A DNA stretch of 64,000 bases. Source: an uncultured Pelagibacteraceae bacterium. Its GTDB lineage: Bacteria > Pseudomonadota > Alphaproteobacteria > Pelagibacterales > Pelagibacteraceae. A model generated the notes under the pieces. That model saw nothing but the letters and a program-made list of their open reading frames with translations. It made no database searches and was not told the origin of the DNA. The position numbers and the translations under genes were made by a program. Positions 1 through 64,000 of the stretch are shown piece after piece. Where the stretch lies: NCBI GenBank assembly GCA_902569405.1, contig CACFTX010000001.1:372001-436000 (forward strand), given 5' to 3'. Positions within the stretch are counted from its first letter, which is position 1, and each line of letters starts with the position of its first letter.

Positions 1-1451
1 TCTAAATGAATTTTATTTTCATCAATTTCAAATATCTTTAATACTTTCAATGAAGTTTCTGGGATGATTGGGTATAGCAAAATAGTAATTTTTCTAATCA
101 ATTCTAAAGCAACATATATAATGGTATTAAGTCTAATTTTATCATCTTTACATTTCCATGGTTCCTCATCATTAAAATATTTATTAGATGCGAAAAGTTT
201 TTCTACAATATAGTTAATGTATGAATTTAAGTCTTGATTATCTAGATATTTAATAAGATTTTGATAATTTAAACTAAAATCATTTAGAATTTTTAAATCT
301 ATATCTTTAAAATTAATTTCATTAGGAATCATTAAATTAAGATTTTTTTCATTAAATGCTATTATTCTTTGGCACAAATTGCCGTAGTTATTTGCAAGAT
401 CACTATTTATACAATTTTCTAGTTTTTCTTGTGAAATGTTTCCATCATTACCGAATGAGACTTCTTTAATTAAGTAATATCTTAATGGATCCAATCCATA
501 TTTTTCAATAATTTTAATAGGGTCTAAAATATTTCCTCTTGATTTAGACATTTTCTCTTCACCGGACAAAATCCAACCGTGTCCATATATTCTATTAGGT
601 AATGGTATATCCGCTGCTAAAAGAAAGGCAGGCCAGTAAATTGCATGAAATCTTAAAATGTCTTTACCTATTAAATGAAGTGATGCGGGCCAAAAATTTT
701 TATAAAGATGATTGTTAATGTCGGGATAGTTTAAAGCACTTAAATAATTTGTTAATGCATCTAACCAAACATATATCACATGTTCATTATTTGAAGGAAC
801 TTTAATTCCCCAAGAAAAAGATTTTCTACTCACAGATAAATCTTTTAAGCCGGCTTTAACGAAGCTGACAACTTCATTTTTTCTACTTTTTGGTAAGATA
901 AAATTAGGATTTTTTTTATAAAAATCTAGAAGTGGTTTTTGCCACTTTGAAAGTTTGAAAAAATAAGACTCTTCCTCAACCCATTCCACTAATGAACCTG
1001 AAGATTTTGATTTTTTAATACCATCAATATCTTCAATTTCATCATTAGAATAAAAAGCTTCATCTGAAACTGAATACCATCCTGAGTATTTTGATAGATA
1101 AATTTCATTCCTTTGCTCAAGTATGTTCCATAGATTTTGGACAGATTTTAAATGTCTTTTTTCAGTTGTTCTTATAAAATCATTATTTGTAAGATTTAAA
1201 GTTTTCGATAGATCTTTAAACGTAATACTAATTTGATCACAAAAATCTTTTGGATTCATGCCCTTTTTTTCAGCAGCTCTTTGTATTTTTAAACCATGCT
1301 CATCAGTCCCAGTTAAAAAAAAAACCTTAAAACCTTGAATTTTTTTTGCACGGGCAAAAAAATCGGCGATTATGCTAGAGTATGCATGACCCATATGAGG
1401 TTTTGCTGATGGATAGTAAATTGGTGTTGTTATGTAAAAGTTTTTATTCAT
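1..1451 (-). CDS. metG: Methionyl-tRNA synthetase (C-terminus cut by window edge)
   Basis: Charges tRNA-Met with methionine in the cytoplasm. The translation I read from the minus strand starts MNKNFYITTPIYYP, has the class I HIGH-type motif HMGH at residues 19-22 and KMSKS at residues 300-304. The connective-peptide region has GWYSVSDEAFY and no zinc-knuckle cysteines. About 483 codons are present and the frame is open to the left edge, against roughly 510-550 residues for the family, so only the C-terminal end is missing. The ATG overlaps the 3' end of holB by 8 bases, so translation is probably coupled. It is the last visible gene of a run of overlapping minus-strand genes (rarD to metG). 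Confidence 0.95.
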   Translation of the reverse strand, partial: MNKNFYITTPIYYPSAKPHMGHAYSSIIADFFARAKKIQGFKVFFLTGTDEHGLKIQRAAEKKGMNPKDFCDQISITFKDLSKTLNLTNNDFIRTTEKRHLKSVQNLWNILEQRNEIYLSKYSGWYSVSDEAFYSNDEIEDIDGIKKSKSSGSLVEWVEEESYFFKLSKWQKPLLDFYKKNPNFILPKSRKNEVVSFVKAGLKDLSVSRKSFSWGIKVPSNNEHVIYVWLDALTNYLSALNYPDINNHLYKNFWPASLHLIGKDILRFHAIYWPAFLLAADIPLPNRIYGHGWILSGEEKMSKSRGNILDPIKIIEKYGLDPLRYYLIKEVSFGNDGNISQEKLENCINSDLANNYGNLCQRIIAFNEKNLNLMIPNEINFKDIDLKILNDFSLNYQNLIKYLDNQDLNSYINYIVEKLFASNKYFNDEEPWKCKDDKIRLNTIIYVALELIRKITILLYPIIPETSLKVLKIFEIDENKIHL

Positions 1452-2382
1452 TTAAAACTTTATATTTAAATTCCATAAACAAATTTTCATAATTTAAATT
1501 AAATTTATTACAATTATTTATCATGTTAATAAATCTAGTGTATAAAAAATTAATATTGTCTTTTTTTTTAGTTTTATGAATAAGTTTCAAAAAATATAAT
1601 TGAATCATAATGAGAATATAATGTTTTATAAAATTATTTTTACTGTAATATTTTTCATTTATTAAAAGTAGTAAAAAATCTTTTAATTTGTAATTTTTTA
1701 AATCTATATTATTATTTGAAGCAAAATATAAAAGATTAATCAATTCTCCTGGTGTAAAATAATAGTTAATTAAATCAACATTCAAAATATCTTCTATGTG
1801 TTGATTTAAAATTTTACCACAGATTTCAAATGTTTTTTCAAAAGAAAGATTTATTTTAAAAGTAATACATCTTGATTTAAGGGTATCTTTGATTAATTTT
1901 TTACTATCATGAATTAATATAAAAAAAATATTTTCATTTGGTTCTTCTATAATTTTTAATAATGCATTTAATGAATTTATGTTTAAATTTTCAATACTAT
2001 CAATTAAAATAAATCTGGGTTTATTATTAAAACTAGATTTATTTGCATAATTAATCATTTCTCTTATTTGCGATATTTCAATATTCTTTTTATCTTCTTT
2101 AACATCTACGTGATAAAAATTAGGATGCGATTTATTTTTTATCAATTTAAATGACCTGTTGTTAGAATTTATCTCGAAATCATTAATGTTATAAGGAAAC
2201 TCTTCATCTTTTGAAAAAACATAATTAACAAAATGATAAGCTAAAGTTGATTTACCAATTCCCTTTGAACCTGAAAGTAATATTTTATTAGAAAGATTCT
2301 CATTATTAAAAAGCTTAACTAATAAATTAAGATGGAAATTTAAACCATATAATTTTTCTTGTAATTTAGGATCTGTATTCAT
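1444..2382 (-). CDS. holB: DNA polymerase III delta-prime subunit
   Basis: Clamp-loader subunit that helps the gamma/tau ATPase open the sliding clamp at replication forks. Residues 38-46 read GSKGIGKST, a P-loop; residues 170-172 are SRC, the arginine-finger motif of clamp-loader subunits. At 312 residues it is close to family length, but the C-terminal part is very Asn/Lys-rich and diverged. The N-terminal zinc-module cysteine cluster seen in the Escherichia coli protein is absent. It overlaps tmk by 4 bases upstream and metG by 8 bases downstream; tmk-holB-metG is a common bacterial gene order and supports the call. Confidence 0.9.
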   Translation of the reverse strand: MNTDPKLQEKLYGLNFHLNLLVKLFNNENLSNKILLSGSKGIGKSTLAYHFVNYVFSKDEEFPYNINDFEINSNNRSFKLIKNKSHPNFYHVDVKEDKKNIEISQIREMINYANKSSFNNKPRFILIDSIENLNINSLNALLKIIEEPNENIFFILIHDSKKLIKDTLKSRCITFKINLSFEKTFEICGKILNQHIEDILNVDLINYYFTPGELINLLYFASNNNIDLKNYKLKDFLLLLINEKYYSKNNFIKHYILIMIQLYFLKLIHKTKKKDNINFLYTRFINMINNCNKFNLNYENLFMEFKYKVLNE

Positions 2383-2996
2383 TTTAAGATTTTATTAACG
2401 GCATTTATTACTTGATTTTTATTGAACTTTATATCCTTATTTGAATTAATAATTTTATATTTTTTTTTGTTACTGTTAGCAATTTTTATATAGCCATTTT
2501 GAACCTTGTTGTAAAATTTCATTTTAAATTTATCATATCTGTTTAGTTTTTTACGCTTTGATAGTCTTTTGCGCATATTTTTTGAGTTAACTAAATTTAA
2601 AAAGGTCAAATTAATTTTGATTTTTTTTGTTATATGATTGTTAATTAAACTAATAAGCTTATAATTCATTCCCATACCATAATGTTGATATGCTAAAGTT
2701 GAATCTGTAAATCTATCTATTAAAATTATTTTTTTTTGATAATTTTTTTTAATTAAATTTTCCATATTTTCATTTCTTGCAGCAAGATACATCAATAGAT
2801 CAGTAAATTTATTAAAATTTGATTTGTCATTAAGTATTAATTTTCTTATTTTTTCAGAATTAATTGATCCACCTGGTTCTCTTAGTTTAATGAATTTAAT
2901 TTTATTTTTTTTTAGATAACTCGATAAATAATTTATATGAAGTGTTTTACCTGAGCCTTCTATACCCTCGAAAACTATTACTGGTTTTTTAAACAT
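2379..2996 (-). CDS. tmk: Thymidylate kinase
   Basis: Phosphorylates dTMP to dTDP for DNA synthesis. The P-loop GIEGSGKT is at residues 11-18, followed by REPGG near residue 39 (substrate binding) and the DRFTDSTLAYQ motif from residue 94. The basic stretch near RLSKRKKLNRYDKF is in the position of the lid. Length of 205 residues is normal. The start overlaps the end of dacA by 8 bases and the stop overlaps holB by 4 bases, so it sits inside a tightly coupled operon. Confidence 0.95.
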   Translation of the reverse strand: MFKKPVIVFEGIEGSGKTLHINYLSSYLKKNKIKFIKLREPGGSINSEKIRKLILNDKSNFNKFTDLLMYLAARNENMENLIKKNYQKKIILIDRFTDSTLAYQHYGMGMNYKLISLINNHITKKIKINLTFLNLVNSKNMRKRLSKRKKLNRYDKFKMKFYNKVQNGYIKIANSNKKKYKIINSNKDIKFNKNQVINAVNKILK

Positions 2997-4140
2997 CGCC
3001 CCAGATTAAATAATTTATTGACTTTATTAATCTGGTGAAAATATTTACTTTTTTAATATTTTCAAAAGCCAAAACCTCATATTCATTTATGATTTCATCT
3101 TTATAAAATATTTTTAATTTGCCAATAATATCATTTTTTTTAATTGGTGCTTCAATTGGACCGTTATACTCAACAATTGTTTTGAGATATCTTTTTCGAG
3201 CTTTAGGTATGGTTTTGTAAATATCGGTATTAACGTATGCTTTAATTTTATCTTTAACCCCAAGCCATACATCAAGTTCGATTAATTCTTGATCACTTTT
3301 AGCAATTTCGATTAAATCATAGTTGGTCATTCCGTATGATATTAATTTTCTAGATTCGCGTGAACGCTCATTTTTTGTTTTAAATCCACTTCCAACTGCA
3401 ATTAATCTTCTATTTTTTCTTTTCACAGAAGATGCCAATGAATATCTTTCAACTGCTAAATAGCCTGTTTTGATTCCATCAGCGCCAATATTTTTATACA
3501 ATAGTGGATTTCTGTTACCTTGGGTTATTGGATCGCCACCTGTTCTATCCCAGGTGAATTCTTTTTCTTTAAAATATTCATAAAATTTTGGATAATTTTT
3601 AATAAGATAGTGTGACATTGTAAGAATATCTCTAACCGTTGAATAGTTATCTGGATCATTTATTCCAGATGAATTAGAAAAATTTGTATTCATCATTCCA
3701 ATTTCTTTGGCTTTAGAAGTCATTATTGCTGAAAATTCCTCTTCAGTTCCAGCTATACCCTCAGCAAGAGCAACACATGCATCATTTCCTGAAGCTATAA
3801 TTATACCTTTTAGTAAATCTTCTACGGAAACTTCATCATTAACCATTATAAACATTGATGAATATCCTGATTGTGATAAACGCCATGCATTTTCAGATAC
3901 CATAAATTTATCGTCTAAACTTAGGTCTCCTTTTTCAATTAGTTCAAAAGCAATTATAGATGTCATAATTTTAGTCATTGATGCAGGGTAAATTTCTCTA
4001 TCAGCATCTTTTTCGAACAATATATCACCAGAAGAAAAATCTTGCAGTATTGCAGTGCTAGCTTTGATGTCAAACTTTGCAAAGGCAATATTGTTCAAAA
4101 AAGCAATTAAGAAAAAAACATAAATAAATTTTTTAATCAT
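2989..4140 (-). CDS. dacA: D-alanyl-D-alanine carboxypeptidase (PBP5/6-like)
   Basis: Periplasmic serine peptidase that trims the terminal D-Ala from peptidoglycan stem peptides. A signal peptide is visible (MIKKFIYVFFLIAFLNNIAFA). The three penicillin-binding motifs are intact: SMTK at residues 54-57, SGN at 117-119 and KTG at 224-226. The C-terminal region resembles the PBP5 beta-rich domain plus a hydrophobic tail (INYLIWG). It overlaps the RlpA-like gene upstream and tmk downstream by 8 bases each; the neighbours rlpA-like and mltB point to one cell-wall module. Which dac paralogue name is correct cannot be decided from sequence alone. Confidence 0.92.
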   Translation of the reverse strand: MIKKFIYVFFLIAFLNNIAFAKFDIKASTAILQDFSSGDILFEKDADREIYPASMTKIMTSIIAFELIEKGDLSLDDKFMVSENAWRLSQSGYSSMFIMVNDEVSVEDLLKGIIIASGNDACVALAEGIAGTEEEFSAIMTSKAKEIGMMNTNFSNSSGINDPDNYSTVRDILTMSHYLIKNYPKFYEYFKEKEFTWDRTGGDPITQGNRNPLLYKNIGADGIKTGYLAVERYSLASSVKRKNRRLIAVGSGFKTKNERSRESRKLISYGMTNYDLIEIAKSDQELIELDVWLGVKDKIKAYVNTDIYKTIPKARKRYLKTIVEYNGPIEAPIKKNDIIGKLKIFYKDEIINEYEVLAFENIKKVNIFTRLIKSINYLIWGDV

Positions 4141-4888
4141 TTTTAATAATTTCTATATTTTCAAATTCTAGCAAACTTATATCATTAAATGATCTTTTTA
4201 GTGAGTTTAAGTTGTCAAATGGACCTAAAAAAACTCTATAATTTGTTTCAGAAAGAGTTTTAAGGTTAATTGTTTTAATTGATGTTTCAAGCTTAATTCT
4301 TTCAATCATTAGCTTGGCAGAATTTTCGAAGTAGAAATCAGCGATTTTAATAATATATGAAAATTTATTTTTATTAATTTTATTAATTTTTTTATTATTT
4401 GAATTTAAATCGTTTATACTAATTGAATCAACGGGTGCTTTACCAGCAACTTTTTTTTCTTCCTCGAATGTTTTGGCTTTCTTTGCGATAAATGATGAGT
4501 TATTTAATATTTCAGTAATTTCAACGTAAGGCTCGTTCAAATCTAATTCAATCATATTTGCAATTCGTTTACTTATTACCGTATTATTAAAAGAAGGATA
4601 TTTAGCTTTTTTTCCAACTTTTGCAATTATTGATTTATTATTTTTATTATTTTTAATTTTTACAATTGATCCTTTTTTTAAATTTCTTTGAAAAATAGTT
4701 AGCCCTCTATTTTCAAGTTTGGATGAAATAATTTTATTCTTATAGAGTTTTTCATCATAAATAATAGCAAACCCATTATTTTTAAATGCCAAGATATTAA
4801 TTTTATTTTCTGTTTTTAAATTCATTGTATTGGATGTGCACGAACTCATGCAAAACAAAAATATTATTATAAAAATCTTATAATTCAT
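4133..4888 (-). CDS. RlpA-like lipoprotein with SPOR-like C-terminus, degenerate
   Basis: A predicted lipoprotein: hydrophobic signal ending CMSSC, with Cys17 as likely lipidation site. The middle (roughly residues 60-125) aligns by eye with the double-psi beta-barrel of RlpA, with RNLKKGSIVKIKN in place of the RTLPFGTRVRVTN-type strand. However, the His before this strand and the Asp of the following NDRGP-type loop, the catalytic pair of lytic-transglycosylase RlpA, are not there. The C-terminal ~75 residues (YIIKIADFYFENSAKLM to FLGPFDNLNSLKRSF) look like a SPOR domain, which binds glycan strands stripped of stem peptides. Position between mltB and dacA matches rlpA in Alphaproteobacteria. 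It overlaps mltB by 11 bases. Family placement is from position plus weak similarity. Confidence 0.65.
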   Translation of the reverse strand: MNYKIFIIIFLFCMSSCTSNTMNLKTENKINILAFKNNGFAIIYDEKLYKNKIISSKLENRGLTIFQRNLKKGSIVKIKNNKNNKSIIAKVGKKAKYPSFNNTVISKRIANMIELDLNEPYVEITEILNNSSFIAKKAKTFEEEKKVAGKAPVDSISINDLNSNNKKINKINKNKFSYIIKIADFYFENSAKLMIERIKLETSIKTINLKTLSETNYRVFLGPFDNLNSLKRSFNDISLLEFENIEIIKND

Positions 4889-5879
4889 TTGATATTTTTT
4901 CTTTTAATGTACATACAGCAAGTGCGAATCTTAATGATCGATTCCATTTTAAAATTAATTCATAATTATAATATGTCAAATATGCAGGGCTTAAATTTTC
5001 TGCTTCGGGAATAATGTCCTTATCGGGTGTAATTATACCAACAATATCATCATCGTTTAATTTAAGAATTTCTGGATTTATTAAATATTTTTTAATTTTT
5101 TTAACTTTAATTTTATTTTTAATCTTTTTAGCTGAGGTATTTAAAAATTTTTTTGGAATTTTTTTTGAAAGTTCTACTTTTTTAAAGCAAGGTTGATTTT
5201 TTTTCCATCCAATTTTTCCAATATAGTTAGCTGCAGAAGCAAAAGAATCGTTGGTTTTTTTTAATTCAATAGCATTGTTTTTGTCATAATCTATTGCATA
5301 ATTTTTTATAGTAGATGGCATAAATTGAAAATTACCAAATGCTCCTGCCCATGATCCATAAAGAATTTTATAATCAATCGTGCCAACTTCTATTAATTGA
5401 AGTATTGTTATTAATTCACTAGTAAAAAAATCTCTTCTTCTTTTGTCGTAACTTAATGTTGCTAAAGATGATAAAATATCCATTTTTCCCAAATATTTAC
5501 CAAAATTTGTTTCAATGCCCATCAATGCTAGCAATAATTCTTTTTCTACAAAAAATTTTTCTTCGATTTCATCAATCAAAATTTTGTTTGCTTTATATAG
5601 CTTAATACCTTCTTTTACTTTTTTATTGGAGGACCTTTTTTTGATATAGGTTTTGGTGTCTTCGTAAAATTCAGGCTGAAATCGATCATATTCAATAACT
5701 TTAGGGATAAATTTAACTTTAGACATAACTAAATCAAAAGTTTCTTCTGATATGTTATTTTTTAACGCATGTATCTTAAATGAACTTAACCATAAGTCAA
5801 AAGACTCATCCTGAGCAAAGCACGCTATAGGATATATTGTCAAAAAAAATACCAACAATAATTTATAAATCTTTTTCAT
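4878..5879 (-). CDS. mltB: Lytic murein transglycosylase, MltB family
   Basis: Cleaves peptidoglycan glycan strands to 1,6-anhydro ends in the periplasm. N-terminal signal peptide (MKKIYKLLLVFFLTIYPIACFA). The catalytic-glutamate motif is ALMGIETNFGKY, with Glu123. The family block GSWAGAFGNFQFMPST and the AANYIGKIGW region are intact. At 333 residues it lacks room for an extra peptidoglycan-binding domain. The ATG overlaps the end of rarD by 17 bases; the start is chosen because it gives a clean signal peptide. The downstream RlpA-like protein and DacA act on the same polymer. Confidence 0.9.
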   Translation of the reverse strand: MKKIYKLLLVFFLTIYPIACFAQDESFDLWLSSFKIHALKNNISEETFDLVMSKVKFIPKVIEYDRFQPEFYEDTKTYIKKRSSNKKVKEGIKLYKANKILIDEIEEKFFVEKELLLALMGIETNFGKYLGKMDILSSLATLSYDKRRRDFFTSELITILQLIEVGTIDYKILYGSWAGAFGNFQFMPSTIKNYAIDYDKNNAIELKKTNDSFASAANYIGKIGWKKNQPCFKKVELSKKIPKKFLNTSAKKIKNKIKVKKIKKYLINPEILKLNDDDIVGIITPDKDIIPEAENLSPAYLTYYNYELILKWNRSLRFALAVCTLKEKISNEL

Positions 5880-6744
5880 ATAAATCTTTCAAGTAAATAA
5901 ATACAGCAATCCAAATTAAAATGAAACTATTGAACTTTTGATATGAAAAAGGTTCATTAAAATAAAAAAAACCTAGCAAAAATTGAGCTGTTGGTGTGAT
6001 AAAAAAAACCATACCTGAGGCTCCAAGGCCTGCTAGCTCGACACCTTTAACATATAAAAACAAAGGTATCACCGTCATTGGTCCTGCAAGAAAAATTAAA
6101 CTCATAAGACCAATATTATTAAAAACAAAATTATTTTGATTTGAAGAAATAATAAAATAAAAAATAACAAGAATAATGGGCAACATAAAAAGGCTCTCTA
6201 TTAATAAACCTATATCAGTTTCAACATTAATTTTTTTCCTTAGTAAATTATATACACTCCATAAAAAAGCTACACTTAAACCAACCCAGGGCAATGAAGA
6301 AAAATTGAAAAATAAATAAACTGTTGAAACAATAACAAGTGATATTGATATAATTCGTTTTTTATTTAATTTTTCATTTAAAAAAAGATAACCAAAAAAT
6401 ACACTGATAATTGGAAAAATAAAATATCCAAAGCTAGCATCGATAATTTTATTTGTTGAAACTGCATAAATCCAAACTGACCAATTCCCAAATATTAGTA
6501 AACTGGTTAAAAATAAAGTTAGTATATTTGTTTTATTATATAAAATTTTTTTAAAAATATGCCATTTTTTAAATATAGTAGTAGTAAATACCAATATTAA
6601 AAAAGTCCAAAATGACCTATGGGCCACAACTTCAAAAACACCTATAAAACTTATATATTGAAAATAAATTGTTCCGAAGAAACCCCAAAATAAAGAGCCT
6701 GCTGAAGTTGAAATTATTCCTCTTGAAAAGTTTGTAAGTTTCAT
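5863..6744 (-). CDS. rarD: RarD-type EamA-family transporter
   Basis: Polytopic inner-membrane protein of 293 residues with about ten hydrophobic segments, organised as two EamA repeats. The opening GIISTSAGSLFWGFFGTIYFQYI and the HRSFWTFL segment are typical of the RarD branch (called chloramphenicol-sensitive protein in older annotation). Its true substrate is unknown. It begins the long minus-strand run ending in metG. Its promoter must lie in the 97-bp spacer shared with the divergent tRNA-Ser gene. Family assignment is firm; function is not. Confidence 0.82.
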   Translation of the reverse strand: MKLTNFSRGIISTSAGSLFWGFFGTIYFQYISFIGVFEVVAHRSFWTFLILVFTTTIFKKWHIFKKILYNKTNILTLFLTSLLIFGNWSVWIYAVSTNKIIDASFGYFIFPIISVFFGYLFLNEKLNKKRIISISLVIVSTVYLFFNFSSLPWVGLSVAFLWSVYNLLRKKINVETDIGLLIESLFMLPIILVIFYFIISSNQNNFVFNNIGLMSLIFLAGPMTVIPLFLYVKGVELAGLGASGMVFFITPTAQFLLGFFYFNEPFSYQKFNSFILIWIAVFIYLKDLYEKDL

Positions 6745-6801
6745 GAATTAATAAATAGCAGTACCTTTATAATGATTTAATATAAAATAAAGCTTATTTT
6801 A

Positions 6802-6830
6802 TTGTTGAATTTGAAAATTATACTTATAAA
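6802..6830 (+). promoter_or_regulatory. Candidate sigma-70 promoter of tRNA-Ser
   Basis: TTGTTG at 6802-6807, a 17-base spacer and TATAAA at 6825-6830. The predicted start near 6837 lies about 5 bases before the mature tRNA 5' end. Placement and spacing are good; nothing here proves activity. Confidence 0.5.
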
Positions 6831-6841
6831 AACTAGCAAAC

Positions 6842-6931
6842 GGAAGGATGGCTGAGCGGTTGAAAGCACCGGTCTTGAAAACCGGCAAAGGGGCAACTCT
6901 TTCCTGGGTTCGAATCCCAGTCCTTCCGCCA
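6842..6931 (+). tRNA. tRNA-Ser(TGA)
   Basis: A 90-nt class II tRNA with a long variable arm. The acceptor stem GGAAGGA pairs with TCCTTCC at 6921-6927, the anticodon loop CTTGAAA gives TGA, the T-loop is GGTTCGAATCC, the discriminator is G and the CCA end is encoded. The CCA ends at 6931 and the convergent sdhE stop codon starts at 6932, leaving no gap. A long T-run follows on the plus strand and could end tRNA transcription inside the sdhE 3' end. Confidence 0.97.
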
Positions 6932-7198
6932 TTATTTTTTTTTCAAGTTAAATGATTTAAATAAATTCGTAACTTTATTAATAGGAATTTTTATGGAAGT
7001 TTTTTCACCTATATTAAAATTATAAAGATTTTCATCATCAAAATTTAACAAATTAGATAATTCTATCAATTCCTCATCATTTAAAACATCTATATATTTA
7101 CTTGTAAATGAACTCATTAAAAAATCCATTTCTTTTGAACCTCTATAACTTGATCTGTAAATAATTTTTTTTTTAAGTTCTTCCTTACTAAAATTCAT
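6932..7198 (-). CDS. sdhE: SdhE-family FAD assembly factor (DUF339/CptB-like)
   Basis: Small cytoplasmic protein (88 residues). The RGxxE motif of the family is present as RGSKE at residues 19-23, followed by MD, within RSSYRGSKEMDFLM. SdhE proteins help attach FAD covalently to the flavoprotein subunit of succinate dehydrogenase. An SdhE/DUF339 gene divergent from recG is a familiar alphaproteobacterial arrangement. The C-terminal Lys-Lys-Lys is encoded by an A-run whose other strand is the T-run after tRNA-Ser. The spacer to recG is only 24 bp. Confidence 0.85.
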   Translation of the reverse strand: MNFSKEELKKKIIYRSSYRGSKEMDFLMSSFTSKYIDVLNDEELIELSNLLNFDDENLYNFNIGEKTSIKIPINKVTNLFKSFNLKKK

Positions 7199-7222
7199 AA
7201 TTTTTAATATAATATAATTAGT

Positions 7223-9274
7223 ATGAAAAATACTAATAATTATATATTTTTAATGGAAGATTTATCAAAACTAAAAGGCATTGGTAGCAAAACTGTTAAA
7301 ATATTAAAAAAGAAAAAAATTAACAATATATTTGATTTGCTTTGGAGATTGCCTCAATCATTCACAGATAGATCCGTATTAAGTAAAATAAGCGAATTAC
7401 AGATAGGAAAAATTCATACACTCAAAATTATTCCTAAAAAATATAATTTTCCAAGAATTAGAAATTTACCAAATAAAGTTTTTTGTGAGGACGATACCGG
7501 TAATATAGATTGTGTTTTTTTTAATAGTTATGAAGGTTACATAAAAAAAATACTTCCACTAAATCAAGAAATAACTGTAAGTGGAAAAGTTAGTTATTTT
7601 AAAAAAAAATATCAATTAACTAACCCCACATATATTTCAAACAATTCTTCATTGGTCCAAGCACTACATAACAAATACTCTTTAACAGATGGTATAAGTG
7701 AAAAAATGTACAATAAAATCATAAATCAGGTCTTGCACAAATTGCCTAGTTTAACTGAATGGTTAAATGATAAAATCTTAAAGAAATTTAATAATATTTC
7801 TTGGAATGAATCAATAATTAAACTTCACGATCCAACAAACATCGGTAATTATAATAGTAATTTTTTTAAAAGACTTGCATTTGATGAAATTCTTTCTTCT
7901 TTTTTAATTTTTTCAGAAGTAAGAAAAAAAATTAAAAAAATTAAAAAAAATAAAAAAAACTTCACAAATAAATACTTTAAAAATTTAATACAAAAAATGA
8001 ATTTCAAACTAACAAATGATCAGGTTAAGGTTCTAGAAGAAATTAACAATGATATGAAATCTCAAAGTAAAATGTTTAGATTATTACAAGGAGATGTTGG
8101 TACTGGAAAAACTATTGTTGCATTGATATCAAGCTTGAACGTTATTGAATCTGGTTATCAAGTCGCGTTTATGGCACCTACTGAAATTTTAGCACTACAA
8201 CATTACAATTTAGCAAAAAAAATATTTCCCCGAAATATTAATGTAGAAATTTTATCAAGTAAAATTAAAAATACAAAAAGTAAAATTATTGTTAAAAAAT
8301 TAACTGAAAATAAAATTAATATTATTTTTGGCACTCATGCAATTTTTCAAAAAAAAATTACATTTAACAATCTTGGTTATATTATCATTGATGAACAGCA
8401 TAAATTTGGTGTTAGACAAAGAAAATTACTTTCTGATAAAGGTGGTAGTAATTGTGACACGCTTCTCATGTCTGCAACTCCAATACCGAGAACTTTAACA
8501 ATGTCAATATACGGTGATATGGATGTTTCTATAATTAAAGATAAACCAAAATGCAGAAAAGATGTAATTACTTATAGCAAAGTTGAAAGTAAAATTGATG
8601 AAGTAATTAAATTTGTTAGAAAAAATATAATAGAAAATAATCAAATTTTTTGGGTATGTCCTTTAATCGAAGAGTCAAAGAAAATTGACCATGTTTCAGC
8701 TATTAAAAAATTTCAATATTTGAATAAAATTTTCCCAAACGAAGTTGCAATAATTCATAGCAAGATTGATGATAATGAAAAAGAAAAAATATTATTAGAT
8801 TTTTTAAATAAAAAATACAAAATTTTAGTTTCAACTACTATAATCGAAGTAGGTATAGATTTTCCAAACGCTAATGTAATAATAATTGAAAATACAAATA
8901 AATTTGGTTTATCTCAATTGCATCAACTTAGAGGCAGAGTTGGAAGAGGCTCAAAGCAATCTTTTTGCATATTAATTTACAAATCAAATTTAAGTGAAAA
9001 TGCTAAAAAACGAATTAACATTTTAAAAAAAACAAATGATGGTTTTGAAATATCTAAAGAAGATATGAAATTAAGGGGATTTGGAGATATTTTAGGTTTT
9101 AAGCAAAGTGGTTTAAAAAATTATAGACTTGCAGATCCGATTCAGAATGAAGATTTATTTTTACTTGCTAAGGAAGAAGTTAATAGAATTGAAAAGGAAG
9201 AAAAAAACTTAAAAAAATATAAAACTTTATTAAAACTCTATGATCAAGCAGATATAATAAATGATATTATTTAA
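7223..9274 (+). CDS. recG: ATP-dependent DNA helicase RecG
   Basis: Branch-migrating helicase that remodels stalled replication forks and Holliday junctions. It has an N-terminal wedge/OB domain (roughly residues 60-150), Walker A GDVGTGKT at 290-297, the DEQH box in IIIDEQHKFGVRQR, motif III SATPIPRT, and C-terminal helicase motifs with QLRGRVGRG. Length of 683 residues is typical. An alternative in-frame ATG lies 10 codons downstream; no convincing Shine-Dalgarno separates the two. A TATAAT at 7213-7218 sits only 4 bases before the first ATG, so the message may be leaderless. The 3' end overlaps the convergent DUF502 gene by 8 bases. Confidence 0.95.
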   Translation: MKNTNNYIFLMEDLSKLKGIGSKTVKILKKKKINNIFDLLWRLPQSFTDRSVLSKISELQIGKIHTLKIIPKKYNFPRIRNLPNKVFCEDDTGNIDCVFFNSYEGYIKKILPLNQEITVSGKVSYFKKKYQLTNPTYISNNSSLVQALHNKYSLTDGISEKMYNKIINQVLHKLPSLTEWLNDKILKKFNNISWNESIIKLHDPTNIGNYNSNFFKRLAFDEILSSFLIFSEVRKKIKKIKKNKKNFTNKYFKNLIQKMNFKLTNDQVKVLEEINNDMKSQSKMFRLLQGDVGTGKTIVALISSLNVIESGYQVAFMAPTEILALQHYNLAKKIFPRNINVEILSSKIKNTKSKIIVKKLTENKINIIFGTHAIFQKKITFNNLGYIIIDEQHKFGVRQRKLLSDKGGSNCDTLLMSATPIPRTLTMSIYGDMDVSIIKDKPKCRKDVITYSKVESKIDEVIKFVRKNIIENNQIFWVCPLIEESKKIDHVSAIKKFQYLNKIFPNEVAIIHSKIDDNEKEKILLDFLNKKYKILVSTTIIEVGIDFPNANVIIIENTNKFGLSQLHQLRGRVGRGSKQSFCILIYKSNLSENAKKRINILKKTNDGFEISKEDMKLRGFGDILGFKQSGLKNYRLADPIQNEDLFLLAKEEVNRIEKEEKNLKKYKTLLKLYDQADIINDII

Positions 9275-9887
9275 TTTTTGGATTTGATGTTCCTGCAGAT
9301 ACTATAAATTTTGAAGCTTCCTCAAAGGTCATATCCATAAATATTAGATCTTTTTTAGGAAACATTAATAAAAAACCACTAGTTGGATTTGGTGTAGTTG
9401 GGATAAAAACATTAACTAAATCTTCATTTGTTTTTTTAGACATTTCAGTTTTATTGTCTTTGGTTGCAAAACCTACTGCCCAAGTTCCTTTTTTAGGATA
9501 TTCAACTAATACAACAGATTTTTTGCTATTATCCTTCTTGGTAAAAGTTGCAGTCATTTGGCCAATTGCAGAATAAATTGTTCTTAAAATTGGTATTTTT
9601 TTAAATAATTCATCAATCACTTGTAGAAATTTTTTACCCAAAAATGATAACGATAAACCACCAATAATAGTTATAAAAACTATTGTTAAAAATATTTCTA
9701 AACCAGGTATTGAAAAATGTAAGTAAGTATTAGGGTTAAGTTTTTCTGGTATCAATCTAGAGGAAACATTAATTAAAATTTTGGTAAGATATAAAGTAAA
9801 TCCAATAGGTATCAAAACCACAACACCAGTAAAAAAATAATTACGAATTTTTAATATAAATGATTTCTTTCTTTTTTTTATAGTCAT
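9267..9887 (-). CDS. DUF502 family inner-membrane protein
   Basis: A 206-residue protein with a basic N-terminus and two long hydrophobic segments (about residues 16-36 and 60-84). The DUF502 hallmark follows: IPILRTIYSAIGQMTATF and then VVLVEYPKKGTWAVGFAT and VFIPTTPNPTSGFLLMFPK. The family is widespread and has no settled biochemical role. An adjacent DUF502 gene next to recG is common in Alphaproteobacteria. It is convergent with recG (8-base overlap) and divergent from the M48 protease gene (43-bp spacer). Confidence 0.88.
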   Translation of the reverse strand: MTIKKRKKSFILKIRNYFFTGVVVLIPIGFTLYLTKILINVSSRLIPEKLNPNTYLHFSIPGLEIFLTIVFITIIGGLSLSFLGKKFLQVIDELFKKIPILRTIYSAIGQMTATFTKKDNSKKSVVLVEYPKKGTWAVGFATKDNKTEMSKKTNEDLVNVFIPTTPNPTSGFLLMFPKKDLIFMDMTFEEASKFIVSAGTSNPKIK

Positions 9888-9930
9888 ACTTTATTGAGAT
9901 TTTGGATTAATTATATAATATATTAATAGA

Positions 9931-10752
9931 ATGAATAGAAGAAAATTTCTAACTTATATTGGTTGTGGCTGCTGTAATTTAATAATGACTTCCTGCGGAA
10001 CCACACCTATTACTGACCGTAAACAATTAAAACTGATTCCAGAAGCTAGATTAAACGCTCAAGCGGCTCAAATATATGAAAAAGTTAAAAAAAAAGAAAA
10101 GCTTATAAAAGGCACTAGTGAACTACATCTGATTAAAAATATTGGAAAAAAAATGCAAAATTCTATAAGTGAATATTTTTATCAAACAAATCAGAATGAC
10201 CCCACTACATATTTTGATTGGGAGTATATTTTGATTGATAATAAAAAAATAAAAAATGCTTGGTGTATGCCTGGTGGTAAAATTGCAGTTTATACAGGCA
10301 TGCTTGACGTAACTAAAAATGAAAATGGTTTAGCTGCTGTTATGGGTCATGAGATTGCACATGCTGTAGCTAAGCATTCCGTTGAAAGAGCAAGTAGAAA
10401 TGTCGTTATTAATGTTGCAACACAAATCACTGATGTCTTGTCTGGCGGCAAACTATCCACTGTTAATAGAACAACAGGAATGAATACAGTTGGACTACTT
10501 ACACAAATTGGAATATTTAATCCATTTAATAGAAAACAAGAAAGCGAAGCTGATTATTTAGGTTTAGTATTTTCATCTTTATCAGGTTATGACATAAGGG
10601 AAACTACTTTACTTTGGGAACGAATGAAGGAAGCAAACAAAGGAAAAAAAGTCCCTGAATTTATGAGCACACACCCTTCTCCTGATAATAGAATAGCAAA
10701 AATAAATGATTGGATATACGAAGTGATGATTAAATATCCTCCTAACACTTAA
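9931..10752 (+). CDS. M48-family zinc metalloprotease, predicted lipoprotein
   Basis: Likely envelope quality-control protease of the LoiP/YcaL type. Catalytic motif HEIAH at residues 140-144 and the third-ligand region ESEADYLG around residue 206 are intact. The C-terminal THPSPDNRI block is typical of M48 proteins. The N-terminus reads MNRRKFLTYIGCGCC and then a lipobox ending at Cys22. The RRKFL element resembles a Tat signal, so export of a folded lipoprotein by the Tat system (encoded at 23767-24948) is possible, though a Sec route is not excluded. It is followed by tRNA-Lys on the other strand. Confidence 0.88.
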   Translation: MNRRKFLTYIGCGCCNLIMTSCGTTPITDRKQLKLIPEARLNAQAAQIYEKVKKKEKLIKGTSELHLIKNIGKKMQNSISEYFYQTNQNDPTTYFDWEYILIDNKKIKNAWCMPGGKIAVYTGMLDVTKNENGLAAVMGHEIAHAVAKHSVERASRNVVINVATQITDVLSGGKLSTVNRTTGMNTVGLLTQIGIFNPFNRKQESEADYLGLVFSSLSGYDIRETTLLWERMKEANKGKKVPEFMSTHPSPDNRIAKINDWIYEVMIKYPPNT

Positions 10753-10761
10753 ATGTAAAAA

Positions 10762-10837
<76 letters not shown>

Positions 10838-10850
10838 ATCAACAAAAAAA

Positions 10851-10878
10851 CTTATAGACTTTTTTTTAAAATAATCAA
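10851..10878 (-). promoter_or_regulatory. Candidate promoter of tRNA-Lys
   Basis: On the minus strand TTGATT (10873-10878), 16 bases, then TATAAG (10851-10856). The predicted start near 10844 is about 7 bases upstream of the tRNA. Visible spacing only; no experimental support. Confidence 0.45.
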
Positions 10879-10890
10879 CGTGTATAAATA

Positions 10891-12003
10891 TTACAACTTT
10901 CCAATATATTTATCATGAAAATCATCAAAAGTGCCTTTTTTAATATGTTCTCTTATTGATTTCATCAGTTCTTGATAAAAATTAATATTGTGTAAAGTTA
11001 GCAACATGGACGCTAAAATTTCATTTGTATTAAATAAATGATTTAAATAGTTTTTAGAATATTTGTTTAAATTAAAATTATTACATTTGGGATCAAGTGG
11101 TTGATTGTCTTTTTGATATTTAGAATTTTTTATATTTACTCTACCATTCCATGTGAAAGCCAATCCAGTTCTACCTGATCTTGTCGGTAAAACACAGTCA
11201 AACATATCAATTCCTCTTTTTACAGCGCCTAAAATATCTGATGGTGTTCCAACGCCCATAAGGTATCTTGGTTTATCATTTGGCATGTGATCTTTTAGAA
11301 CATCCAGGATTTTAAACATTTCAACTTGAGTTTCACCAACTGCTAAGCCTCCTATTGCATATCCATCAAAATTGATTTTAATAAGTTCATTCAATGATCT
11401 TATTCTTAAATCATCAAACAATCCGCCTTGTACAATTCCAAATAATGCTTTGTGAGGAATTACGCCAAATTCTTTTTTTGATCTAAGCGCCCAATACAAA
11501 GATAGTTCCATAGATTTTTGGATTATTTTATAATCTTTAGATCTTTTTGGACATTCGTCCATAACCATTAATATATCCGAATTTAAATTTTTTTGTATTT
11601 TGATACTTTCTTCAGGACTTAAAATAATTTTTTTTCCATCAATATGCGAGTTGAATATTGCTCCTTTTTCTCTATCTATTCTATTAAGTTTAGACAAAGA
11701 CATAACTTGAAATCCTCCAGAGTCAGTTAAAATTGGTAATGAACAGTTCATAAAAGAATGCAGTCCGCCAGCAAATTTAACTCTATCAACTCCAGGTCTT
11801 AACATTAAATGATACGTGTTAGATAATATTATTTCCGAACCAGTTTTGACAATATCATTAATAAATGTAGCTTTTACAGTTGCTTGTGTACCAACAGGCA
11901 TAAATGCAGGGGTGTTTATAATTCCCCTGTGAGTTTTTATTACTCCACATCTAGAGAAATTATCCGTTTTAATTACATTAAAAGAAAATTTTTTTAATGC
12001 CAT
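10891..12003 (-). CDS. tgt: tRNA-guanine transglycosylase with eroded zinc site
   Basis: Exchanges guanine 34 for a queuosine precursor in tRNAs with GUN anticodons. Catalytic elements are intact: TDSGGFQVMS with Asp94, the GIVQGG substrate loop near 189-194, and FDCVLPTR with nucleophile Asp269. Length of 370 residues is normal. The structural zinc site is not intact: the family pattern of three cysteines plus a histidine reads Cys307, Asn309, Leu312, His338. The 31-residue Cys-to-His spacing matches the E. coli protein (302 to 333), so the alignment is secure. The enzyme may fold without zinc, or be impaired. Upstream neighbours ppiA and coaD are on the same strand. Confidence 0.93.
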   Translation of the reverse strand: MALKKFSFNVIKTDNFSRCGVIKTHRGIINTPAFMPVGTQATVKATFINDIVKTGSEIILSNTYHLMLRPGVDRVKFAGGLHSFMNCSLPILTDSGGFQVMSLSKLNRIDREKGAIFNSHIDGKKIILSPEESIKIQKNLNSDILMVMDECPKRSKDYKIIQKSMELSLYWALRSKKEFGVIPHKALFGIVQGGLFDDLRIRSLNELIKINFDGYAIGGLAVGETQVEMFKILDVLKDHMPNDKPRYLMGVGTPSDILGAVKRGIDMFDCVLPTRSGRTGLAFTWNGRVNIKNSKYQKDNQPLDPKCNNFNLNKYSKNYLNHLFNTNEILASMLLTLHNINFYQELMKSIREHIKKGTFDDFHDKYIGKL

Positions 12004-12012
12004 TAAAAAAAA

Positions 12013-12573
12013 TTACAACGACTTAAAGGCTATAATTTTATCAGGATTTTCCACAGATCCATTTTTATTTTCATCGCCTCTTTTGATTTTATCAACAAAC
12101 TCCATACCTTCAATTACTTTACCAAATACGGTATATTGTCGATCTAAGAATGGTGCAGCTTTAAAACAAATAAAAAATTGACTATTTGCACTATTAGGGT
12201 CTTGTGATCGAGCCATAGATAACGTTCCTCTATCATGAGGAAGATTGTTAAATTCTTGCTTTAAATTTGGTAAGTTTGATCCTCCCATACCTGCTCTGTT
12301 TAAATCAAAATCAACACTTGTAGAATTTCCGTATTGAACATCTCCAGTTTGAGCCATGAATCCATCTATTACCCTGTGAAAAACAACACCATCATATTTA
12401 CCATCATTAGCTAAACTTTTTATTCTTTCGACATGCTTGGGTGCGATATCAGGAAATAATTCTATTTTAACATCTCCATCTTTTAATTTTAATATCATAA
12501 TGTTTTCTTCTCCTATCAAGTTATTTGTTGTTAAAATAAGTAAAATTAATACTCGTAATAAAAACTTATTCAT
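12013..12573 (-). CDS. ppiA: Cyclophilin-type peptidyl-prolyl isomerase, exported
   Basis: Catalyses cis-trans isomerisation of prolyl bonds. The 186-residue protein starts with a cleavable signal (about residues 1-21, MNKFLLRVLILLILTTNNLIG), so it should act in the periplasm. The cyclophilin core is clear: FHRVIDGFMAQTGD, then SMARSQDPNSANSQFFI and the FGKVIEGMEFVDKI block. It overlaps coaD by 8 bases and precedes tgt by 9 bases. Confidence 0.92.
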   Translation of the reverse strand: MNKFLLRVLILLILTTNNLIGEENIMILKLKDGDVKIELFPDIAPKHVERIKSLANDGKYDGVVFHRVIDGFMAQTGDVQYGNSTSVDFDLNRAGMGGSNLPNLKQEFNNLPHDRGTLSMARSQDPNSANSQFFICFKAAPFLDRQYTVFGKVIEGMEFVDKIKRGDENKNGSVENPDKIIAFKSL

Positions 12574-13060
12574 ATTTTAATTTTAAAGCTTTTATTGTGC
12601 TTTTAGTTGTAAATTTATTAATATCACCACCTAATGAAATTATTTCTTTAACGAAATTTGATGAAATGATTTGATTTTCTACATTTGACATTAAAAATAT
12701 AGTTTCTATAGAATTATTTAACTTTCTATTCATTCCAGCTAATTGAAATTCATATTCAAAATCTGAGACCGCTCTCAACCCTCTTAAAATAATATTAGAA
12801 TTATATTTTTTACATAAACTTGTAGTTAAAGATTTAAATGAAATGATTTTAATTTTTTTTTTATTAAGTTTTAAATCACTATATAAAGCTTTTTTAACAA
12901 TGCTAATTCTTTCATCTGAATCAAAAAGATAATTCTTATTATTTATATCTGATATAGCAACCACAACAGTGTCAACAATTTTCAAAGCTTTTTTAATTAC
13001 ATCAATGTGACCATATGTAATTGGATCAAATGTTCCAGGATAAATTGCACTTTTTTTCAT
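12566..13060 (-). CDS. coaD: Phosphopantetheine adenylyltransferase
   Basis: Penultimate step of coenzyme A synthesis: transfers AMP from ATP to 4'-phosphopantetheine. The nucleotidyltransferase motif is AIYPGTFDPITYGHIDVI at residues 5-22 (T/HxGH), and the C-terminal ISSNFVKEI is in the ISSSxVR position. The RGLRAVSDFEYEFQLAGMN block is characteristic. 164 residues is the family length. The start overlaps the gyrA stop by one base (TAATG), giving likely translational coupling. Confidence 0.95.
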   Translation of the reverse strand: MKKSAIYPGTFDPITYGHIDVIKKALKIVDTVVVAISDINNKNYLFDSDERISIVKKALYSDLKLNKKKIKIISFKSLTTSLCKKYNSNIILRGLRAVSDFEYEFQLAGMNRKLNNSIETIFLMSNVENQIISSNFVKEIISLGGDINKFTTKSTIKALKLKYE

Positions 13061-15639
13061 TACAGGAGATTATCATCAATTTTAGTCGCTGAAACAACTT
13101 TTTCATCTCCTGATAATTTTATAATTCTCACACCCTGAGTATTTCTTCCTGCTATTCTTATTTCTTTGACGGCAACTCTTATAACTCTACCTTTATTGGT
13201 TGATATTAATATTTCATCACCCTCGTTTACAGGAAATGAAGATGCAACATTTCCATTTCTTTCAGAGTTAACTATACCAATAATTCCTTTTCCTCCTCTA
13301 TTGGTTACTCTATAATCGTAATGTGATGTCCTCTTACCAAAACCGTTTTTTGTAATTGAAAGTATGAATTTTTCTTTAGCTGCAAATTCTGATTTGTCTG
13401 TTTTAGTTAATTTACCATTTTTCTTATTAGAATCTTGATCAATTATTGATAAAGAAACTATTGAATCGTCGTTTGCTAAATTAATGCCTTTTATTCCTTT
13501 TGAAGACCTTCCTTTAAAAACACGTAATTTTTTAGAGTCAAACCTTATACATTTGCCATTATATGTGCTTAAAATAATATCTTGATCATCTCTACATATT
13601 TTTACACCAACAATCTTGTCATTTGTGTCAAGTTTCATTGCTATTTTACCTGATGTATTTATTGATGAAAAATCTTCCAAACTATTTTTTCTTACCTTTC
13701 CTTTGGAAGTGGCAAAAACTATGTAAAGATTTTTCCAATCTGATTGGTTATCTGGAAATGGCATTATAGAGCTTATAGATTGGTGGTTTTTTAAAGGCAG
13801 AATATTGAATAAAGATTTTCCTTTTGATGAAGCTGATCCTTCAGGTATTTTCCATGCTTTAATTTTATAGACCAAGCCTTCAGTAGAAAAAAATAATACC
13901 GGAGTGTGAGTATTTACAGACAATGTCTGAACTACAGAATCTTCATCTCTAGTTTTAATTCCAGATTTACCTTTTCCGCCTCTTTTTTGTTGTTTCACAC
14001 TACTTAAGGCACCTCTTTTAATATATCCTTGCAATGTAACAGTTAAGATAACTGCTTCACTCTGTATGGTTTCTTCAATGTCATAATTCAATACAGCATC
14101 AATTATTTGTGTTCTTCTAGGTACTGAAAATTTTTCCTTAATATCATTTAATTCTTTACTAATAACTTTTAAAAGTTCCTTTTTTGAATTAATAATTTTT
14201 TTATATTGTGAAATTAATTCTGAAAGTTTTTTGATTTCATGTTCAATTTCATTAATGCCAAGAGCTGTAAGTTTTTGTAATCTAAGTTCCAATATTGACA
14301 TAACTTGATTTTCTGAAAAAGAATAAACATTTTTAGATTTTTTTTCATGTATCAAATTTATTAATTTAAGTGATTTATTGATTTTCCAGTTGGCATTAAG
14401 CAGTTTACTTTTAGCTTCGTCAGGATTTTTTGAATTTCTGATTATTTTAATTACTTTATCTAAATTTTCAACACTAACTGACAAACCAATTAATATATGT
14501 GCTCTATCTTCAGCTTTTTTTAAATCAAATTTAGTTTTTTTAATTACTACATCTTCTCTAAATTTTAAAAAATTTTCTAAAAATTCTTTTAAATTGCAAG
14601 TTTTTGGTTTGTTATCAACTATTGCCAAAGTATTAAAACCAAAAGAACTTTCTATAGATGTGTATTTAAATAATTGTCTTTTAACTGTTTCTGGTTCTAC
14701 ATTAGATCTTAAATCAATTGCTACTCTGACACCCTCCCTATTCGATTCATCACGAATATCTCTTATACCTTCAATTTTTTTATCTCTTACAAGTTCAGCT
14801 ATTCTTTCATTAAGGACTGATTTATTAACTTGGTATGGTATTGACGAAATAACAAGTCGCTCTCTTCCATTTTTCATTTGTTCAATTTTAATGTCACCTC
14901 TTATTTTAAAAGAGCCTCTTCCAGTTTTGTATCCTTCTTTAATTATATTTTTTCCTATAATAATTCCACCTGTTGGAAAGTCTGGTCCTGGTATATGCTT
15001 CATCAATTCGTTTAACTTTAAATCTTTATTGTTTATAAGTGCTAAAGTTCCATTAATGACTTCACCTAAATTATGAGGTGGTATACTTGTTGCCATACCT
15101 ACTGCTATTCCTCCTGCGCCATTTACAAGCAGGTTCGGAAATTGTGCTGGTAAAACTGATGGTTCTTTTTCAGTTTCGTCATAATTACTTTTAAATTCTA
15201 TAGTATTCTTATCAATGTCATCTATTAAAAATTGAGAAACTTTAGAAAGTCTTGTCTCTGTGTATCTCATTGCAGCAGCAGGATCACCATCAACTGATCC
15301 AAAATTACCTTGTCCATCAATTAATGGTAAACTCATTGAAAAGTCTTGAACCATTCTTACCAAAGCGTCATAAACAGATTGATCACCATGAGGATGGTAT
15401 TTACCAATAACATCACCTACAATTCTAGCTGATTTTCTAAATTGTTTAGACCAGTCATATCCACCTTTGTGCATAGCAAATAATATTCTTCTGTGAACTG
15501 GTTTTAATCCATCCCTAACATCTGGGAGCGCTCTACTAATAATCACACTCATTGCATAAGACAAATATGATGAACTCATTTCATCATGCATTGATATGAG
15601 TTTAATTTTTTTATCTTTAATTATTTCGTTTTTTTCCAT
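13060..15639 (-). CDS. gyrA: DNA gyrase subunit A
   Basis: Breakage-reunion subunit of gyrase, which introduces negative supercoils. Catalytic Tyr126 lies in AAMRYTETR. The quinolone-determining region reads [10 protein letters not shown]: Gln87 replaces E. coli Ser83, while Asp91 matches Asp87. The C-terminal pinwheel carries the GyrA box as [11 protein letters not shown]. At 859 residues it is a complete gyrase-type rather than ParC-type subunit. It follows ssb with a 5-bp gap and overlaps coaD by one base. A 232-codon open frame on the opposite strand (14378-15076) is a shadow of this gene. Confidence 0.96.
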
Positions 15640-15644
15640 AAAAA

Positions 15645-16103
15645 CTAAAAAGGAATATCGTCATCTAGATCATTAGATGGTTGCGGCATGTCTTGATTGT
15701 TTTTTGAAGTACTTTGAGTTTTATCGTTTTGGATAGAAGAACCAGAACCTCCACCACCAAGCATAGTAAGTGATGAATTATAGCCTTGAATTATAATTTC
15801 AGTAGAATACTTATCCTGACCGGATTGCTCATCTTTCCACTTTCTTGTTGAAAGCTGTCCTTCAACATAAATTTGAGCACCTTTTTTTAAATACTGTTGA
15901 ACTACATTTACTAGTCCTTCATTAAATACAACTATACGGTGCCATTCAGTTTTTTCCTTTTTTTCACCTGTATTCTTGTCTTTCCAGGATTGGCTTGTAG
16001 CCAAGCTTAAACGGGCTACACTTTTTCCGTTAACCATTTGTTTTATTTCAGGATCTGCGCCTAATCGACCAATTAATAATACTTTATTTAAACTTCCAGC
16101 CAT
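15645..16103 (-). CDS. ssb: Single-stranded DNA-binding protein
   Basis: OB-fold protein coating single-stranded DNA in replication and repair. The N-terminus [17 protein letters not shown] and the [33 protein letters not shown]-type core run to about residue 110, followed by a Gly/Ser/Gln-rich linker and the acidic tip DDDIPF that recruits partner proteins. 152 residues. Divergent from uvrA across a 91-bp spacer, a common pairing in Alphaproteobacteria. I saw no clear alphaproteobacterial LexA box (GTTC-N7-GTTC) in that spacer. Confidence 0.96.
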
Positions 16104-16194
16104 AATATTTTAATATTTTTTAAATTAATGATGTAGAATTATATCATAATTTTAATCTCATTATTAATTTTATTAAATTAATGCAACAAAAAAT

Positions 16195-19071
16195 ATGCAA
16201 AAAAAGATAGTTATTAAGGGCGCAAAAGAACATAATTTGAAGAACATTTCTTTAGAGCTACCCAAAGATCAGTTTGTGGTAATAACAGGACTTTCTGGAT
16301 CTGGAAAATCATCTCTTGCATTTGATACAATATATGCTGAGGGACAAAGAAGGTATGTTGAAAGTTTGTCTGCATACGCAAGACAGTTTTTAGATAAAAT
16401 GAAAAAGCCTAATGTCGATTTAATTGAGGGTTTAAGTCCAGCTATATCGATTGAACAAAAAAATACATCTAAAAACCCAAGATCAACAGTTGCAACAGTT
16501 ACAGAAATTTATGATTACATGAGAGTTTTATATGCAAGAGTTGGAACTCCATATTCACCATTTACAGGGAAACCTATTCGGTCTCAAACAATATCACAAA
16601 TTGTTGATAAAATTAAAAAACTTCCTAAAAAATCTACAATATATTTATACTCACCTGTGGTTAGAGGTCGTAAGGGTGAATATAAAAAAGATATATTAGG
16701 ATATAAAAAAAGAGGATTTAGAAAAATAAAAATTGATAATACTTTATACGAAATAGATAAAATTCCAGAATTAAATAAAAAAGTCAAACATGATATATCA
16801 ATATTGGTCGACCGAATTGTTATAAATTCTGATTTAGGAAATAGATTAGCAGAAAGCATAGAAACGTCTATAAATCTTTCTAATGGTCTTCTATTCGTTG
16901 AGTATGAAAATGAAACATTACCTAAAAAATTTAGAAAAGTTGAAAAATTAATATTTTCAACAAAGTTTGCGTGTCCTGAAAGTGGTTTTACAATTGAAGA
17001 AATTGAACCTAGATTGTTTTCTTTTAACAGCCCTTATGGAGCATGTGAAGAATGTGAAGGAATAGGCATCAAATTAAATGTAGATGCTAAGTTGGTAGTG
17101 CCAGATGAAAAAAAAACCATATCAGAAGGTGCTATTGAACCATGGTCTAAAACTACTACATTGTATTACGCTCAAACCTTAGCTTCATTAGCTAAACACT
17201 ACGGTTTTTCATTAGACGAAAGATGGAGCAAATTAAGTAAAAAAATAAAAGATATAATACTTTTCGGATCAGATGACGATGAAATTAAATTTTCTTATGA
17301 TGATGGATACGAAAAATATTCTTATAAAAAAACATTTGAAGGAGTTATAAATAATTTAGAAAGAAGATATCTTGAAACTGATAGTGATTGGAAGAGAGAA
17401 GAAATTGCTCAATATCAATCTGACTCAGATTGTGAAAAATGCAATGGTAAAAGATTAAAAGATGAAGCATTATGCGTAAAAATTAACAGTTTAAATATAA
17501 GTCAAGTAGCTGAAAAATCTATTTTAGATGCCACTTCTTGGTTTAAAAATCTAGAATCCAAATTAACACCAATAGAATTAAAAATAGCAGAGCATATTCT
17601 GAAAGAAATTAATGAAAGATTAAATTTTCTATTAAATGTAGGTTTAGATTATTTAACTTTATCAAGGATATCAGGAACATTATCTGGTGGAGAAGCACAG
17701 CGAATACGACTAGCTTCACAAATAGGCTCAGGTCTCACAGGTGTTTTATATGTATTGGATGAGCCTTCCATTGGATTACATCAAAAAGATAATGTTAAAT
17801 TAATAAATGCTCTTAAAAGATTAAGAGATTTAGGTAATACAGTTATAGTTGTTGAACATGATACTGAAACAATGGAAAATGCAGATCATATAATTGATTT
17901 GGGTCCAGAGGCTGGAAGTAAAGGTGGTGAAATTGTTGCTCAGGGAACTTATGATGATGTTGTTAAAAATACAAAAAGCATTACTGGAAAATATTTATCA
18001 CACAGAATGTTTATACAAATTCCAAACAAAAGAAGATTAGCAAAAAATGGTAGATTTTTAGAAATTAATGGTGCTACAGGAAATAATTTAAAAAATATAA
18101 ATTTAAAAATACCACTAGGTGCTTTTACATGTGTGACTGGAGTTTCTGGAAGCGGTAAATCTACTCTTATACTTCAAACTTTATATAATGCCTTAAACTT
18201 AACTCTTAATAATAATAAATCTAGAAAAATTCCAAAACCTTTTAAAGGATTTAAAGGAATTGAATTAATTGATAAAGTAATAAACATAGATCAATCTCCA
18301 ATAGGAAGAACTCCAAGATCAAATCCCGCAACATATACAGGAGCTTTTGGTCCAATAAGAGATTGGTTTACAATGCTTCCTGAGTCAAAAAGTAGAGGTT
18401 ACAGACCTGGTAGATTTTCATTTAATGTTAAAGGCGGACGATGTGAAGCTTGTGAAGGTGATGGGGTGATAACTTATGAAATGCACTTTTTGCCAGATGT
18501 ATATATCCAATGTGATGAATGTAAAGGCACTAGATATAATAGAGAAACATTAGAAATTAAATTCAAAGATAAAAGCATAGCTGATGTTTTAAATATGACT
18601 GTTGATGATGGGTGTGAATATTTTGAAAATATCTCAAATATTAAAACTAAATTGCTAACACTTAAAAAAGTTGGTTTGGGTTATATTAAGATAGGACAAC
18701 AAGCAACTACATTATCAGGAGGTGAAGCTCAGAGAATTAAATTAGCAAAAGAATTATCTAAACGATCAACAGGAAGAACTATGTATATATTAGATGAACC
18801 AACCACTGGTCTTCATCAACACGACATAAAAAAACTTTTAGAAATTTTGCATACTTTTGTTGCATTAGGAAATACCGTGGTTGTAATTGAACATAATCTA
18901 GATGTAATTAAAACTGCTGATTATATTGTGGATATGGGACCTGATGGAGGTATTAATGGTGGAAAAATAATTGCCGAAGGTAAACCTGAAGAAATTTGCG
19001 ATGTTAAAGAGAGCTATACTGGTGGTTTTTTGAAACCTATGCTTGATAATAAATATAAAAAAACAGCTTAA
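16195..19071 (+). CDS. uvrA: UvrABC excinuclease subunit A
   Basis: Damage-recognition ATPase of nucleotide excision repair. Two ABC modules are present: Walker [10 protein letters not shown] near residue 31 and GVSGSGKST near residue 654, with [14 protein letters not shown] and [14 protein letters not shown] signatures. The C-terminal zinc finger has CEACEGDG and CDECKGTRY. The first zinc region begins CPESG, with Ser in place of the second cysteine, and continues to CEECEG; I believe the Ser is usual in Alphaproteobacteria. 958 residues, complete. An out-of-frame ATG lies 14 bases upstream of the chosen start. Confidence 0.97.
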
Positions 19072-19102
19072 AATTAGTGAAAGATTGTGTATAAATTAAT
19101 AT

Positions 19103-19705
19103 ATGGGAAATTTATTATCATCTTTACCAAAAACAATACATGCATCTTTAGGCTTAGCAATTCTTCTTTTTTTAGGTCTCTTCTTTGGTAATGACGGTTT
19201 TGAATTCGATAGATACTTTTGGAGTTGGCTTTTTAGGTTTATACATGTGGTTGTAGCAATAATGTGGATTGGATTACTTTGGTATTTTAATTTTGTTCAA
19301 ATACCAAATATGCCCAAAATTCCAGATGAACAAAAACCTGCAATAGGAAAAGTAATTGCACCTGCTGCATTATTTTATTTTAGATGGGCTGCCCTACTAA
19401 CAATTATATCAGGTTTAGTGCTAGGATATTTAAATGGATATCTTCATGAAGCAATGACAATCGGCATAGGATCTGGTGGTGGAAAAAATACCGCTATAGG
19501 AATTGGCATGTGGCTTGGTCTAATAATGGCATTTAATGTGTGGTTTGTAATTTGGCCAAATCAGAAAAGAGCATTAGGGATGGTTGAATGTGAACCTGAG
19601 ATAAAAGCAAAATCAGCAAGAACTGCAATGCTATTTTCTAGAACTAACACTCTTCTTTCGCTACCTATGCTACTTTCAATGGTAGCGGCTCAAAACCTTT
19701 ATTGA
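19103..19705 (+). CDS. PuuD-like (urate hydroxylase N-terminal domain) membrane protein
   Basis: A 200-residue membrane protein with about five hydrophobic segments. It matches by eye the integral-membrane N-terminal domain of the urate hydroxylase PuuD family (also called the urate oxidase N-terminal domain): FIHVVVAIMWIGLLWYFNFVQ, a Gly-rich loop IGIGSGGGKNTAIGIGMWLG, FNVWFVIWPNQK and SRTNTLLSLPMLLSM. The cytochrome c domain found at the C-terminus of true PuuD is missing. No other purine-catabolic gene is nearby, so urate as substrate is not supported by context. It starts 31 bases after uvrA and its stop overlaps convergent secF by 7 bases. Confidence 0.7.
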   Translation: MGNLLSSLPKTIHASLGLAILLFLGLFFGNDGFEFDRYFWSWLFRFIHVVVAIMWIGLLWYFNFVQIPNMPKIPDEQKPAIGKVIAPAALFYFRWAALLTIISGLVLGYLNGYLHEAMTIGIGSGGGKNTAIGIGMWLGLIMAFNVWFVIWPNQKRALGMVECEPEIKAKSARTAMLFSRTNTLLSLPMLLSMVAAQNLY

Positions 19706-20640
19706 TCTTTATCCTCTTTTAAAATTGTTTTTTGAGATACTTGAAGAAATACAAGTATGGGATTTGCTATATATATTGAAGAATAAGTACCAAAAAAAAC
19801 TCCTAAAATCATAGCCAATGAAAATCCCTTTAACATTTCACCTCCAAACAAAAAAATTGAAAATAACGCAAGCAAAGTTGTTGCTGATGTAATTATAGTT
19901 CTAGACAATGTCTCATTTATCGAGATATTTGTAAGTTCAAATATTTTAATATCGGAATATTTTTTAAGATTTTCTCTTACTCTATCAAAAATAACAACTG
20001 TATCATTCATGGAGTAACCTACTATAGTTAAGACAGCAGCAACTATAGATAAATTAATTTCTAAACCAAATAATGAAAAAATACCTAATGTAACTATCAC
20101 ATCATGAAATAAAGCTACTATAGCACCAAGGCTAAATTGCCACTCGAAACGTATCCATATGTAAAATAACATGGCAGCTAAAGATAGACAAATTGCGATG
20201 ATACCAGATTTCAATAATTCAGAGCTAACTTTTGGACCTACATTTTCTACACGTCTAAATTCAAAAGTATCTCCCAAAGATGAAGTCAGTTTTATTTTAA
20301 TGTCTTTAATAAAATTTGGATTATTAAAATCTTTTTTTTCAAATTTAATTAAATAATCATCATCCTTTCCAAATTTTTTAACCGAAACATCACCTAAATT
20401 AATTTGATTTATAGAATCTCTAATATTTGTAACTGTAATACTTTTATCAATACTTCTGAGTTCAATTAAAGTTCCACCTTTAAAATCAACTCCAAAATTT
20501 AAACCTTTAAAAAAAAGTAAAAAAATAGATAAAATTATTAACAATAAAGAAATAGAATTGAATAATTTATAAAATTTATTAAAAGGTAATTTTTTTATCA
20601 TTTTATATGAGTCTTTCTTTATGTTTATTTTTTGTGACAT
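19699..20640 (-). CDS. secF: Protein translocase subunit SecF
   Basis: Inner-membrane partner of SecD that uses the proton-motive force to finish protein export through SecYEG. Six membrane segments, periplasmic domain after GLNFGVDFKGGTLIELR, and the TVVIFDRVREN block. 313 residues from the first ATG. That start would overlap secD by 38 bases; Met14 (ATG at 20601) is an alternative and begins MIKKLPFNKFYKLF just after the secD stop, which gives a more usual SecF N-terminus. Convergent overlap with the PuuD-like gene at the 3' end. Confidence 0.94.
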   Translation of the reverse strand: MSQKINIKKDSYKMIKKLPFNKFYKLFNSISLLLIILSIFLLFFKGLNFGVDFKGGTLIELRSIDKSITVTNIRDSINQINLGDVSVKKFGKDDDYLIKFEKKDFNNPNFIKDIKIKLTSSLGDTFEFRRVENVGPKVSSELLKSGIIAICLSLAAMLFYIWIRFEWQFSLGAIVALFHDVIVTLGIFSLFGLEINLSIVAAVLTIVGYSMNDTVVIFDRVRENLKKYSDIKIFELTNISINETLSRTIITSATTLLALFSIFLFGGEMLKGFSLAMILGVFFGTYSSIYIANPILVFLQVSQKTILKEDKDQ

Positions 20641-22162
20641 AAATAGAAGTAAGTAATCTTGCTATAAAGTAGACTGAAAATAAAGTTGTAAATATCCCAA
20701 CACCTAACGTTACTGAAAAACCTTTCACTGGGCCCGATCCCATAAAAAATAAAATAATTGCCGCTAATAAAGTTGTAATATTAGCATCTATAATCGCAGT
20801 TTTCGATTTGACATAACCACTATCAAATGCGATCAGTTGATTTTTTTCACCAACTATCTCTTCTTTAATTCTTTCAAAGATTAAAACATTTGCATCGACA
20901 GCCATTCCTACTGTTAAAATTATGCCTGCAATTCCTGGTAATGTAAGCGTTGCTTCAAATAAAGTTAATATTCCAACTAATAAAAAAAGATTTAAAATTA
21001 ATGTTATGTTCGCAATCAAACCGAATATTCTATATTTGATAATCATGAAAAATATCACTAATAAAAATCCTATTGCTAAAGCTATAATCCCTGCGTTTAT
21101 TGAGTCTTGACCTAAATCAGGACCTACAGTTCTTTCTTCAATTATATTTAAAGGCGCTGGTAGTGCTCCAGACCGTAAAAGAAGAGCTAGATCAGTAGCT
21201 TCTTGAAACGTAAAATCTCCACTTATTTGTCCAGATCCACTAACTATAGCATCTCTTACAACTGGCGCACTAACTACTTTACCGTCTAAGACTATTGCCA
21301 ATCTTTTTCCAATTCCAGTAGATGTGGCTTTCCCAAATCTTTTTGCACCAACTCTATCAAGAGTAAAAGAGACGACCGTTTCATTTGTTTGAGCATCCAT
21401 TGAAGGATTGGCATCAATTAAATTGTCTCCACTTAATATAATTCTTTTACTAACAATTGCTTCTTCAGACTCGTCTTCAAATTCTAGTTTTTCTGAACCA
21501 AAAGTTTCTTCTGATCCTTGTATAATAAATCTAAAAGATAGATTTGCAGTTTTTCCTAACAAATTTTTAATTCTTGAAGGATCATCTAAACCAGGAAGTT
21601 CAACAACTATTCTATCATTGCCCCTTTTTAGTATATTAGGTTCATTAGTCCCTATTTCATCAACTCTTCTTCTAATAGTTTCTAAAGCTTGATCTTGTGA
21701 GGAATTTTTTATTTCAACTAAACCATATTTAGAAAAATTTAATTTAAATAAATTTTTTTCTATCAAAAAATCAAATTTATGTGATTTGTAGCTTGGGTAG
21801 TATTGATTGATAATATTATCTTCTTTATCTTCGAGAATTTCTTTAACTTGAGAAATTTTATCTTCATTAACTTCAAATATTAAAAATTTATCTTCCATAA
21901 TTTTAAAATTTCTAATTTTTATATTTTTTTCTTTGAAATATTTTTTGAAAGTAGGAATTGAATTTTGAAGTTTTTGTATAATCACAGGTGAATTGTCAAT
22001 TTCTAATAATAAATATGAACCACCTTGCAGATCTAAACCTAGGTTTATTTTTTTGTTAAAAATAAAATCGTCAGATTTTATAAAATTAGATAAAAATATA
22101 TACACAAATAATAGTGTAAATAATGTTATTAGAAAAATTCTAATTTTTGAAAAATACAACAC
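20603..22162 (-). CDS. secD: Protein translocase subunit SecD
   Basis: Large periplasmic subunit of the SecDF export motor. N-terminal membrane segment, the periplasmic head containing GLDLQGGSYLLLEI and the SFTLDRVGAKRFG block, and the C-terminal six-helix domain with AVDANVLIFERIKEE, the RND-like motif. 519 residues, near normal length for Alphaproteobacteria. Order yajC-secD-secF is the classic operon; the gap to yajC is 12 bases. Confidence 0.95.
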   Translation of the reverse strand: MLYFSKIRIFLITLFTLLFVYIFLSNFIKSDDFIFNKKINLGLDLQGGSYLLLEIDNSPVIIQKLQNSIPTFKKYFKEKNIKIRNFKIMEDKFLIFEVNEDKISQVKEILEDKEDNIINQYYPSYKSHKFDFLIEKNLFKLNFSKYGLVEIKNSSQDQALETIRRRVDEIGTNEPNILKRGNDRIVVELPGLDDPSRIKNLLGKTANLSFRFIIQGSEETFGSEKLEFEDESEEAIVSKRIILSGDNLIDANPSMDAQTNETVVSFTLDRVGAKRFGKATSTGIGKRLAIVLDGKVVSAPVVRDAIVSGSGQISGDFTFQEATDLALLLRSGALPAPLNIIEERTVGPDLGQDSINAGIIALAIGFLLVIFFMIIKYRIFGLIANITLILNLFLLVGILTLFEATLTLPGIAGIILTVGMAVDANVLIFERIKEEIVGEKNQLIAFDSGYVKSKTAIIDANITTLLAAIILFFMGSGPVKGFSVTLGVGIFTTLFSVYFIARLLTSIYVTKNKHKERLI

Positions 22163-22174
22163 TTGATATTAATG

Positions 22175-22462
22175 TTATTTTTTTGGTTCTGGAGTATTTA
22201 ATAGTCCTTGAATTCCAGTTGACCTGACAACTTCAACTTTAACCTCGTCAGATATAGAAATTTCAGCTCTATCATTATCCATTACTCTTTCAACAGTAGC
22301 AATAATACCGCCAGAGGTTATAACTTTGTCACCTCTCTTTAAACTTTCAACCATTAACTTATGGTCTTTAACTTTTTTTTGCTGTGGTCGAATTAAAAAG
22401 AAATAAAAAACTACAAATATAAGAATTAGAGGTATAAACTGACCTATTCCTGAATTTTCCAT
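22175..22462 (-). CDS. yajC: Sec translocon accessory protein YajC
   Basis: Single-pass inner-membrane protein (95 residues) associated with SecDF. One membrane helix LILIFVVFYFFLIRPQQKK followed by the cytoplasmic GDKVITSGGIIATVERV domain, both diagnostic. It lies 12 bases ahead of secD and 52 bases after serS. Confidence 0.95.
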   Translation of the reverse strand: MENSGIGQFIPLILIFVVFYFFLIRPQQKKVKDHKLMVESLKRGDKVITSGGIIATVERVMDNDRAEISISDEVKVEVVRSTGIQGLLNTPEPKK

Positions 22463-22514
22463 TTAACTCCTTATTTTTGTTTTTATTTATACCATCTATA
22501 TTATGAAAACAACT

Positions 22515-23774
22515 CTATTTCTTTGTTATTTTGTCCAAATTACTCATATATGGTTTTAAGACATCGGGAATAATTATTGATCCATCTGATTGTTGATAAT
22601 TTTCTAGAATTGCAATTAATGTTCTTCCAACTGCCAAGCCACTTCCGTTTAAAGTTCCCACAAATGATATTTCATTTTTTTTATTTTTATATCTAGATTT
22701 CATTCTCCTGGCCTGAAATGATCCACAAGATGAACAACTTGATATTTCTCTATACTTATTTTCAGAAGGTAGCCAAACTTCAATATCAAAAGTTTTTTCA
22801 GCACTGAATCCCATATCACCAGAGGATAAAACTATTTTTTTATAAGGTAATTTCAATAAATCTAAAATTTTAGTTGCACAACCAGTCATTCTATCTAACT
22901 CATCCAAACATTTTTCTGGCTCTACAATGCTTACTAGTTCAACTTTGTAAAATTGATGCTGTCGGATCATACCCTTTGTATCCTTTCCATAGCTACCTGC
23001 TTCTTTTCTAAAACAAGGAGTAGATGCAACTACTCTTAAAGGCAATTCATTTAACTGAAATATTTTATCCCTACCCATATTTGTTAAAATTACTTCAGCA
23101 GTTGGTATTAAGAATTTACGATCATTTTTATCATCAAATTTAATTTCAAACTGATCATTTTCAAATTTGGGCAACTGACCTGTGCCATACATTGTGCTAT
23201 CCGAAGCAATTAATGGAGGTGATATTTCTTGATAGCCATTTTGATTTACATGGGTGTCAATCATAAAATTTGAAACTGCTCTTTCAAGTAGTGCTAATTT
23301 ATCTTTCACGAATACAAATCTCGATCCAGTTGTTTTGGTTGCCAAATCAAAATCTAACATATTCAAGTTTTCTCCTAGTTCGTAATGAGACTTAGGTTTA
23401 AAATCAAATTTAGGTACACTGCCAGATTTTGAAATTTCTAAATTTGAATTTTCATCTTTGCCAATTGGAACGTCATCCATAGGAAGATTTGGTATAGAAG
23501 ATAAAATATTTTCTAATTTAACTTTAGTTTCCTTTTGCTTGTTTTCAAGTTCACCAATTTTTTTAGAAATTGATTTAGATTTTTCAAACAATTCTTTATT
23601 TTTAGATTTAGAAATTTCTTTTTTTTCTTTTTCTAAATTTTCTTTTTCTTGAATTAATTTTCTATTATTTTCATCCAATTCCAATATTTTTTTTAAATCA
23701 ATTTCTAAAAATCGCTTTTTTAAAGTATCTTTGAAAAAATTTGGGTTATTTCTTATATCTTTAATATTATGCAT
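22515..23774 (-). CDS. serS: Seryl-tRNA synthetase
   Basis: Class II synthetase that charges tRNA-Ser. The N-terminal ~110 residues form a Lys/Glu-rich coiled-coil arm; the catalytic core includes motif 2 CFRKEAGSYGKDTKGMIRQHQF and motif 3 GSGLAVGRTLIAILENYQ. 419 residues, typical. It overlaps tatC by 8 bases; the tatABC-serS order is a known alphaproteobacterial cluster. Confidence 0.96.
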   Translation of the reverse strand: MHNIKDIRNNPNFFKDTLKKRFLEIDLKKILELDENNRKLIQEKENLEKEKKEISKSKNKELFEKSKSISKKIGELENKQKETKVKLENILSSIPNLPMDDVPIGKDENSNLEISKSGSVPKFDFKPKSHYELGENLNMLDFDLATKTTGSRFVFVKDKLALLERAVSNFMIDTHVNQNGYQEISPPLIASDSTMYGTGQLPKFENDQFEIKFDDKNDRKFLIPTAEVILTNMGRDKIFQLNELPLRVVASTPCFRKEAGSYGKDTKGMIRQHQFYKVELVSIVEPEKCLDELDRMTGCATKILDLLKLPYKKIVLSSGDMGFSAEKTFDIEVWLPSENKYREISSCSSCGSFQARRMKSRYKNKKNEISFVGTLNGSGLAVGRTLIAILENYQQSDGSIIIPDVLKPYMSNLDKITKK

Positions 23775-24537
23775 TATTATTTGTTTTCTTTTCTATGATA
23801 TTTACAGAAAAAATAGATAATTCATATAAAATTAAAAGTGGTATAGCTAAGCCAATTTGTGTTACTGGATCAGGAGGCGTAAGTATTGCTGCTGCAGTAA
23901 ATATTATAACAACAACATATTTTCGTCTCTCTTTTAAAAATTGAGAATCAACAACACCAACTCTTGCTAACAAGCTTAAAACCACAGGTAGTTGAAAACT
24001 TAAACCAAAAGCAAAAATCAATTTCATAACTAGTGATAAATATTCATTCACTTTTGCTTCTAATTGAATTGGTAAATTCGTGTTCATTCCAGTTGATTCA
24101 AATGATAAAAAAAACTTAATTGCTAAAGGCATTATTAAATAATAAACGAGCATCCCACCTAAAAAAAACAAAATAGGAGTTAAAACTAAATATGGTAAAA
24201 TTGCTGATTTTTCATGTTTATATAAACCAGGTGCAATAAATTTCCATATTTGCATTAATATAAAAGGACATGTTACAAAAAAAGCAGCAAAAAAAGAAAC
24301 TTTAATATAAGTTAAAAATGTTTCTTGAAGTGCGGTAAAAATTAATCTTCTTTCAATGACGTCATTTTTTACAGCTTTTGAATATGGTTCAACCAAAAAT
24401 CCATACAAATATTCAGCAAAAAAATAACAAACTATAAAAAAAATAAACAAAAAAATAAAAGAATGAATCAATCTTTTTCTTAATTCTACAAGATGAGAGA
24501 TAAAACCACCTTCGTTTTCAACCTTTGTCATCTTCAC
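23767..24537 (-). CDS. tatC: Sec-independent translocase TatC
   Basis: Receptor for twin-arginine signal peptides. 256 residues with six membrane segments; the cytoplasmic N-terminal HLVELRKRLIHS and the first periplasmic loop with KAVKNDVIERRLIFTALQETFLTYIKV are the conserved recognition surface. The start shown overlaps tatB by 20 bases; Met3 is an alternative. The C-terminal residues run into serS with an 8-base overlap. Confidence 0.95.
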   Translation of the reverse strand: MKMTKVENEGGFISHLVELRKRLIHSFIFLFIFFIVCYFFAEYLYGFLVEPYSKAVKNDVIERRLIFTALQETFLTYIKVSFFAAFFVTCPFILMQIWKFIAPGLYKHEKSAILPYLVLTPILFFLGGMLVYYLIMPLAIKFFLSFESTGMNTNLPIQLEAKVNEYLSLVMKLIFAFGLSFQLPVVLSLLARVGVVDSQFLKERRKYVVVIIFTAAAILTPPDPVTQIGLAIPLLILYELSIFSVNIIEKKTNNNA

Positions 24538-24742
24538 CTTTATTTATTTTTTTTTTTTCATTGTCACTCTTTTCATTTTCATCAATGATTGAAACTTCTT
24601 CTTGTATTTGATTTACATATCTTTTTGCAGTACCAATCCAAGAGCCTATTTTTTTTAACATAATGGGAAAATCTTTAGGTCCAATTACTATTATTGCGAT
24701 TCCGACAACAATTAATATCTCAAACCAGCCAATTTGTGGCAT
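24518..24742 (-). CDS. tatB: Sec-independent translocase TatB
   Basis: Forms the substrate-receptor complex with TatC. 74 residues: a short N-terminal helix MPQIGWFEILIVVGIAIIVIG, the hinge GPKDFP and an amphipathic helix, then a charged tail. It is shorter than most TatB proteins. It lies between tatA (5-bp gap) and tatC (20-base overlap), which fixes the identity. Confidence 0.92.
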   Translation of the reverse strand: MPQIGWFEILIVVGIAIIVIGPKDFPIMLKKIGSWIGTAKRYVNQIQEEVSIIDENEKSDNEKKKINKGEDDKG

Positions 24743-24747
24743 CGGAT

Positions 24748-24948
24748 TTACTCTTTATTATTTGAGTCTTGATTATTTTCTGAAATATTTTTTGGCTCAG
24801 TATCTTCAGTAGCATCTGTAGCCATACCTTTTTTGAAACTTTTAATACCTTTTGCTACATCTCCCATTAAACTGGATATTTTGCCTCTTCCAAACAAAAG
24901 AACGACAAGTATTACAACAACTGCTATTTGCCAAAAACCTATACTCAT
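24748..24948 (-). CDS. tatA: Sec-independent translocase TatA
   Basis: Pore- or patch-forming Tat subunit. 66 residues: membrane helix [17 protein letters not shown] followed by the [24 protein letters not shown] amphipathic region (the family FGxxK hinge). First gene of tatABC; 45 bases separate it from scpB upstream. Confidence 0.95.
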
Positions 24949-24993
24949 ATTTATTTATAACCTTTTTAAATTAATAATTCAAAGTATCTTTTT

Positions 24994-25683
24994 CTATTTG
25001 TCTTCATTTTTTAAGGTGCTACTCAACATTTCATCAATGTTTGAATAGATATTTTCTTTTTTCTCTTCCTGTTTTTCTTGATAAAATTTTCCCGTACCAA
25101 ATATTGAAGAATCAATATTATCACTATCGATCAAGCCTGCTGACCCTAACTCATCTACAGTTGGTAAATCTGACAATTTTTTTAGACTAAAATGACTTAA
25201 AAAATTATCTGTAGTTACATATTGTATAGGTTTACCAGGGACATCTTTTCTTCCGTGTGGTTTAACCCAATTTAATTCCATTAGAATTTCTAAAGTGTTT
25301 GTTCCGAAAGCAACACCTCGAATTTCTTCAATTTCAGCTCGTGTAACAGGCTGGTGATAAACAATAATTGCAAGTGTTTCAATTGCAGCTTTTGAAAGTT
25401 TTTTTTCAACATTTTTTTGTTGTGACATCAAATTTGATAAATTTTCGGCAGTTCTAAATGACCATTTTTTAGATATACAAATTAAATTAATACCTCTATT
25501 TGCATAAAATTTTTGTAATTTTTCTAAAGTTTTTAAGACATCAGTTTTTTTAGATACTCTCGACTCTATAGTTTCTATATCTAACGGCTCTGCGGCTGCG
25601 AATACTATAGCCTCAACTTCTCTATCAGAAGATTTAAGTTTTTCTGGGAAACTAACAACATTATTTTTTTTAATTTTAGTCAT
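24994..25683 (-). CDS. scpB: Segregation and condensation protein B
   Basis: Winged-helix partner of the SMC-ScpA chromosome-condensation complex. The EAIVFAAAEPLDIETIESRV start, the LSKAAIETLAIIVYHQPVTRAEIEEIRGV block and GRKDVPGKPIQYVTTDNFL are diagnostic. 229 residues including a Lys/Glu-rich tail. It overlaps scpA by 8 bases. Confidence 0.94.
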   Translation of the reverse strand: MTKIKKNNVVSFPEKLKSSDREVEAIVFAAAEPLDIETIESRVSKKTDVLKTLEKLQKFYANRGINLICISKKWSFRTAENLSNLMSQQKNVEKKLSKAAIETLAIIVYHQPVTRAEIEEIRGVAFGTNTLEILMELNWVKPHGRKDVPGKPIQYVTTDNFLSHFSLKKLSDLPTVDELGSAGLIDSDNIDSSIFGTGKFYQEKQEEKKENIYSNIDEMLSSTLKNEDK

Positions 25684-26419
25684 TTTTTTGTTTAATAAAT
25701 ATATCAGAAAATAATTTTTCTTGTTTTATTATTAGATTGCCTTCTTTAACTAATTCCAATGAACCAGCGAAAATTCCTGCTTTGCCTGTTCGTTTAGTAG
25801 ATTTTTCAGATTTAAAACTTTTAGGTATTAAGTCTTCAATATTTTTCCAATTTGTTAGGCTTGAAATAAAATTTTTAATAGTTTTGATTCCGTCTTCAGC
25901 AGTAAATACTGGAAGTCTTGGTATATTAATTCTTTGAAAATCTTTTGTCATAATGATTGTTGCATAACTTTTTAAAAGTTCATATAAAGTTAAAGAGTAT
26001 GTATTATTATAAATTGATTTAATTCTACCTTTCATTCCTCTCATATAAACATCTTTACCTAAACGTTTTCTTTTAAGCATTTGATCAGAGAGCAACCTAA
26101 TTAATTCTAATTTTTTTAACTGTAATTTAAGTTTTTCTGCAACTTCGAGTGCTTTGAATTCCTCTTCATCGGATTCGGGTAATAACAATTTAGATTTTAA
26201 ATAAGCTAACCAAGTTGCCATTAATAAATATTCTGAAGCAAGTTCTAAATTAATATTTTTAGCTTTTGTAATAAATTCATGGAATTGGTCTGCAAGTTTA
26301 GTGATAGATATATTTTCTAAATTTACTTTTTGTGATTTGGCAAGATCCAACAAAACATCTAACGGTCCATTATATTGACTAAGGTTTACTTTAAATTGAT
26401 CAGAATCGTAATTTTCCAT
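25676..26419 (-). CDS. scpA: Segregation and condensation protein A
   Basis: Kleisin subunit that bridges the SMC heads during chromosome segregation. N-terminal YNGPLDVLLDLAKSQKVNLENI and ASEYLLMATWLAYLKSKLLLPE motifs are typical, followed by the variable middle and the C-terminal winged helix. 247 residues. Located 8 bases after nagZ and overlapping scpB. Confidence 0.94.
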   Translation of the reverse strand: MENYDSDQFKVNLSQYNGPLDVLLDLAKSQKVNLENISITKLADQFHEFITKAKNINLELASEYLLMATWLAYLKSKLLLPESDEEEFKALEVAEKLKLQLKKLELIRLLSDQMLKRKRLGKDVYMRGMKGRIKSIYNNTYSLTLYELLKSYATIIMTKDFQRINIPRLPVFTAEDGIKTIKNFISSLTNWKNIEDLIPKSFKSEKSTKRTGKAGIFAGSLELVKEGNLIIKQEKLFSDIFIKQKND

Positions 26420-26427
26420 AACAAATA

Positions 26428-27378
26428 TTAACTCAAAATTTTATAAAATTGTGACGTTTTTGTAATTATAAATTTATTAACTTTAGGCGAATTTCTTGCA
26501 ACAATCATCATTTCTTTAAAATTTCCATTGCAGTGTAATACAAGATTACAACCTGCGCTAAATGCTTTTTCAGTATTTTTCTCAATTGAAAATTTTAACC
26601 CTTTCATTGATATATCGTCTGATATTATTAGATTTTTAAACTTAATTTTGTTTCTAATTAAATTTATCACTTTTTTAGAGTGTGTTGCTGTATTAGTTCT
26701 ATCAATATCTTGATAAATAATATGAGCTGTCATTGCAAAATAAGATTTCTTATTTTTAAAAGCGTAAAAATCCATTTTATTCAATATGCCAAATTTCTCT
26801 TTCACTATTGGAGTTTTTTTATGGCTATCAACTTTAGCTAATCCATGTCCTGGTATATGTTTAATGATAGTGCCAATTTGATTTTTGGTAAATTCATCAA
26901 TACAAAAATCACCAATTTTACTAACAATTTTAGGGTTGTAACCAAATGATCTATCACCAATTATATTGTCAGAATTAACTCTTCTGACATCTAAAACTGG
27001 AACGGTGTTTATATTAATTCCAACTCTTTTTAGTATATGTGAAATTTGTTTTGAATAAATTCTGTAATATAAATAAAATTTTTTAATATTTTTTTTGTAA
27101 GTTTCGCCAAAAAAATTTCCGGTAAAAACACTAGTATCAAATATTTTTTTTAAACGATTTACTCTACCACCTTCCTCATCAATAAGAATTGGATAATTGA
27201 TGTCATTAAATATTTTTCTAATATCTTTAGTAAGATTATTTAACTGTTCAAAAGATTTAATATTTCTTGAAAAAATAATTACACCCCAAGGTTTATATTT
27301 TCTTAAAAAAATTTTTTCTTTGAGACTTAGTGAGGTAGATTTTAAACCAGTAATAAAAGCTCTTCTATCTCTAATCAT
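26428..27378 (-). CDS. nagZ: Beta-N-acetylglucosaminidase NagZ
   Basis: Glycoside hydrolase family 3 enzyme that removes GlcNAc from anhydromuropeptides in cell-wall recycling. IDEEGGRVNRLK (substrate binding), KHIPGHGLAKVDSHKKTP (catalytic Asp/His loop) and ISDDISMKGL (nucleophile Asp) are all visible. 316 residues, slightly short. The gene overlaps the small membrane-protein gene upstream by 8 bases. Together with mltB and dacA in this window it shows that wall turnover and recycling are retained in this small genome. Confidence 0.92.
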   Translation of the reverse strand: MIRDRRAFITGLKSTSLSLKEKIFLRKYKPWGVIIFSRNIKSFEQLNNLTKDIRKIFNDINYPILIDEEGGRVNRLKKIFDTSVFTGNFFGETYKKNIKKFYLYYRIYSKQISHILKRVGININTVPVLDVRRVNSDNIIGDRSFGYNPKIVSKIGDFCIDEFTKNQIGTIIKHIPGHGLAKVDSHKKTPIVKEKFGILNKMDFYAFKNKKSYFAMTAHIIYQDIDRTNTATHSKKVINLIRNKIKFKNLIISDDISMKGLKFSIEKNTEKAFSAGCNLVLHCNGNFKEMMIVARNSPKVNKFIITKTSQFYKILS

Positions 27379-27631
27379 TTTCTAATAATTTCCAAAATTG
27401 GTATTTCTTTTTATCTTTAGAAACATTATTTTCCACATATTCAATAACATCATTCGTATTATTTTTTAATATTGGCAAATTTAATGAGTAAAGATCAATC
27501 TTTTTATTTAATAAATTAATAGATCTGTAATAATTTTTTTTATTCTCATCAGAAAAATAAAATTTTCCTGTCAAAAATATAAATAAAAAAATTACTAAAA
27601 AGTAAAATACATACTTTAATTCTTTAAACAT
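27371..27631 (-). CDS. Small membrane-anchored protein, possible SPOR-protein remnant
   Basis: Not recognised by sequence. 86 residues: short N-terminus, one hydrophobic helix YVFYFLVIFLFIFLTGKFYF (about residues 7-26), then about 60 mostly polar residues. It occupies the slot between argS and nagZ where many Alphaproteobacteria have a SPOR-domain protein with one N-terminal membrane helix. This one has no room for a SPOR domain. It overlaps argS by one base and nagZ by 8, which supports real translation. A reduced relic or a fast-evolving replacement are both possible. Confidence 0.6.
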   Translation of the reverse strand: MFKELKYVFYFLVIFLFIFLTGKFYFSDENKKNYYRSINLLNKKIDLYSLNLPILKNNTNDVIEYVENNVSKDKKKYQFWKLLEND

Positions 27632-29364
27632 TACATTTTTTCTGGTGTTTCAACATTTAATATTTTCATTCCTGATTTAATTACATTTGAAACTGCTTTA
27701 AGAAAAACGAGTTTTTCATCAGATATTTTTTTATCTGATGTAATAAATCTTTTAGTTTCATCCTCTTTCCCCATATTCCAATATGAATGAAATTCTGAAG
27801 CTAATTCATATAAATAAACCGGAATTCTATGTGGTTCTAGTTTGCTTGAAGCGATTTCTATACATCTTGGCCATTCAGAAATTTTTTTAAGAATTTTTAT
27901 CTCTTTATCAGTGTAATTAAATTTATAATCTTTAATTTTTATATCATCACTAATTTTCTTTCCTACATTTCTAAAAACAGACGAAATTCTTGTATAGCAA
28001 TATTGAACGTAATAAAGAGGGTTTTCTCTCGATTTTTCTTTAACTTTTGTAAAATCAAAGTCTAATTCAACATCACTACTTCTGTTTAACATTATAAATC
28101 TTGTTGCATCTTTTCCTACTTCATCAATTAAATCTTCGATTGTTATGTAGTCACCTTTTCTTTTAGACATTTTAAACGGTTTGTTGTCTTTTATTAATTT
28201 AACAAGCTGACTTACTTTGCAAATAAGTTTATTTTTTTTTCCAGAAATTGCCTCTACAACTGATGTAATTCTTTTTATATAGCCAGCATGATCGGCACCT
28301 AAAATATTAATTAAAATATCATATTTTCTTTCAAGCTTATTATTGTGGTAGGCAACATCGCTAGCAAAATAAGTCCATGATTTATCTGCTTTTTGTAATG
28401 CTCTATCTTTATCATCGCCAAAATCTGTGGATTTAAATAACAATTGATCTCTTTCTGTCCAATGGGAAGTTTTTTCATTTTCCGGAGCTTTAATTTTGCC
28501 CTCATAAACAAAATTATTTTTTTTAAGTTTGCTAATGGTTTTTTCTACTTCTTTATTGTTAACGATATCAGTTTCTCTAATGAATTTATCGTGAATTATA
28601 CCTAGATTTTTAAGGTTAAATCTTATTAACTTTAAAGACTCTTCAACAGATAGCTTTGTAAGTTTTGATGATATTTTCTCAAAATTATCAAAATCTAAAT
28701 CTTTATTATTTTTAATAATATTCTTTGCAATATCGATAACGTAATCACCCGGATATAAATCAGAATTATTTATAGGAAAAGTTTCATTATAAACTATCTC
28801 TCTTATTCTGAAGTAAACAGATTTAGAAAAATGCAATATTTGGTTTCCATAATCATTAACATAATATTCTTTGCTAACATTATGATTGTTAAATAATAAC
28901 AAATTAGACAAAACATCGCCTAATATTGCCCCACGACAATGCCCCACATGAAGTGGACCTGTCGGATTAGCGGATACAAATTCTATTAGATATTTTTTTT
29001 TAGTAATTTTTTTATTAGTACCAAAATTTTTACCTTCAAAAATTAATTCTTTTAAAAAAATATTCCAAAATGATTTTTTAAATTTTATATTTATGAAACC
29101 AGGTTTTGCAATTGAAATATCTTCGATTTGATCGTCACTTTTTTTAATCAAATCAACTAAATGCTTGGCGATATCTATAGGAGATTTTTTATTAGGTTTT
29201 GCTAAAACCATTGCGACATTTGTAGATATATCACAATTAAATTGTGTTGGAGGTATATCTACATTGATACCATTTAACATTTCTGGAATTTCAATAGTTT
29301 TATTTTGATTAGCTTCTTTTACTATTTTTATAATTTTTTCTAAATAAAGATCAAATATATTCAT
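27631..29364 (-). CDS. argS: Arginyl-tRNA synthetase
   Basis: Class I synthetase charging tRNA-Arg. The N-terminal Add1-like domain is followed by FVSANPTGPLHVGHCRGAILGD (HIGH motif HVGH) and FKMSKRKGDYITIEDL (KMSK), then the DALR anticodon-binding domain at the C-terminus. 577 residues. It overlaps dgt by 4 bases (ATGA-type) and the small membrane protein by one base. Confidence 0.96.
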   Translation of the reverse strand: MNIFDLYLEKIIKIVKEANQNKTIEIPEMLNGINVDIPPTQFNCDISTNVAMVLAKPNKKSPIDIAKHLVDLIKKSDDQIEDISIAKPGFINIKFKKSFWNIFLKELIFEGKNFGTNKKITKKKYLIEFVSANPTGPLHVGHCRGAILGDVLSNLLLFNNHNVSKEYYVNDYGNQILHFSKSVYFRIREIVYNETFPINNSDLYPGDYVIDIAKNIIKNNKDLDFDNFEKISSKLTKLSVEESLKLIRFNLKNLGIIHDKFIRETDIVNNKEVEKTISKLKKNNFVYEGKIKAPENEKTSHWTERDQLLFKSTDFGDDKDRALQKADKSWTYFASDVAYHNNKLERKYDILINILGADHAGYIKRITSVVEAISGKKNKLICKVSQLVKLIKDNKPFKMSKRKGDYITIEDLIDEVGKDATRFIMLNRSSDVELDFDFTKVKEKSRENPLYYVQYCYTRISSVFRNVGKKISDDIKIKDYKFNYTDKEIKILKKISEWPRCIEIASSKLEPHRIPVYLYELASEFHSYWNMGKEDETKRFITSDKKISDEKLVFLKAVSNVIKSGMKILNVETPEKM

Positions 29365-30482
29365 TTATTATTATTGTATAAATTAATTGCATATCTGTCA
29401 GTCATTCCAGATATAAAATCTGCAATAACTCTAAATTTTTCTTTTTTATTAAATTTGCGTTTACTTAAAAACTTGTTTGTTTTTTTTGAAACCAACTTAA
29501 ACAATGTTTTGATTATTTTTTTTCCTTTGTTGTTTTTAATTAACACTTTTTCATTATCATACATTTTTGATCTTAAAAAAAATCTAATTTCTTCATCTAT
29601 AAACCTAAAATTATTAGAAAAGCTTACAAGAATACTTGGACAGTTATAAACATCATTTAAACTTTTAATTTTATAATATTTTATATTTTTAATTGTATTA
29701 TTTATTAAATCTTTAACCATTAAATCTATTGAATCTCTTATTATTTGATATATCAAAATTTCTTCATTTTTTCCTTTTATATTTTTTTTGTGAGATTTGA
29801 AAATTTGTTTAAAGAAATCTATTTCTATTAAGTCATTTAATGTGAATAATTGTGCTTGAATTCCATCTTGTATGTCATGATTGTTATAGGCAATATCATC
29901 TGACATAGCAGCAATTTGAGCTTCCAATGATGGAAATTTTGAAAAATCGATTTTTCCTTTTAGATTTTTTAGACCTATAAGAGTATTAAGTTTAGAAAGA
30001 TCTTCAAAAGGTCCATTATGTTTTAAAAGACCATCTATCGTTTCTAATGTTAAATTTAAGCCTTTAAATTTTAAATATTTGTTTTCAAGAAACATAATTA
30101 TTCTTAATGTTTGTAAATTGTGATCAAAACCACCATGGTCAATCATACATTCATTTAAAGCATCTTCTCCGGCATGACCAAAAGGTGTATGACCTAAATC
30201 ATGAGCTAAACTTAATGTTTCTGCAAGATCATCATTCAAATTTAAATATCTTGTTACAGATCTTGCTATTTGGGCCACTTCAAGTGAATGAGTAATTCTA
30301 GTTCTGTAGTGGTCACCACCAGTGTTAACAAAGACTTGTGTTTTATGTTTTAGCCTTCTAAAGGATGCGCTATGTATAATTCTATCTCTGTCTCGTTGAA
30401 ATGGACTTCTATATTGATTCACTGGTTCTTTAAAAAGCCTACCTTTACTTTTAAATAGTCCTATTTTTGAGTAATTTTTCAT
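29361..30482 (-). CDS. dgt: dGTPase-like HD-domain triphosphohydrolase
   Basis: Deoxynucleoside triphosphate triphosphohydrolase-like protein. N-terminal QRDRDRIIHSASFRRLKHKTQV, then the HD metal site RTRITHSLEVAQIAR and LAHDLGHTPFGHAGEDAL, and MSDDIAYNNHD. 373 residues fits the dGTPase-like type 2 subfamily. Divergent from erpA (50-bp spacer); dgt next to an iron-sulfur insertion gene and argS is conserved in Alphaproteobacteria. Confidence 0.93.
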   Translation of the reverse strand: MKNYSKIGLFKSKGRLFKEPVNQYRSPFQRDRDRIIHSASFRRLKHKTQVFVNTGGDHYRTRITHSLEVAQIARSVTRYLNLNDDLAETLSLAHDLGHTPFGHAGEDALNECMIDHGGFDHNLQTLRIIMFLENKYLKFKGLNLTLETIDGLLKHNGPFEDLSKLNTLIGLKNLKGKIDFSKFPSLEAQIAAMSDDIAYNNHDIQDGIQAQLFTLNDLIEIDFFKQIFKSHKKNIKGKNEEILIYQIIRDSIDLMVKDLINNTIKNIKYYKIKSLNDVYNCPSILVSFSNNFRFIDEEIRFFLRSKMYDNEKVLIKNNKGKKIIKTLFKLVSKKTNKFLSKRKFNKKEKFRVIADFISGMTDRYAINLYNNNK

Positions 30483-30532
30483 CCTTTAAACTTGGTAAAT
30501 AAATATTATATTAGTAATAACAGTGTTCTATT

Positions 30533-30850
30533 ATGATTAAAGAAATTAAATTTACAGATAAAGCAATAAAACAAATCAATCATTTGCTTTCAACTAAGAA
30601 TAAAGGGTCTTTTTTTAGAATCGCCATTAAAGGTGGTGGGTGCTCAGGTTTTCAATATGATTTTTCTTTTGATCAAAAACAAAATGAAGATGATCTTAAA
30701 CATGAAAATATTTTAATTGATAAAAATTCAGCGGACCTATTAAAAGGATCTGAAGTTGATTATGCAGAAGAATTAATTGGTAACTCATTTAAAATTAACA
30801 ACCCTCAAAGTAAATCTTCGTGTGGTTGTGGTGTCTCATTCTCACTTTAA
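30533..30850 (+). CDS. erpA: A-type iron-sulfur cluster insertion protein (ErpA/IscA family)
   Basis: Delivers Fe-S clusters to target proteins. The three ligand cysteines are present: GGGCSGFQYDF near residue 38 and SSCGCGVSF at the C-terminus. 105 residues, typical. A possible promoter is TTGGTA at 30492-30497, 17 bases, TAATAA at 30515-30520. Its stop overlaps the start of xthA (TAATG). Client enzymes in this window include LipA and IlvD. Confidence 0.92.
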   Translation: MIKEIKFTDKAIKQINHLLSTKNKGSFFRIAIKGGGCSGFQYDFSFDQKQNEDDLKHENILIDKNSADLLKGSEVDYAEELIGNSFKINNPQSKSSCGCGVSFSL

Positions 30851-31626
30851 TGTTAATTAGCTCCTGGAATGTAAATTCAGTAAGAGCACGAATAGAAAAC
30901 ATTAAAGAATATTTAAAAAAATTTTCGCCTGATATAATGATGATGCAGGAAATCAAAACTCCTGATGAAACTTACCCTTACAATGATATTAAATCGTTAA
31001 AATATGAAAATTATGTATTTGGACAAAAAAGTTATAATGGAGTTGCTATTGTTTCAAAGAAAAAATTAAACAATATTCAAAATGATATTTTTAAAGATAA
31101 AAATAAACAATCAAGAATAATTTCAGCTGAAATAAAATATAAAAAAAAAGATATAACTTTAATAAATATTTATACCCCAAATGGAAATCCAGTAGATACA
31201 GAAAAATATACTTATAAACTTTACTGGTTAGACAGTTTAATTAAAAAATTAAAATCTTTATCTAAACAAAATGAAAATATAATTATAGGTGGAGATTTTA
31301 ATATAATTCCATCAGCCGAAGATGTGCACAACCCAAAAAATTATGAAAATGATGCGTTGTTTAGATTGGAAATTAGAAAAAAATTAAGGGAATTAATTAA
31401 CTTAGGTTTTCATGATGCTTATAGATCTATACATCCAGATAAAGAAGGATATACTTTCTGGGATTACACTAGTGGTGCTTGGCAAAAAAACAATGGAATG
31501 AGGATTGATCATTTTTTAGTATCTAGTTCATTAATAAATATTGTTAAAGATGTTAAAATAAACAAATTCCCACGAGGTAGACAAAAACCATCGGATCATA
31601 CACCTATTGAAATTGAATTAGCTTAA
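30850..31626 (+). CDS. xthA: Exodeoxyribonuclease III
   Basis: AP endonuclease and 3' exonuclease of base-excision repair. Motifs WNVNSVRARI, QEIKTPDE (metal-binding Glu), NIYTPNG, GGDFNIIPSAEDVHNP (DxN), MRIDHFLVS and KPSDHTPIEIEL (catalytic Asp-His) are intact. The frame is open 30 bases further upstream, but starting at the ATG in the TAATG overlap with erpA gives the standard N-terminus MLISSWNVNS and 258 residues. The stop overlaps the convergent dehydrogenase gene by 9 bases. Confidence 0.94.
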   Translation: MLISSWNVNSVRARIENIKEYLKKFSPDIMMMQEIKTPDETYPYNDIKSLKYENYVFGQKSYNGVAIVSKKKLNNIQNDIFKDKNKQSRIISAEIKYKKKDITLINIYTPNGNPVDTEKYTYKLYWLDSLIKKLKSLSKQNENIIIGGDFNIIPSAEDVHNPKNYENDALFRLEIRKKLRELINLGFHDAYRSIHPDKEGYTFWDYTSGAWQKNNGMRIDHFLVSSSLINIVKDVKINKFPRGRQKPSDHTPIEIELA

Positions 31627-32616
31627 AGATTTAATTTTATTTACTAACTCTTCATTTATATTTCTTGGACCTTTATCTAATCTATTCTTATGACGTCTTT
31701 CGCCTGGAAGTCTAACTCCATCCATTGATTTCATTTTACTAAAAAATTCATTTGAATGTTTGGCCCAGTCACTTCCGGAAGTTTTTTCAGGAGAGATTGC
31801 TAAAATAAACTCTCCCCCACTTGGTGGACCTCCATCATTTTTATCTTTTGCAGCTGTTTCAAAACTAAAGTTGTCACCAACTAAAGCTCCTGCCATCAAT
31901 TCTACCATCATTGCTATTGCTGAACCTTTATACCCTCCAAAAGGAAGTAGTACACCTCCATCAGCTATTGCACCAGGATCAGTAGTCTCTTTACCTTCTT
32001 TTGTTAAACCTGTTCCTAAAGGAACTTTGTGACCTTCTCTTTTAGCAACTTGAACTTCACCCATTGCCATTGATGCTGTAGCCATATCATAAACTACTGG
32101 AGTTTTTCCAGGTCTAGGCCAAGCAAAAGAGATTGGGTTTGTTCCAAATAATGGTTTGATTGCACCCGCAGGAGCAACAGCAGGTTTGTAAGATGTGCAT
32201 GCAAAAGCAACTAAACCCTGCTCTGCAATCATTTCTGTTTCGGGCCACATAGCTGCCATGTGATGTGAATTATTAATTGCTAAAACGGCTACTCCATTTT
32301 CTTTAGCTGCTTTTATTAGTTCTGGAATACTTTTGTTTAAAACAACAGGAGCTAAACAGTTATTGCCTTGAACTTTAATTACAGATGCTGAAATCTTTTT
32401 AACTTCAGGTTTTCCTTTGCCATTGATTTTTCCGCTTTTTAAACCGCTGACATAAGCAGGTAGTCTAAATAAACCATGAGATAATGAACCATCTCGTTCT
32501 GCATTTCTAATTAAATCAGATAATATAGATGCTGTTTCATCATCACATCCATTAGCCAATAATGTTTTTTTAGCTAAATCAAAAATTTCATCTAATGTAA
32601 GGGAAACTGTACTCAT
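31618..32616 (-). CDS. Malate/L-lactate dehydrogenase-family oxidoreductase
   Basis: NAD(P)-dependent 2-hydroxyacid dehydrogenase of the Ldh2/MDH2 (YlbC/YiaK/ComC) fold. Visible blocks: HGLFRLPAYVSGLKSGKING, NSHHMAAMWPETEMIAEQGLVAFACTSY (catalytic His region), FGTNPISFAWPRPGKTPVVYDMATASMAMGEVQ and PFGGYKGSAIAMMVELMAGALVGD. 332 residues. Substrates in the family include malate, lactate, ureidoglycolate, sulfolactate and proline-derived imino acids, and nothing nearby picks one out. It is a single gene between xthA (convergent, overlapping) and znuA. Confidence 0.88.
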   Translation of the reverse strand: MSTVSLTLDEIFDLAKKTLLANGCDDETASILSDLIRNAERDGSLSHGLFRLPAYVSGLKSGKINGKGKPEVKKISASVIKVQGNNCLAPVVLNKSIPELIKAAKENGVAVLAINNSHHMAAMWPETEMIAEQGLVAFACTSYKPAVAPAGAIKPLFGTNPISFAWPRPGKTPVVYDMATASMAMGEVQVAKREGHKVPLGTGLTKEGKETTDPGAIADGGVLLPFGGYKGSAIAMMVELMAGALVGDNFSFETAAKDKNDGGPPSGGEFILAISPEKTSGSDWAKHSNEFFSKMKSMDGVRLPGERRHKNRLDKGPRNINEELVNKIKSLS

Positions 32617-32658
32617 CCCAACATTAGATATTATTTAGGACTAAATATCAATTTTAAA

Positions 32659-33717
32659 TTAACAACCTTTGAAAGATTTAGACATGTTTTTGATTAAATC
32701 AAAATATAAATCTTTACCTGGATTAAGAGTAGCTCCTAATGGATCTAAAACACCAGTACTTATATTCATGTCTTTTGCAACAGCATTAATTATATCAGGA
32801 TTAAATTGAGGTTCTGAAAATACACAACTCACTTTATCATGTTCAATTATTTCTCTGATTTCAGATAATTGCTCAGCTCCAGGTAATACATCTGTATTTA
32901 CTGTAAAAGCTCCTAGTACATTAACATCAAATCTTTTTTCGAAATATTGATAGGCGTCGTGGAAAACAATAGATTTAAAGTCTTTATTTAATTCAGACTT
33001 CACATCTTTTGTTAGTTTGTCTAGATCTTTTAAGGCTTTTTTTAAGTTACTTTTATAAACTGACGCGTTCTTTTGATCTTTTTCAATCAGATGTTCAGCC
33101 ATTTCTTTTAAAATTACTTTTGCATTTGAAGGATCTAACCAAATGTGTGGGTCATATTCGCCATGTGCATGACCTTCGTGTCCGTGATCATCGTGACCGT
33201 CTTCTTTGTGTTCATCATCATGACCGTGATCATCGTGACCGTCTTCTTTGTGTTCATCATCATGACCGTGATCATCTTCTTTTTTTGCGTGATCATCATG
33301 ACCATCTTCTTTGTGTTCATCATCATGTCCATGATCGTCATGGCCGTCAAAAATATTTCTTTCTCTAAATTTTAACTTATTTAGTCCTTTTATTTCGATT
33401 AATTCAATTTTTTCAGCTTTTTTAGCTATTGATTTTAACGGTTTCTCTAAAAAATTTTCCAAATCTTCCCCAACCCAAAAAATTAGGTCAGCTTCTTGGA
33501 GCATTTTTGCATGGGATGGTTTTAATGCAAAACCATGGGGAGAGGCATATCCATCTACTATTAATCCTGGTTTGCTTGCTCCATCCATTAAATAACTTGC
33601 CAGTGAATGAATTGGTTTAATTGATGCTACAACCTTTGTTTCAGCATTAGCAGGTGAAAAAAAGGTTAATAATGATAAAATTGATAAGATAATTGGTATT
33701 TTTTTTAGATTTTTCAT
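32659..33717 (-). CDS. znuA: Zinc ABC transporter substrate-binding protein ZnuA
   Basis: Periplasmic zinc receptor of a cluster 9 ABC importer. Signal peptide through residue ~25 (ending SPANA). The metal ligands are spread over three lobes: His61 region GYASPHGFALKPSHA, a central His in EYDPHIWLDPSNAK, and His in SIVFHDAYQYF. Residues 126-187 form a loop with 18 histidines and many Asp/Glu, built from 14-residue repeats and thought in this family to collect zinc. The protein ends in FKGC. It is divergent from znuCB-zur, and the 74-bp spacer has two Zur-like palindromes. Confidence 0.95.
   Translation of the reverse strand: MKNLKKIPIILSILSLLTFFSPANAETKVVASIKPIHSLASYLMDGASKPGLIVDGYASPHGFALKPSHAKMLQEADLIFWVGEDLENFLEKPLKSIAKKAEKIELIEIKGLNKLKFRERNIFDGHDDHGHDDEHKEDGHDDHAKKEDDHGHDDEHKEDGHDDHGHDDEHKEDGHDDHGHEGHAHGEYDPHIWLDPSNAKVILKEMAEHLIEKDQKNASVYKSNLKKALKDLDKLTKDVKSELNKDFKSIVFHDAYQYFEKRFDVNVLGAFTVNTDVLPGAEQLSEIREIIEHDKVSCVFSEPQFNPDIINAVAKDMNISTGVLDPLGATLNPGKDLYFDLIKNMSKSFKGC
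33193..33339 (-). repeat. 14-codon His-rich repeats in znuA, two in perfect tandem
   Basis: Three copies of a 42-bp unit coding DDHGHDDEHKEDGH. Copies 33193-33234 and 33235-33276 are adjacent and identical base for base; the third, 33298-33339, encodes the same peptide with several silent differences and is separated by seven codons. Identity at third positions in the tandem pair means a recent duplication. Confidence 0.93.
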
Positions 33718-33736
33718 AATTAAAATATTTAGTTAT

Positions 33737-33751
33737 TGTTATAATATAACA
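33737..33751. promoter_or_regulatory. Candidate Zur operator 1
   Basis: TGTTATAATATAACA, a perfect 7-1-7 palindrome, 19 bases upstream of the znuA start. Fur/Zur-family sites are typically inverted repeats of this kind with TGTTAT half-sites. Zur is encoded 1.6 kb away in the divergent operon. Confidence 0.72.
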
Positions 33752-33754
33752 TAG

Positions 33755-33769
33755 TGTAATATTATAACA
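33755..33769. promoter_or_regulatory. Candidate Zur operator 2
   Basis: TGTAATATTATAACA, a 7-1-7 palindrome with one mismatch, 3 bases from operator 1 and 22 bases upstream of the znuC start. Two tandem sites in one divergent spacer would let Zur repress both directions. Confidence 0.65.
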
Positions 33770-33791
33770 TTTAAATAAGTCAAGTATAAAA

Positions 33792-34538
33792 ATGAGCTCA
33801 AATAACAATTTATTAGTTAAGTTAAATAATGCTGGTTATCAGCATAATGACAAATGGCTTGTTAAAGGGGTCTCATTAAGAGTTGAAAAAGGAAAAATTG
33901 TAACTCTTATTGGTCCAAATGGTTCTGGAAAAAGTACAACTGCAAAAATTGCTTTGGGTATTTATAAAAAAATTGATGGGGAAGTTGAAAAATATACAAA
34001 TAAAGTTGGTTATGTTCCCCAAAAAATCTCAATAGATTGGACATTGCCACTTAGAGTTCGTGACTTCATGTTATTAACGGAAAACCTTAAAGATGAAGCA
34101 ATCAATGAAGCTTTGTCATTAACAGGTGTTATACATCTTAAGGATAAAAATTTAGGCAATTTATCTGGTGGTGAATTTCAAAGAGTTTTACTAGCAAGAG
34201 CTATTTCAAAAAAACCAGATTTATTAGTGCTTGATGAACCTGTTCAAGGTGTTGATTTTACTGGAGAGATTGCTTTGTACGAACTAATTAAAAAAATATC
34301 AGATGAATTAAATTGTGGAATTTTATTAATATCTCATGATTTACATACAGTAATGAGTGCTACTGATCATGTTGTTTGTTTAAATGGTCATGTTTGTTGT
34401 TCAGGATCTCCAATTGATGTTGCAAAAAATAATGAATACAAAGCTTTATTTGGTGAGCAAGCTTCTCAAATACTCTCAAGATATGAACATAAACACGATC
34501 ATGTTCATACAAATGATGGTGAGATAAAGAAAAATTAA
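33792..34538 (+). CDS. znuC: Zinc ABC transporter ATP-binding protein ZnuC
   Basis: ATPase of the zinc importer. Walker A GPNGSGKST near residue 39, signature LSGGEFQRVLLARA, Walker B LLVLDEP and the switch His in ISHD. 248 residues. The C-terminal tail is His-rich (EHKHDHVHTND), as in many ZnuC proteins. The znuB ATG follows the stop directly, so the two are coupled. Confidence 0.94.
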   Translation: MSSNNNLLVKLNNAGYQHNDKWLVKGVSLRVEKGKIVTLIGPNGSGKSTTAKIALGIYKKIDGEVEKYTNKVGYVPQKISIDWTLPLRVRDFMLLTENLKDEAINEALSLTGVIHLKDKNLGNLSGGEFQRVLLARAISKKPDLLVLDEPVQGVDFTGEIALYELIKKISDELNCGILLISHDLHTVMSATDHVVCLNGHVCCSGSPIDVAKNNEYKALFGEQASQILSRYEHKHDHVHTNDGEIKKN

Positions 34539-35342
34539 ATGTTTGATGATTTTTTTATAAGAGCACTTGTTGCAGGGCTTGGAGTTGCATTTGTAACCGG
34601 CCCACTTGGCTGTTTTGTAGTTTGGAGAAGATTATCATATTTTGGAGATACACTTGCACACTCTGCACTACTTGGTGTTACCTTAGCTTATTCTTTTGAA
34701 CTGAACATTGCGTTTTCAGTATTTATAATTTCATCTTTAATAGCTTTAATTTTAATACAACTTCAAAAAAGAACTAATTTACCTGGTGATGCTTTACTTG
34801 GACTTTTAGCGCACTCTTCACTAGCTGTTGGACTTGTGGTTATCGGTTTTTTAACATTTATTAGATTTGATATTATGGGATTACTATTTGGTGACATATT
34901 AGCAGTGACGGTTGATGATCTATTAATTATATGGATAGGAGGTGCATTAATTTTATTAGTATTAAAATTAATTTGGAAACCTTTATTTGCATCAACTGTA
35001 AACTATGAATTAGCAGAAGCAGAGGGATTAAATCCTGATAGAGCAAAAGCAATTTTTACAATCTTAATGGCTGCTATTATTGCAATCTCAATCAAAATGG
35101 TTGGACTATTATTAATTACTGGAATGTTAATCATACCTGCTGCTATGGCTAGAAATATTTCAGACAGTCCACAAAAAATGGTAATTTATTCAATCATTGG
35201 CGGATTGTTATCTGTAATTATAGGATTATTCTCTTCATTAGAATTTAATACGTCATCTGGACCTTCAATTATAGCAGCCTCTTTATTCTTATTTATCTTG
35301 TCATTATTAAATATAAAACAATCTATTAAATTGAAAAATTAA
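34539..35342 (+). CDS. znuB: Zinc ABC transporter permease ZnuB
   Basis: Membrane component of the zinc importer; 267 residues and about seven to eight membrane segments. WRRLSYFGDTLAHSALLGVTLAY and LPGDALLGLLAHSSLAVGLV are the ABC-3 family hallmarks, and GLLLITGMLIIPAAMARNIS is the conserved C-terminal block. Starts immediately after znuC and is followed 15 bases later by zur. Confidence 0.94.
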   Translation: MFDDFFIRALVAGLGVAFVTGPLGCFVVWRRLSYFGDTLAHSALLGVTLAYSFELNIAFSVFIISSLIALILIQLQKRTNLPGDALLGLLAHSSLAVGLVVIGFLTFIRFDIMGLLFGDILAVTVDDLLIIWIGGALILLVLKLIWKPLFASTVNYELAEAEGLNPDRAKAIFTILMAAIIAISIKMVGLLLITGMLIIPAAMARNISDSPQKMVIYSIIGGLLSVIIGLFSSLEFNTSSGPSIIAASLFLFILSLLNIKQSIKLKN

Positions 35343-35357
35343 AAAGGAATCAGTAAA

Positions 35358-35759
35358 ATGAATAAAATGCATAAAGAACATTCTCTCACAAAAAATCAGC
35401 AAATTATTTTTGATTTAATTGATAAATCTACTGAACCATTAAAAGCTTACTCAATACTTTTTAATGTTCAAAAAAAAGGTATTAAAGCTCCATTACAAGT
35501 TTATCGAGCATTAGATAAGCTAGTTGAAATAGGAAAAATTCATAAAATTGAGAGTAGAAATGCTTTTATTGCGTGTCACAATTCAAGTTGTCAGGTAGCA
35601 AAAGCTACTGCGTTTTCAATCTGTGAGATTTGTGAAAAAGTAACAGAAATAAGTAGCGCAGGTCTTTCTAAATACTTAGCTAATTTCAAAGACAAAGATG
35701 GTATGAAATATAGTAAATACAATCTTGAGTTTTTTGGATTATGTAAAAAGTGTAGATAA
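35358..35759 (+). CDS. zur: Fur-family zinc uptake regulator Zur
   Basis: Zinc-responsive repressor. 133 residues with an N-terminal winged helix (LTKNQQIIFDLIDKSTEPLKAYSIL to YRALDKLVEIGKIHKIES) and a C-terminal dimerisation domain. Structural-zinc cysteines are CEIC and the final CKKC; sensing ligands may include the CHNSSC segment. The call as Zur rather than Fur rests on its place directly after znuCB and on the palindromes in front of the operon. Good RBS AAAAAGGA lies before the ATG. Confidence 0.9.
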   Translation: MNKMHKEHSLTKNQQIIFDLIDKSTEPLKAYSILFNVQKKGIKAPLQVYRALDKLVEIGKIHKIESRNAFIACHNSSCQVAKATAFSICEICEKVTEISSAGLSKYLANFKDKDGMKYSKYNLEFFGLCKKCR

Positions 35760-35803
35760 GTTTTTATCTAAAATTTAAATAAAACAAGCTGAAAGGAAAA
35801 CGT

Positions 35804-36025
35804 ATGTTTATTAAAAAATATCTTAAATGGATAAGCACATTTTTGGTTTTAGTTGGTATTCTATTAACAAATCTAAATATATATCCTTTGAATATATATT
35901 TTCATGGATTAGGAGTTGTTGGATGGACTATCGCTGGATTTATTAGCAAAGATAAGGCTATTCTTACAAACTTTGGATTACAAATTCCATTGTTTGTAAT
36001 TGGTATTTACAAGATTATTATTTAA
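35804..36025 (+). CDS. Small membrane protein of unknown function
   Basis: Not recognised. 73 residues with three hydrophobic segments: WISTFLVLVGILLTNLN, FHGLGVVGWTIAGFI and FGLQIPLFVIGIYKII. Preceded by a clear Shine-Dalgarno (AAAGGAAA, about 7 bases from the ATG), which supports translation. It lies 44 bases after zur on the same strand and may be co-transcribed with the zinc operon. Its stop overlaps the convergent phoB stop by 4 bases. Confidence 0.7.
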   Translation: MFIKKYLKWISTFLVLVGILLTNLNIYPLNIYFHGLGVVGWTIAGFISKDKAILTNFGLQIPLFVIGIYKIII

Positions 36026-36702
36026 ATTAAAGAATAACCTGACGATCTAACTGTTCTTATTAACTCTTTTTTACCTTCAATATTAATAGATTGTCTAAGT
36101 CTTCGTATATGAACATCAATTGTTCTACTTTCGACATTAACATTATTAGGCCAAACAGTTTCTAAAATTTGATCTCTTGAATAAACTCGTTTTGGATTTA
36201 TTAAGAAAAATTCTAATAATCTAAATTCTGTAGGACCAAGTTGAATCTCGTTATCTGATCTAAAAACCCTTTTTTCTATTCTGTCTAATTTTAAATCTTC
36301 ATATATTAATTCATTTGCAACAACTTTAGGATCAGATCTTCTCAGAACTGCTTTTATTCGAGCATGTAGTTCATTGAAACTGAATGGTTTTGTAATGTAA
36401 TCATCTACACCACTTTCAAGACCTTTAATTTTATCTTCCTCTTCACCTTTTGCAGTGAGCATAATAATAGGAAGGGATTTAAAATTACTGTCTCTTCTAA
36501 TATTTTTACAGACATCTATGCCTGATAAATCTGGCAGCATCCAATCTAATAAGAGTAGATTAGGTTCAAATTTTTTTAGTTCTTTTAAACCTTCATTTCC
36601 GTTTAATGATGAAGAGACAACAAAACCCTCTTTTTCTAGATTATGTTGGACTAATTGAACTATTGAAGCTTCATCTTCAATAATAAAAATTTTTCCTTTC
36701 AT
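36022..36702 (-). CDS. phoB: Phosphate regulon response regulator PhoB
   Basis: OmpR/PhoB-type regulator that switches on phosphate-starvation genes. Receiver domain with Asp53 in LLLDWMLPD, switch Thr in MLTAKGEEED and Lys in ITKPFSF; C-terminal winged helix with RTIDVHIRRLRQSI. 226 residues. It is the last gene of the run phoR-pstSCAB-phoU-phoB, 4 bases after phoU, so it is probably under its own control through the PHO boxes upstream. Confidence 0.95.
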   Translation of the reverse strand: MKGKIFIIEDEASIVQLVQHNLEKEGFVVSSSLNGNEGLKELKKFEPNLLLLDWMLPDLSGIDVCKNIRRDSNFKSLPIIMLTAKGEEEDKIKGLESGVDDYITKPFSFNELHARIKAVLRRSDPKVVANELIYEDLKLDRIEKRVFRSDNEIQLGPTEFRLLEFFLINPKRVYSRDQILETVWPNNVNVESRTIDVHIRRLRQSINIEGKKELIRTVRSSGYSLI

Positions 36703-36706
36703 CTAA

Positions 36707-37399
36707 TTATTCTTGGATTACTTTGCCCTTTGGTCTACTTCCTTTTAGATATTCACCTTTTACTAAATAACATACTGTCTCAGCGATATTTGTTATATGA
36801 TCACCAGCTCTTTCCAAATTTTTTGTAGCAAAAATTAAATGAGTAGAAAAGTCTAAATTTTTTTTATCTTTAGATAAAAAATCTATTACACTTTCCATTG
36901 CGATATACGTTAAGTCGTCAACTTGTTCATCTTTTTTCCATACTTCTTTAGCTTTATCAAAGTTTTTGTTCACATAACTATCAAGAACATCGTTTAATTG
37001 TTTCATAACAAGCTCTCCGAGTCTTTTTAAATTTCCTAACAATTCATCAGGTAAATCTAATGGTAAAGGCTTAACTTTTTTTGCATTACTTTTTGATAGA
37101 TCCCCTATTCTTTCTAAATCTTGAGAAATTTTAAGTGAACTTATAGTTTCTCTTAAATCAATTGCCATAGGTGCTCTTTTAACTAGTAAATTCATTATTT
37201 GAGTATCTATTTTAGATCTAAATTTATTAATTTCCTCATCACTTTTAATAATTTTATCAATTGAGTCCTTATCAACTTTAATTACAGCATCCATTGCGTC
37301 ACCTAATTGTGACTCAGTTAAACTTCCCATTTTTATTAAAGAGTCTTTAAGAAATTGTAGCTCTTCTTCGTATGACTTTACTGTATGTTCATTGCTCAT
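36707..37399 (-). CDS. phoU: Phosphate transport regulator PhoU
   Basis: Couples Pst transporter state to PhoR. 230 residues, all-helical, two PhoU repeats: ERIGDLSKSNAKK in the first and NLERAGDHITNIAETVCYLV in the second, each with the metal-binding E/D(xxx)D pattern. It lies between pstB (3-bp gap) and phoB. Confidence 0.95.
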   Translation of the reverse strand: MSNEHTVKSYEEELQFLKDSLIKMGSLTESQLGDAMDAVIKVDKDSIDKIIKSDEEINKFRSKIDTQIMNLLVKRAPMAIDLRETISSLKISQDLERIGDLSKSNAKKVKPLPLDLPDELLGNLKRLGELVMKQLNDVLDSYVNKNFDKAKEVWKKDEQVDDLTYIAMESVIDFLSKDKKNLDFSTHLIFATKNLERAGDHITNIAETVCYLVKGEYLKGSRPKGKVIQE

Positions 37400-37402
37400 A
37401 AT

Positions 37403-38164
37403 TTATCCAAATCTACCTGTAATATAGTCTTGTGTCATTTTATTGTCAGGATTTTTAAAAATTTTCTCGGTATTTCCAACTTCTATTAACTTACCCAAGT
37501 GAAAAAACCCCGTTTTTTGTGAAACACGTACAGCCTGAGCCATTGAGTGCGTCACAATTACAATCGTATAAGTTTTTTTTAATTCATCAATTAATTCTTC
37601 AATTTTTGCAGTAGCAATTGGGTCTAATGCTGAACATGGTTCATCCATTAAGATCACTTGAGGATTAACAGATATAGCTCTCGCTATACAAAGTCTTTGT
37701 TGCTGTCCTCCAGATAAACTAGTGCCTGGTTCATCTAGTCTATCTTTAACTTCTTCCCATAAAGCAGATTTTTTTAAGCTGTTCTCAACAATTTGATCTA
37801 GTTCGCTTTTGGTTTCGCCTTTTCCATGAATTTTAGGACCATACGAAATATTATCATATATACTTTTTGGAAATGGATTTGGCTTTTGAAAAACCATTCC
37901 AACTCTTTCTCTTAATGAGACAACATCCAGATCTTTATCATTAATATTCATACCATCCATTTCAATATTTCCTGTAACTTTACAAATATCGATCACGTCA
38001 TTCATTCTATTAATGCATCTTATAAAAGTTGATTTTCCACATCCGGATGGACCAATTAATGCGGTCACCTCTTTTTCATTTAAATCTAAATTAACGTCAA
38101 ACAACGCTTGTTTATCACCATAATAAACATTTAAATTTTTTGATTTTATTTTAATATTATTCAT
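37403..38164 (-). CDS. pstB: Phosphate ABC transporter ATPase PstB
   Basis: Drives phosphate import. Walker [10 protein letters not shown] near residue 37, Q-loop [19 protein letters not shown] (the PNPFP element is diagnostic for PstB), signature [14 protein letters not shown], Walker B VILMDEP. 253 residues. Starts directly after pstA. Confidence 0.97.
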
Positions 38165-39427
38165 TTAGTTCCATCGTTTTTCAAATTTTTGTCTTAAGTA
38201 CACAGCAATAAAATTCATTACAATTAAAAAGCTTAAAAGCATCATAATTGTTGCTGAAGTTTTTTCAACAAAACCTCTTTCTGCAGATTCAGACCATAAA
38301 TATACTTGAACAGGTAATGAAGACGATGGATCAACTGGACTTGACGGTATGTCAACTACAAATGCCACCATACCAATTAATATAAGTGGTGCGGTTTCAC
38401 CTAATGCTTGAGCTAAACCAATTATAGTTCCTGATAAAGTGCCAGGCAATGCTAAAGGTACTACATGATGAAAAACAGATTGAAATTTAGATGCGCCGAC
38501 TGCAAGAGCACCCTCTCTTATTGAAGGTGGGACAGCTTTTAATGAAGCTCTACATGGGATTATAATCCTTGGTAAAGTCATTAACGCCAAAGTTATTCCA
38601 GCAACTAATGGTGTAGATCTTGGTAATTGGATAGTTGCCAGTAAAATTTGTAGAGCAAGTAAACCGTAAACAATTGATGGCACTGCTGCTAAATTGTTTA
38701 TATTGATTTCAATAAAATCTGTAATTTTATTTTTTGGAGCGAACTCTTCCAAGTAAATTGACGCCAGAACAGCAACAGGAAAAGCTAATAATAAACAAAT
38801 TAAAATACTATAAAATGATCCGACTAAAGCTCCACCTATACCTGCTAGTTCTGGATCTCTAGAGTCTCCATTATTAAAGAAATAATTATTAAAATTTTTA
38901 CTTATCTTTTTATTTTCAACAAAATAATCGTATATAACTAATTGAAAATCAGAGATTCTTCTTCTTTCTTCGGGAAGATCTCTTGGATAATTACCTTTAT
39001 GCAATTGATCTATATCGTCTGAGGCTGTTAAATCTAATGTAATTGTTTTACCTAATAAATTATTATCTTTTAAAAAAGCTTTTTTAATCTCGATTTCTGC
39101 ATCACCACTAAATAGTTTTAATAATTCATCTTCTTCAGCTCTATCTTTTGCTGGATAAGCTTTTATTAAATTTTCTATCATTACATCATAAAAATCAGTT
39201 TCCATTATTTCTTCTTGGGATGCACCATTTTGAATTTCTAATAAATCCTGATCAAAAAAGATTTCAGTGGTAATTACTGTTTTTTTAAAAGCTGAGCTTC
39301 CTTTTGAGAAAATATTTTGAACTAGAATAACTACAAATAACAATGCAACCAAAATAGATGCTAAACCATAAAATCTAAATCTTTTCTCTGCTCGGTGTCT
39401 TTTTTTTAATCTTTCTTCTTTAGTCAT
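38165..39427 (-). CDS. pstA: Phosphate ABC transporter permease PstA
   Basis: Membrane subunit of the phosphate importer. The first ~180 residues have one membrane helix and a periplasmic extension of the DUF3333 type found in alphaproteobacterial PstA. The permease domain has GGALVGSFYSILICLLLAFPVAVLASIYLEEF and the EAA-type loop EGALAVGASKFQSVFHHVVPLALPG. 420 residues. Overlaps pstC by 8 bases. Confidence 0.95.
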   Translation of the reverse strand: MTKEERLKKRHRAEKRFRFYGLASILVALLFVVILVQNIFSKGSSAFKKTVITTEIFFDQDLLEIQNGASQEEIMETDFYDVMIENLIKAYPAKDRAEEDELLKLFSGDAEIEIKKAFLKDNNLLGKTITLDLTASDDIDQLHKGNYPRDLPEERRRISDFQLVIYDYFVENKKISKNFNNYFFNNGDSRDPELAGIGGALVGSFYSILICLLLAFPVAVLASIYLEEFAPKNKITDFIEININNLAAVPSIVYGLLALQILLATIQLPRSTPLVAGITLALMTLPRIIIPCRASLKAVPPSIREGALAVGASKFQSVFHHVVPLALPGTLSGTIIGLAQALGETAPLILIGMVAFVVDIPSSPVDPSSSLPVQVYLWSESAERGFVEKTSATIMMLLSFLIVMNFIAVYLRQKFEKRWN

Positions 39428-40823
39428 ACTTTTCTCTATATTTTTTGACTGCTCTTTGAGCTATATAATTCAATACTAATGTTGCTATAAATAATGTAAG
39501 TCCTAAAGCAAAAGCTGATTGAGTTTTCGGACTGTCAAATTCTTGGTCACCAACAAGTATCATTACAATCTGAGTTGTAATTGTTGTGGTAGACTCTAAA
39601 GGGTTAATTGTAAGATTTGCAGCAAGACCAGCAGCCATCACAACTATCATTGTTTCACCTATCGCTCTTGATACTGCTAATAAAACTGATCCTATTATCC
39701 CTGGAAGAGCTGCGGGTATTACGACTTGTTTAATAGTTTCTGATTTTGTGGCTCCAACAGCATATGAACCGTCTCTTAATGATTGTGGGACAGAATTAAT
39801 TACATCATCAGATAAAGATGAAACATAAGGAATAATCATTATTCCCATAATTAATCCTGCAGCTAAAGCGCTTTCGGATGAAACAGTTAATCCAAAATTT
39901 TCACCTACTTGTCTAAAAAAAGGTCCAACGGTTAATGCAGCAAAGAAACCATAAACTACAGTCGGTATTCCTGCTAAAATTTCAATAATTGGTTTTGAAA
40001 TTCTTCTAACTTTAATTGAAGCATATTCAGCCATGTAAATACCTGAAAATAGACCAATAGGAACAGCTACTAACATTGCAATAAAAGCTATAAAAGATGT
40101 CCCTGCAATCAATGGAATAAAGCCAAAAGCATCTTTTAACTCTTCTAATTCAGCTACCGTTATTGAGGAGGCATCTCTAACAAATGCTCTTTGAGGACTC
40201 CAATTTGTACCAAATAGATAATCAAAAATATTAATGACTGAAAAAAACTTGATACTTTCAAAAAGTAGAGAGAATATTATTCCAAGAGTTGTCAATATTG
40301 CTATTAAAGAGGATACAAATAATAAACCTTTTAAAATAACCTCAACATCATCTCTTGCTTTATTATTATTTTTTATTTTTTTTAATGAATAAACTACTGA
40401 AGCAATTATTATTCCAAAAATCAATACTACTTTAGAATTAGTAAAAAGATTTATAAATTTTGCATACGCAAGAGCACTTTCTTTCAATATACTATCTATA
40501 TCTCCAAAATAAGTACCTAAATGAATAGCTTTAATTTTTTCATAAATTAAGTTTGCTTCATTTTTATCATTAAATGTTGCACCTTGATTTGCAGCTGTTT
40601 CAATGATTATGGATTTAATAATTACAGGTTCAAATAATGACCAGACTAATAAGAATACTAATGCTGGTATTGAACACCATAAAACAAGATAGTATCCATA
40701 AAATTTTGGTAGTGCATTTAATTTGATATTATCTTTGATAGAAATAGTTTTAGTTTTTGATTTTCCATAGAAGAACAAAGAGATGGAAAATATAGTAATT
40801 AAAAATATTAGAACGATGTTCAT
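39420..40823 (-). CDS. pstC: Phosphate ABC transporter permease PstC
   Basis: Partner permease of PstA. At 467 residues it is longer than the E. coli protein, with extra N-terminal membrane segments and a linker; the core contains AVPIGLFSGIYMAEYA, EILAGIPTVVYGFFA and the EAA loop DGSYAVGATKSETIKQVVIPAALPG. It is separated from pstS by a hairpin terminator and has its own PHO-type site 26-43 bases upstream of the ATG. With that promoter, the leader would be only a few bases. Confidence 0.94.
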   Translation of the reverse strand: MNIVLIFLITIFSISLFFYGKSKTKTISIKDNIKLNALPKFYGYYLVLWCSIPALVFLLVWSLFEPVIIKSIIIETAANQGATFNDKNEANLIYEKIKAIHLGTYFGDIDSILKESALAYAKFINLFTNSKVVLIFGIIIASVVYSLKKIKNNNKARDDVEVILKGLLFVSSLIAILTTLGIIFSLLFESIKFFSVINIFDYLFGTNWSPQRAFVRDASSITVAELEELKDAFGFIPLIAGTSFIAFIAMLVAVPIGLFSGIYMAEYASIKVRRISKPIIEILAGIPTVVYGFFAALTVGPFFRQVGENFGLTVSSESALAAGLIMGIMIIPYVSSLSDDVINSVPQSLRDGSYAVGATKSETIKQVVIPAALPGIIGSVLLAVSRAIGETMIVVMAAGLAANLTINPLESTTTITTQIVMILVGDQEFDSPKTQSAFALGLTLFIATLVLNYIAQRAVKKYREKYD

Positions 40824-40848
40824 TCGCCCTGAGTGATATATTCTTAAT

Positions 40849-40866
40849 GTTACAGAAATATTACAA
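40849..40866 (-). promoter_or_regulatory. Candidate PHO box of pstC
   Basis: On the minus strand TTGTAAT-ATTT-CTGTAAC: two 7-base half-sites 11 bases apart, the geometry of a PhoB box. The same pattern precedes pstS and phoR. The -10 hexamer ten bases downstream (TATCAC) is weak. Confidence 0.6.
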
Positions 40867-40895
40867 ATTAAATCTAAGATTGAATCAATAAAAAA

Positions 40896-40920
40896 GGCCA
40901 GTTATTACTGGCCTTTTTTT
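40896..40920 (-). terminator. Rho-independent terminator between pstS and pstC
   Basis: Perfect 6-bp stem GGCCAG/CTGGCC with a 6-base loop, flanked by A-runs and T-runs on both sides so it can act in both directions. It lies 16 bases after the pstS stop, upstream of the pstC PHO box, and so should end most pstS messages. Confidence 0.85.
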
Positions 40921-40935
40921 GGGGATAAATTAAAG

Positions 40936-41964
40936 TTATTTTAACTTGATTGTATTCAGATCTACTGCAGCAGTTCTAGTAACTTTGTATTTATCTGAAG
41001 CTAAAGGAACAAGTCCTATTTCAGCTAAATAACCTCTGTTACTCATTGCTTTTTTAGAAGTAAATTCTTTAAGAAACTCTTTAATGCCCGGAATTACACC
41101 AATGTGAGCTTTTTTTACATAAAAGAACAATGGTCTTGCAATTGGATAAGAATAATCCTGGATACCCTCTAATGATGGCTGAACACCATTAACAGATGAT
41201 GCTTTGATCTTATCTTTGTTGGCTACTAAGTAACTATAACCAAAAAAACCGAAAGCGTCTGGATTAGATGAAAGTTTTTGTACAATTAAAGTATCATTTT
41301 CACCAGCTTCAACAGCGTATCCATCTTCTCTAATTTTAGCACATTCCTTTTTAGCTTTTTTACCTTCAGCATCATAAAGAGATTTGGCTGTTTTAGTGCA
41401 TCCTTTAACCATAACTAATGAATTCCATGCGTCTCTAGTACCTGACGTTGGAGGTGCAACTAATATTTCAATCTTTTTATTTGGAAGACTAGCATCTATA
41501 TCACTCCAATTTTTGTATGGATTTTCAACAAGTTTTCCATCAATGTCTACTTTAAGTGCTAAAGCTCTCCATAATTGTTCTTTTGTAAAATCTGCATCTG
41601 GAGCATCCACTGAATGTGCAAATGAAATACCATCATTACCTATTACTATTTCAATAATTTCAGCAACTCCATTTTTCTCACATAAAGCTTTTTCTTTTGT
41701 TTTAATTGCTCTTGATGCATTAGTTATATCAGGATGATTTGCTCCTACACCTGCACAAAACAATTTCATTCCTCCACCAGTTCCTGTACTTTCAATTACT
41801 GGTGTTTTGAATTTTCCACCCTTACCAAACTTTTCAGCTACAACTGTAGCATATGGGTAAACAGTAGAAGAACCCACAATTTTTATTTGATCTCTTGAGT
41901 AACTAGTTGTTGTAAAACTAAGAACTAAAAGAAAACCTAATAAAATTTTTACTAATCTATTCAT
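40936..41964 (-). CDS. pstS: Phosphate-binding protein PstS
   Basis: Periplasmic high-affinity phosphate receptor. Signal peptide (about residues 1-23, ending TTTSYS), then IKIVGSSTVYPYATVVAEKF, the GTGGGMKLFCAGVG loop and SGTRDAWNSLV, all lining the phosphate pocket. 342 residues. The ATG has a strong Shine-Dalgarno (AAAGGAGAAAT) and a leader of about 50 bases, unlike pstC and phoR. PHO box and -10 upstream, terminator downstream: this gene is set up to be the most highly expressed of the locus. Confidence 0.96.
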   Translation of the reverse strand: MNRLVKILLGFLLVLSFTTTSYSRDQIKIVGSSTVYPYATVVAEKFGKGGKFKTPVIESTGTGGGMKLFCAGVGANHPDITNASRAIKTKEKALCEKNGVAEIIEIVIGNDGISFAHSVDAPDADFTKEQLWRALALKVDIDGKLVENPYKNWSDIDASLPNKKIEILVAPPTSGTRDAWNSLVMVKGCTKTAKSLYDAEGKKAKKECAKIREDGYAVEAGENDTLIVQKLSSNPDAFGFFGYSYLVANKDKIKASSVNGVQPSLEGIQDYSYPIARPLFFYVKKAHIGVIPGIKEFLKEFTSKKAMSNRGYLAEIGLVPLASDKYKVTRTAAVDLNTIKLK

Positions 41965-42018
41965 ATTTCTCCTTTTTTAGATTCGTTATGCATCAATAAT
42001 TAAATCTGAATCTTAAAT

Positions 42019-42052
42019 ATTTTATTAAAGGAAAGTTAAACTTTTGTTACAA
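42019..42052 (-). promoter_or_regulatory. PHO box and -10 of pstS
   Basis: Minus strand TTGTAAC-AAAA-GTTTAAC (42035-42052), then ten bases and TAAAAT (42019-42024). Half-site geometry and distance to the -10 match a PhoB-activated promoter in which the box stands in for the -35. Confidence 0.68.
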
Positions 42053-42072
42053 AGACTAACTTTTTAGTTGAG

Positions 42073-43230
42073 TCAAATTGAATTGAATTTCAGATCTATA
42101 GTGGTTCCTTGATTTTCCTCACTATTAATAATCATTTCACCTCTATGTTGAGAAACAAGGTGTTTAACAATTGCAAGACCTAAGCCCGTACCACCAACAC
42201 TTCGACTTTTGCTAGGATCAACTGTAAAAAATCTTTCAGTGATTCTATGTATAAATTCTTTAGGAATTCCTACCCCTTGATCTGATATCGTGACAATATT
42301 TAAATCACCCTCTTTTTTTGTAGCAATTTTAATTTCTTTACCCTTCTCACTATATTTAATTGAATTATCAATGAGATTAGTAAAAATTTCTATTAATTTA
42401 TCTCGATCACCAATGATTTTAAAATTCTCAGTTTTTTGTAAATTTAAATTTATATTGTTTTTTTTAACAATATTTTCATAAGTCTTCATTACATAGTTAA
42501 GTACTTCTATTAAATCTATTTCATGAGTTGGTCTTATATGTTCTTGCAACTCAATTTTCGAAAGGGATAATAAGTCTCTTATTAAATTTTCCATTCTTTC
42601 AGATTGAGAGCTCATTACTGGTAATAAATTAGTAACTTCAGAGTTCTTTTTTAAATCAGCGTTATTTTCAAATGTCTCAAGTCCCATTTTAATAGATTGC
42701 AATGGAGTTCTAAGTTCATGGGAAACATTTGCAACGAAGTCTGATTTCAATTGTTGAAATTTATAAAATTCGGTCAAATCTCTCATAAAAAGTAAACAAG
42801 ATGGCTCATCAAAGAATAGATTATGATTATCTTGGTAAATTGTTACATTCATTCTAAGAACTGAAGGGTTTCTTAGCTCTATTTCAAGATCATTAGAATT
42901 TTCTCCATTAAAAGCTTTCTCAATTGAACTTAACAAATCGGGATTTCTTAAAAATCCACTTATATTTTCATTCAACTTTGTTTGAAATCTTTTACTGGCT
43001 GAACTGTTGCTGAATATTATTTCCTTAGATTTATTTAAAATTATAATTCCTTCTGGAATGTAATTTAAAAGATTATAAATAGTTTCTCTATATTTCTTAC
43101 TTTCATCCTCATCTAACTTATTATCTTCAATTTTAACTTCAGTATTAATACCTAAAACTCTTTCTTTTTTTAAAAGAAAAAATAACAAAATAGCTATTAT
43201 GATTAACAAAACAAATGTTAAAAGTTCCAT
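42073..43230 (-). CDS. phoR: Phosphate regulon sensor kinase PhoR
   Basis: Histidine kinase that phosphorylates PhoB under phosphate limitation. One N-terminal membrane helix (residues ~3-20), a PAS-like domain (~50-155), dimerisation helix with His171 in SHELRTPL, and a HATPase with N-box NLIDNSIKYS and G-boxes DQGVGIP and GGTGLGLAIV. 385 residues. It heads the locus, ahead of pstS; a PHO box lies directly in front of its ATG, so the system should amplify itself. Confidence 0.94.
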   Translation of the reverse strand: MELLTFVLLIIIAILLFFLLKKERVLGINTEVKIEDNKLDEDESKKYRETIYNLLNYIPEGIIILNKSKEIIFSNSSASKRFQTKLNENISGFLRNPDLLSSIEKAFNGENSNDLEIELRNPSVLRMNVTIYQDNHNLFFDEPSCLLFMRDLTEFYKFQQLKSDFVANVSHELRTPLQSIKMGLETFENNADLKKNSEVTNLLPVMSSQSERMENLIRDLLSLSKIELQEHIRPTHEIDLIEVLNYVMKTYENIVKKNNINLNLQKTENFKIIGDRDKLIEIFTNLIDNSIKYSEKGKEIKIATKKEGDLNIVTISDQGVGIPKEFIHRITERFFTVDPSKSRSVGGTGLGLAIVKHLVSQHRGEMIINSEENQGTTIDLKFNSI

Positions 43231-43235
43231 ATAAA

Positions 43236-43269
43236 ATTATCTCATTTAAATGTTACAGATTTGTTAAAG
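43236..43269 (-). promoter_or_regulatory. PHO box and -10 of phoR
   Basis: Minus strand CTTTAAC-AAAT-CTGTAAC (43252-43269), ten bases, then GATAAT (43236-43241). A start 6-7 bases downstream falls on or next to the phoR ATG at 43230, so the message would be leaderless. Confidence 0.65.
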
Positions 43270-43272
43270 TAT

Positions 43273-43611
43273 TTAAGAACTTACTTTTCCTAAATAATTT
43301 ACCAGAATAACGCCTATAATTATTAAAATTATACCTATAGTTCCATAAATATTAGGCAATTGATTATATTTCAAAATACTAAAAATTGTTACAGCTGTAA
43401 TAGTTAGACCTCCGTAAGTTGCATAAGCAAAACCTACTGGAATTATATTCATTGCTTTAGATAAGCAAAATAAACAAAGGACAATCGATGTAACACAAAA
43501 AATTGTAGGAAAAATATTTGTAAAACCATTTGTGGTTTTTAAAAAACCATTAGAAGAAATTCCAAATATTATTGCCAAAAATAGAAAAATATAACCAGAT
43601 GTAATATTCAT
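43273..43611 (-). CDS. SMR-fold membrane protein lacking the conserved glutamate
   Basis: Four-helix small multidrug resistance fold, 112 residues. It aligns with EmrE through GFLKTTNGFT (EmrE MKFSEGFT), IIPVGFAYATYGGLTI (YIPTGIAYAIWSGVGI) and the final GVILVNYLGK (GVLIINLLSR). The membrane-embedded Glu14 that binds protons and drugs in EmrE is Gly17 here, and EmrE Trp63 is Tyr. It cannot work by the standard EmrE mechanism; it may have another substrate, be a subunit, or be decaying. It lies 3 bases after manC in the manC-ilvD-valS run. Confidence 0.78.
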   Translation of the reverse strand: MNITSGYIFLFLAIIFGISSNGFLKTTNGFTNIFPTIFCVTSIVLCLFCLSKAMNIIPVGFAYATYGGLTITAVTIFSILKYNQLPNIYGTIGIILIIIGVILVNYLGKVSS

Positions 43612-43614
43612 CGT

Positions 43615-44820
43615 TTACTTTATTCTCCCATAAATATCTTGAAATCTTACTATATCAGTTTCTTTAAGTATAGGACCAGTTTGAACTTCAATAATTTTAA
43701 CAGGTTTTTTAAAATAATTTTCAATTCTATGTATAGCTCCTGTTGGTATAAAAACAGACTCCTCAGGCTTTTTATAAAACTTTTGCTTATTTATAGTAAT
43801 TTTAGGTTTACCATGTGTAATCATCCAGTGTTCAGATCTATGATGATGTTTTTGCAAACTAATAGATGATTTAGAATTTACCGTAAGTTCTTTAACAAGA
43901 AAGTTTTTTCCCTCAAATAAGTTAACATACCTACCCCACGGCCTATAATAAACATTCTTTTTTTTAAAATATTTTGCTTTATCTCTTTTATAAATTTTAG
44001 ATATTTCTCTCCAGCTTCCAAGATCAGACCAAGGTATATCTAATTTGATAGCATTAATTTTCTTTGTTTTTTCTAAAATTGCATAATCAAATGATTTTTC
44101 TACTGATTTAGAAAATGCTTTTTTATTTAAGTAGTAAGTATTGTTTCTATATTTGGCTTTATTAATTGCCTCTAAACAACTTTTATAAGTTTTATTTTGA
44201 TATTTTTTAAAGTTATTAATTATAGAGTCTTTTCTTAAATAAAACATTCCAGAGTTCCAATAACCTTTATTTTTAATAACTTGTTTGGCTTTAGAGGTTT
44301 TTGGTTTTTCAATAAACTTTGTAACTTTATTAATATTTTTTTTTATTTTTTTAGTTAAAAAATAACCATATTCACTTGATGGGTTTGTGGGTTTAATACC
44401 AAATATGAATATATTTTGATCATCTAAATTAGACTTATTTTTATGAATGGATCTATTTAAAATATGAGATTTTTCAATTAAATGATCTGCAGCAAAGTAC
44501 ATTAGCGGTTGTTTTAAGGGTATGTCTTTGATTAAAGCTGAGGACAATATAGCTGGAGCAGTATTTTTCTTTGCTGGTTCTAGAACTATTTTATACTTTT
44601 TAACTTTATTTTTTTTTAAAGACTTTCTGACATCTTTTAAATATTTTAAATTAGTACTTATTATAGGGTAATCAAAAACAGGTTTTTTAATTCTTTCTAA
44701 TGTTTTTTGAATTAAAGACCATCCTCCAAAATCAATAAATTGCTTTGCTTGATGTTTTTTTTGTTTCGGCCAAAGTCTAGTTCCAGCTCCGCCACATAGA
44801 ATAACTGGTCTTATTTTCAT
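43615..44820 (-). CDS. manC: Mannose-1-phosphate guanylyltransferase (ManC/CpsB type)
   Basis: Makes GDP-mannose for surface polysaccharide. The N-terminal nucleotidyltransferase has LCGGAGTRLWP (residues 9-19), FIEKP and WSDLGSW; the C-terminal cupin, a type II phosphomannose isomerase domain, has RPWGRYVNLFEG and SLQKHHHRSEHWMITHGK. 401 residues against about 470 usual, with shortening spread through the linker and nucleotidyltransferase, so isomerase activity may or may not persist. Start overlaps ilvD stop by one base. Confidence 0.9.
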   Translation of the reverse strand: MKIRPVILCGGAGTRLWPKQKKHQAKQFIDFGGWSLIQKTLERIKKPVFDYPIISTNLKYLKDVRKSLKKNKVKKYKIVLEPAKKNTAPAILSSALIKDIPLKQPLMYFAADHLIEKSHILNRSIHKNKSNLDDQNIFIFGIKPTNPSSEYGYFLTKKIKKNINKVTKFIEKPKTSKAKQVIKNKGYWNSGMFYLRKDSIINNFKKYQNKTYKSCLEAINKAKYRNNTYYLNKKAFSKSVEKSFDYAILEKTKKINAIKLDIPWSDLGSWREISKIYKRDKAKYFKKKNVYYRPWGRYVNLFEGKNFLVKELTVNSKSSISLQKHHHRSEHWMITHGKPKITINKQKFYKKPEESVFIPTGAIHRIENYFKKPVKIIEVQTGPILKETDIVRFQDIYGRIK

Positions 44821-46538
44821 TAAATATCAGCGTATACTTTTACTTCATTTTTAGCACCAGGATGTGTAGGTGCACCTAAATATGCAGGGCCAACTGTTTG
44901 TGCATATTTCCACAAAGTTCCATTACCAAAGTTTATTTTCTTTGGTTTCCATTTTTTTCTTCGTTTACTTAATTCTTTCTTTGATAGACGAACATTAATA
45001 GTTCCTTTTTTTGCATCTAAATCAATGATATCTCCATTTCTAAGAAGAGCTATTGGTCCTCCTACTGATGCTTCTGGTCCAACATGACCAATACAAAAAC
45101 CTCTGGTAGCTCCTGAGAAACGTCCATCTGTTATTAAAGCAACTTTTTCACCTTTTCCTTGACCGTAAATAGCCCCTGTTGTTTGAAGCATTTCTCGCAT
45201 ACCAGGTCCACCTTTTGGTCCTTCGTATCTAATTATTATAATATCACCATCTTTATATTTTCTATTTTTAACAGCTTTATATGCAGCCTCTTCTGTATCA
45301 AAACATCTTGCTCTTCCAGTAAACTGTAATTTTTTTAATCCAGCTACTTTTACAATTGCACCTTCGGGTGCTAAATTACCTTTAAGTCCTACTACACCAC
45401 CATCTGGTGATAAAGGATTGTTATATTTACGCATCACTTTTTGTTTTAGATTAAATTTAACATTTTTTAAATTTTGTCTCATAGTTTTTCCAGTAACTGT
45501 CATACAGTCACCATGAATATAACCACCATCCATAAGTGTCTTAAGTAACATTGGAACTCCACCTGCTTGCCACATATCTTTAGCTACATATTTTCCACCT
45601 GGTTTTAAATCTGCAAGATAGGGTGTTTTTTTAAATATTTTTGCAACATCCATTAAATCAAATTTAATTCCAATCTCATTTGCTAATGCTGGTAAATGTA
45701 AAGCTGCATTAGTTGATCCACCAGTTGCAGCAACAATGGTAGCTGCATTCTCTAATGATTTTCTAGTTACAATTTTTCTTGGTCTGATATTTCTTTTTAA
45801 TAAATTCATTACAGCTTTACCACTTTCTAAGGCATATTTATCTCTCTGTTCGTAAGGAGCAGGAGTTCCAGCTGAATAAGGTAAAGCTAAACCAATTGCT
45901 TCAGAAACACATGCCATTGTATTAGCGGTAAATTGTCCACCGCAAGCTCCAGCACTTGGGCATGCTACCAATTCTAACTTTCTTAATGCGTGTTGTGTCA
46001 TTTTTCCTGAAGAATATTTTCCAACACCTTCAAATACATCTACAACCGTTACATCTTTTCCATTAAATCTACCTGGAAGTATTGAGCCTCCATATATAAA
46101 AACACTTGGAACATTTAATCTAACCATAGCCATCATTAATCCTGGTAAAGATTTGTCACAACCTGCAACTCCAACTAGAGCATCGTAACAATGCCCTCTT
46201 ACCGTTAATTCGGTTGAATCTGCAATTACATCTCTTGAGATAAGTGAAGATTTCATTCCTTCATGACCCATAGCAATACCGTCTGTAACTGTAATTGTGC
46301 AAAACTCTCTTGGTGTACCGCCTGAAAGACTAACACCTTTTTTGACAGACTGTGCCTGTCTCATTAATGCAATATTGCAAGGTGCTGCTTCATTCCATGT
46401 AGAAACAACTCCTACAAATGGCTTAGCAACATCTTTTTCAGTTAAATTCATTGCATAATAAAATGATCTTTGTGGGGCTTTATCTGGACCTAACGATGTA
46501 TGCCTACTTGGTAATTTTTTTTTATTAAATTTGGTCAT
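44820..46538 (-). CDS. ilvD: Dihydroxy-acid dehydratase
   Basis: Iron-sulfur dehydratase of branched-chain amino-acid synthesis; forms 2-ketoisovalerate and its isoleucine counterpart. Cluster cysteines lie in [22 protein letters not shown] and [32 protein letters not shown] and [15 protein letters not shown] are also intact. 572 residues, complete. Its ATG overlaps the valS stop by one base (TAATG), tying synthesis of valine's precursor to the valine-charging enzyme. Confidence 0.97.
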
Positions 46539-49165
46539 TATAAACTTTTAACGGTTAATGATATTTTTTTAATATCATTTTTTAAATTATTATAGTTAGT
46601 TTTTTCCTGATCAACAATATGTTTCGGTGCTCTAGAGATAAAATCTTTATTATTTAAGCGAGAATTGATTTTATCTATTTCATTTTGACATTTTTTTTGT
46701 TTATTTAATAAGTTTTCTTTTATTACATTTAGGTCAACATTCTCTTCAAAATAAACTTTAAATATATCTCCTAAAATAACGATTGTTGCAGAAGGCTTTT
46801 CCCTATCTTTATCAAAAAAATTATTAATTCTTCCCAATTTTTTGAGAACAATATTGTTTTGTTTAAAGAAGGTTTTGCTATTTGCATTAATTTTACTTAA
46901 AGATATATCAACAAATGAACCAGGACTTACATTTAACTCATTTTTAAAAGATCTAATTTGAGAAATTATATTAATGATTTTTTCAACTTCTTTGAAATCT
47001 TTGTCTTTTTTGGAGGTGCCGGATATCCAATTTGACAACATAAGATAATTTTTTTTAGAATTGTCTAAATTATTTTTTAACCAAATTTCTTCAGTCACAA
47101 ATGGTATAAAAGGATGCATTAATACAAGAATTTCTTTGAATATATAGCTAGATACTTCTCGTATTTCTTTAATAGACTTTTTGTCATTAGAATAAAGAAT
47201 GGTTTTAGTAAGCTCTAAATACCAGTCGCAATAAGAATGCCAAACAAATTGGTAAGAATTTCTTGCTGCCTCATCAAAACGATATTCTTTAATATTTTTT
47301 TCAACGTTTTTTTTAGTTTCTAATAGTTCGGCATATATCCACTTATTGATATTGATTGAAATTTTGGGTTTTTTTTGAATGTTTTTAAATGAGCACTTAT
47401 TTTGAATTAAAAAATTATTAGCGTTCCATATTTTATTTAAAAAATTTCTATAACCTTTAACTCTATCTTCAGATAACTTTACGTCTCTACCTGGAGATGC
47501 CATTGAAAGTAATGTAAATCTTAAAGCATCAGCACTATATTTTTCTATAAGTTCTAATGGGTCTATAACATTACCTTTAGATTTTGACATTTTTTGTCCT
47601 TTTTCATCTCTAACTAAAGCATGAACATAAATATCTTTAAATGGTTCTTTATTCAAAAATTCCATACCAAACATGATCATACGAGCTACCCAAAAAAATA
47701 TAATATCAAAGCCTGTAACTAAAACTGATGTAGGGTAAAATTTTTTAATATAATCATTTTTTGCTGGCCAGCCTAATGTTGCAAATGCCCATAATCCAGA
47801 TGAAAACCATGTGTCTAAAACATCGGGATCTCTAAATAATTTAACATTTTTTTTATAATATTTCTTTGCAAATTTTTTTGCTTCAGTTTCATTTTTTGCA
47901 ACAAATATTTTTTTGTCAGGTCCATACCAAGCAGGTATTTGGTGGCCCCACCAAAGCTGTCTTGAAATGCACCAAGGTTCTATATTGTTCATCCATTGAA
48001 AATAAGTTTTAGACCAGTTTCCAGGATAAAATTTTGTCTTATTTGATTTAACTATTTTTTTAGCTTTAACAGAAAGTTTTTTTGCATCAACAAACCATTG
48101 TTCAGTTAAGTAAGGTTCAATTATGGAGTTTGATCTATCTCCATAAGGTACTTTATTTTTAATATTTTCTTCTTTAACTAATAATTGTTTTTCAGTTAAT
48201 TTACTTAATATTTTTTTTCTTGCCTGAAATCTATCTAGACCAACAAATTCACTTGGTGCATTTTTGTTAATTTTTCCATCATCTGTAAATACATTTAACA
48301 TTTCAAGTTTATTTCTAACACCAACTTCATAATCATTAAAATCATGCGCAGGTGTAATTTTAACAGCTCCAGTTCCTTGCTCTGGGTCAGCATAATTATC
48401 AGTTATAATTTTAATTTTTCTTCCAACCAAAGGTAACATGACATATTTACCAACAAACTTTTTATATCTTTTATCTTTGGCATTTACCGCAACCGCAGTA
48501 TCGCCAAGCATTGTCTCTGGTCTAGTAGTTGCAATTGTAATAAATTCACTAGTTCCTTCTATGGGATAATTTATATAATATAGTTTAGAATTAACTTCTC
48601 TTTGATCTACTTCCAGGTCAGATATTGCTGTTTTAAGTACTGTGTCCCAATTTACCAATTTTTTGGATTTATAAACTAATTTTTTATTATAAAGATCAAC
48701 AAATACCTTTATAACAGATTCTGATAAATTTTTGTCCATTGTAAATGCATTTCTAGACCAGTCACATGAACATCCTAATTTTTTTAATTGGTTTATAATT
48801 ATATCGCCATATTCATTTTTCCACTCCCAGACTTTTTTGATAAACTTATCTCTACCTAAATCATTTTTATTTATATTTTCACCTGCTAATTTTTTTTCAA
48901 CAAGTGCTTGTGTGGCAATACCAGCATGATCGGTTCCTGGCTGCCACAAAGTTTCATAGTTGTTCATTCTATAATAACGTGTTAACAAATCTTGAATTGA
49001 ATTGTTTAAAGCGTGGCCCATATGTAAACTTCCAGTTACATTAGGTGGTGGTATTACTATTGAAAATTTTTTCTTATTTTTTTTGGGCTTAAATAAATTG
49101 TTTTTTTCCCAATATAAATAGATTCTATTTTCAACTTCAGAATGGTTATATTTGTCAAAACTCAT
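46538..49165 (-). CDS. valS: Valyl-tRNA synthetase
   Basis: Large class I synthetase. [23 protein letters not shown] (HIGH motif HMGH) near residue 47, an editing domain with [34 protein letters not shown], and a C-terminal coiled-coil arm ([20 protein letters not shown]). 875 residues. First gene of the valS-ilvD-manC run; 127 bases separate it from tRNA-Cys, where its promoter must lie, though no strong -35/-10 pair stands out. Confidence 0.97.
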
Positions 49166-49292
49166 AAGCTCATTTAGTTTATAAATTAATCATTTGAATA
49201 AACAATAATGAAATTATAGCGAATATTTATAGACTAAATCCAAAAAACAATTATATAAACATTAATTAAATTGATTTAATATCCTTTTATAT

Positions 49293-49366
49293 GGCAACGT
49301 GGCGGAATGGTTACGCAGAGGATTGCAAATCCTTGTATCCCGGTTCGATTCCGGGCGTTGCCTCCA
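49293..49366 (+). tRNA. tRNA-Cys(GCA)
   Basis: 74 nt: acceptor GGCAACG pairs with CGTTGCC at 49356-49362, anticodon loop TTGCAAA gives GCA, T-arm CGGTTCGATTCCG, discriminator T and encoded CCA. tRNA-Asn follows 49 bases later on the same strand. Confidence 0.97.
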
Positions 49367-49415
49367 AAAAAACAGTTGTGTTAATTTTAAAAAAAAGTAA
49401 GTTCTGATTTTACAT

Positions 49416-49491
49416 TCCTCGGTAGCTCAGTTGGTAGAGCAGTTGACTGTTAATCAATTGGTCGCAGGTTCGAGTCCTGCCCGAGGAGCCA
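49416..49491 (+). tRNA. tRNA-Asn(GTT)
   Basis: 76 nt: acceptor TCCTCGG pairs with CCGAGGA, D-arm AGCTCAGTTGGTAGAGC, anticodon loop CTGTTAA gives GTT, T-arm GGTTCGAGTCC, G discriminator, encoded CCA. It is convergent with the HTH regulator gene, whose stop lies 4 bases away. Confidence 0.97.
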
Positions 49492-49495
49492 TCAA

Positions 49496-49867
49496 TTAAC
49501 CAACTTTGTTAATTGGCACCTGTACAGATTGAATGTTTTTGTTAAATTTTATTTTCTGATCATTAGTTAATTCAGAATATAATTTAACTAAAAAATTGTA
49601 ATTAACGCTCATATGGCTTTCTTTTGATTTTTCTATATTAATTGCATAATCCGAAAAATCTTCATAAAAATAATTTATTGGCACTTTTAAATAGTTTGAA
49701 AGCTGAAGAAGTCTAATTGAACTTACTCCATTTGTACCTTTTTCATATTTTTGAATTTGTTGAAATGTAACGTTTATTGCTTTTGCTACTTTAGTTTGCG
49801 TTAAGCCTAATGCCAATCTTCTAAGCTTTAACTTGTTTCCTAAGTGTTTATTAAAATTTTCTTCCAT
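49496..49867 (-). CDS. Xre-family HTH regulator (PraR/PhrR-like)
   Basis: Cro/CI-type DNA-binding protein of 123 residues. The segment LRRLALGLTQTKVAKAINVTFQQIQKYEKGTNGVSSIRLLQLSNYLKVPINYF closely resembles the alphaproteobacterial PraR/PhrR-like regulators (LTFQQVQKYEKGTNR-type core). The frame is open 13 codons further upstream, but that ATG would overlap the -10 element, and the chosen ATG has a Shine-Dalgarno GAGGGG 5-6 bases away. Targets unknown; its own promoter or the neighbouring aap operon are possible. The C-terminal half is variable. Confidence 0.86.
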   Translation of the reverse strand: MEENFNKHLGNKLKLRRLALGLTQTKVAKAINVTFQQIQKYEKGTNGVSSIRLLQLSNYLKVPINYFYEDFSDYAINIEKSKESHMSVNYNFLVKLYSELTNDQKIKFNKNIQSVQVPINKVG

Positions 49868-49904
49868 TAAGACCCCTCTTAAGTAATATATATTTCTGAT
49901 ATTC

Positions 49905-49934
49905 AATATACTTTTAGATAAGAGTGCAAGTCAA
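49905..49934 (-). promoter_or_regulatory. Promoter of the HTH regulator gene
   Basis: Minus strand TTGACT (49929-49934), 18 bases, TATATT (49905-49910); predicted start near 49898, giving a leader of about 30 bases with a good ribosome site. One of the clearest sigma-70 matches in the window. Confidence 0.6.
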
Positions 49935-50038
49935 AAATGAACCTAAAAAAAAAAATTTTTTTGCTATTTTATGGCTTGACATGGGCTTTTTAGCCCTATT
50001 TCAGTTATAAAAAAATGAACTTTTTATTAATTTTTAAG
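49935..50038. other. Structured part of the longest gene-free stretch
   Basis: The 171-bp spacer 49868-50038 is the longest in the window. Besides the regulator promoter it has an A11T7 tract (49945-49962), expected to bend DNA, a short hairpin GGGCT-TTTT-AGCCC (49983-49996), and a decamer AAAAATGAAC found twice (49933-49942 and 50011-50020). The hairpin lies about 45 bases after the aapP stop and could help end the aap message, but no T-run follows it directly. I see no coding potential. Confidence 0.5.
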
Positions 50039-50773
50039 CTATAAAATCTGACTTAGAAAAAGCTTTGTTCTGTCGCTCTTAGGATTAGCAAAGAAATCTT
50101 TTGTATTTGCTTTCTCAACTATCATTCCTTCATCCATAAAAATAACTTCATCTGCAACTTCTTTAGCAAAGCCCATTTCATGCGTGACTACTATCATTGT
50201 CATGCCTTGTTTTGCTAAATTAACCATTGCATCTAACACTTCTTTAATCATTTCTGGATCAAGCGCAGATGTTGGTTCATCAAAAAGCATTATTTTTGGT
50301 TGCATACAAAGAGCCCTTGCAATAGCACACCTTTGTTGTTGTCCGCCAGACAATTGACCTGGAAATTTTTGAGCTTGATCATCTATTTGAACTTGCTTTA
50401 ATTGTTTCATCGCTAATTCTTCTGCATCTTTTTTGGGCATTTTTTTCACCCATATTGGAGCTAAAGTACAATTATCTAAAATAGATAAATGTGGAAATAA
50501 ATTAAATTGTTGAAAAACCATTCCTACTTCGGCTCTAATTTTCTCAATATCTTTTGTATCCTCAGTTAGTTCATTTCCATCAACAATAATGTTTCCTTCT
50601 TGGTGCTCTTCAAGTCGATTTATACACCTTATCAATGTTGATTTACCTGATCCAGATGGTCCACATACAACTATCTTTTGTTTAGGTTGAACTTCTAAAT
50701 TAATATTTTTTAATACTTGGAAATCACCAAACCATTTATTTACATCATTAATTTTAATTATTGCATTGGACAT
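50039..50773 (-). CDS. aapP: General L-amino acid ABC transporter ATPase AapP
   Basis: ATP-binding subunit of a polar amino-acid importer. Walker [10 protein letters not shown] near residue 37, Q-loop [16 protein letters not shown], signature [14 protein letters not shown], Walker [15 protein letters not shown] and switch [14 protein letters not shown]. 244 residues. Last gene of aapJ-Q-M-P, 6 bases after aapM. Confidence 0.94.
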
Positions 50774-50779
50774 TACTGT

Positions 50780-52051
50780 TTATCTTTCTGTTTTATATTT
50801 TAATTCTAAATTATAACTATATTTGCTCATAGCATAACAAATTATCCAGAAAATTATAGCTGCAAAAACATAACCTTCCATAGCAAAACCTAGCCATTTT
50901 GGATTTGTTTTTGCCAAATTTAACATTCCAACTATTTCTAGCAAGCCAACCACAAAAATTAACGGGGTATCTTTTACTAATGCTAAAAATGTGTTTGCTA
51001 TTCCTGGGATAACTAATTTTAAAGCTTGTGGTAAAATTACAAAAATATGCATTTTCCAATAACCCATGCCTAAGGATTTAGCAGCATCATATTGACCTCT
51101 TGGTAGGGCTTGCAAACCTCCTCTAATAACTTCAGCAACATATGCAGCTTCAAATAAAGATATTGCAATAATTACTCTAACTAATTTATCCATAAAAAAA
51201 TCCTCTGGTAAAAACATTGGAAACATAACTGATGACATGAATAATACTGTAATTAATGGAACTCCTCGCCAAAATTCTATAAAACCTACTGATATATATC
51301 TTACTGTAGGTAATGCAGATCTTCTTCCTAATGCTAGAAACATTCCAACAGGAAAACAGAAAATTAGGCAAAAGAATGAAACTATAAAAGTTAATGATAA
51401 TCCTCCCCAAGCTCCGGTCTCAACCCACTCTAATCCAAAAGCACCACCTGAAATCAAATAGTAAATTAATATAAAAGCAATAATTGGATAAATAATTACA
51501 TAATATAAAGTTAAAAACTTCTTTAATTTTTTTGAAGGAATTAAACCAACAAAAGCTAGCGCTATTAATAAAAAGAAAGATATATTTATTCTCCACTGCA
51601 ATTCATTAGGGTACATTCCATATATAAATCTTCTTAACCAAATTTTAATATAAGTCCAACATGCTCCACTGCCGGTACATGCTTCTTTGGTGTCTCCAGC
51701 TATATTAGCATCTATAATAAACCAACTCATTAAAGGAGGTATTGATTTTATAACTACAAAAATAATTAATAATGTTAAAACTGCATTAAAAGTATTAGTA
51801 TTAATATTTTTGTTTAATAAATCTAATTTTGGTATTCCCGAAAATTCTATTCTAATTAAATGTAATCCTACAACCCCTAGTATTAATGGCAGAATAAAAC
51901 CGACAAAATTTGGTAAAAAAGATGTTATATTTATTTGAAAAAAAGAACCTAAAAAAACATCTAATACTGCAATAAAAAATAAAAAAGATCCTATGTACAA
52001 ATAAGTATTAAGATTTTCCTTGTTAGGTTTTAAAAAATTTAATTTATTCAT
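50780..52051 (-). CDS. aapM: General L-amino acid ABC transporter permease AapM
   Basis: 423-residue membrane protein of the HisM/ArtQ family with an extended N-terminal half, as in Rhizobium AapM. The permease motif region is EFWRGVPLITVLFMSS and the EAA loop LPRGQYDAAKSLGMGYWKMHIFVILPQALK; a periplasmic loop with two cysteines (CTGSGACW) is visible. It pairs with AapQ, whose stop overlaps its ATG by one base. Confidence 0.93.
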   Translation of the reverse strand: MNKLNFLKPNKENLNTYLYIGSFLFFIAVLDVFLGSFFQINITSFLPNFVGFILPLILGVVGLHLIRIEFSGIPKLDLLNKNINTNTFNAVLTLLIIFVVIKSIPPLMSWFIIDANIAGDTKEACTGSGACWTYIKIWLRRFIYGMYPNELQWRINISFFLLIALAFVGLIPSKKLKKFLTLYYVIIYPIIAFILIYYLISGGAFGLEWVETGAWGGLSLTFIVSFFCLIFCFPVGMFLALGRRSALPTVRYISVGFIEFWRGVPLITVLFMSSVMFPMFLPEDFFMDKLVRVIIAISLFEAAYVAEVIRGGLQALPRGQYDAAKSLGMGYWKMHIFVILPQALKLVIPGIANTFLALVKDTPLIFVVGLLEIVGMLNLAKTNPKWLGFAMEGYVFAAIIFWIICYAMSKYSYNLELKYKTER

Positions 52052-53202
52052 TATTTTTCTTTAATTGCTATTTTTTTGTTATACCAATTCATCAATAGAG
52101 AAATTGACAAGCTAATTGATAAATAAGTAAACATAGTAATAGATACAATTTCTATAGCTCTACCAGTTTGCATTAATGCTGTTCCTGCAAAAACCAAAAC
52201 TAAATCTGGATAAGCTATAGCAGCAGCAAGTGAAGAGTTTTTGGTTAAATTCAAATATTGGTTGGTAGTAGGTGGAATTATAATTCTTAATGCTTGAGGC
52301 ATTATTACTAATTTTAAAACTTGATTTGGTGTTAAGCCTATAGACGCAGCGGCTTCTTTTTGTCCTTTACTAATACCTTGTATTCCTGCTCTTACACATT
52401 CAGCTATAAAAGTTGCAGTGTATAAAGCTAAAGCTAAAGTTAAAGCAATAAGCTCAGGTGGTATACCTAAGCCACCCTTGTAAACAAAAGATGTCGTGGA
52501 CAATTGGTGTAAAACAGGTAATTCAAAAGATAAAGAAACACCTGCAAATAAAAAAGTTAATAGAGGTAAAACAATAAATAGTCCAATTGAAATGGAGAAT
52601 ACTGGTAATTGTTTTCCTTCATTTTCTTGTAATTTTTTTGCGTAGTTTCTTATAAGAATGATAGAAATTATTACAGCAATAATTGAATAGAATAAAACAT
52701 CTAAATTTTCCCAAATGAAACGAGGCATGAAAAAACCTTTAATTGTTAAATAAAAAACTCCAAACATTGCTTCAGAGTCTTGTGGTAAAGGAAGCGCTCT
52801 AAGAGCAGCAAAATACCAAAAAAATATTTGTAACAACAAAGGTATATTTCTAAAAAACTCTACATAAAAAGCTGCTGATCTTTCAATTAAATAATTAGGT
52901 GATAAACGAGCTATACCAACAACAACACCAATAATTGTTGAAATAATAATACCTAAAAAAGCAACTAAAAGTGTGTTTAATAATCCAACAAGATAAGCTC
53001 TAGCATATGAATGTGATCCATCATACTCAATTAAAGAAAATTGTACATCAAACGAAGACTCTTGTTTTAAAAAGCCATAACCAAATTCAATACCTCTGTT
53101 ATCCATATTGATTTGTGCGTTATATGTAAAAAAACCAAAGATAAGTATTACTACAACTAACGTTATTAGCTGTGGAACTATTTTTTTAACTTTCACATTC
53201 AT
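52051..53202 (-). CDS. aapQ: General L-amino acid ABC transporter permease AapQ
   Basis: 383-residue permease. The long periplasmic insert near the N-terminus and the blocks EFFRNIPLLLQIFFWYFA and GISKGQKEAAASIGLTPNQVLKLVIMPQALR match the AapQ branch. Separated from aapJ by a strong terminator hairpin, so its expression depends on read-through. Confidence 0.93.
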   Translation of the reverse strand: MNVKVKKIVPQLITLVVVILIFGFFTYNAQINMDNRGIEFGYGFLKQESSFDVQFSLIEYDGSHSYARAYLVGLLNTLLVAFLGIIISTIIGVVVGIARLSPNYLIERSAAFYVEFFRNIPLLLQIFFWYFAALRALPLPQDSEAMFGVFYLTIKGFFMPRFIWENLDVLFYSIIAVIISIILIRNYAKKLQENEGKQLPVFSISIGLFIVLPLLTFLFAGVSLSFELPVLHQLSTTSFVYKGGLGIPPELIALTLALALYTATFIAECVRAGIQGISKGQKEAAASIGLTPNQVLKLVIMPQALRIIIPPTTNQYLNLTKNSSLAAAIAYPDLVLVFAGTALMQTGRAIEIVSITMFTYLSISLSISLLMNWYNKKIAIKEK

Positions 53203-53223
53203 AAAAAGAGATACTAAAAAAAA

Positions 53224-53248
53224 GGGCTAGAAAAATCTAGCCCTTTTT
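53224..53248 (-). terminator. Terminator/attenuator between aapJ and aapQ
   Basis: Perfect 8-bp stem GGGCTAGA/TCTAGCCC with a 4-base loop (53224-53243) flanked by A-runs and T-runs on both sides. It lies about 23 bases after the aapJ stop and before aapQ. Same layout as the pstS/pstC terminator. Confidence 0.87.
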
Positions 53249-53270
53249 AAACTTTATTATAAGATAAAAA

Positions 53271-54311
53271 TTATCTTGCAGGTGGTACGTAAAGTATTCC
53301 ACCTTTAGTCCATAATTGGTTTGGACCTCTGTCAGGTAAAATACCAGTATCAGCTATATTTCTCTTATAGCTTTCACCATAGTTACCAACTTGTTTGATA
53401 ATTCTTAAGCTCCAGTCATTATCTAAACCAAAAGCAGCACCTAATTCACCTTCTGCACCAACAAGTCTCTTAATAGCTGGATTTTCAGAAGTTTTCATAG
53501 AATCTGCATTTGAAGAAGTAATACCGTATTCTTCAGCTTCGATCATTACGTTCAAAGACCATCTTACGATATCTTCCCATACTGAATCACCTTGACGCAC
53601 AACAGGACCTAAAGGTTCTTTTGAAATCGTTTCAGGTAATACTATATGTTCATCTGGGTTTTGCATTTTAGTTCTTTGTGCAGCTAAACCAGATTTATCA
53701 GTAGTGTAAGTATCACATCTTCCTGAGTCATAAGCAGCAACAACTTCGTCAGCTTTTTCGAAAGCTACTGGTTCATAAGAAATTCCTTTAGAATTAAAGA
53801 AGTCTCTCATGTTTAACTCTGTAGTTGTTCCGATATTTGTACATGCAGAGATTCCATTTTTGAATTGGCTCGTAGAAGTTATTCCAGAACTTTTTCTAAC
53901 CATGAAACCTTGACCATCGTAGAAGTTTACTCCAACGAAAGTAAGACCAATATCAGCGTCTCTTGAAAGAGTCCAAGTTGTGTTTCTTGATAAGATATCA
54001 ATCTCACCAGAAGTTAGAGCTGTAAATCTTTCTTTAGCACTAAGTGGAGTGAACTTAACTTTGTTCGCATCACCTAATACTGCAGCAGCAACTGCTCTAC
54101 ATACATCAACGTCAACACCTGTCCAATTTCCTGATGCATCAGCATTAGAAAATCCTGGTAGACCTTGAGATACTCCACATCTTACAAAACCTTTCTTTTG
54201 AGTGTTTTTAAGAGTTTTTGACTTTTTTGCTGCCATTGTTTCAGTTGTAAAAGCAAGCATAACTGCAACTACTGCAACTAAAGAAGTCAATTGTTTTAAG
54301 TATTTAAACAT
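53271..54311 (-). CDS. aapJ: General L-amino acid-binding protein AapJ
   Basis: Periplasmic receptor of the aap importer. Signal peptide (about residues 1-27, LVAVVAVMLAFTTETMA). The start of the mature domain, KGFVRCGVSQGLPGFSNADASGNWTGVDVDVCRAVAAAVLG, and RFTALTSGEIDILSRNTTWTLSRD are family hallmarks. 346 residues. Codon use is visibly less AT-extreme than neighbours, as expected for a very highly expressed gene. Strong Shine-Dalgarno AAGGGG. The leader contains two inverted repeats. Confidence 0.95.
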   Translation of the reverse strand: MFKYLKQLTSLVAVVAVMLAFTTETMAAKKSKTLKNTQKKGFVRCGVSQGLPGFSNADASGNWTGVDVDVCRAVAAAVLGDANKVKFTPLSAKERFTALTSGEIDILSRNTTWTLSRDADIGLTFVGVNFYDGQGFMVRKSSGITSTSQFKNGISACTNIGTTTELNMRDFFNSKGISYEPVAFEKADEVVAAYDSGRCDTYTTDKSGLAAQRTKMQNPDEHIVLPETISKEPLGPVVRQGDSVWEDIVRWSLNVMIEAEEYGITSSNADSMKTSENPAIKRLVGAEGELGAAFGLDNDWSLRIIKQVGNYGESYKRNIADTGILPDRGPNQLWTKGGILYVPPAR

Positions 54312-54331
54312 ATATCCCCTTTTATATTTAT

Positions 54332-54404
54332 TTATTTGTTAACAAATAATTCAAAATAACTTTTGAATATTCTTAATTTAAGCATGATATATTTTTAGCT
54401 TCAA
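54332..54404 (-). promoter_or_regulatory. aapJ promoter and double-hairpin leader
   Basis: Minus strand TTGAAG (54399-54404), 17 bases, TTAAAT (54376-54381), predicting a start near 54369. Directly after it come two perfect inverted repeats: ATTCAAAA-4-TTTTGAAT (54349-54368) and the 18-bp palindrome TTATTTGTTAACAAATAA (54332-54349). In RNA these would form two stem-loops before the Shine-Dalgarno; in DNA the palindrome could be an operator. Confidence 0.55.
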
Positions 54405-54444
54405 GTAAAAATAACACGAAAATTTAAGTATTTTTGCGATTTAA

Positions 54445-54521
54445 TGGCGCGCTCTGGAGGATTCGAACCTCCGACCCTCGGTTTAGAAAACCGATGCTCT
54501 ATCCAGCTGAGCTAAGAGCGC
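54445..54521 (-). tRNA. tRNA-Arg(TCT)
   Basis: 77 nt on the minus strand: acceptor GCGCTCT pairs with AGAGCGC, D-arm AGCTCAGCTGGATAGAGC, anticodon loop TTTCTAA gives TCT, T-arm GGTTCGAATCC, G discriminator, encoded CCA. It sits between trkH and aapJ on the same strand; AGA is the expected main Arg codon in such an AT-rich genome. Confidence 0.97.
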
Positions 54522-54553
54522 ATATTAATATATTTCGAACTTATAATATTTAT

Positions 54554-55960
54554 TTAATTTTTAAAAAGAAATTTTTTTAAAATAATTAATATTGTTAAAA
54601 GTTCAACTCTCCCGATAATCATGAAAATTATAAGAATATATTTAATAATAAACTGCAAATTTTGAAAATCGAAGTCTTCTATACCATACAAAGATGAATT
54701 TACTGTATTCATTAAAGTTAAAATAGAAATTTTGAATGAGTTCTCAAAAGTAAGAGCAAAAAAAGTTAGAAATGAAGATAAAAATGATAAGGATACTATA
54801 AAAATTAAAACTGATAAGAAATATTTATTAACAATTAATTTATCAAAACTAATCTCAGAAAATGGATCTTTATTAATAGATATGTTTTTAGGTCTAACGT
54901 GTGAAATTAGATTATTTATTGAAAACTTAAATAAAACATAAAGTTTTAAAAACCTTATGCCTGAACTGGTAGAAAAAAAAGAACCACCAATAATAACTAA
55001 AATTAAAAAAATAAATGATAAATTCTTTGGAGAATTATCTAATGAAACACCAATATTTGAAACGCTACTAGCTATAGAAAATAATAATAAACTAAAGTCA
55101 TACTCAAAATTAAGAAAAGAAAAGAAAATCGCTACTAAGAAAATTAAATAAAAAAACAAATAGATATCTTCTTGGAAAAAATTTATATTTTTATTTTTTA
55201 AAAATACTAAATTGTAACTTAGAAAAATACTAAAGAAAGATACGAGCATTAAAATTGAAAATACTACTTCTTTAATGTTAGTATTTAGTATTATAGACAA
55301 ATTATTAAAGGGTAAAAAGCCACCTGATGAAATTAATGACATTGATAAATTAAAAGAATCAAAAGTTCGAAAATCTGATATCTTTAAAAGAACAAAAATA
55401 GCAAACGTTAGAATTGAATAAAGAATCAAAATTTTGAATGATTGTTTTAACGTTTCAGATATATCAAAAGATATAAAGTTAGTAAGAGATTTTCTTAAAT
55501 TATTATCGAAAATGTCTATAAGTAAAATAATTGAAAATAGAAAATATAAGCCTCCAACCCATTGAGTTGATGATCTCCATAAAATCAAACTTTGATCTAA
55601 ATGTTTAATATTATCAAAGATTGAAAATCCGGTTGATGTAAATCCAGAAACCGATTCAAAATATGCATCTAAAAATGAAATATTATAAATGCTAAAATAA
55701 AAAGGAATTGATAAAATTAATGGTAAAAAAAAATATCCAAGGATAACTGTCAGAATTTTATGATAAATATTTATTTTATTATTATTTTTTCCCTTAAATA
55801 AGAAGAAAGAACCAAAAATTAAAGATGTAATTAAAGAATAAACATAACTATCTATACTTAAATATAGATTAAAATAATAAGAATATATAATATTGAAAAT
55901 AGATAAAATTGAAATTAATAAAGAAAAAATTCCTAAATAAAGTAAACTAAAATAATTCAT
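54554..55960 (-). CDS. trkH: Trk potassium uptake protein TrkH
   Basis: Potassium-translocating membrane subunit. 468 residues and about ten membrane helices with four pore-loop regions: ESVSGFTSTGFSIF, SLISSGGFLPF, SSVSNIGVSLD and NTVNSSLYGI. The first and second are best conserved. It follows trkA by 6 bases; the ntrYX-trkAH order is common in Alphaproteobacteria. Confidence 0.92.
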   Translation of the reverse strand: MNYFSLLYLGIFSLLISILSIFNIIYSYYFNLYLSIDSYVYSLITSLIFGSFFLFKGKNNNKINIYHKILTVILGYFFLPLILSIPFYFSIYNISFLDAYFESVSGFTSTGFSIFDNIKHLDQSLILWRSSTQWVGGLYFLFSIILLIDIFDNNLRKSLTNFISFDISETLKQSFKILILYSILTFAIFVLLKISDFRTFDSFNLSMSLISSGGFLPFNNLSIILNTNIKEVVFSILMLVSFFSIFLSYNLVFLKNKNINFFQEDIYLFFYLIFLVAIFFSFLNFEYDFSLLLFSIASSVSNIGVSLDNSPKNLSFIFLILVIIGGSFFSTSSGIRFLKLYVLFKFSINNLISHVRPKNISINKDPFSEISFDKLIVNKYFLSVLIFIVSLSFLSSFLTFFALTFENSFKISILTLMNTVNSSLYGIEDFDFQNLQFIIKYILIIFMIIGRVELLTILIILKKFLFKN

Positions 55961-55966
55961 TAAAAA

Positions 55967-57340
55967 TTAAACTGAACTAATTCGGAACATGCTTTCAACA
56001 AGAGCCAATTGATTTATCTTTGCGAGAAATACAACTACATCTTTTTTTTGAAAAATAAAATTAGATCTAGGAATAATTATTTCATTTCCTCTTAAAATTG
56101 CTCCAATTCTTATTTCCTCTGGCAAGTTAGAATTTTTAAGTTCTTTATTTATTAATTCTGAAGTTTCAATTATTTCGGCTTCTATAACTTCATACTCGCC
56201 ATTTAAAATACTGTAAGCATTTTCAATAGAACCTTTGTGTACATGTTTTAATATACTTGATACTGTATTCATTCTTGGATCAATTAAATCATCAATTTTT
56301 AATGATGACTGTAATAATGAATAATTAGGTTTATTAATCAATGCCATTGTCCTTTTATCTTTTGAAAATTTTTCAACAAGAACACTTACCATTAAATTAT
56401 CTTCATCATCGTTAGTTAATGCAAGAACAGTCTCTACCTCACTTAGATTTGCCTCAGCTAAAACATCTTCATCAAGTCCGTTTCCATTAATTATTATTGA
56501 ATTATTTAATTCTTTTGCAATGTATTCAGCTCTATCTTTATCTTTTTCTATAATTTTAATTCTTGCATCTTCCAAAGAAGATTCAATATTTTTTGCTAAA
56601 TTAAAACCTATATTTCCTCCTCCAATGATTAAAATTTTATTTGAAATTTTTTCATCATGACCAAATGCACTCAAGGTCTGTTGCATTTGAATAGAATTTA
56701 TAATTACATAAGCTTTATCATTTTCTTCGATTACATCATTTTTTTTTAAAATTATAAATTTTTCTTTTCTAATAACGCCAAGTATATGAGCTTCTAATTT
56801 TGGGAACTTTTTTGTTAATTCATTAAGTTTAATCTTGATTAAAGGACAGTTTTTATCAATATTTATCTCGAGGAGTCTTATTTTACCATCAGCAAATGTA
56901 ATGTTATCAAGTGCCCCCGGTGCCTCAAGCTTTCTTTGAATAGATTTTGCTATTTCAAGTTCTGGAGATATAATTACGTCAATAGGTAAGTTATCTTTAT
57001 TATAAACTTTTGAAAATTTTGGATTTAAATAATCTTGAGACCTTATTCTTGAAATTTTTTTAGGAATATTAAATACTGTGTATGCAATTTGACAAATTAA
57101 CATATTAATTTCATCATTTCTAGTTACCGCAATGATCATATCAGCATTTGAAGCGTCCGCTTTTTCCAATATTGATGGATATGTGGCTTTTCCTACTATT
57201 CCTTTAACATCTAATGAATCGTTAATTTTTTGAATATCTTCGCTTGATTGATCTATAACCGTTATTGAATGATTTTGTTCACTTAATAACTTAGCTATTG
57301 TAAAACCGACTCTACCAGCACCACAAATAATAATATTCAT
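55967..57340 (-). CDS. trkA: Trk potassium uptake regulator TrkA
   Basis: Cytoplasmic NAD-binding gating subunit of TrkH. Two RCK units: GAGRVGFTIAKLLSEQNHSITVID at residues 6-29 and IIGGGNIGFNLAKNIE near residue 238, each followed by a C-domain (DALVV-like tails). 457 residues. Directly follows ntrX with no gap. Confidence 0.95.
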   Translation of the reverse strand: MNIIICGAGRVGFTIAKLLSEQNHSITVIDQSSEDIQKINDSLDVKGIVGKATYPSILEKADASNADMIIAVTRNDEINMLICQIAYTVFNIPKKISRIRSQDYLNPKFSKVYNKDNLPIDVIISPELEIAKSIQRKLEAPGALDNITFADGKIRLLEINIDKNCPLIKIKLNELTKKFPKLEAHILGVIRKEKFIILKKNDVIEENDKAYVIINSIQMQQTLSAFGHDEKISNKILIIGGGNIGFNLAKNIESSLEDARIKIIEKDKDRAEYIAKELNNSIIINGNGLDEDVLAEANLSEVETVLALTNDDEDNLMVSVLVEKFSKDKRTMALINKPNYSLLQSSLKIDDLIDPRMNTVSSILKHVHKGSIENAYSILNGEYEVIEAEIIETSELINKELKNSNLPEEIRIGAILRGNEIIIPRSNFIFQKKDVVVFLAKINQLALVESMFRISSV

Positions 57341-58696
57341 TTAATTCAAATCTTTTACGCCTAATCCTTTTAATTTTCTATGTAAGGCGGATCTTTCCAT
57401 ACCAACAAATTCTGCAGTTTTAGATATATTGCCACCAAATTTTTTAAGTTGAGTAGTAAGATATTCTTTTTCAAAATTTTCTCGGGCTTCTTTCAATGGT
57501 ATAGATAACGAATTTTCAATTTTATAACTTTCCCCACTAGGACTTTTTAAAGACTCTTTAATAATACTGGAAACTTTCTCGTTATTATCTGGACCAAGTA
57601 TTGCTATTCGTTCTATTAGGTTTCTTAACTCTCTAACATTTCCAGGCCAATCATAGTTAATTAAATAATGATTATTTGTGTCAATGTTAAATTTTTTTAA
57701 ATTGTAATTTTGTGAAATTTTTTCAGAAAAATATTCAATTAATAACGGAATATCTTCAGTTCTATTCTTTAAGTGGTCAATATTAATTTGAAATACATTA
57801 AGTCTGTGAAACAAATCTTCTCTAAAATTACCCATTTCAATTTCATTATTAATATTTTTGCTAGATGAACATATAATTCTAACATTTACTTTAATATCAT
57901 GGTCACCATTAATTCTTTTAAATTTTTGATCAGTTAATACTCTTAAAATTTTAGATTGAGTTTCTAAAGGTATTTCCGAAACTTCATCAATTAGTAATAT
58001 GCCACCTGACGCTTTTTCTAGAGCACCATATGATATAGATCCATTTACTTTTTCTTCTCCAAATAATTCTTGTTCATATTTTTTTACATCCAGTAAAGCG
58101 CCATTTAAAATTATAAAAGGCTCATTTGATCTACTTGATAATTTATGTATTTTTCGAGCAATTAATTCTTTTCCTGATCCTGTTGGTCCATTTATAAAAA
58201 TTCTACTCTCTGAAGTTGAAAACTTTAAAATTTGATCTTTAATTTTATCTATATTTGAACTTGAGCCAATTAATTCAAATGAATGGAATAGTTTAGTTGA
58301 TAATTCTTTATTCTGATTTTTAAGATTAAAATTCTCTACTGCTCTCTTAACAAAATTCATCAATCTTTCTTGATCAAAAGGTTTTTGAATAAATTCAAAT
58401 GCACCAGATTTTAAAGATTTAACTGCCATTTCTATATTAGCGTGACCTGAAATTATTATTACCGGTATATCTTTATTTTTTTTTTTAATATGAGACAAAA
58501 GTTCGATTCCATCATTATCACCTTTGTCAAGTTTCACATCAATAATCGCAACATCGGGTAATTTTTTATCAATTTCTGTTAATGCTTGATTATAGTTAGC
58601 GGCAACTCTCGTTTTATAACCTTCGTCAGAAATGAGATCATTTAGAATATTTCTTATATCAGGATTGTCATCAATAATAAGTATTTCAGTTGCCAT
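57341..58696 (-). CDS. ntrX: NtrX-type response regulator without GAFTGA
   Basis: Response regulator of the NtrYX pair. Receiver with Asp53 (IIDVKLDKG), AAA+ domain with Walker A GPTGSGKE (170-177), IDEVSEIPLETQ, arginine region FREDLFHRLNVFQI and a C-terminal Fis helix-turn-helix (SKTAEFVGMERSALHRKLKGL). The GAFTGA loop that contacts sigma-54 is replaced at 216-224 by VNGSISYG-type sequence, so activation through sigma-54 is unlikely. 451 residues. Overlaps ntrY by 11 bases. Confidence 0.92.
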   Translation of the reverse strand: MATEILIIDDNPDIRNILNDLISDEGYKTRVAANYNQALTEIDKKLPDVAIIDVKLDKGDNDGIELLSHIKKKNKDIPVIIISGHANIEMAVKSLKSGAFEFIQKPFDQERLMNFVKRAVENFNLKNQNKELSTKLFHSFELIGSSSNIDKIKDQILKFSTSESRIFINGPTGSGKELIARKIHKLSSRSNEPFIILNGALLDVKKYEQELFGEEKVNGSISYGALEKASGGILLIDEVSEIPLETQSKILRVLTDQKFKRINGDHDIKVNVRIICSSSKNINNEIEMGNFREDLFHRLNVFQINIDHLKNRTEDIPLLIEYFSEKISQNYNLKKFNIDTNNHYLINYDWPGNVRELRNLIERIAILGPDNNEKVSSIIKESLKSPSGESYKIENSLSIPLKEARENFEKEYLTTQLKKFGGNISKTAEFVGMERSALHRKLKGLGVKDLN

Positions 58697-60470
58697 TTTT
58701 TGAAAAGTTTATAACAATTTTTGCGCCAATTTTTTGTTTAATAAATTTAATTGTACTATTATGGTCATTTAATATTTTGTTAACAATTGATAATCCTAAT
58801 CCTGTTCCCTTTTCTTTAGTTGTATAATAAGGTTTTAAAATATTACTTAAATTTTCTTCAACAAAGCCAATTCCGTTGTCAGTTATAATCAAGGTTATAT
58901 AATCATTTTTGTTCTCAATTACTATATCAATTTTCTTTGATAAATTAGGTGTTTTAGAAGCTTTTTCTTGAACACTCTCTATAGAATTTTTCACAAGATT
59001 AAAAAAAACTCTACTTATTTGTTCACCATCACAAATCATCCAAAATTCATTTTCATTATTTACAAAATTAATTTTAATATTTTTATCAATTTCATTTAAC
59101 AACTTAAGATTTTCTTTAATTATAATTAATAAATTATTTTTTTTAAATATAGGTTTTGGCATTCTGGCGAAATCAGAAAATTCATTTACTAGACTTTCAA
59201 TTTGATCTATCTGCTTATGGATAGTTTCTAAATGTTCATTGAAACTATCTTTCTCATCCTTATTAACAATGCTTGAATATTTGTTTCTCAACCTATCAAT
59301 GGTAAGCTGTATAGGTGTTAAAGGATTTTTTATTTCATGTGCGAGTTTTCTTGCAATCGTACTCCACGCCTCATGCCTTTCTTGCAAAATAAGCTTCTCT
59401 TGTTGTTGTTTTAATTGATCTATCATAAAATTAAAATTTTTATTTAAAATTTCTAATTCTTTATCAGTTTTAATTTCAGGAACTTTTGTTTCTAAATTTC
59501 CTTGACCTATTTTATGTGATGCAAATATTAAATTAGATATTGATCTAAAAAACCTTGAAGAAAACTTAATAGCTATAGAGATTGATAGAAATAATAACAG
59601 TGAAACAACAACAATATAAATTAGTATAAAAGAAATTTTAATACCGGTTCTTTTATCTTCAACTCTATAATAAAAATTAATAGCTTCTTCAGATTCAGTC
59701 AAATAACTTGATATTTCTTCATCTAGAAATTTTACAACATAAACATAAGTGTCAATATAAGCGGTCAGTTTTTGTATTGCTGAAGATCTATTTTCAAAAG
59801 CATTAATTATTTTTAAAGGTCGTTCTTCGTTAAACACCATTTCTAAAGCTTTGTCATTAGGTGGAATAAATTCTTGTTTTTTTACATTTGTAGTTACAAT
59901 TAAATTTCCAGAACTATCAATTAAATGTATCTCATCTACATCCCTAATATATTTTTGTGTATTAAGTAAGTTTTTAAATCTTACTGGATTATCATAAAAA
60001 ATATTAACATTTTTATTTAAATCTAAAGAAATGAGAACAATGTCAGATTCAATTTTATTTCTCACATCATCAACATAATTTTTTGCTATTTCATATGAAT
60101 TATTTACTGCGGTTGTAATTTTTTTATCAAAATATTTTTCTAATGCGAATGAAAAAAGAAATAATGAAAAGACAGAAATAAGTATTGATGGTATTAAAGT
60201 GAACAAAGAAAAAAAGGTAATATATTTTCTGTTAGCTTTTGATCCATCAACATTAATGTCATCTTTTAAGGAATTTTTAATTTCTAAAAAAATTAAAATA
60301 AAGAAAATTAACAATAGAACAACATTTGATATAAGTAATGATTGTAAGTTAGTTTGATTAAGATCTAAAAAACTTTTGTTTATGAACGTTAAAAACGTCA
60401 AAAAACCAACGGAAAGCGTAACTATAAAAATTACACATATAAAAATATTTTTTTTGATAAAATCAAACAT
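58686..60470 (-). CDS. ntrY: NtrY-type sensor histidine kinase
   Basis: Membrane sensor partner of NtrX. N-terminal membrane helices (three before residue ~115), a periplasmic domain to about residue 275, another helix, HAMP (ISIAIKFSSRFFRSISNLIF onward), His box KLAHEIKNPLTPIQL and HATPase with NLVKNSIESV and GTGLGLSIV. 594 residues, shorter than the usual ~730 because the PAS domain seems to be missing or very short. No ntrBC pair lies next to it. Confidence 0.92.
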   Translation of the reverse strand: MFDFIKKNIFICVIFIVTLSVGFLTFLTFINKSFLDLNQTNLQSLLISNVVLLLIFFILIFLEIKNSLKDDINVDGSKANRKYITFFSLFTLIPSILISVFSLFLFSFALEKYFDKKITTAVNNSYEIAKNYVDDVRNKIESDIVLISLDLNKNVNIFYDNPVRFKNLLNTQKYIRDVDEIHLIDSSGNLIVTTNVKKQEFIPPNDKALEMVFNEERPLKIINAFENRSSAIQKLTAYIDTYVYVVKFLDEEISSYLTESEEAINFYYRVEDKRTGIKISFILIYIVVVSLLLFLSISIAIKFSSRFFRSISNLIFASHKIGQGNLETKVPEIKTDKELEILNKNFNFMIDQLKQQQEKLILQERHEAWSTIARKLAHEIKNPLTPIQLTIDRLRNKYSSIVNKDEKDSFNEHLETIHKQIDQIESLVNEFSDFARMPKPIFKKNNLLIIIKENLKLLNEIDKNIKINFVNNENEFWMICDGEQISRVFFNLVKNSIESVQEKASKTPNLSKKIDIVIENKNDYITLIITDNGIGFVEENLSNILKPYYTTKEKGTGLGLSIVNKILNDHNSTIKFIKQKIGAKIVINFSKNGN

Positions 60471-60504
60471 TATGCAATAAATAAACTAAATATATAAATT
60501 ATAC

Positions 60505-61620
60505 ATGAGTAATTTTTTTATAATACTAGCAGCTGGTGAAAGTAAAAGATTTAATTCAAGCACCCCAAAGCCTTATATTGTTTATAAAGGAAAACCGATA
60601 GTTCAACATTCAATAGATAAAGCAAAAAAGTGCAAAAAAATAGAGAAAATATTACTGGTAATAAACAAAAAGCACAAAAAGTTTGTAAAAGCCATAAATA
60701 CCAAAAAATTAAAAATTATCTATGGTGGAAAAACACGAGCAGAATCATCTTATAAAGCTTTAAAAAGTATAAGAAAGAATAAAGTTAAAAATGTTTTTAT
60801 ACACGACGCTGCAAGACCAAATTTTTCACTAAAATTACTAAATCGATTAATAAAGGAACTAAAAAAAAATAAATCTGTGATACCAGCAATTAAATCAAAT
60901 GATACAGTAAAATTTAAAAACAGAAATCTGATTATAAATCTAAACAGAGATTATATTTATCTTACTCAAACTCCACAAGCTTTCAATTATAATAATCTAT
61001 TCAAATTGCAAAATAACAAAAGTTTAAATATTACTGATGATGCAAATCTTTTTATAAAAGCCAATAAAAAAATTAAATTTATAAATGGTGAAATTAAAAA
61101 TAAAAAAATAACTGAGATATCAGATATTGAAAATCATTGTCTGATAAGACATGGAATAGGTTTTGATATACACAGGTTGGTACTTAAAAGAAAACTATTT
61201 TTAGGTGGCATAAAAATCAAATCTCGTTTAGGAACACTTGGACATTCAGATGGTGACCCTGTTCTTCATGCAATTACTGATGCAATTCTAGGTGCATGTA
61301 GTATGGGAGATATTGGTCAAAAATTTTCTAACAAAAGTAAAAAATTTAAAAATATAAGATCAACAATACTTTTAAAAAAAATAATTAATGAAATAAAAGA
61401 AAAAAATTATTTCATAAATAATCTTGATATAAACATAATTACTCAAACACCAAAAATTTCTAAATATAAAAATAAAATGATTAAATCTATTTCTGATATT
61501 TGTGAAATATCACCTAATCAAATAAATATAAAAGGGAAAACAGCTGAAAAACTAGGCTTGATAGGAAAAGAAAAAGCTATAGCCTGTGAAGTGATAACTT
61601 CAGTCTCAAAATATGATTAA
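60505..61620 (+). CDS. ispDF: Bifunctional IspD/IspF isoprenoid enzyme
   Basis: Fusion of two non-consecutive steps of the MEP pathway. The IspD cytidylyltransferase (residues 1-~215) has AAGESKRFNSSTPKPY, HDAARP and TQTPQAF; the IspF cyclodiphosphate synthase (from ~218) has GIGFDIHRLV, LGHSDGDPVLHAITDAILGA and the final EKLGLIGKEKAIACEV. 371 residues. This fusion is typical of Alphaproteobacteria. Divergent from ntrY with a 34-bp spacer; overlaps pgpA by 8 bases. Confidence 0.95.
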   Translation: MSNFFIILAAGESKRFNSSTPKPYIVYKGKPIVQHSIDKAKKCKKIEKILLVINKKHKKFVKAINTKKLKIIYGGKTRAESSYKALKSIRKNKVKNVFIHDAARPNFSLKLLNRLIKELKKNKSVIPAIKSNDTVKFKNRNLIINLNRDYIYLTQTPQAFNYNNLFKLQNNKSLNITDDANLFIKANKKIKFINGEIKNKKITEISDIENHCLIRHGIGFDIHRLVLKRKLFLGGIKIKSRLGTLGHSDGDPVLHAITDAILGACSMGDIGQKFSNKSKKFKNIRSTILLKKIINEIKEKNYFINNLDINIITQTPKISKYKNKMIKSISDICEISPNQINIKGKTAEKLGLIGKEKAIACEVITSVSKYD

Positions 61621-62107
61621 TAAAATTATTTTTTTATTTGTTACATTGTTTGGTATTGGAAAAATTAAAAAAATACCAGGTAGTGTTGCTTCATTAGCAA
61701 CTACTATATTTTTATTTTTATCACTTCATATGTTAAAAATTCCAGCTAATTTTATTTTAGTATTTGTAATAATAATTTTCTTTATCTCGCTTTATGCAGT
61801 TAATATTTTTATCAAAGATTTGGATAATAAGGATCCTAAAGAAGTTGTCATTGATGAATTTATTGGCCAATCAATTCCGATATGTCTTTACGAAATTGCA
61901 CATGAAGGATCAAAAGAAACTAGCCAAGTTTTAACATCTTACTTTGTTATGTTTATTCTATTTAGAATTTTTGACATCGTTAAACCCTATCCTATAAGTT
62001 ATTATGATAAAAACTTTAAGAATAGTTTCGGAGTGATTATGGATGATGTTGCAGCTGGATTATATGTTGTAGCTATTCTTGTATTATATATGGTTTTTAC
62101 TTCATGA
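61613..62107 (+). CDS. pgpA: Phosphatidylglycerophosphatase A
   Basis: Dephosphorylates phosphatidylglycerol phosphate in membrane lipid synthesis. 164 residues with several membrane helices; GIGKIKKIPGSVASL and DPKEVVIDEFIGQSIPI are the conserved catalytic segments. It overlaps ispDF (8 bases) and the cinA-type gene (4 bases). Confidence 0.92.
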   Translation: MINKIIFLFVTLFGIGKIKKIPGSVASLATTIFLFLSLHMLKIPANFILVFVIIIFFISLYAVNIFIKDLDNKDPKEVVIDEFIGQSIPICLYEIAHEGSKETSQVLTSYFVMFILFRIFDIVKPYPISYYDKNFKNSFGVIMDDVAAGLYVVAILVLYMVFTS

Positions 62108-62577
62108 AAAAACTTTCTCAAAAAATTGTTAGATTATTAAAAAAAAAGAGACTTAAAATTTCCTTTGCTGAATCTTGTACGGGTGGTTTACTTTCTAGCG
62201 CAATAACTTCAATTAGTGGTTCTTCCAAAGTTTTTACGCTTGGATTAGTCACCTATTCTAATCAATCTAAAATAAATACACTTAAAGTTCAAAAAAAAAT
62301 AATAATGAAACATGGTGCTGTGAGCTATGAAACTTGTTTATCTATGGTAAAAAATTTAAATAGAATTAGTAAAACAAATATATCCGTATCTGTAACTGGA
62401 ATTGCAGGACCTAAAGGTGGAACCAAACAAAAACCAGTTGGTTTAGTGTTTATTGGTATTAAAAAAGGTAACAAAACATTAGTTAAAAAGTACTTATTTA
62501 AAAATAAGAAAAGATCCTCAATTCAAGGAACCACGGTTAATAAGGCTTTAAATTTAATTTTAAGTTTTCTTAAATAG
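62104..62577 (+). CDS. pncC: CinA C-terminal domain protein (NMN amidohydrolase type)
   Basis: Stand-alone CinA C-terminal (PncC/YgaD) domain that deamidates nicotinamide mononucleotide in NAD recycling. FAESCTGGLLSSAITSISGSSKVF and TGIAGPKGGTKQKPVGLVFIG are clear. 157 residues, full length for the short form. The stop lies 18 bases inside the convergent ratA gene. Confidence 0.9.
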   Translation: MKKLSQKIVRLLKKKRLKISFAESCTGGLLSSAITSISGSSKVFTLGLVTYSNQSKINTLKVQKKIIMKHGAVSYETCLSMVKNLNRISKTNISVSVTGIAGPKGGTKQKPVGLVFIGIKKGNKTLVKKYLFKNKKRSSIQGTTVNKALNLILSFLK

Positions 62578-63009
62578 TTCTTCTGCTCTTTTTTGAAAAG
62601 CATCAGCTATTTTATCTAAACCAAATTGAAAAGATTTAGTCATAACTATATTTAAAAATCGATTTTTTAATTCAAAATCAACCTCAAATGAAACTTCTGT
62701 AATTTTATTCTCTTCTTTAAATTGCCATTTATTTTCTAAATATTTTAAAGGTCCATCAAGATTAGTTACATAAATAGAGTCTTCTTTTTTATTAAATTTA
62801 ACATCACTTTTATAGGTGTCTTTAAAGGGTCCTTTTCCGATGGTTAAATCGGCAACTATTAATAAAAGATCACCCTGCTCTTTTTTTTCATGTATTTTTG
62901 CATCTAAGCAAAATGGAACAAAAATCGGATATTTTTCTATATCAAGAACTAAATTTATTAATTGATTTTTGGAACAATTAATAAATCTTTTAACTGATGC
63001 TTTGGGCAT
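62560..63009 (-). CDS. ratA: RatA/COQ10-family START-like protein
   Basis: Polyketide-cyclase/START-fold protein of 149 residues, with [20 protein letters not shown] near the N-terminus and [42 protein letters not shown] at the C-terminus. The family covers ubiquinone-binding COQ10 proteins and E. coli RatA; the lipA neighbourhood and alphaproteobacterial origin favour a quinone-related role, without proof. Overlaps lipA by 20 bases. Confidence 0.85.
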
Positions 63010-63928
63010 TAGTTGAATTTATTCTATTTATTTGAAGTTTGGCAAAATCTTCATCTGCATGGTAAGAAGATCTTGTTAACGGCGATGAAGAAACTAATAA
63101 AAAACCTTTTGATTTAGCAATACTTTCTAATTCCTGAAATTCTTCTGGATTATAATATCTATCTAAAGGATGGTGTTTAACAGATGGTTGCAAATATTGT
63201 CCTATTGTTAAAAAATCAACGTCCGCAGATTTTAAATCATCCATAACTTGTAAAATTTCATCTTTATTTTCCCCTAAACCAACCATCAATCCTGATTTAG
63301 TAAAAATATTTTTATCTATTTTTTTTGCATTTTTTAAAAGTTCAAGTGAATCAAAATATCTAGATCCTGGTCTAACTTTTCTATAAAGCCCAGGAACTGT
63401 TTCTATATTATGATTAAAAACATCAGGTTTAGCTTCTATAACTTTTTTATATGAATCGCCTTTTCTTAAAAAATCTGGAGTTAAAACTTCTATAGTTGTA
63501 TTTGGATTATTTTTTCTTGTTTCTTTTATTACTTTAGCAAAATGATTTGCTCCACCATCATCAAGATCGTCTCTATCTACTGACGTAATAACAGCATGTC
63601 TTAAATTTAATTTTTTAACTGCATTTGCAATTTTTAATGGCTCTAGACGGTCAAGAGGTTTTGGTTTACCAGTTATAACATCACAAAAAGCACATGCTCT
63701 AGTACATGTATTTCCCATAATTAGAAAAGTTGCATGTTTCTTGCTCCAACACTCGGCAATATTTGGACAGTTGGCTTCTTGGCAAACTGTTTTTAGATTA
63801 TATTGATTTACAATAGTTTTTGTTAAAAAAAACTCTTGGCTGTTTGTAAGTTTTGATCGTATCCAGCTTGGTTTTTTTTTAATTGGATTAATAGGTTTGT
63901 TAACTTTTTCAGGGTGTCTAGTTATCAT
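62990..63928 (-). CDS. lipA: Lipoyl synthase
   Basis: Radical SAM enzyme that inserts two sulfurs into protein-bound octanoyl groups. Auxiliary cluster cysteines in [12 protein letters not shown] and the radical-SAM site CTRACAFC are intact, and the C-terminal [15 protein letters not shown] carries the closing Ser. 312 residues. It depends on Fe-S supply, for example through ErpA. Its ATG overlaps the upstream partial gene by 11 bases. Confidence 0.96.
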
Positions 63929-64000
63929 TGTTTTTAATTATATAAACTGTCTCGTCTTTTTTTCCTAGCAAAAATTTGTCACGTATAAGAAATTCTATAT
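63918..64000 (-). CDS. C-terminal end of a DivIC/FtsB-like protein (cut by window edge)
   Basis: The last ~27 codons of a frame open to the right edge, ending [18 protein letters not shown] and TAG. The pattern of a leucine-rich helix followed by a G/K-K-x-E-x-V-Y-I-I strand resembles the C-terminus of septum-formation initiator (DivIC/FtsB) proteins. A divIC gene near the pdh/lipA genes fits alphaproteobacterial order. The call rests on a very short piece. Confidence 0.5.

Follow-up and report, generated by a model that had tools for sequence, protein, structure and literature searches.

As far as sequence can tell, the loss of the structural zinc site from a known enzyme family, the tRNA-guanine transglycosylases (TGTs), is real, fixed in the Pelagibacterales and recurrent. 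The explanation favored here, which we regard as probable, is that this is an active TGT that folds without structural zinc, that the site has decayed recurrently in the Alphaproteobacteria, and that salvaged preQ1 is the end point. The window (the whole 64,000-nucleotide stretch of uncultured Pelagibacteraceae DNA that was analyzed) carries the gene, its ligand codons and the adjoining genes as follows, with counts for the loci read from the same genus.

10891 to 12003, minus strand: tgt, tRNA-guanine(34) transglycosylase of 370 aa with its zinc ligands lost (TIGR00430, PF01702)
11083 to 11085, minus strand: codon TGT for Cys307, the only zinc cysteine remaining (Cys in 61 of 83 genus loci)
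11077 to 11079, minus strand: codon AAT for Asn309, at the place of the second zinc cysteine (Asn in 59, Lys in 20 and another residue in 4 of 83)
11068 to 11070, minus strand: codon TTA for Leu312, at the place of the third zinc cysteine (Leu in 83 of 83)
10990 to 10992, minus strand: codon CAC for His338, the fourth zinc ligand (His in 60 and Asn in 23 of 83)
12013 to 12573, minus strand: ppi, prolyl isomerase of the cyclophilin type, next to tgt on its upstream side (PF00160, 161.6 bits)
12566 to 13060, minus strand: cytidylyltransferase-family gene, upstream in the same gene run (PF01467, 79.2 bits), which we take to be coaD-like

The window protein scored 455.6 bits against TIGR00430 (curated equivalog cut-off 306.75) and 473.8 bits against PF01702 (cut-off 26.3), and its nearest named relatives among the matches listed were proteins of uncultured Pelagibacteraceae with 78-81% identity. 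Alignment to the Zymomonas mobilis TGT chains in the PDB and to E. coli tgt placed the four listed positions on the zinc ligands, so that the window set is C307-N309-L312-H338 as compared with Cys-Cys-Cys-His (CCCH) in E. coli, whose gene was also carried through as a control and read CCCH. The Cys-x-Cys-x2-Cys...His zinc site is therefore not present in the window protein. An earlier note on this DNA had read the same four residues from the letters, and the codons and the alignment agree with it. It was also right that the catalytic pair, Asp94 and Asp269 (Z. mobilis 102 and 280), is intact in the translation and that the Cys-to-His spacing of 31 equals that of E. coli, where the residues are 302 and 333. 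Since the window genome (98.6% complete) has a single match to PF01702, no second, zinc-binding TGT copy was found in it.

The same loss was found across the order. TGT was detected in 75 of 101 genomes of the genus and in 259 of 297 genomes of the order, or 141 of 150 where completeness was at least 90%, with a tgt match absent from the other 9. Not one of the 115 Pelagibacterales TGT loci that were read has an intact CCCH site. These loci encode 113 distinct proteins (L045 is identical to L276, and L084 to L292) and comprise 83 from the genus, 18 from other Pelagibacteraceae, 12 from a second family, and the named loci L283 and L292. Throughout, the loci read were the best-scoring ones of each search plus 120 further regions. 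For the genus, the 83 read are fewer than the genomes matched; they include the window's own locus and 7 named loci assigned to the genus by their 78-81% identity. Within the genus the ligand sets were CNLH (50 loci), VKLN (12), CNLN (6), CKLH (5) and others (10); Cys307 is gone in 22 of the 83 loci, His338 in 23, and all four ligands in 17. The ligand sets were V/I-C-S-H or C/T/L-I/L-L-H/N in the other Pelagibacteraceae genera and S-N-C-H in the second family, and the two named loci agree with this (L283 is CLLH, L292 is SNCH). Which cysteine is retained thus differs between lineages of the order. The earlier note had held that relatives with an intact CxCxxC would overturn its reading, and none was found among the 115.

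The loss is not confined to the Pelagibacterales. A sample of 142 genomes from the class, nearly one per family, contained TGT in 129, of which 127 lay outside the order; 125 of these were readable and the other two were N-terminal pieces only. With three second copies (L135, L210 and L212) set aside, 97 of the 125 genomes were CCCH and 28 were not, with at least two ligands lost in 25 and a single ligand lost in 3 (CCSH, CCLH and CGCH). Among 80 named loci, 55 were CCCH and 25 were not, namely 9 from Pelagibacteraceae and 16 from others that include Caulobacter, Phenylobacterium, Rhizobium (three), Mesorhizobium, Brucella rhizosphaerae, Xanthobacter and an Acetobacteraceae bacterium. The TGTs of Methylobacterium and Sinorhizobium meliloti also have no complete zinc site. 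All 27 named loci from outside the Alphaproteobacteria (26) or from the Magnetococcales (1), chosen by similarity, were CCCH. No CCCH was found among the best 30 of 190 Hyphomicrobiales genomes with TGT, a set biased by being nearest to a zinc-lost query. Two second copies deserve mention in their own right. One genome (G401) carries two TGTs, L102 and L210, with the site incomplete in both alignments (FECH and L--H), and the second TGT of another (L212 of G388) is the reverse of the window case: it keeps CCCH, but Ile stands where catalytic Asp269 would be.

A tree of 219 TGTs (150 CCCH, 69 not), from which the motif columns had been removed beforehand, was used to count the changes. The fewest state changes were 18 on the FastTree tree, where midpoint rooting gives 16 losses and 2 possible regains, and 19 on the maximum likelihood (LG+G4) tree, on which 20 label shuffles gave 53-66. 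When no regain was allowed, 22 edges inactivated the site. These 18-22 changes are far below the shuffles, and therefore the state of the site is both inherited within clades and recurrent; these trees put the losses of the zinc site in the Alphaproteobacteria at about 20. Counting without regain on the maximum likelihood tree placed one break at the 7 tips of the second family and a separate one in a 22-tip group (support 61) made up of Pelagibacteraceae and four other small-genome rows. The 29-tip Pelagibacterales clade also holds the small-genome rows L088, L112, L131 and L162, for which shared loss and a long-branch artefact are indistinguishable.

Against the favored reading, TGT is said to need zinc for activity in E. 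coli in a passage of PMC9508795 that cites Chong 1995. All 69 zinc-lost rows of the tree have Asp94, Asp149, Gln192 and Asp269, and also the dimer hot-spot residues Tyr319 and His322; the pocket residues Val222 and Glu224 are present in 62 and 61 of the 69. By alignment, the window protein has a preQ1-type pocket, with GGLAVGE (218-224) carrying Val and DEC (149-151) carrying Cys; the specificity roles of these residues are described in PMC11570991 and in the available part of PMC3660597. The aromatic hot spot of the Z. mobilis homodimer, given as Phe92, Trp326, Tyr330 and His333 in the portion of PMC5395182 at hand, corresponds in the window sequence to a cluster of F84, Y315, Y319 and H322, in which Tyr replaces Trp at 315 and of which positions 315, 319 and 322 do not vary among the 83 genus loci. 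Within the genus the median dN/dS was 0.093 (593 of 600 random pairs), at a median dS of 1.47 that is near saturation. The earlier note had suggested modeling the C-terminal subdomain, and the AlphaFold2 model is confident there (mean pLDDT by block of 92-98 for residues 301-350, 94.0 overall, the same as the 93.7 of a zinc-intact control). It shows the TIM-barrel TGT fold with a C-terminal helical subdomain and superimposes on Z. mobilis 1ozm with a TM score of 0.96 and an rmsd of 1.1. However, the model speaks only weakly for stability in the absence of zinc, because its alignment includes zinc-binding TGTs, and it may impose their fold. The window protein is 53% identical to the Z. mobilis enzyme and shares with it and with E. 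coli TGT the catalytic aspartates, GGLAVGE, DEC and the hot-spot positions; unlike them it does not form the three-Cys-plus-His site and has Cys87 at the place of Z. mobilis W95.

Because purifying selection, the invariant Leu312, the kept interface cluster and the confident fold model agree, the Pelagibacter TGT is probably active. In the mechanism that we propose, the two aspartates would exchange guanine-34 of GUN tRNAs, and zinc would be a stabilizing staple with no catalytic role, so that the C-terminal subdomain could fold without it. Adequate packing around the site, to which the Leu at the third cysteine place may contribute in Pelagibacter by taking over from zinc, would leave the ligands free to change.

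The strongest functional comparison comes from S. meliloti. The tgt of strain Ak57 (CP090106.1, L386) reads Ser-Cys-Thr-Asn at the ligand positions, with three of the four ligands lost, and an ORF recognized as queA by motif lies between ppi and tgt. In the sections of PMC3568095 available, tgt mutants of strain 1021 are defective in HeLa-cell and nodule phenotypes, and preQ1 rescues queC and queF mutants but not tgt or queA mutants. By this published genetics, a zinc-lost S. meliloti TGT is functional downstream of preQ1, with the genetics from strain 1021 and the sequence from strain Ak57. S. meliloti differs from the window in that queA is kept and a full queuosine pathway is described (PMC3568095, in the same sections). 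The CP090106.1 record, 3.7 Mb long and labeled plasmid pSymB, holds tgt, ppi and queA and is probably mislabeled; tgt and queA are placed on the main S. meliloti chromosome in that part of PMC3568095. A second comparison is Bartonella henselae, whose TGT gives partial complementation of an E. coli strain with tgt deleted and which, with its bTGT and QPTR, resembles the window in having tgt without queA and a GGLAVG pocket (PMC11570991, whose text has no occurrence of zinc). One further TGT (L373) reads SCAN and lies at a 35% GC locus with two ppi ORFs and tgt but no queA between; its 1.5-Mb genome belongs to the same family as rhizobia-like genomes of 6-7 Mb, and its source is plausibly Bartonella-like. 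From the fixation of the loss in the order, the purifying selection and the S. meliloti genetics we infer, with good support, that the Pelagibacter enzyme binds no zinc, as the earlier note had proposed.

One alternative, which we consider unlikely, is that the protein still binds metal at a remodeled site made up of Cys307 and His338, Asn309, or a new cysteine, for example Cys87 from the other subunit of the dimer. Cys307 and His338 do covary in the genus (C/H 55, C/N 6, non-C/H 5 and non-C/N 17 of 83 loci, uncorrected for descent), the three class members that lost a single ligand could be read in the same way, and Cys87 is found in 83 of 83 genus loci in place of the Trp of 150 of 150 zinc-intact rows. 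However, no ligand is left in 17 of the 83 genus loci, in LILN (L058) or in SVAV (G437), and Cys87 is present even where residue 307 is Val. The earlier note had also named a cysteine set moved elsewhere in the fold as a way in which its reading could fail. Cysteine occurs in more than 30% of genus loci only at positions 19, 46, 87, 151, 270 and 307, which form no new cluster in the sequence, and with Cys87 independent of Cys307 a replacement set was rejected. Codon 87 itself (window 11743-11745) corresponds to Z. mobilis Trp95, near the interface residue Phe92 in sequence, and among the 69 zinc-lost rows the position is Cys in 13 and Phe in 2.

The earlier note had offered the loss as a saving in the zinc-poor surface ocean, and had pointed to an expanded ZnuA nearby. 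The genes in question are as follows.

32659 to 35759: znuA (minus strand), znuC-like ABC ATPase, znuB-like ABC-3 permease and Fur-family gene (all plus strand) (PF01297, PF00005, PF00950, PF01475)

ZnuA (32659-33717) does have a long, repeated His/Asp-rich insert and is adjoined by the ABC transporter genes and the Fur-family gene, but it lies 20.7 kb from tgt. Zinc saving also has on its side that every locus read in the order is without the site and that bL36 of the window genome is without Cys as well. However, all 28 alphaproteobacterial bL36 sequences that could be read are without CxxC, both in genomes with a zinc-intact TGT and in those without (29 loci, L390-L418, in 30 genomes, with one unreadable), and because marine lineages are not singled out, bL36 is uninformative on zinc economy. 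The same TGT loss occurs in Caulobacter, Rhizobium, Mesorhizobium, Xanthobacter, Methylobacterium and S. meliloti, six taxa that are not surface-ocean plankton, and genome size was unassociated with the state of the site (125 genomes, medians of 2.45 and 2.5 Mb for the two states, Mann-Whitney p = 0.25). The gain per cell would also be small. Zinc uptake cuts both ways: in the portion of PMC4771312 available, about half of SAR11 genomes retain the high-affinity system, yet the loss is fixed in SAR11 while znuA is found in only 50% of its genomes. With so many non-marine lineages losing the site and no link to genome size, scarcity of zinc in the ocean is rejected as the main cause, and we give an adaptation of this kind little chance.

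The queuosine pathway raises a further alternative, that the Pelagibacteraceae protein is a degenerate or moonlighting enzyme left over after decay of the pathway. In its favor, queA was found in 0 of 31 Pelagibacteraceae genomes tested and queH in 0 of 36 Pelagibacterales genomes (including the same 31 of 31 negative for Pelagibacteraceae), while matches to queC and queF in the Pelagibacterales tested were weak, with no strong one among them, and the best QueC and QueF matches in the window genome resolved as GuaA and FolE. A de novo pathway was thus not found in Pelagibacteraceae. The catalytic and pocket residues are nevertheless intact, dN/dS is about 0.09, tgt is kept in 141 of the 150 order genomes of at least 90% completeness, and the site is also lost where queA is kept (17 of 20 not-CCCH class genomes tested). 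Decay into a degenerate protein is accordingly very improbable, and the partial loss of function that the earlier note had allowed for is disfavored by the same intact residues and low dN/dS. An error or strain mutation in the window gene can be dismissed, with virtually no chance left to it, because its one argument is that the window is a single assembly and relatives from many assemblies (115 of 115 order loci) are also without CCCH.

To return to the favored reading of an active enzyme, the missing genes bear on its substrate. Since no queA, queC, queF or queH was found, the base inserted by tgt is probably preQ1 obtained by salvage, and because queA is gone the pathway in Pelagibacteraceae would end there, with preQ1 as the likely end product. 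The queuosine precursor transporter of the window genome (TIGR00697, 91.6 bits, cut-off 50.95) would import preQ1 and the TGT would insert it. The PF02592 transporter family was present in 35 of 36 Pelagibacterales genomes. Of 8 genus genomes in which no tgt was matched, 7 (G039, G198, G206, G235, G037, G056 and G240) also carry it, so that transporter and tgt are not strictly tied; either tgt falls in an assembly gap in these genomes or the transporter has another cargo. Salvage of queuine was considered as well, given the missing queA and queH and the weak queC and queF, and was rejected because the pocket Val and Cys are of the preQ1 type and because preQ1 was already the case made for Pelagibacter in PMC11570991. 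That 2024 paper proposed Pelagibacter tgt without queA and preQ1 salvage, and this part of the present account is not new. Elsewhere it states that all analyzed organisms except Bartonella kept tgt, queA and queG, which sits uneasily with its own Pelagibacter proposal and with the absence of queA here.

The loss of queA and the loss of the zinc site do not go together. All 5 second-family genomes tested have queA, and so do 17 of 20 not-CCCH as compared with 8 of 9 CCCH class genomes; the zinc-site loss is therefore not linked to queA loss. The loci themselves agree: in 7 of the second family, where queA sits between ppi and tgt as in S. meliloti, the start of tgt is overlapped by an ORF whose end is of the QueA type, and in 9 of the Pelagibacteraceae ppi stops no more than 13 bases from tgt, leaving no queA in the interval. 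The order cytidylyltransferase-family gene, ppi, tgt was also found in the Pelagibacteraceae loci compared.

A search of the open-access literature, with subscription papers largely outside its scope, found no earlier report of TGTs without the zinc site. A zinc-binding domain is given as one of two hallmarks of TGTs in the available part of PMC6165067, and the text of a cryo-EM study (PMC13416341) has no occurrence of zinc. The closest analogy is with the zinc-independent paralogues treated in the accessible portion of PMC2770081, which like the window TGT belong to a zinc protein type but are missing its ligands; those are second copies regulated by zinc (Zur), whereas the window TGT is the sole copy, with no paralogue found. 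We are evenly divided on the broader claim that TGT needs no zinc generally, with about 20 packing replacements in the Alphaproteobacteria and the SAR11 enzyme alone making preQ1 its end product. With function kept in at least one model symbiont, the recurrent loss in this class would make the zinc requirement a lineage-specific trait and would give a natural series for what replaces a structural zinc. It would also caution against including TGT in the zinc quotas of marine bacteria, and a sharper question would be whether or not preQ1 is present in SAR11 tRNAs.

The window holds one other altered zinc motif. The first zinc finger of uvrA (16195-19071) reads FACPESGF, with Ser for the second Cys of the pair, while the later CxxC...CxxC finger is intact; such a change in this uvrA finger is probably common in alphaproteobacteria.
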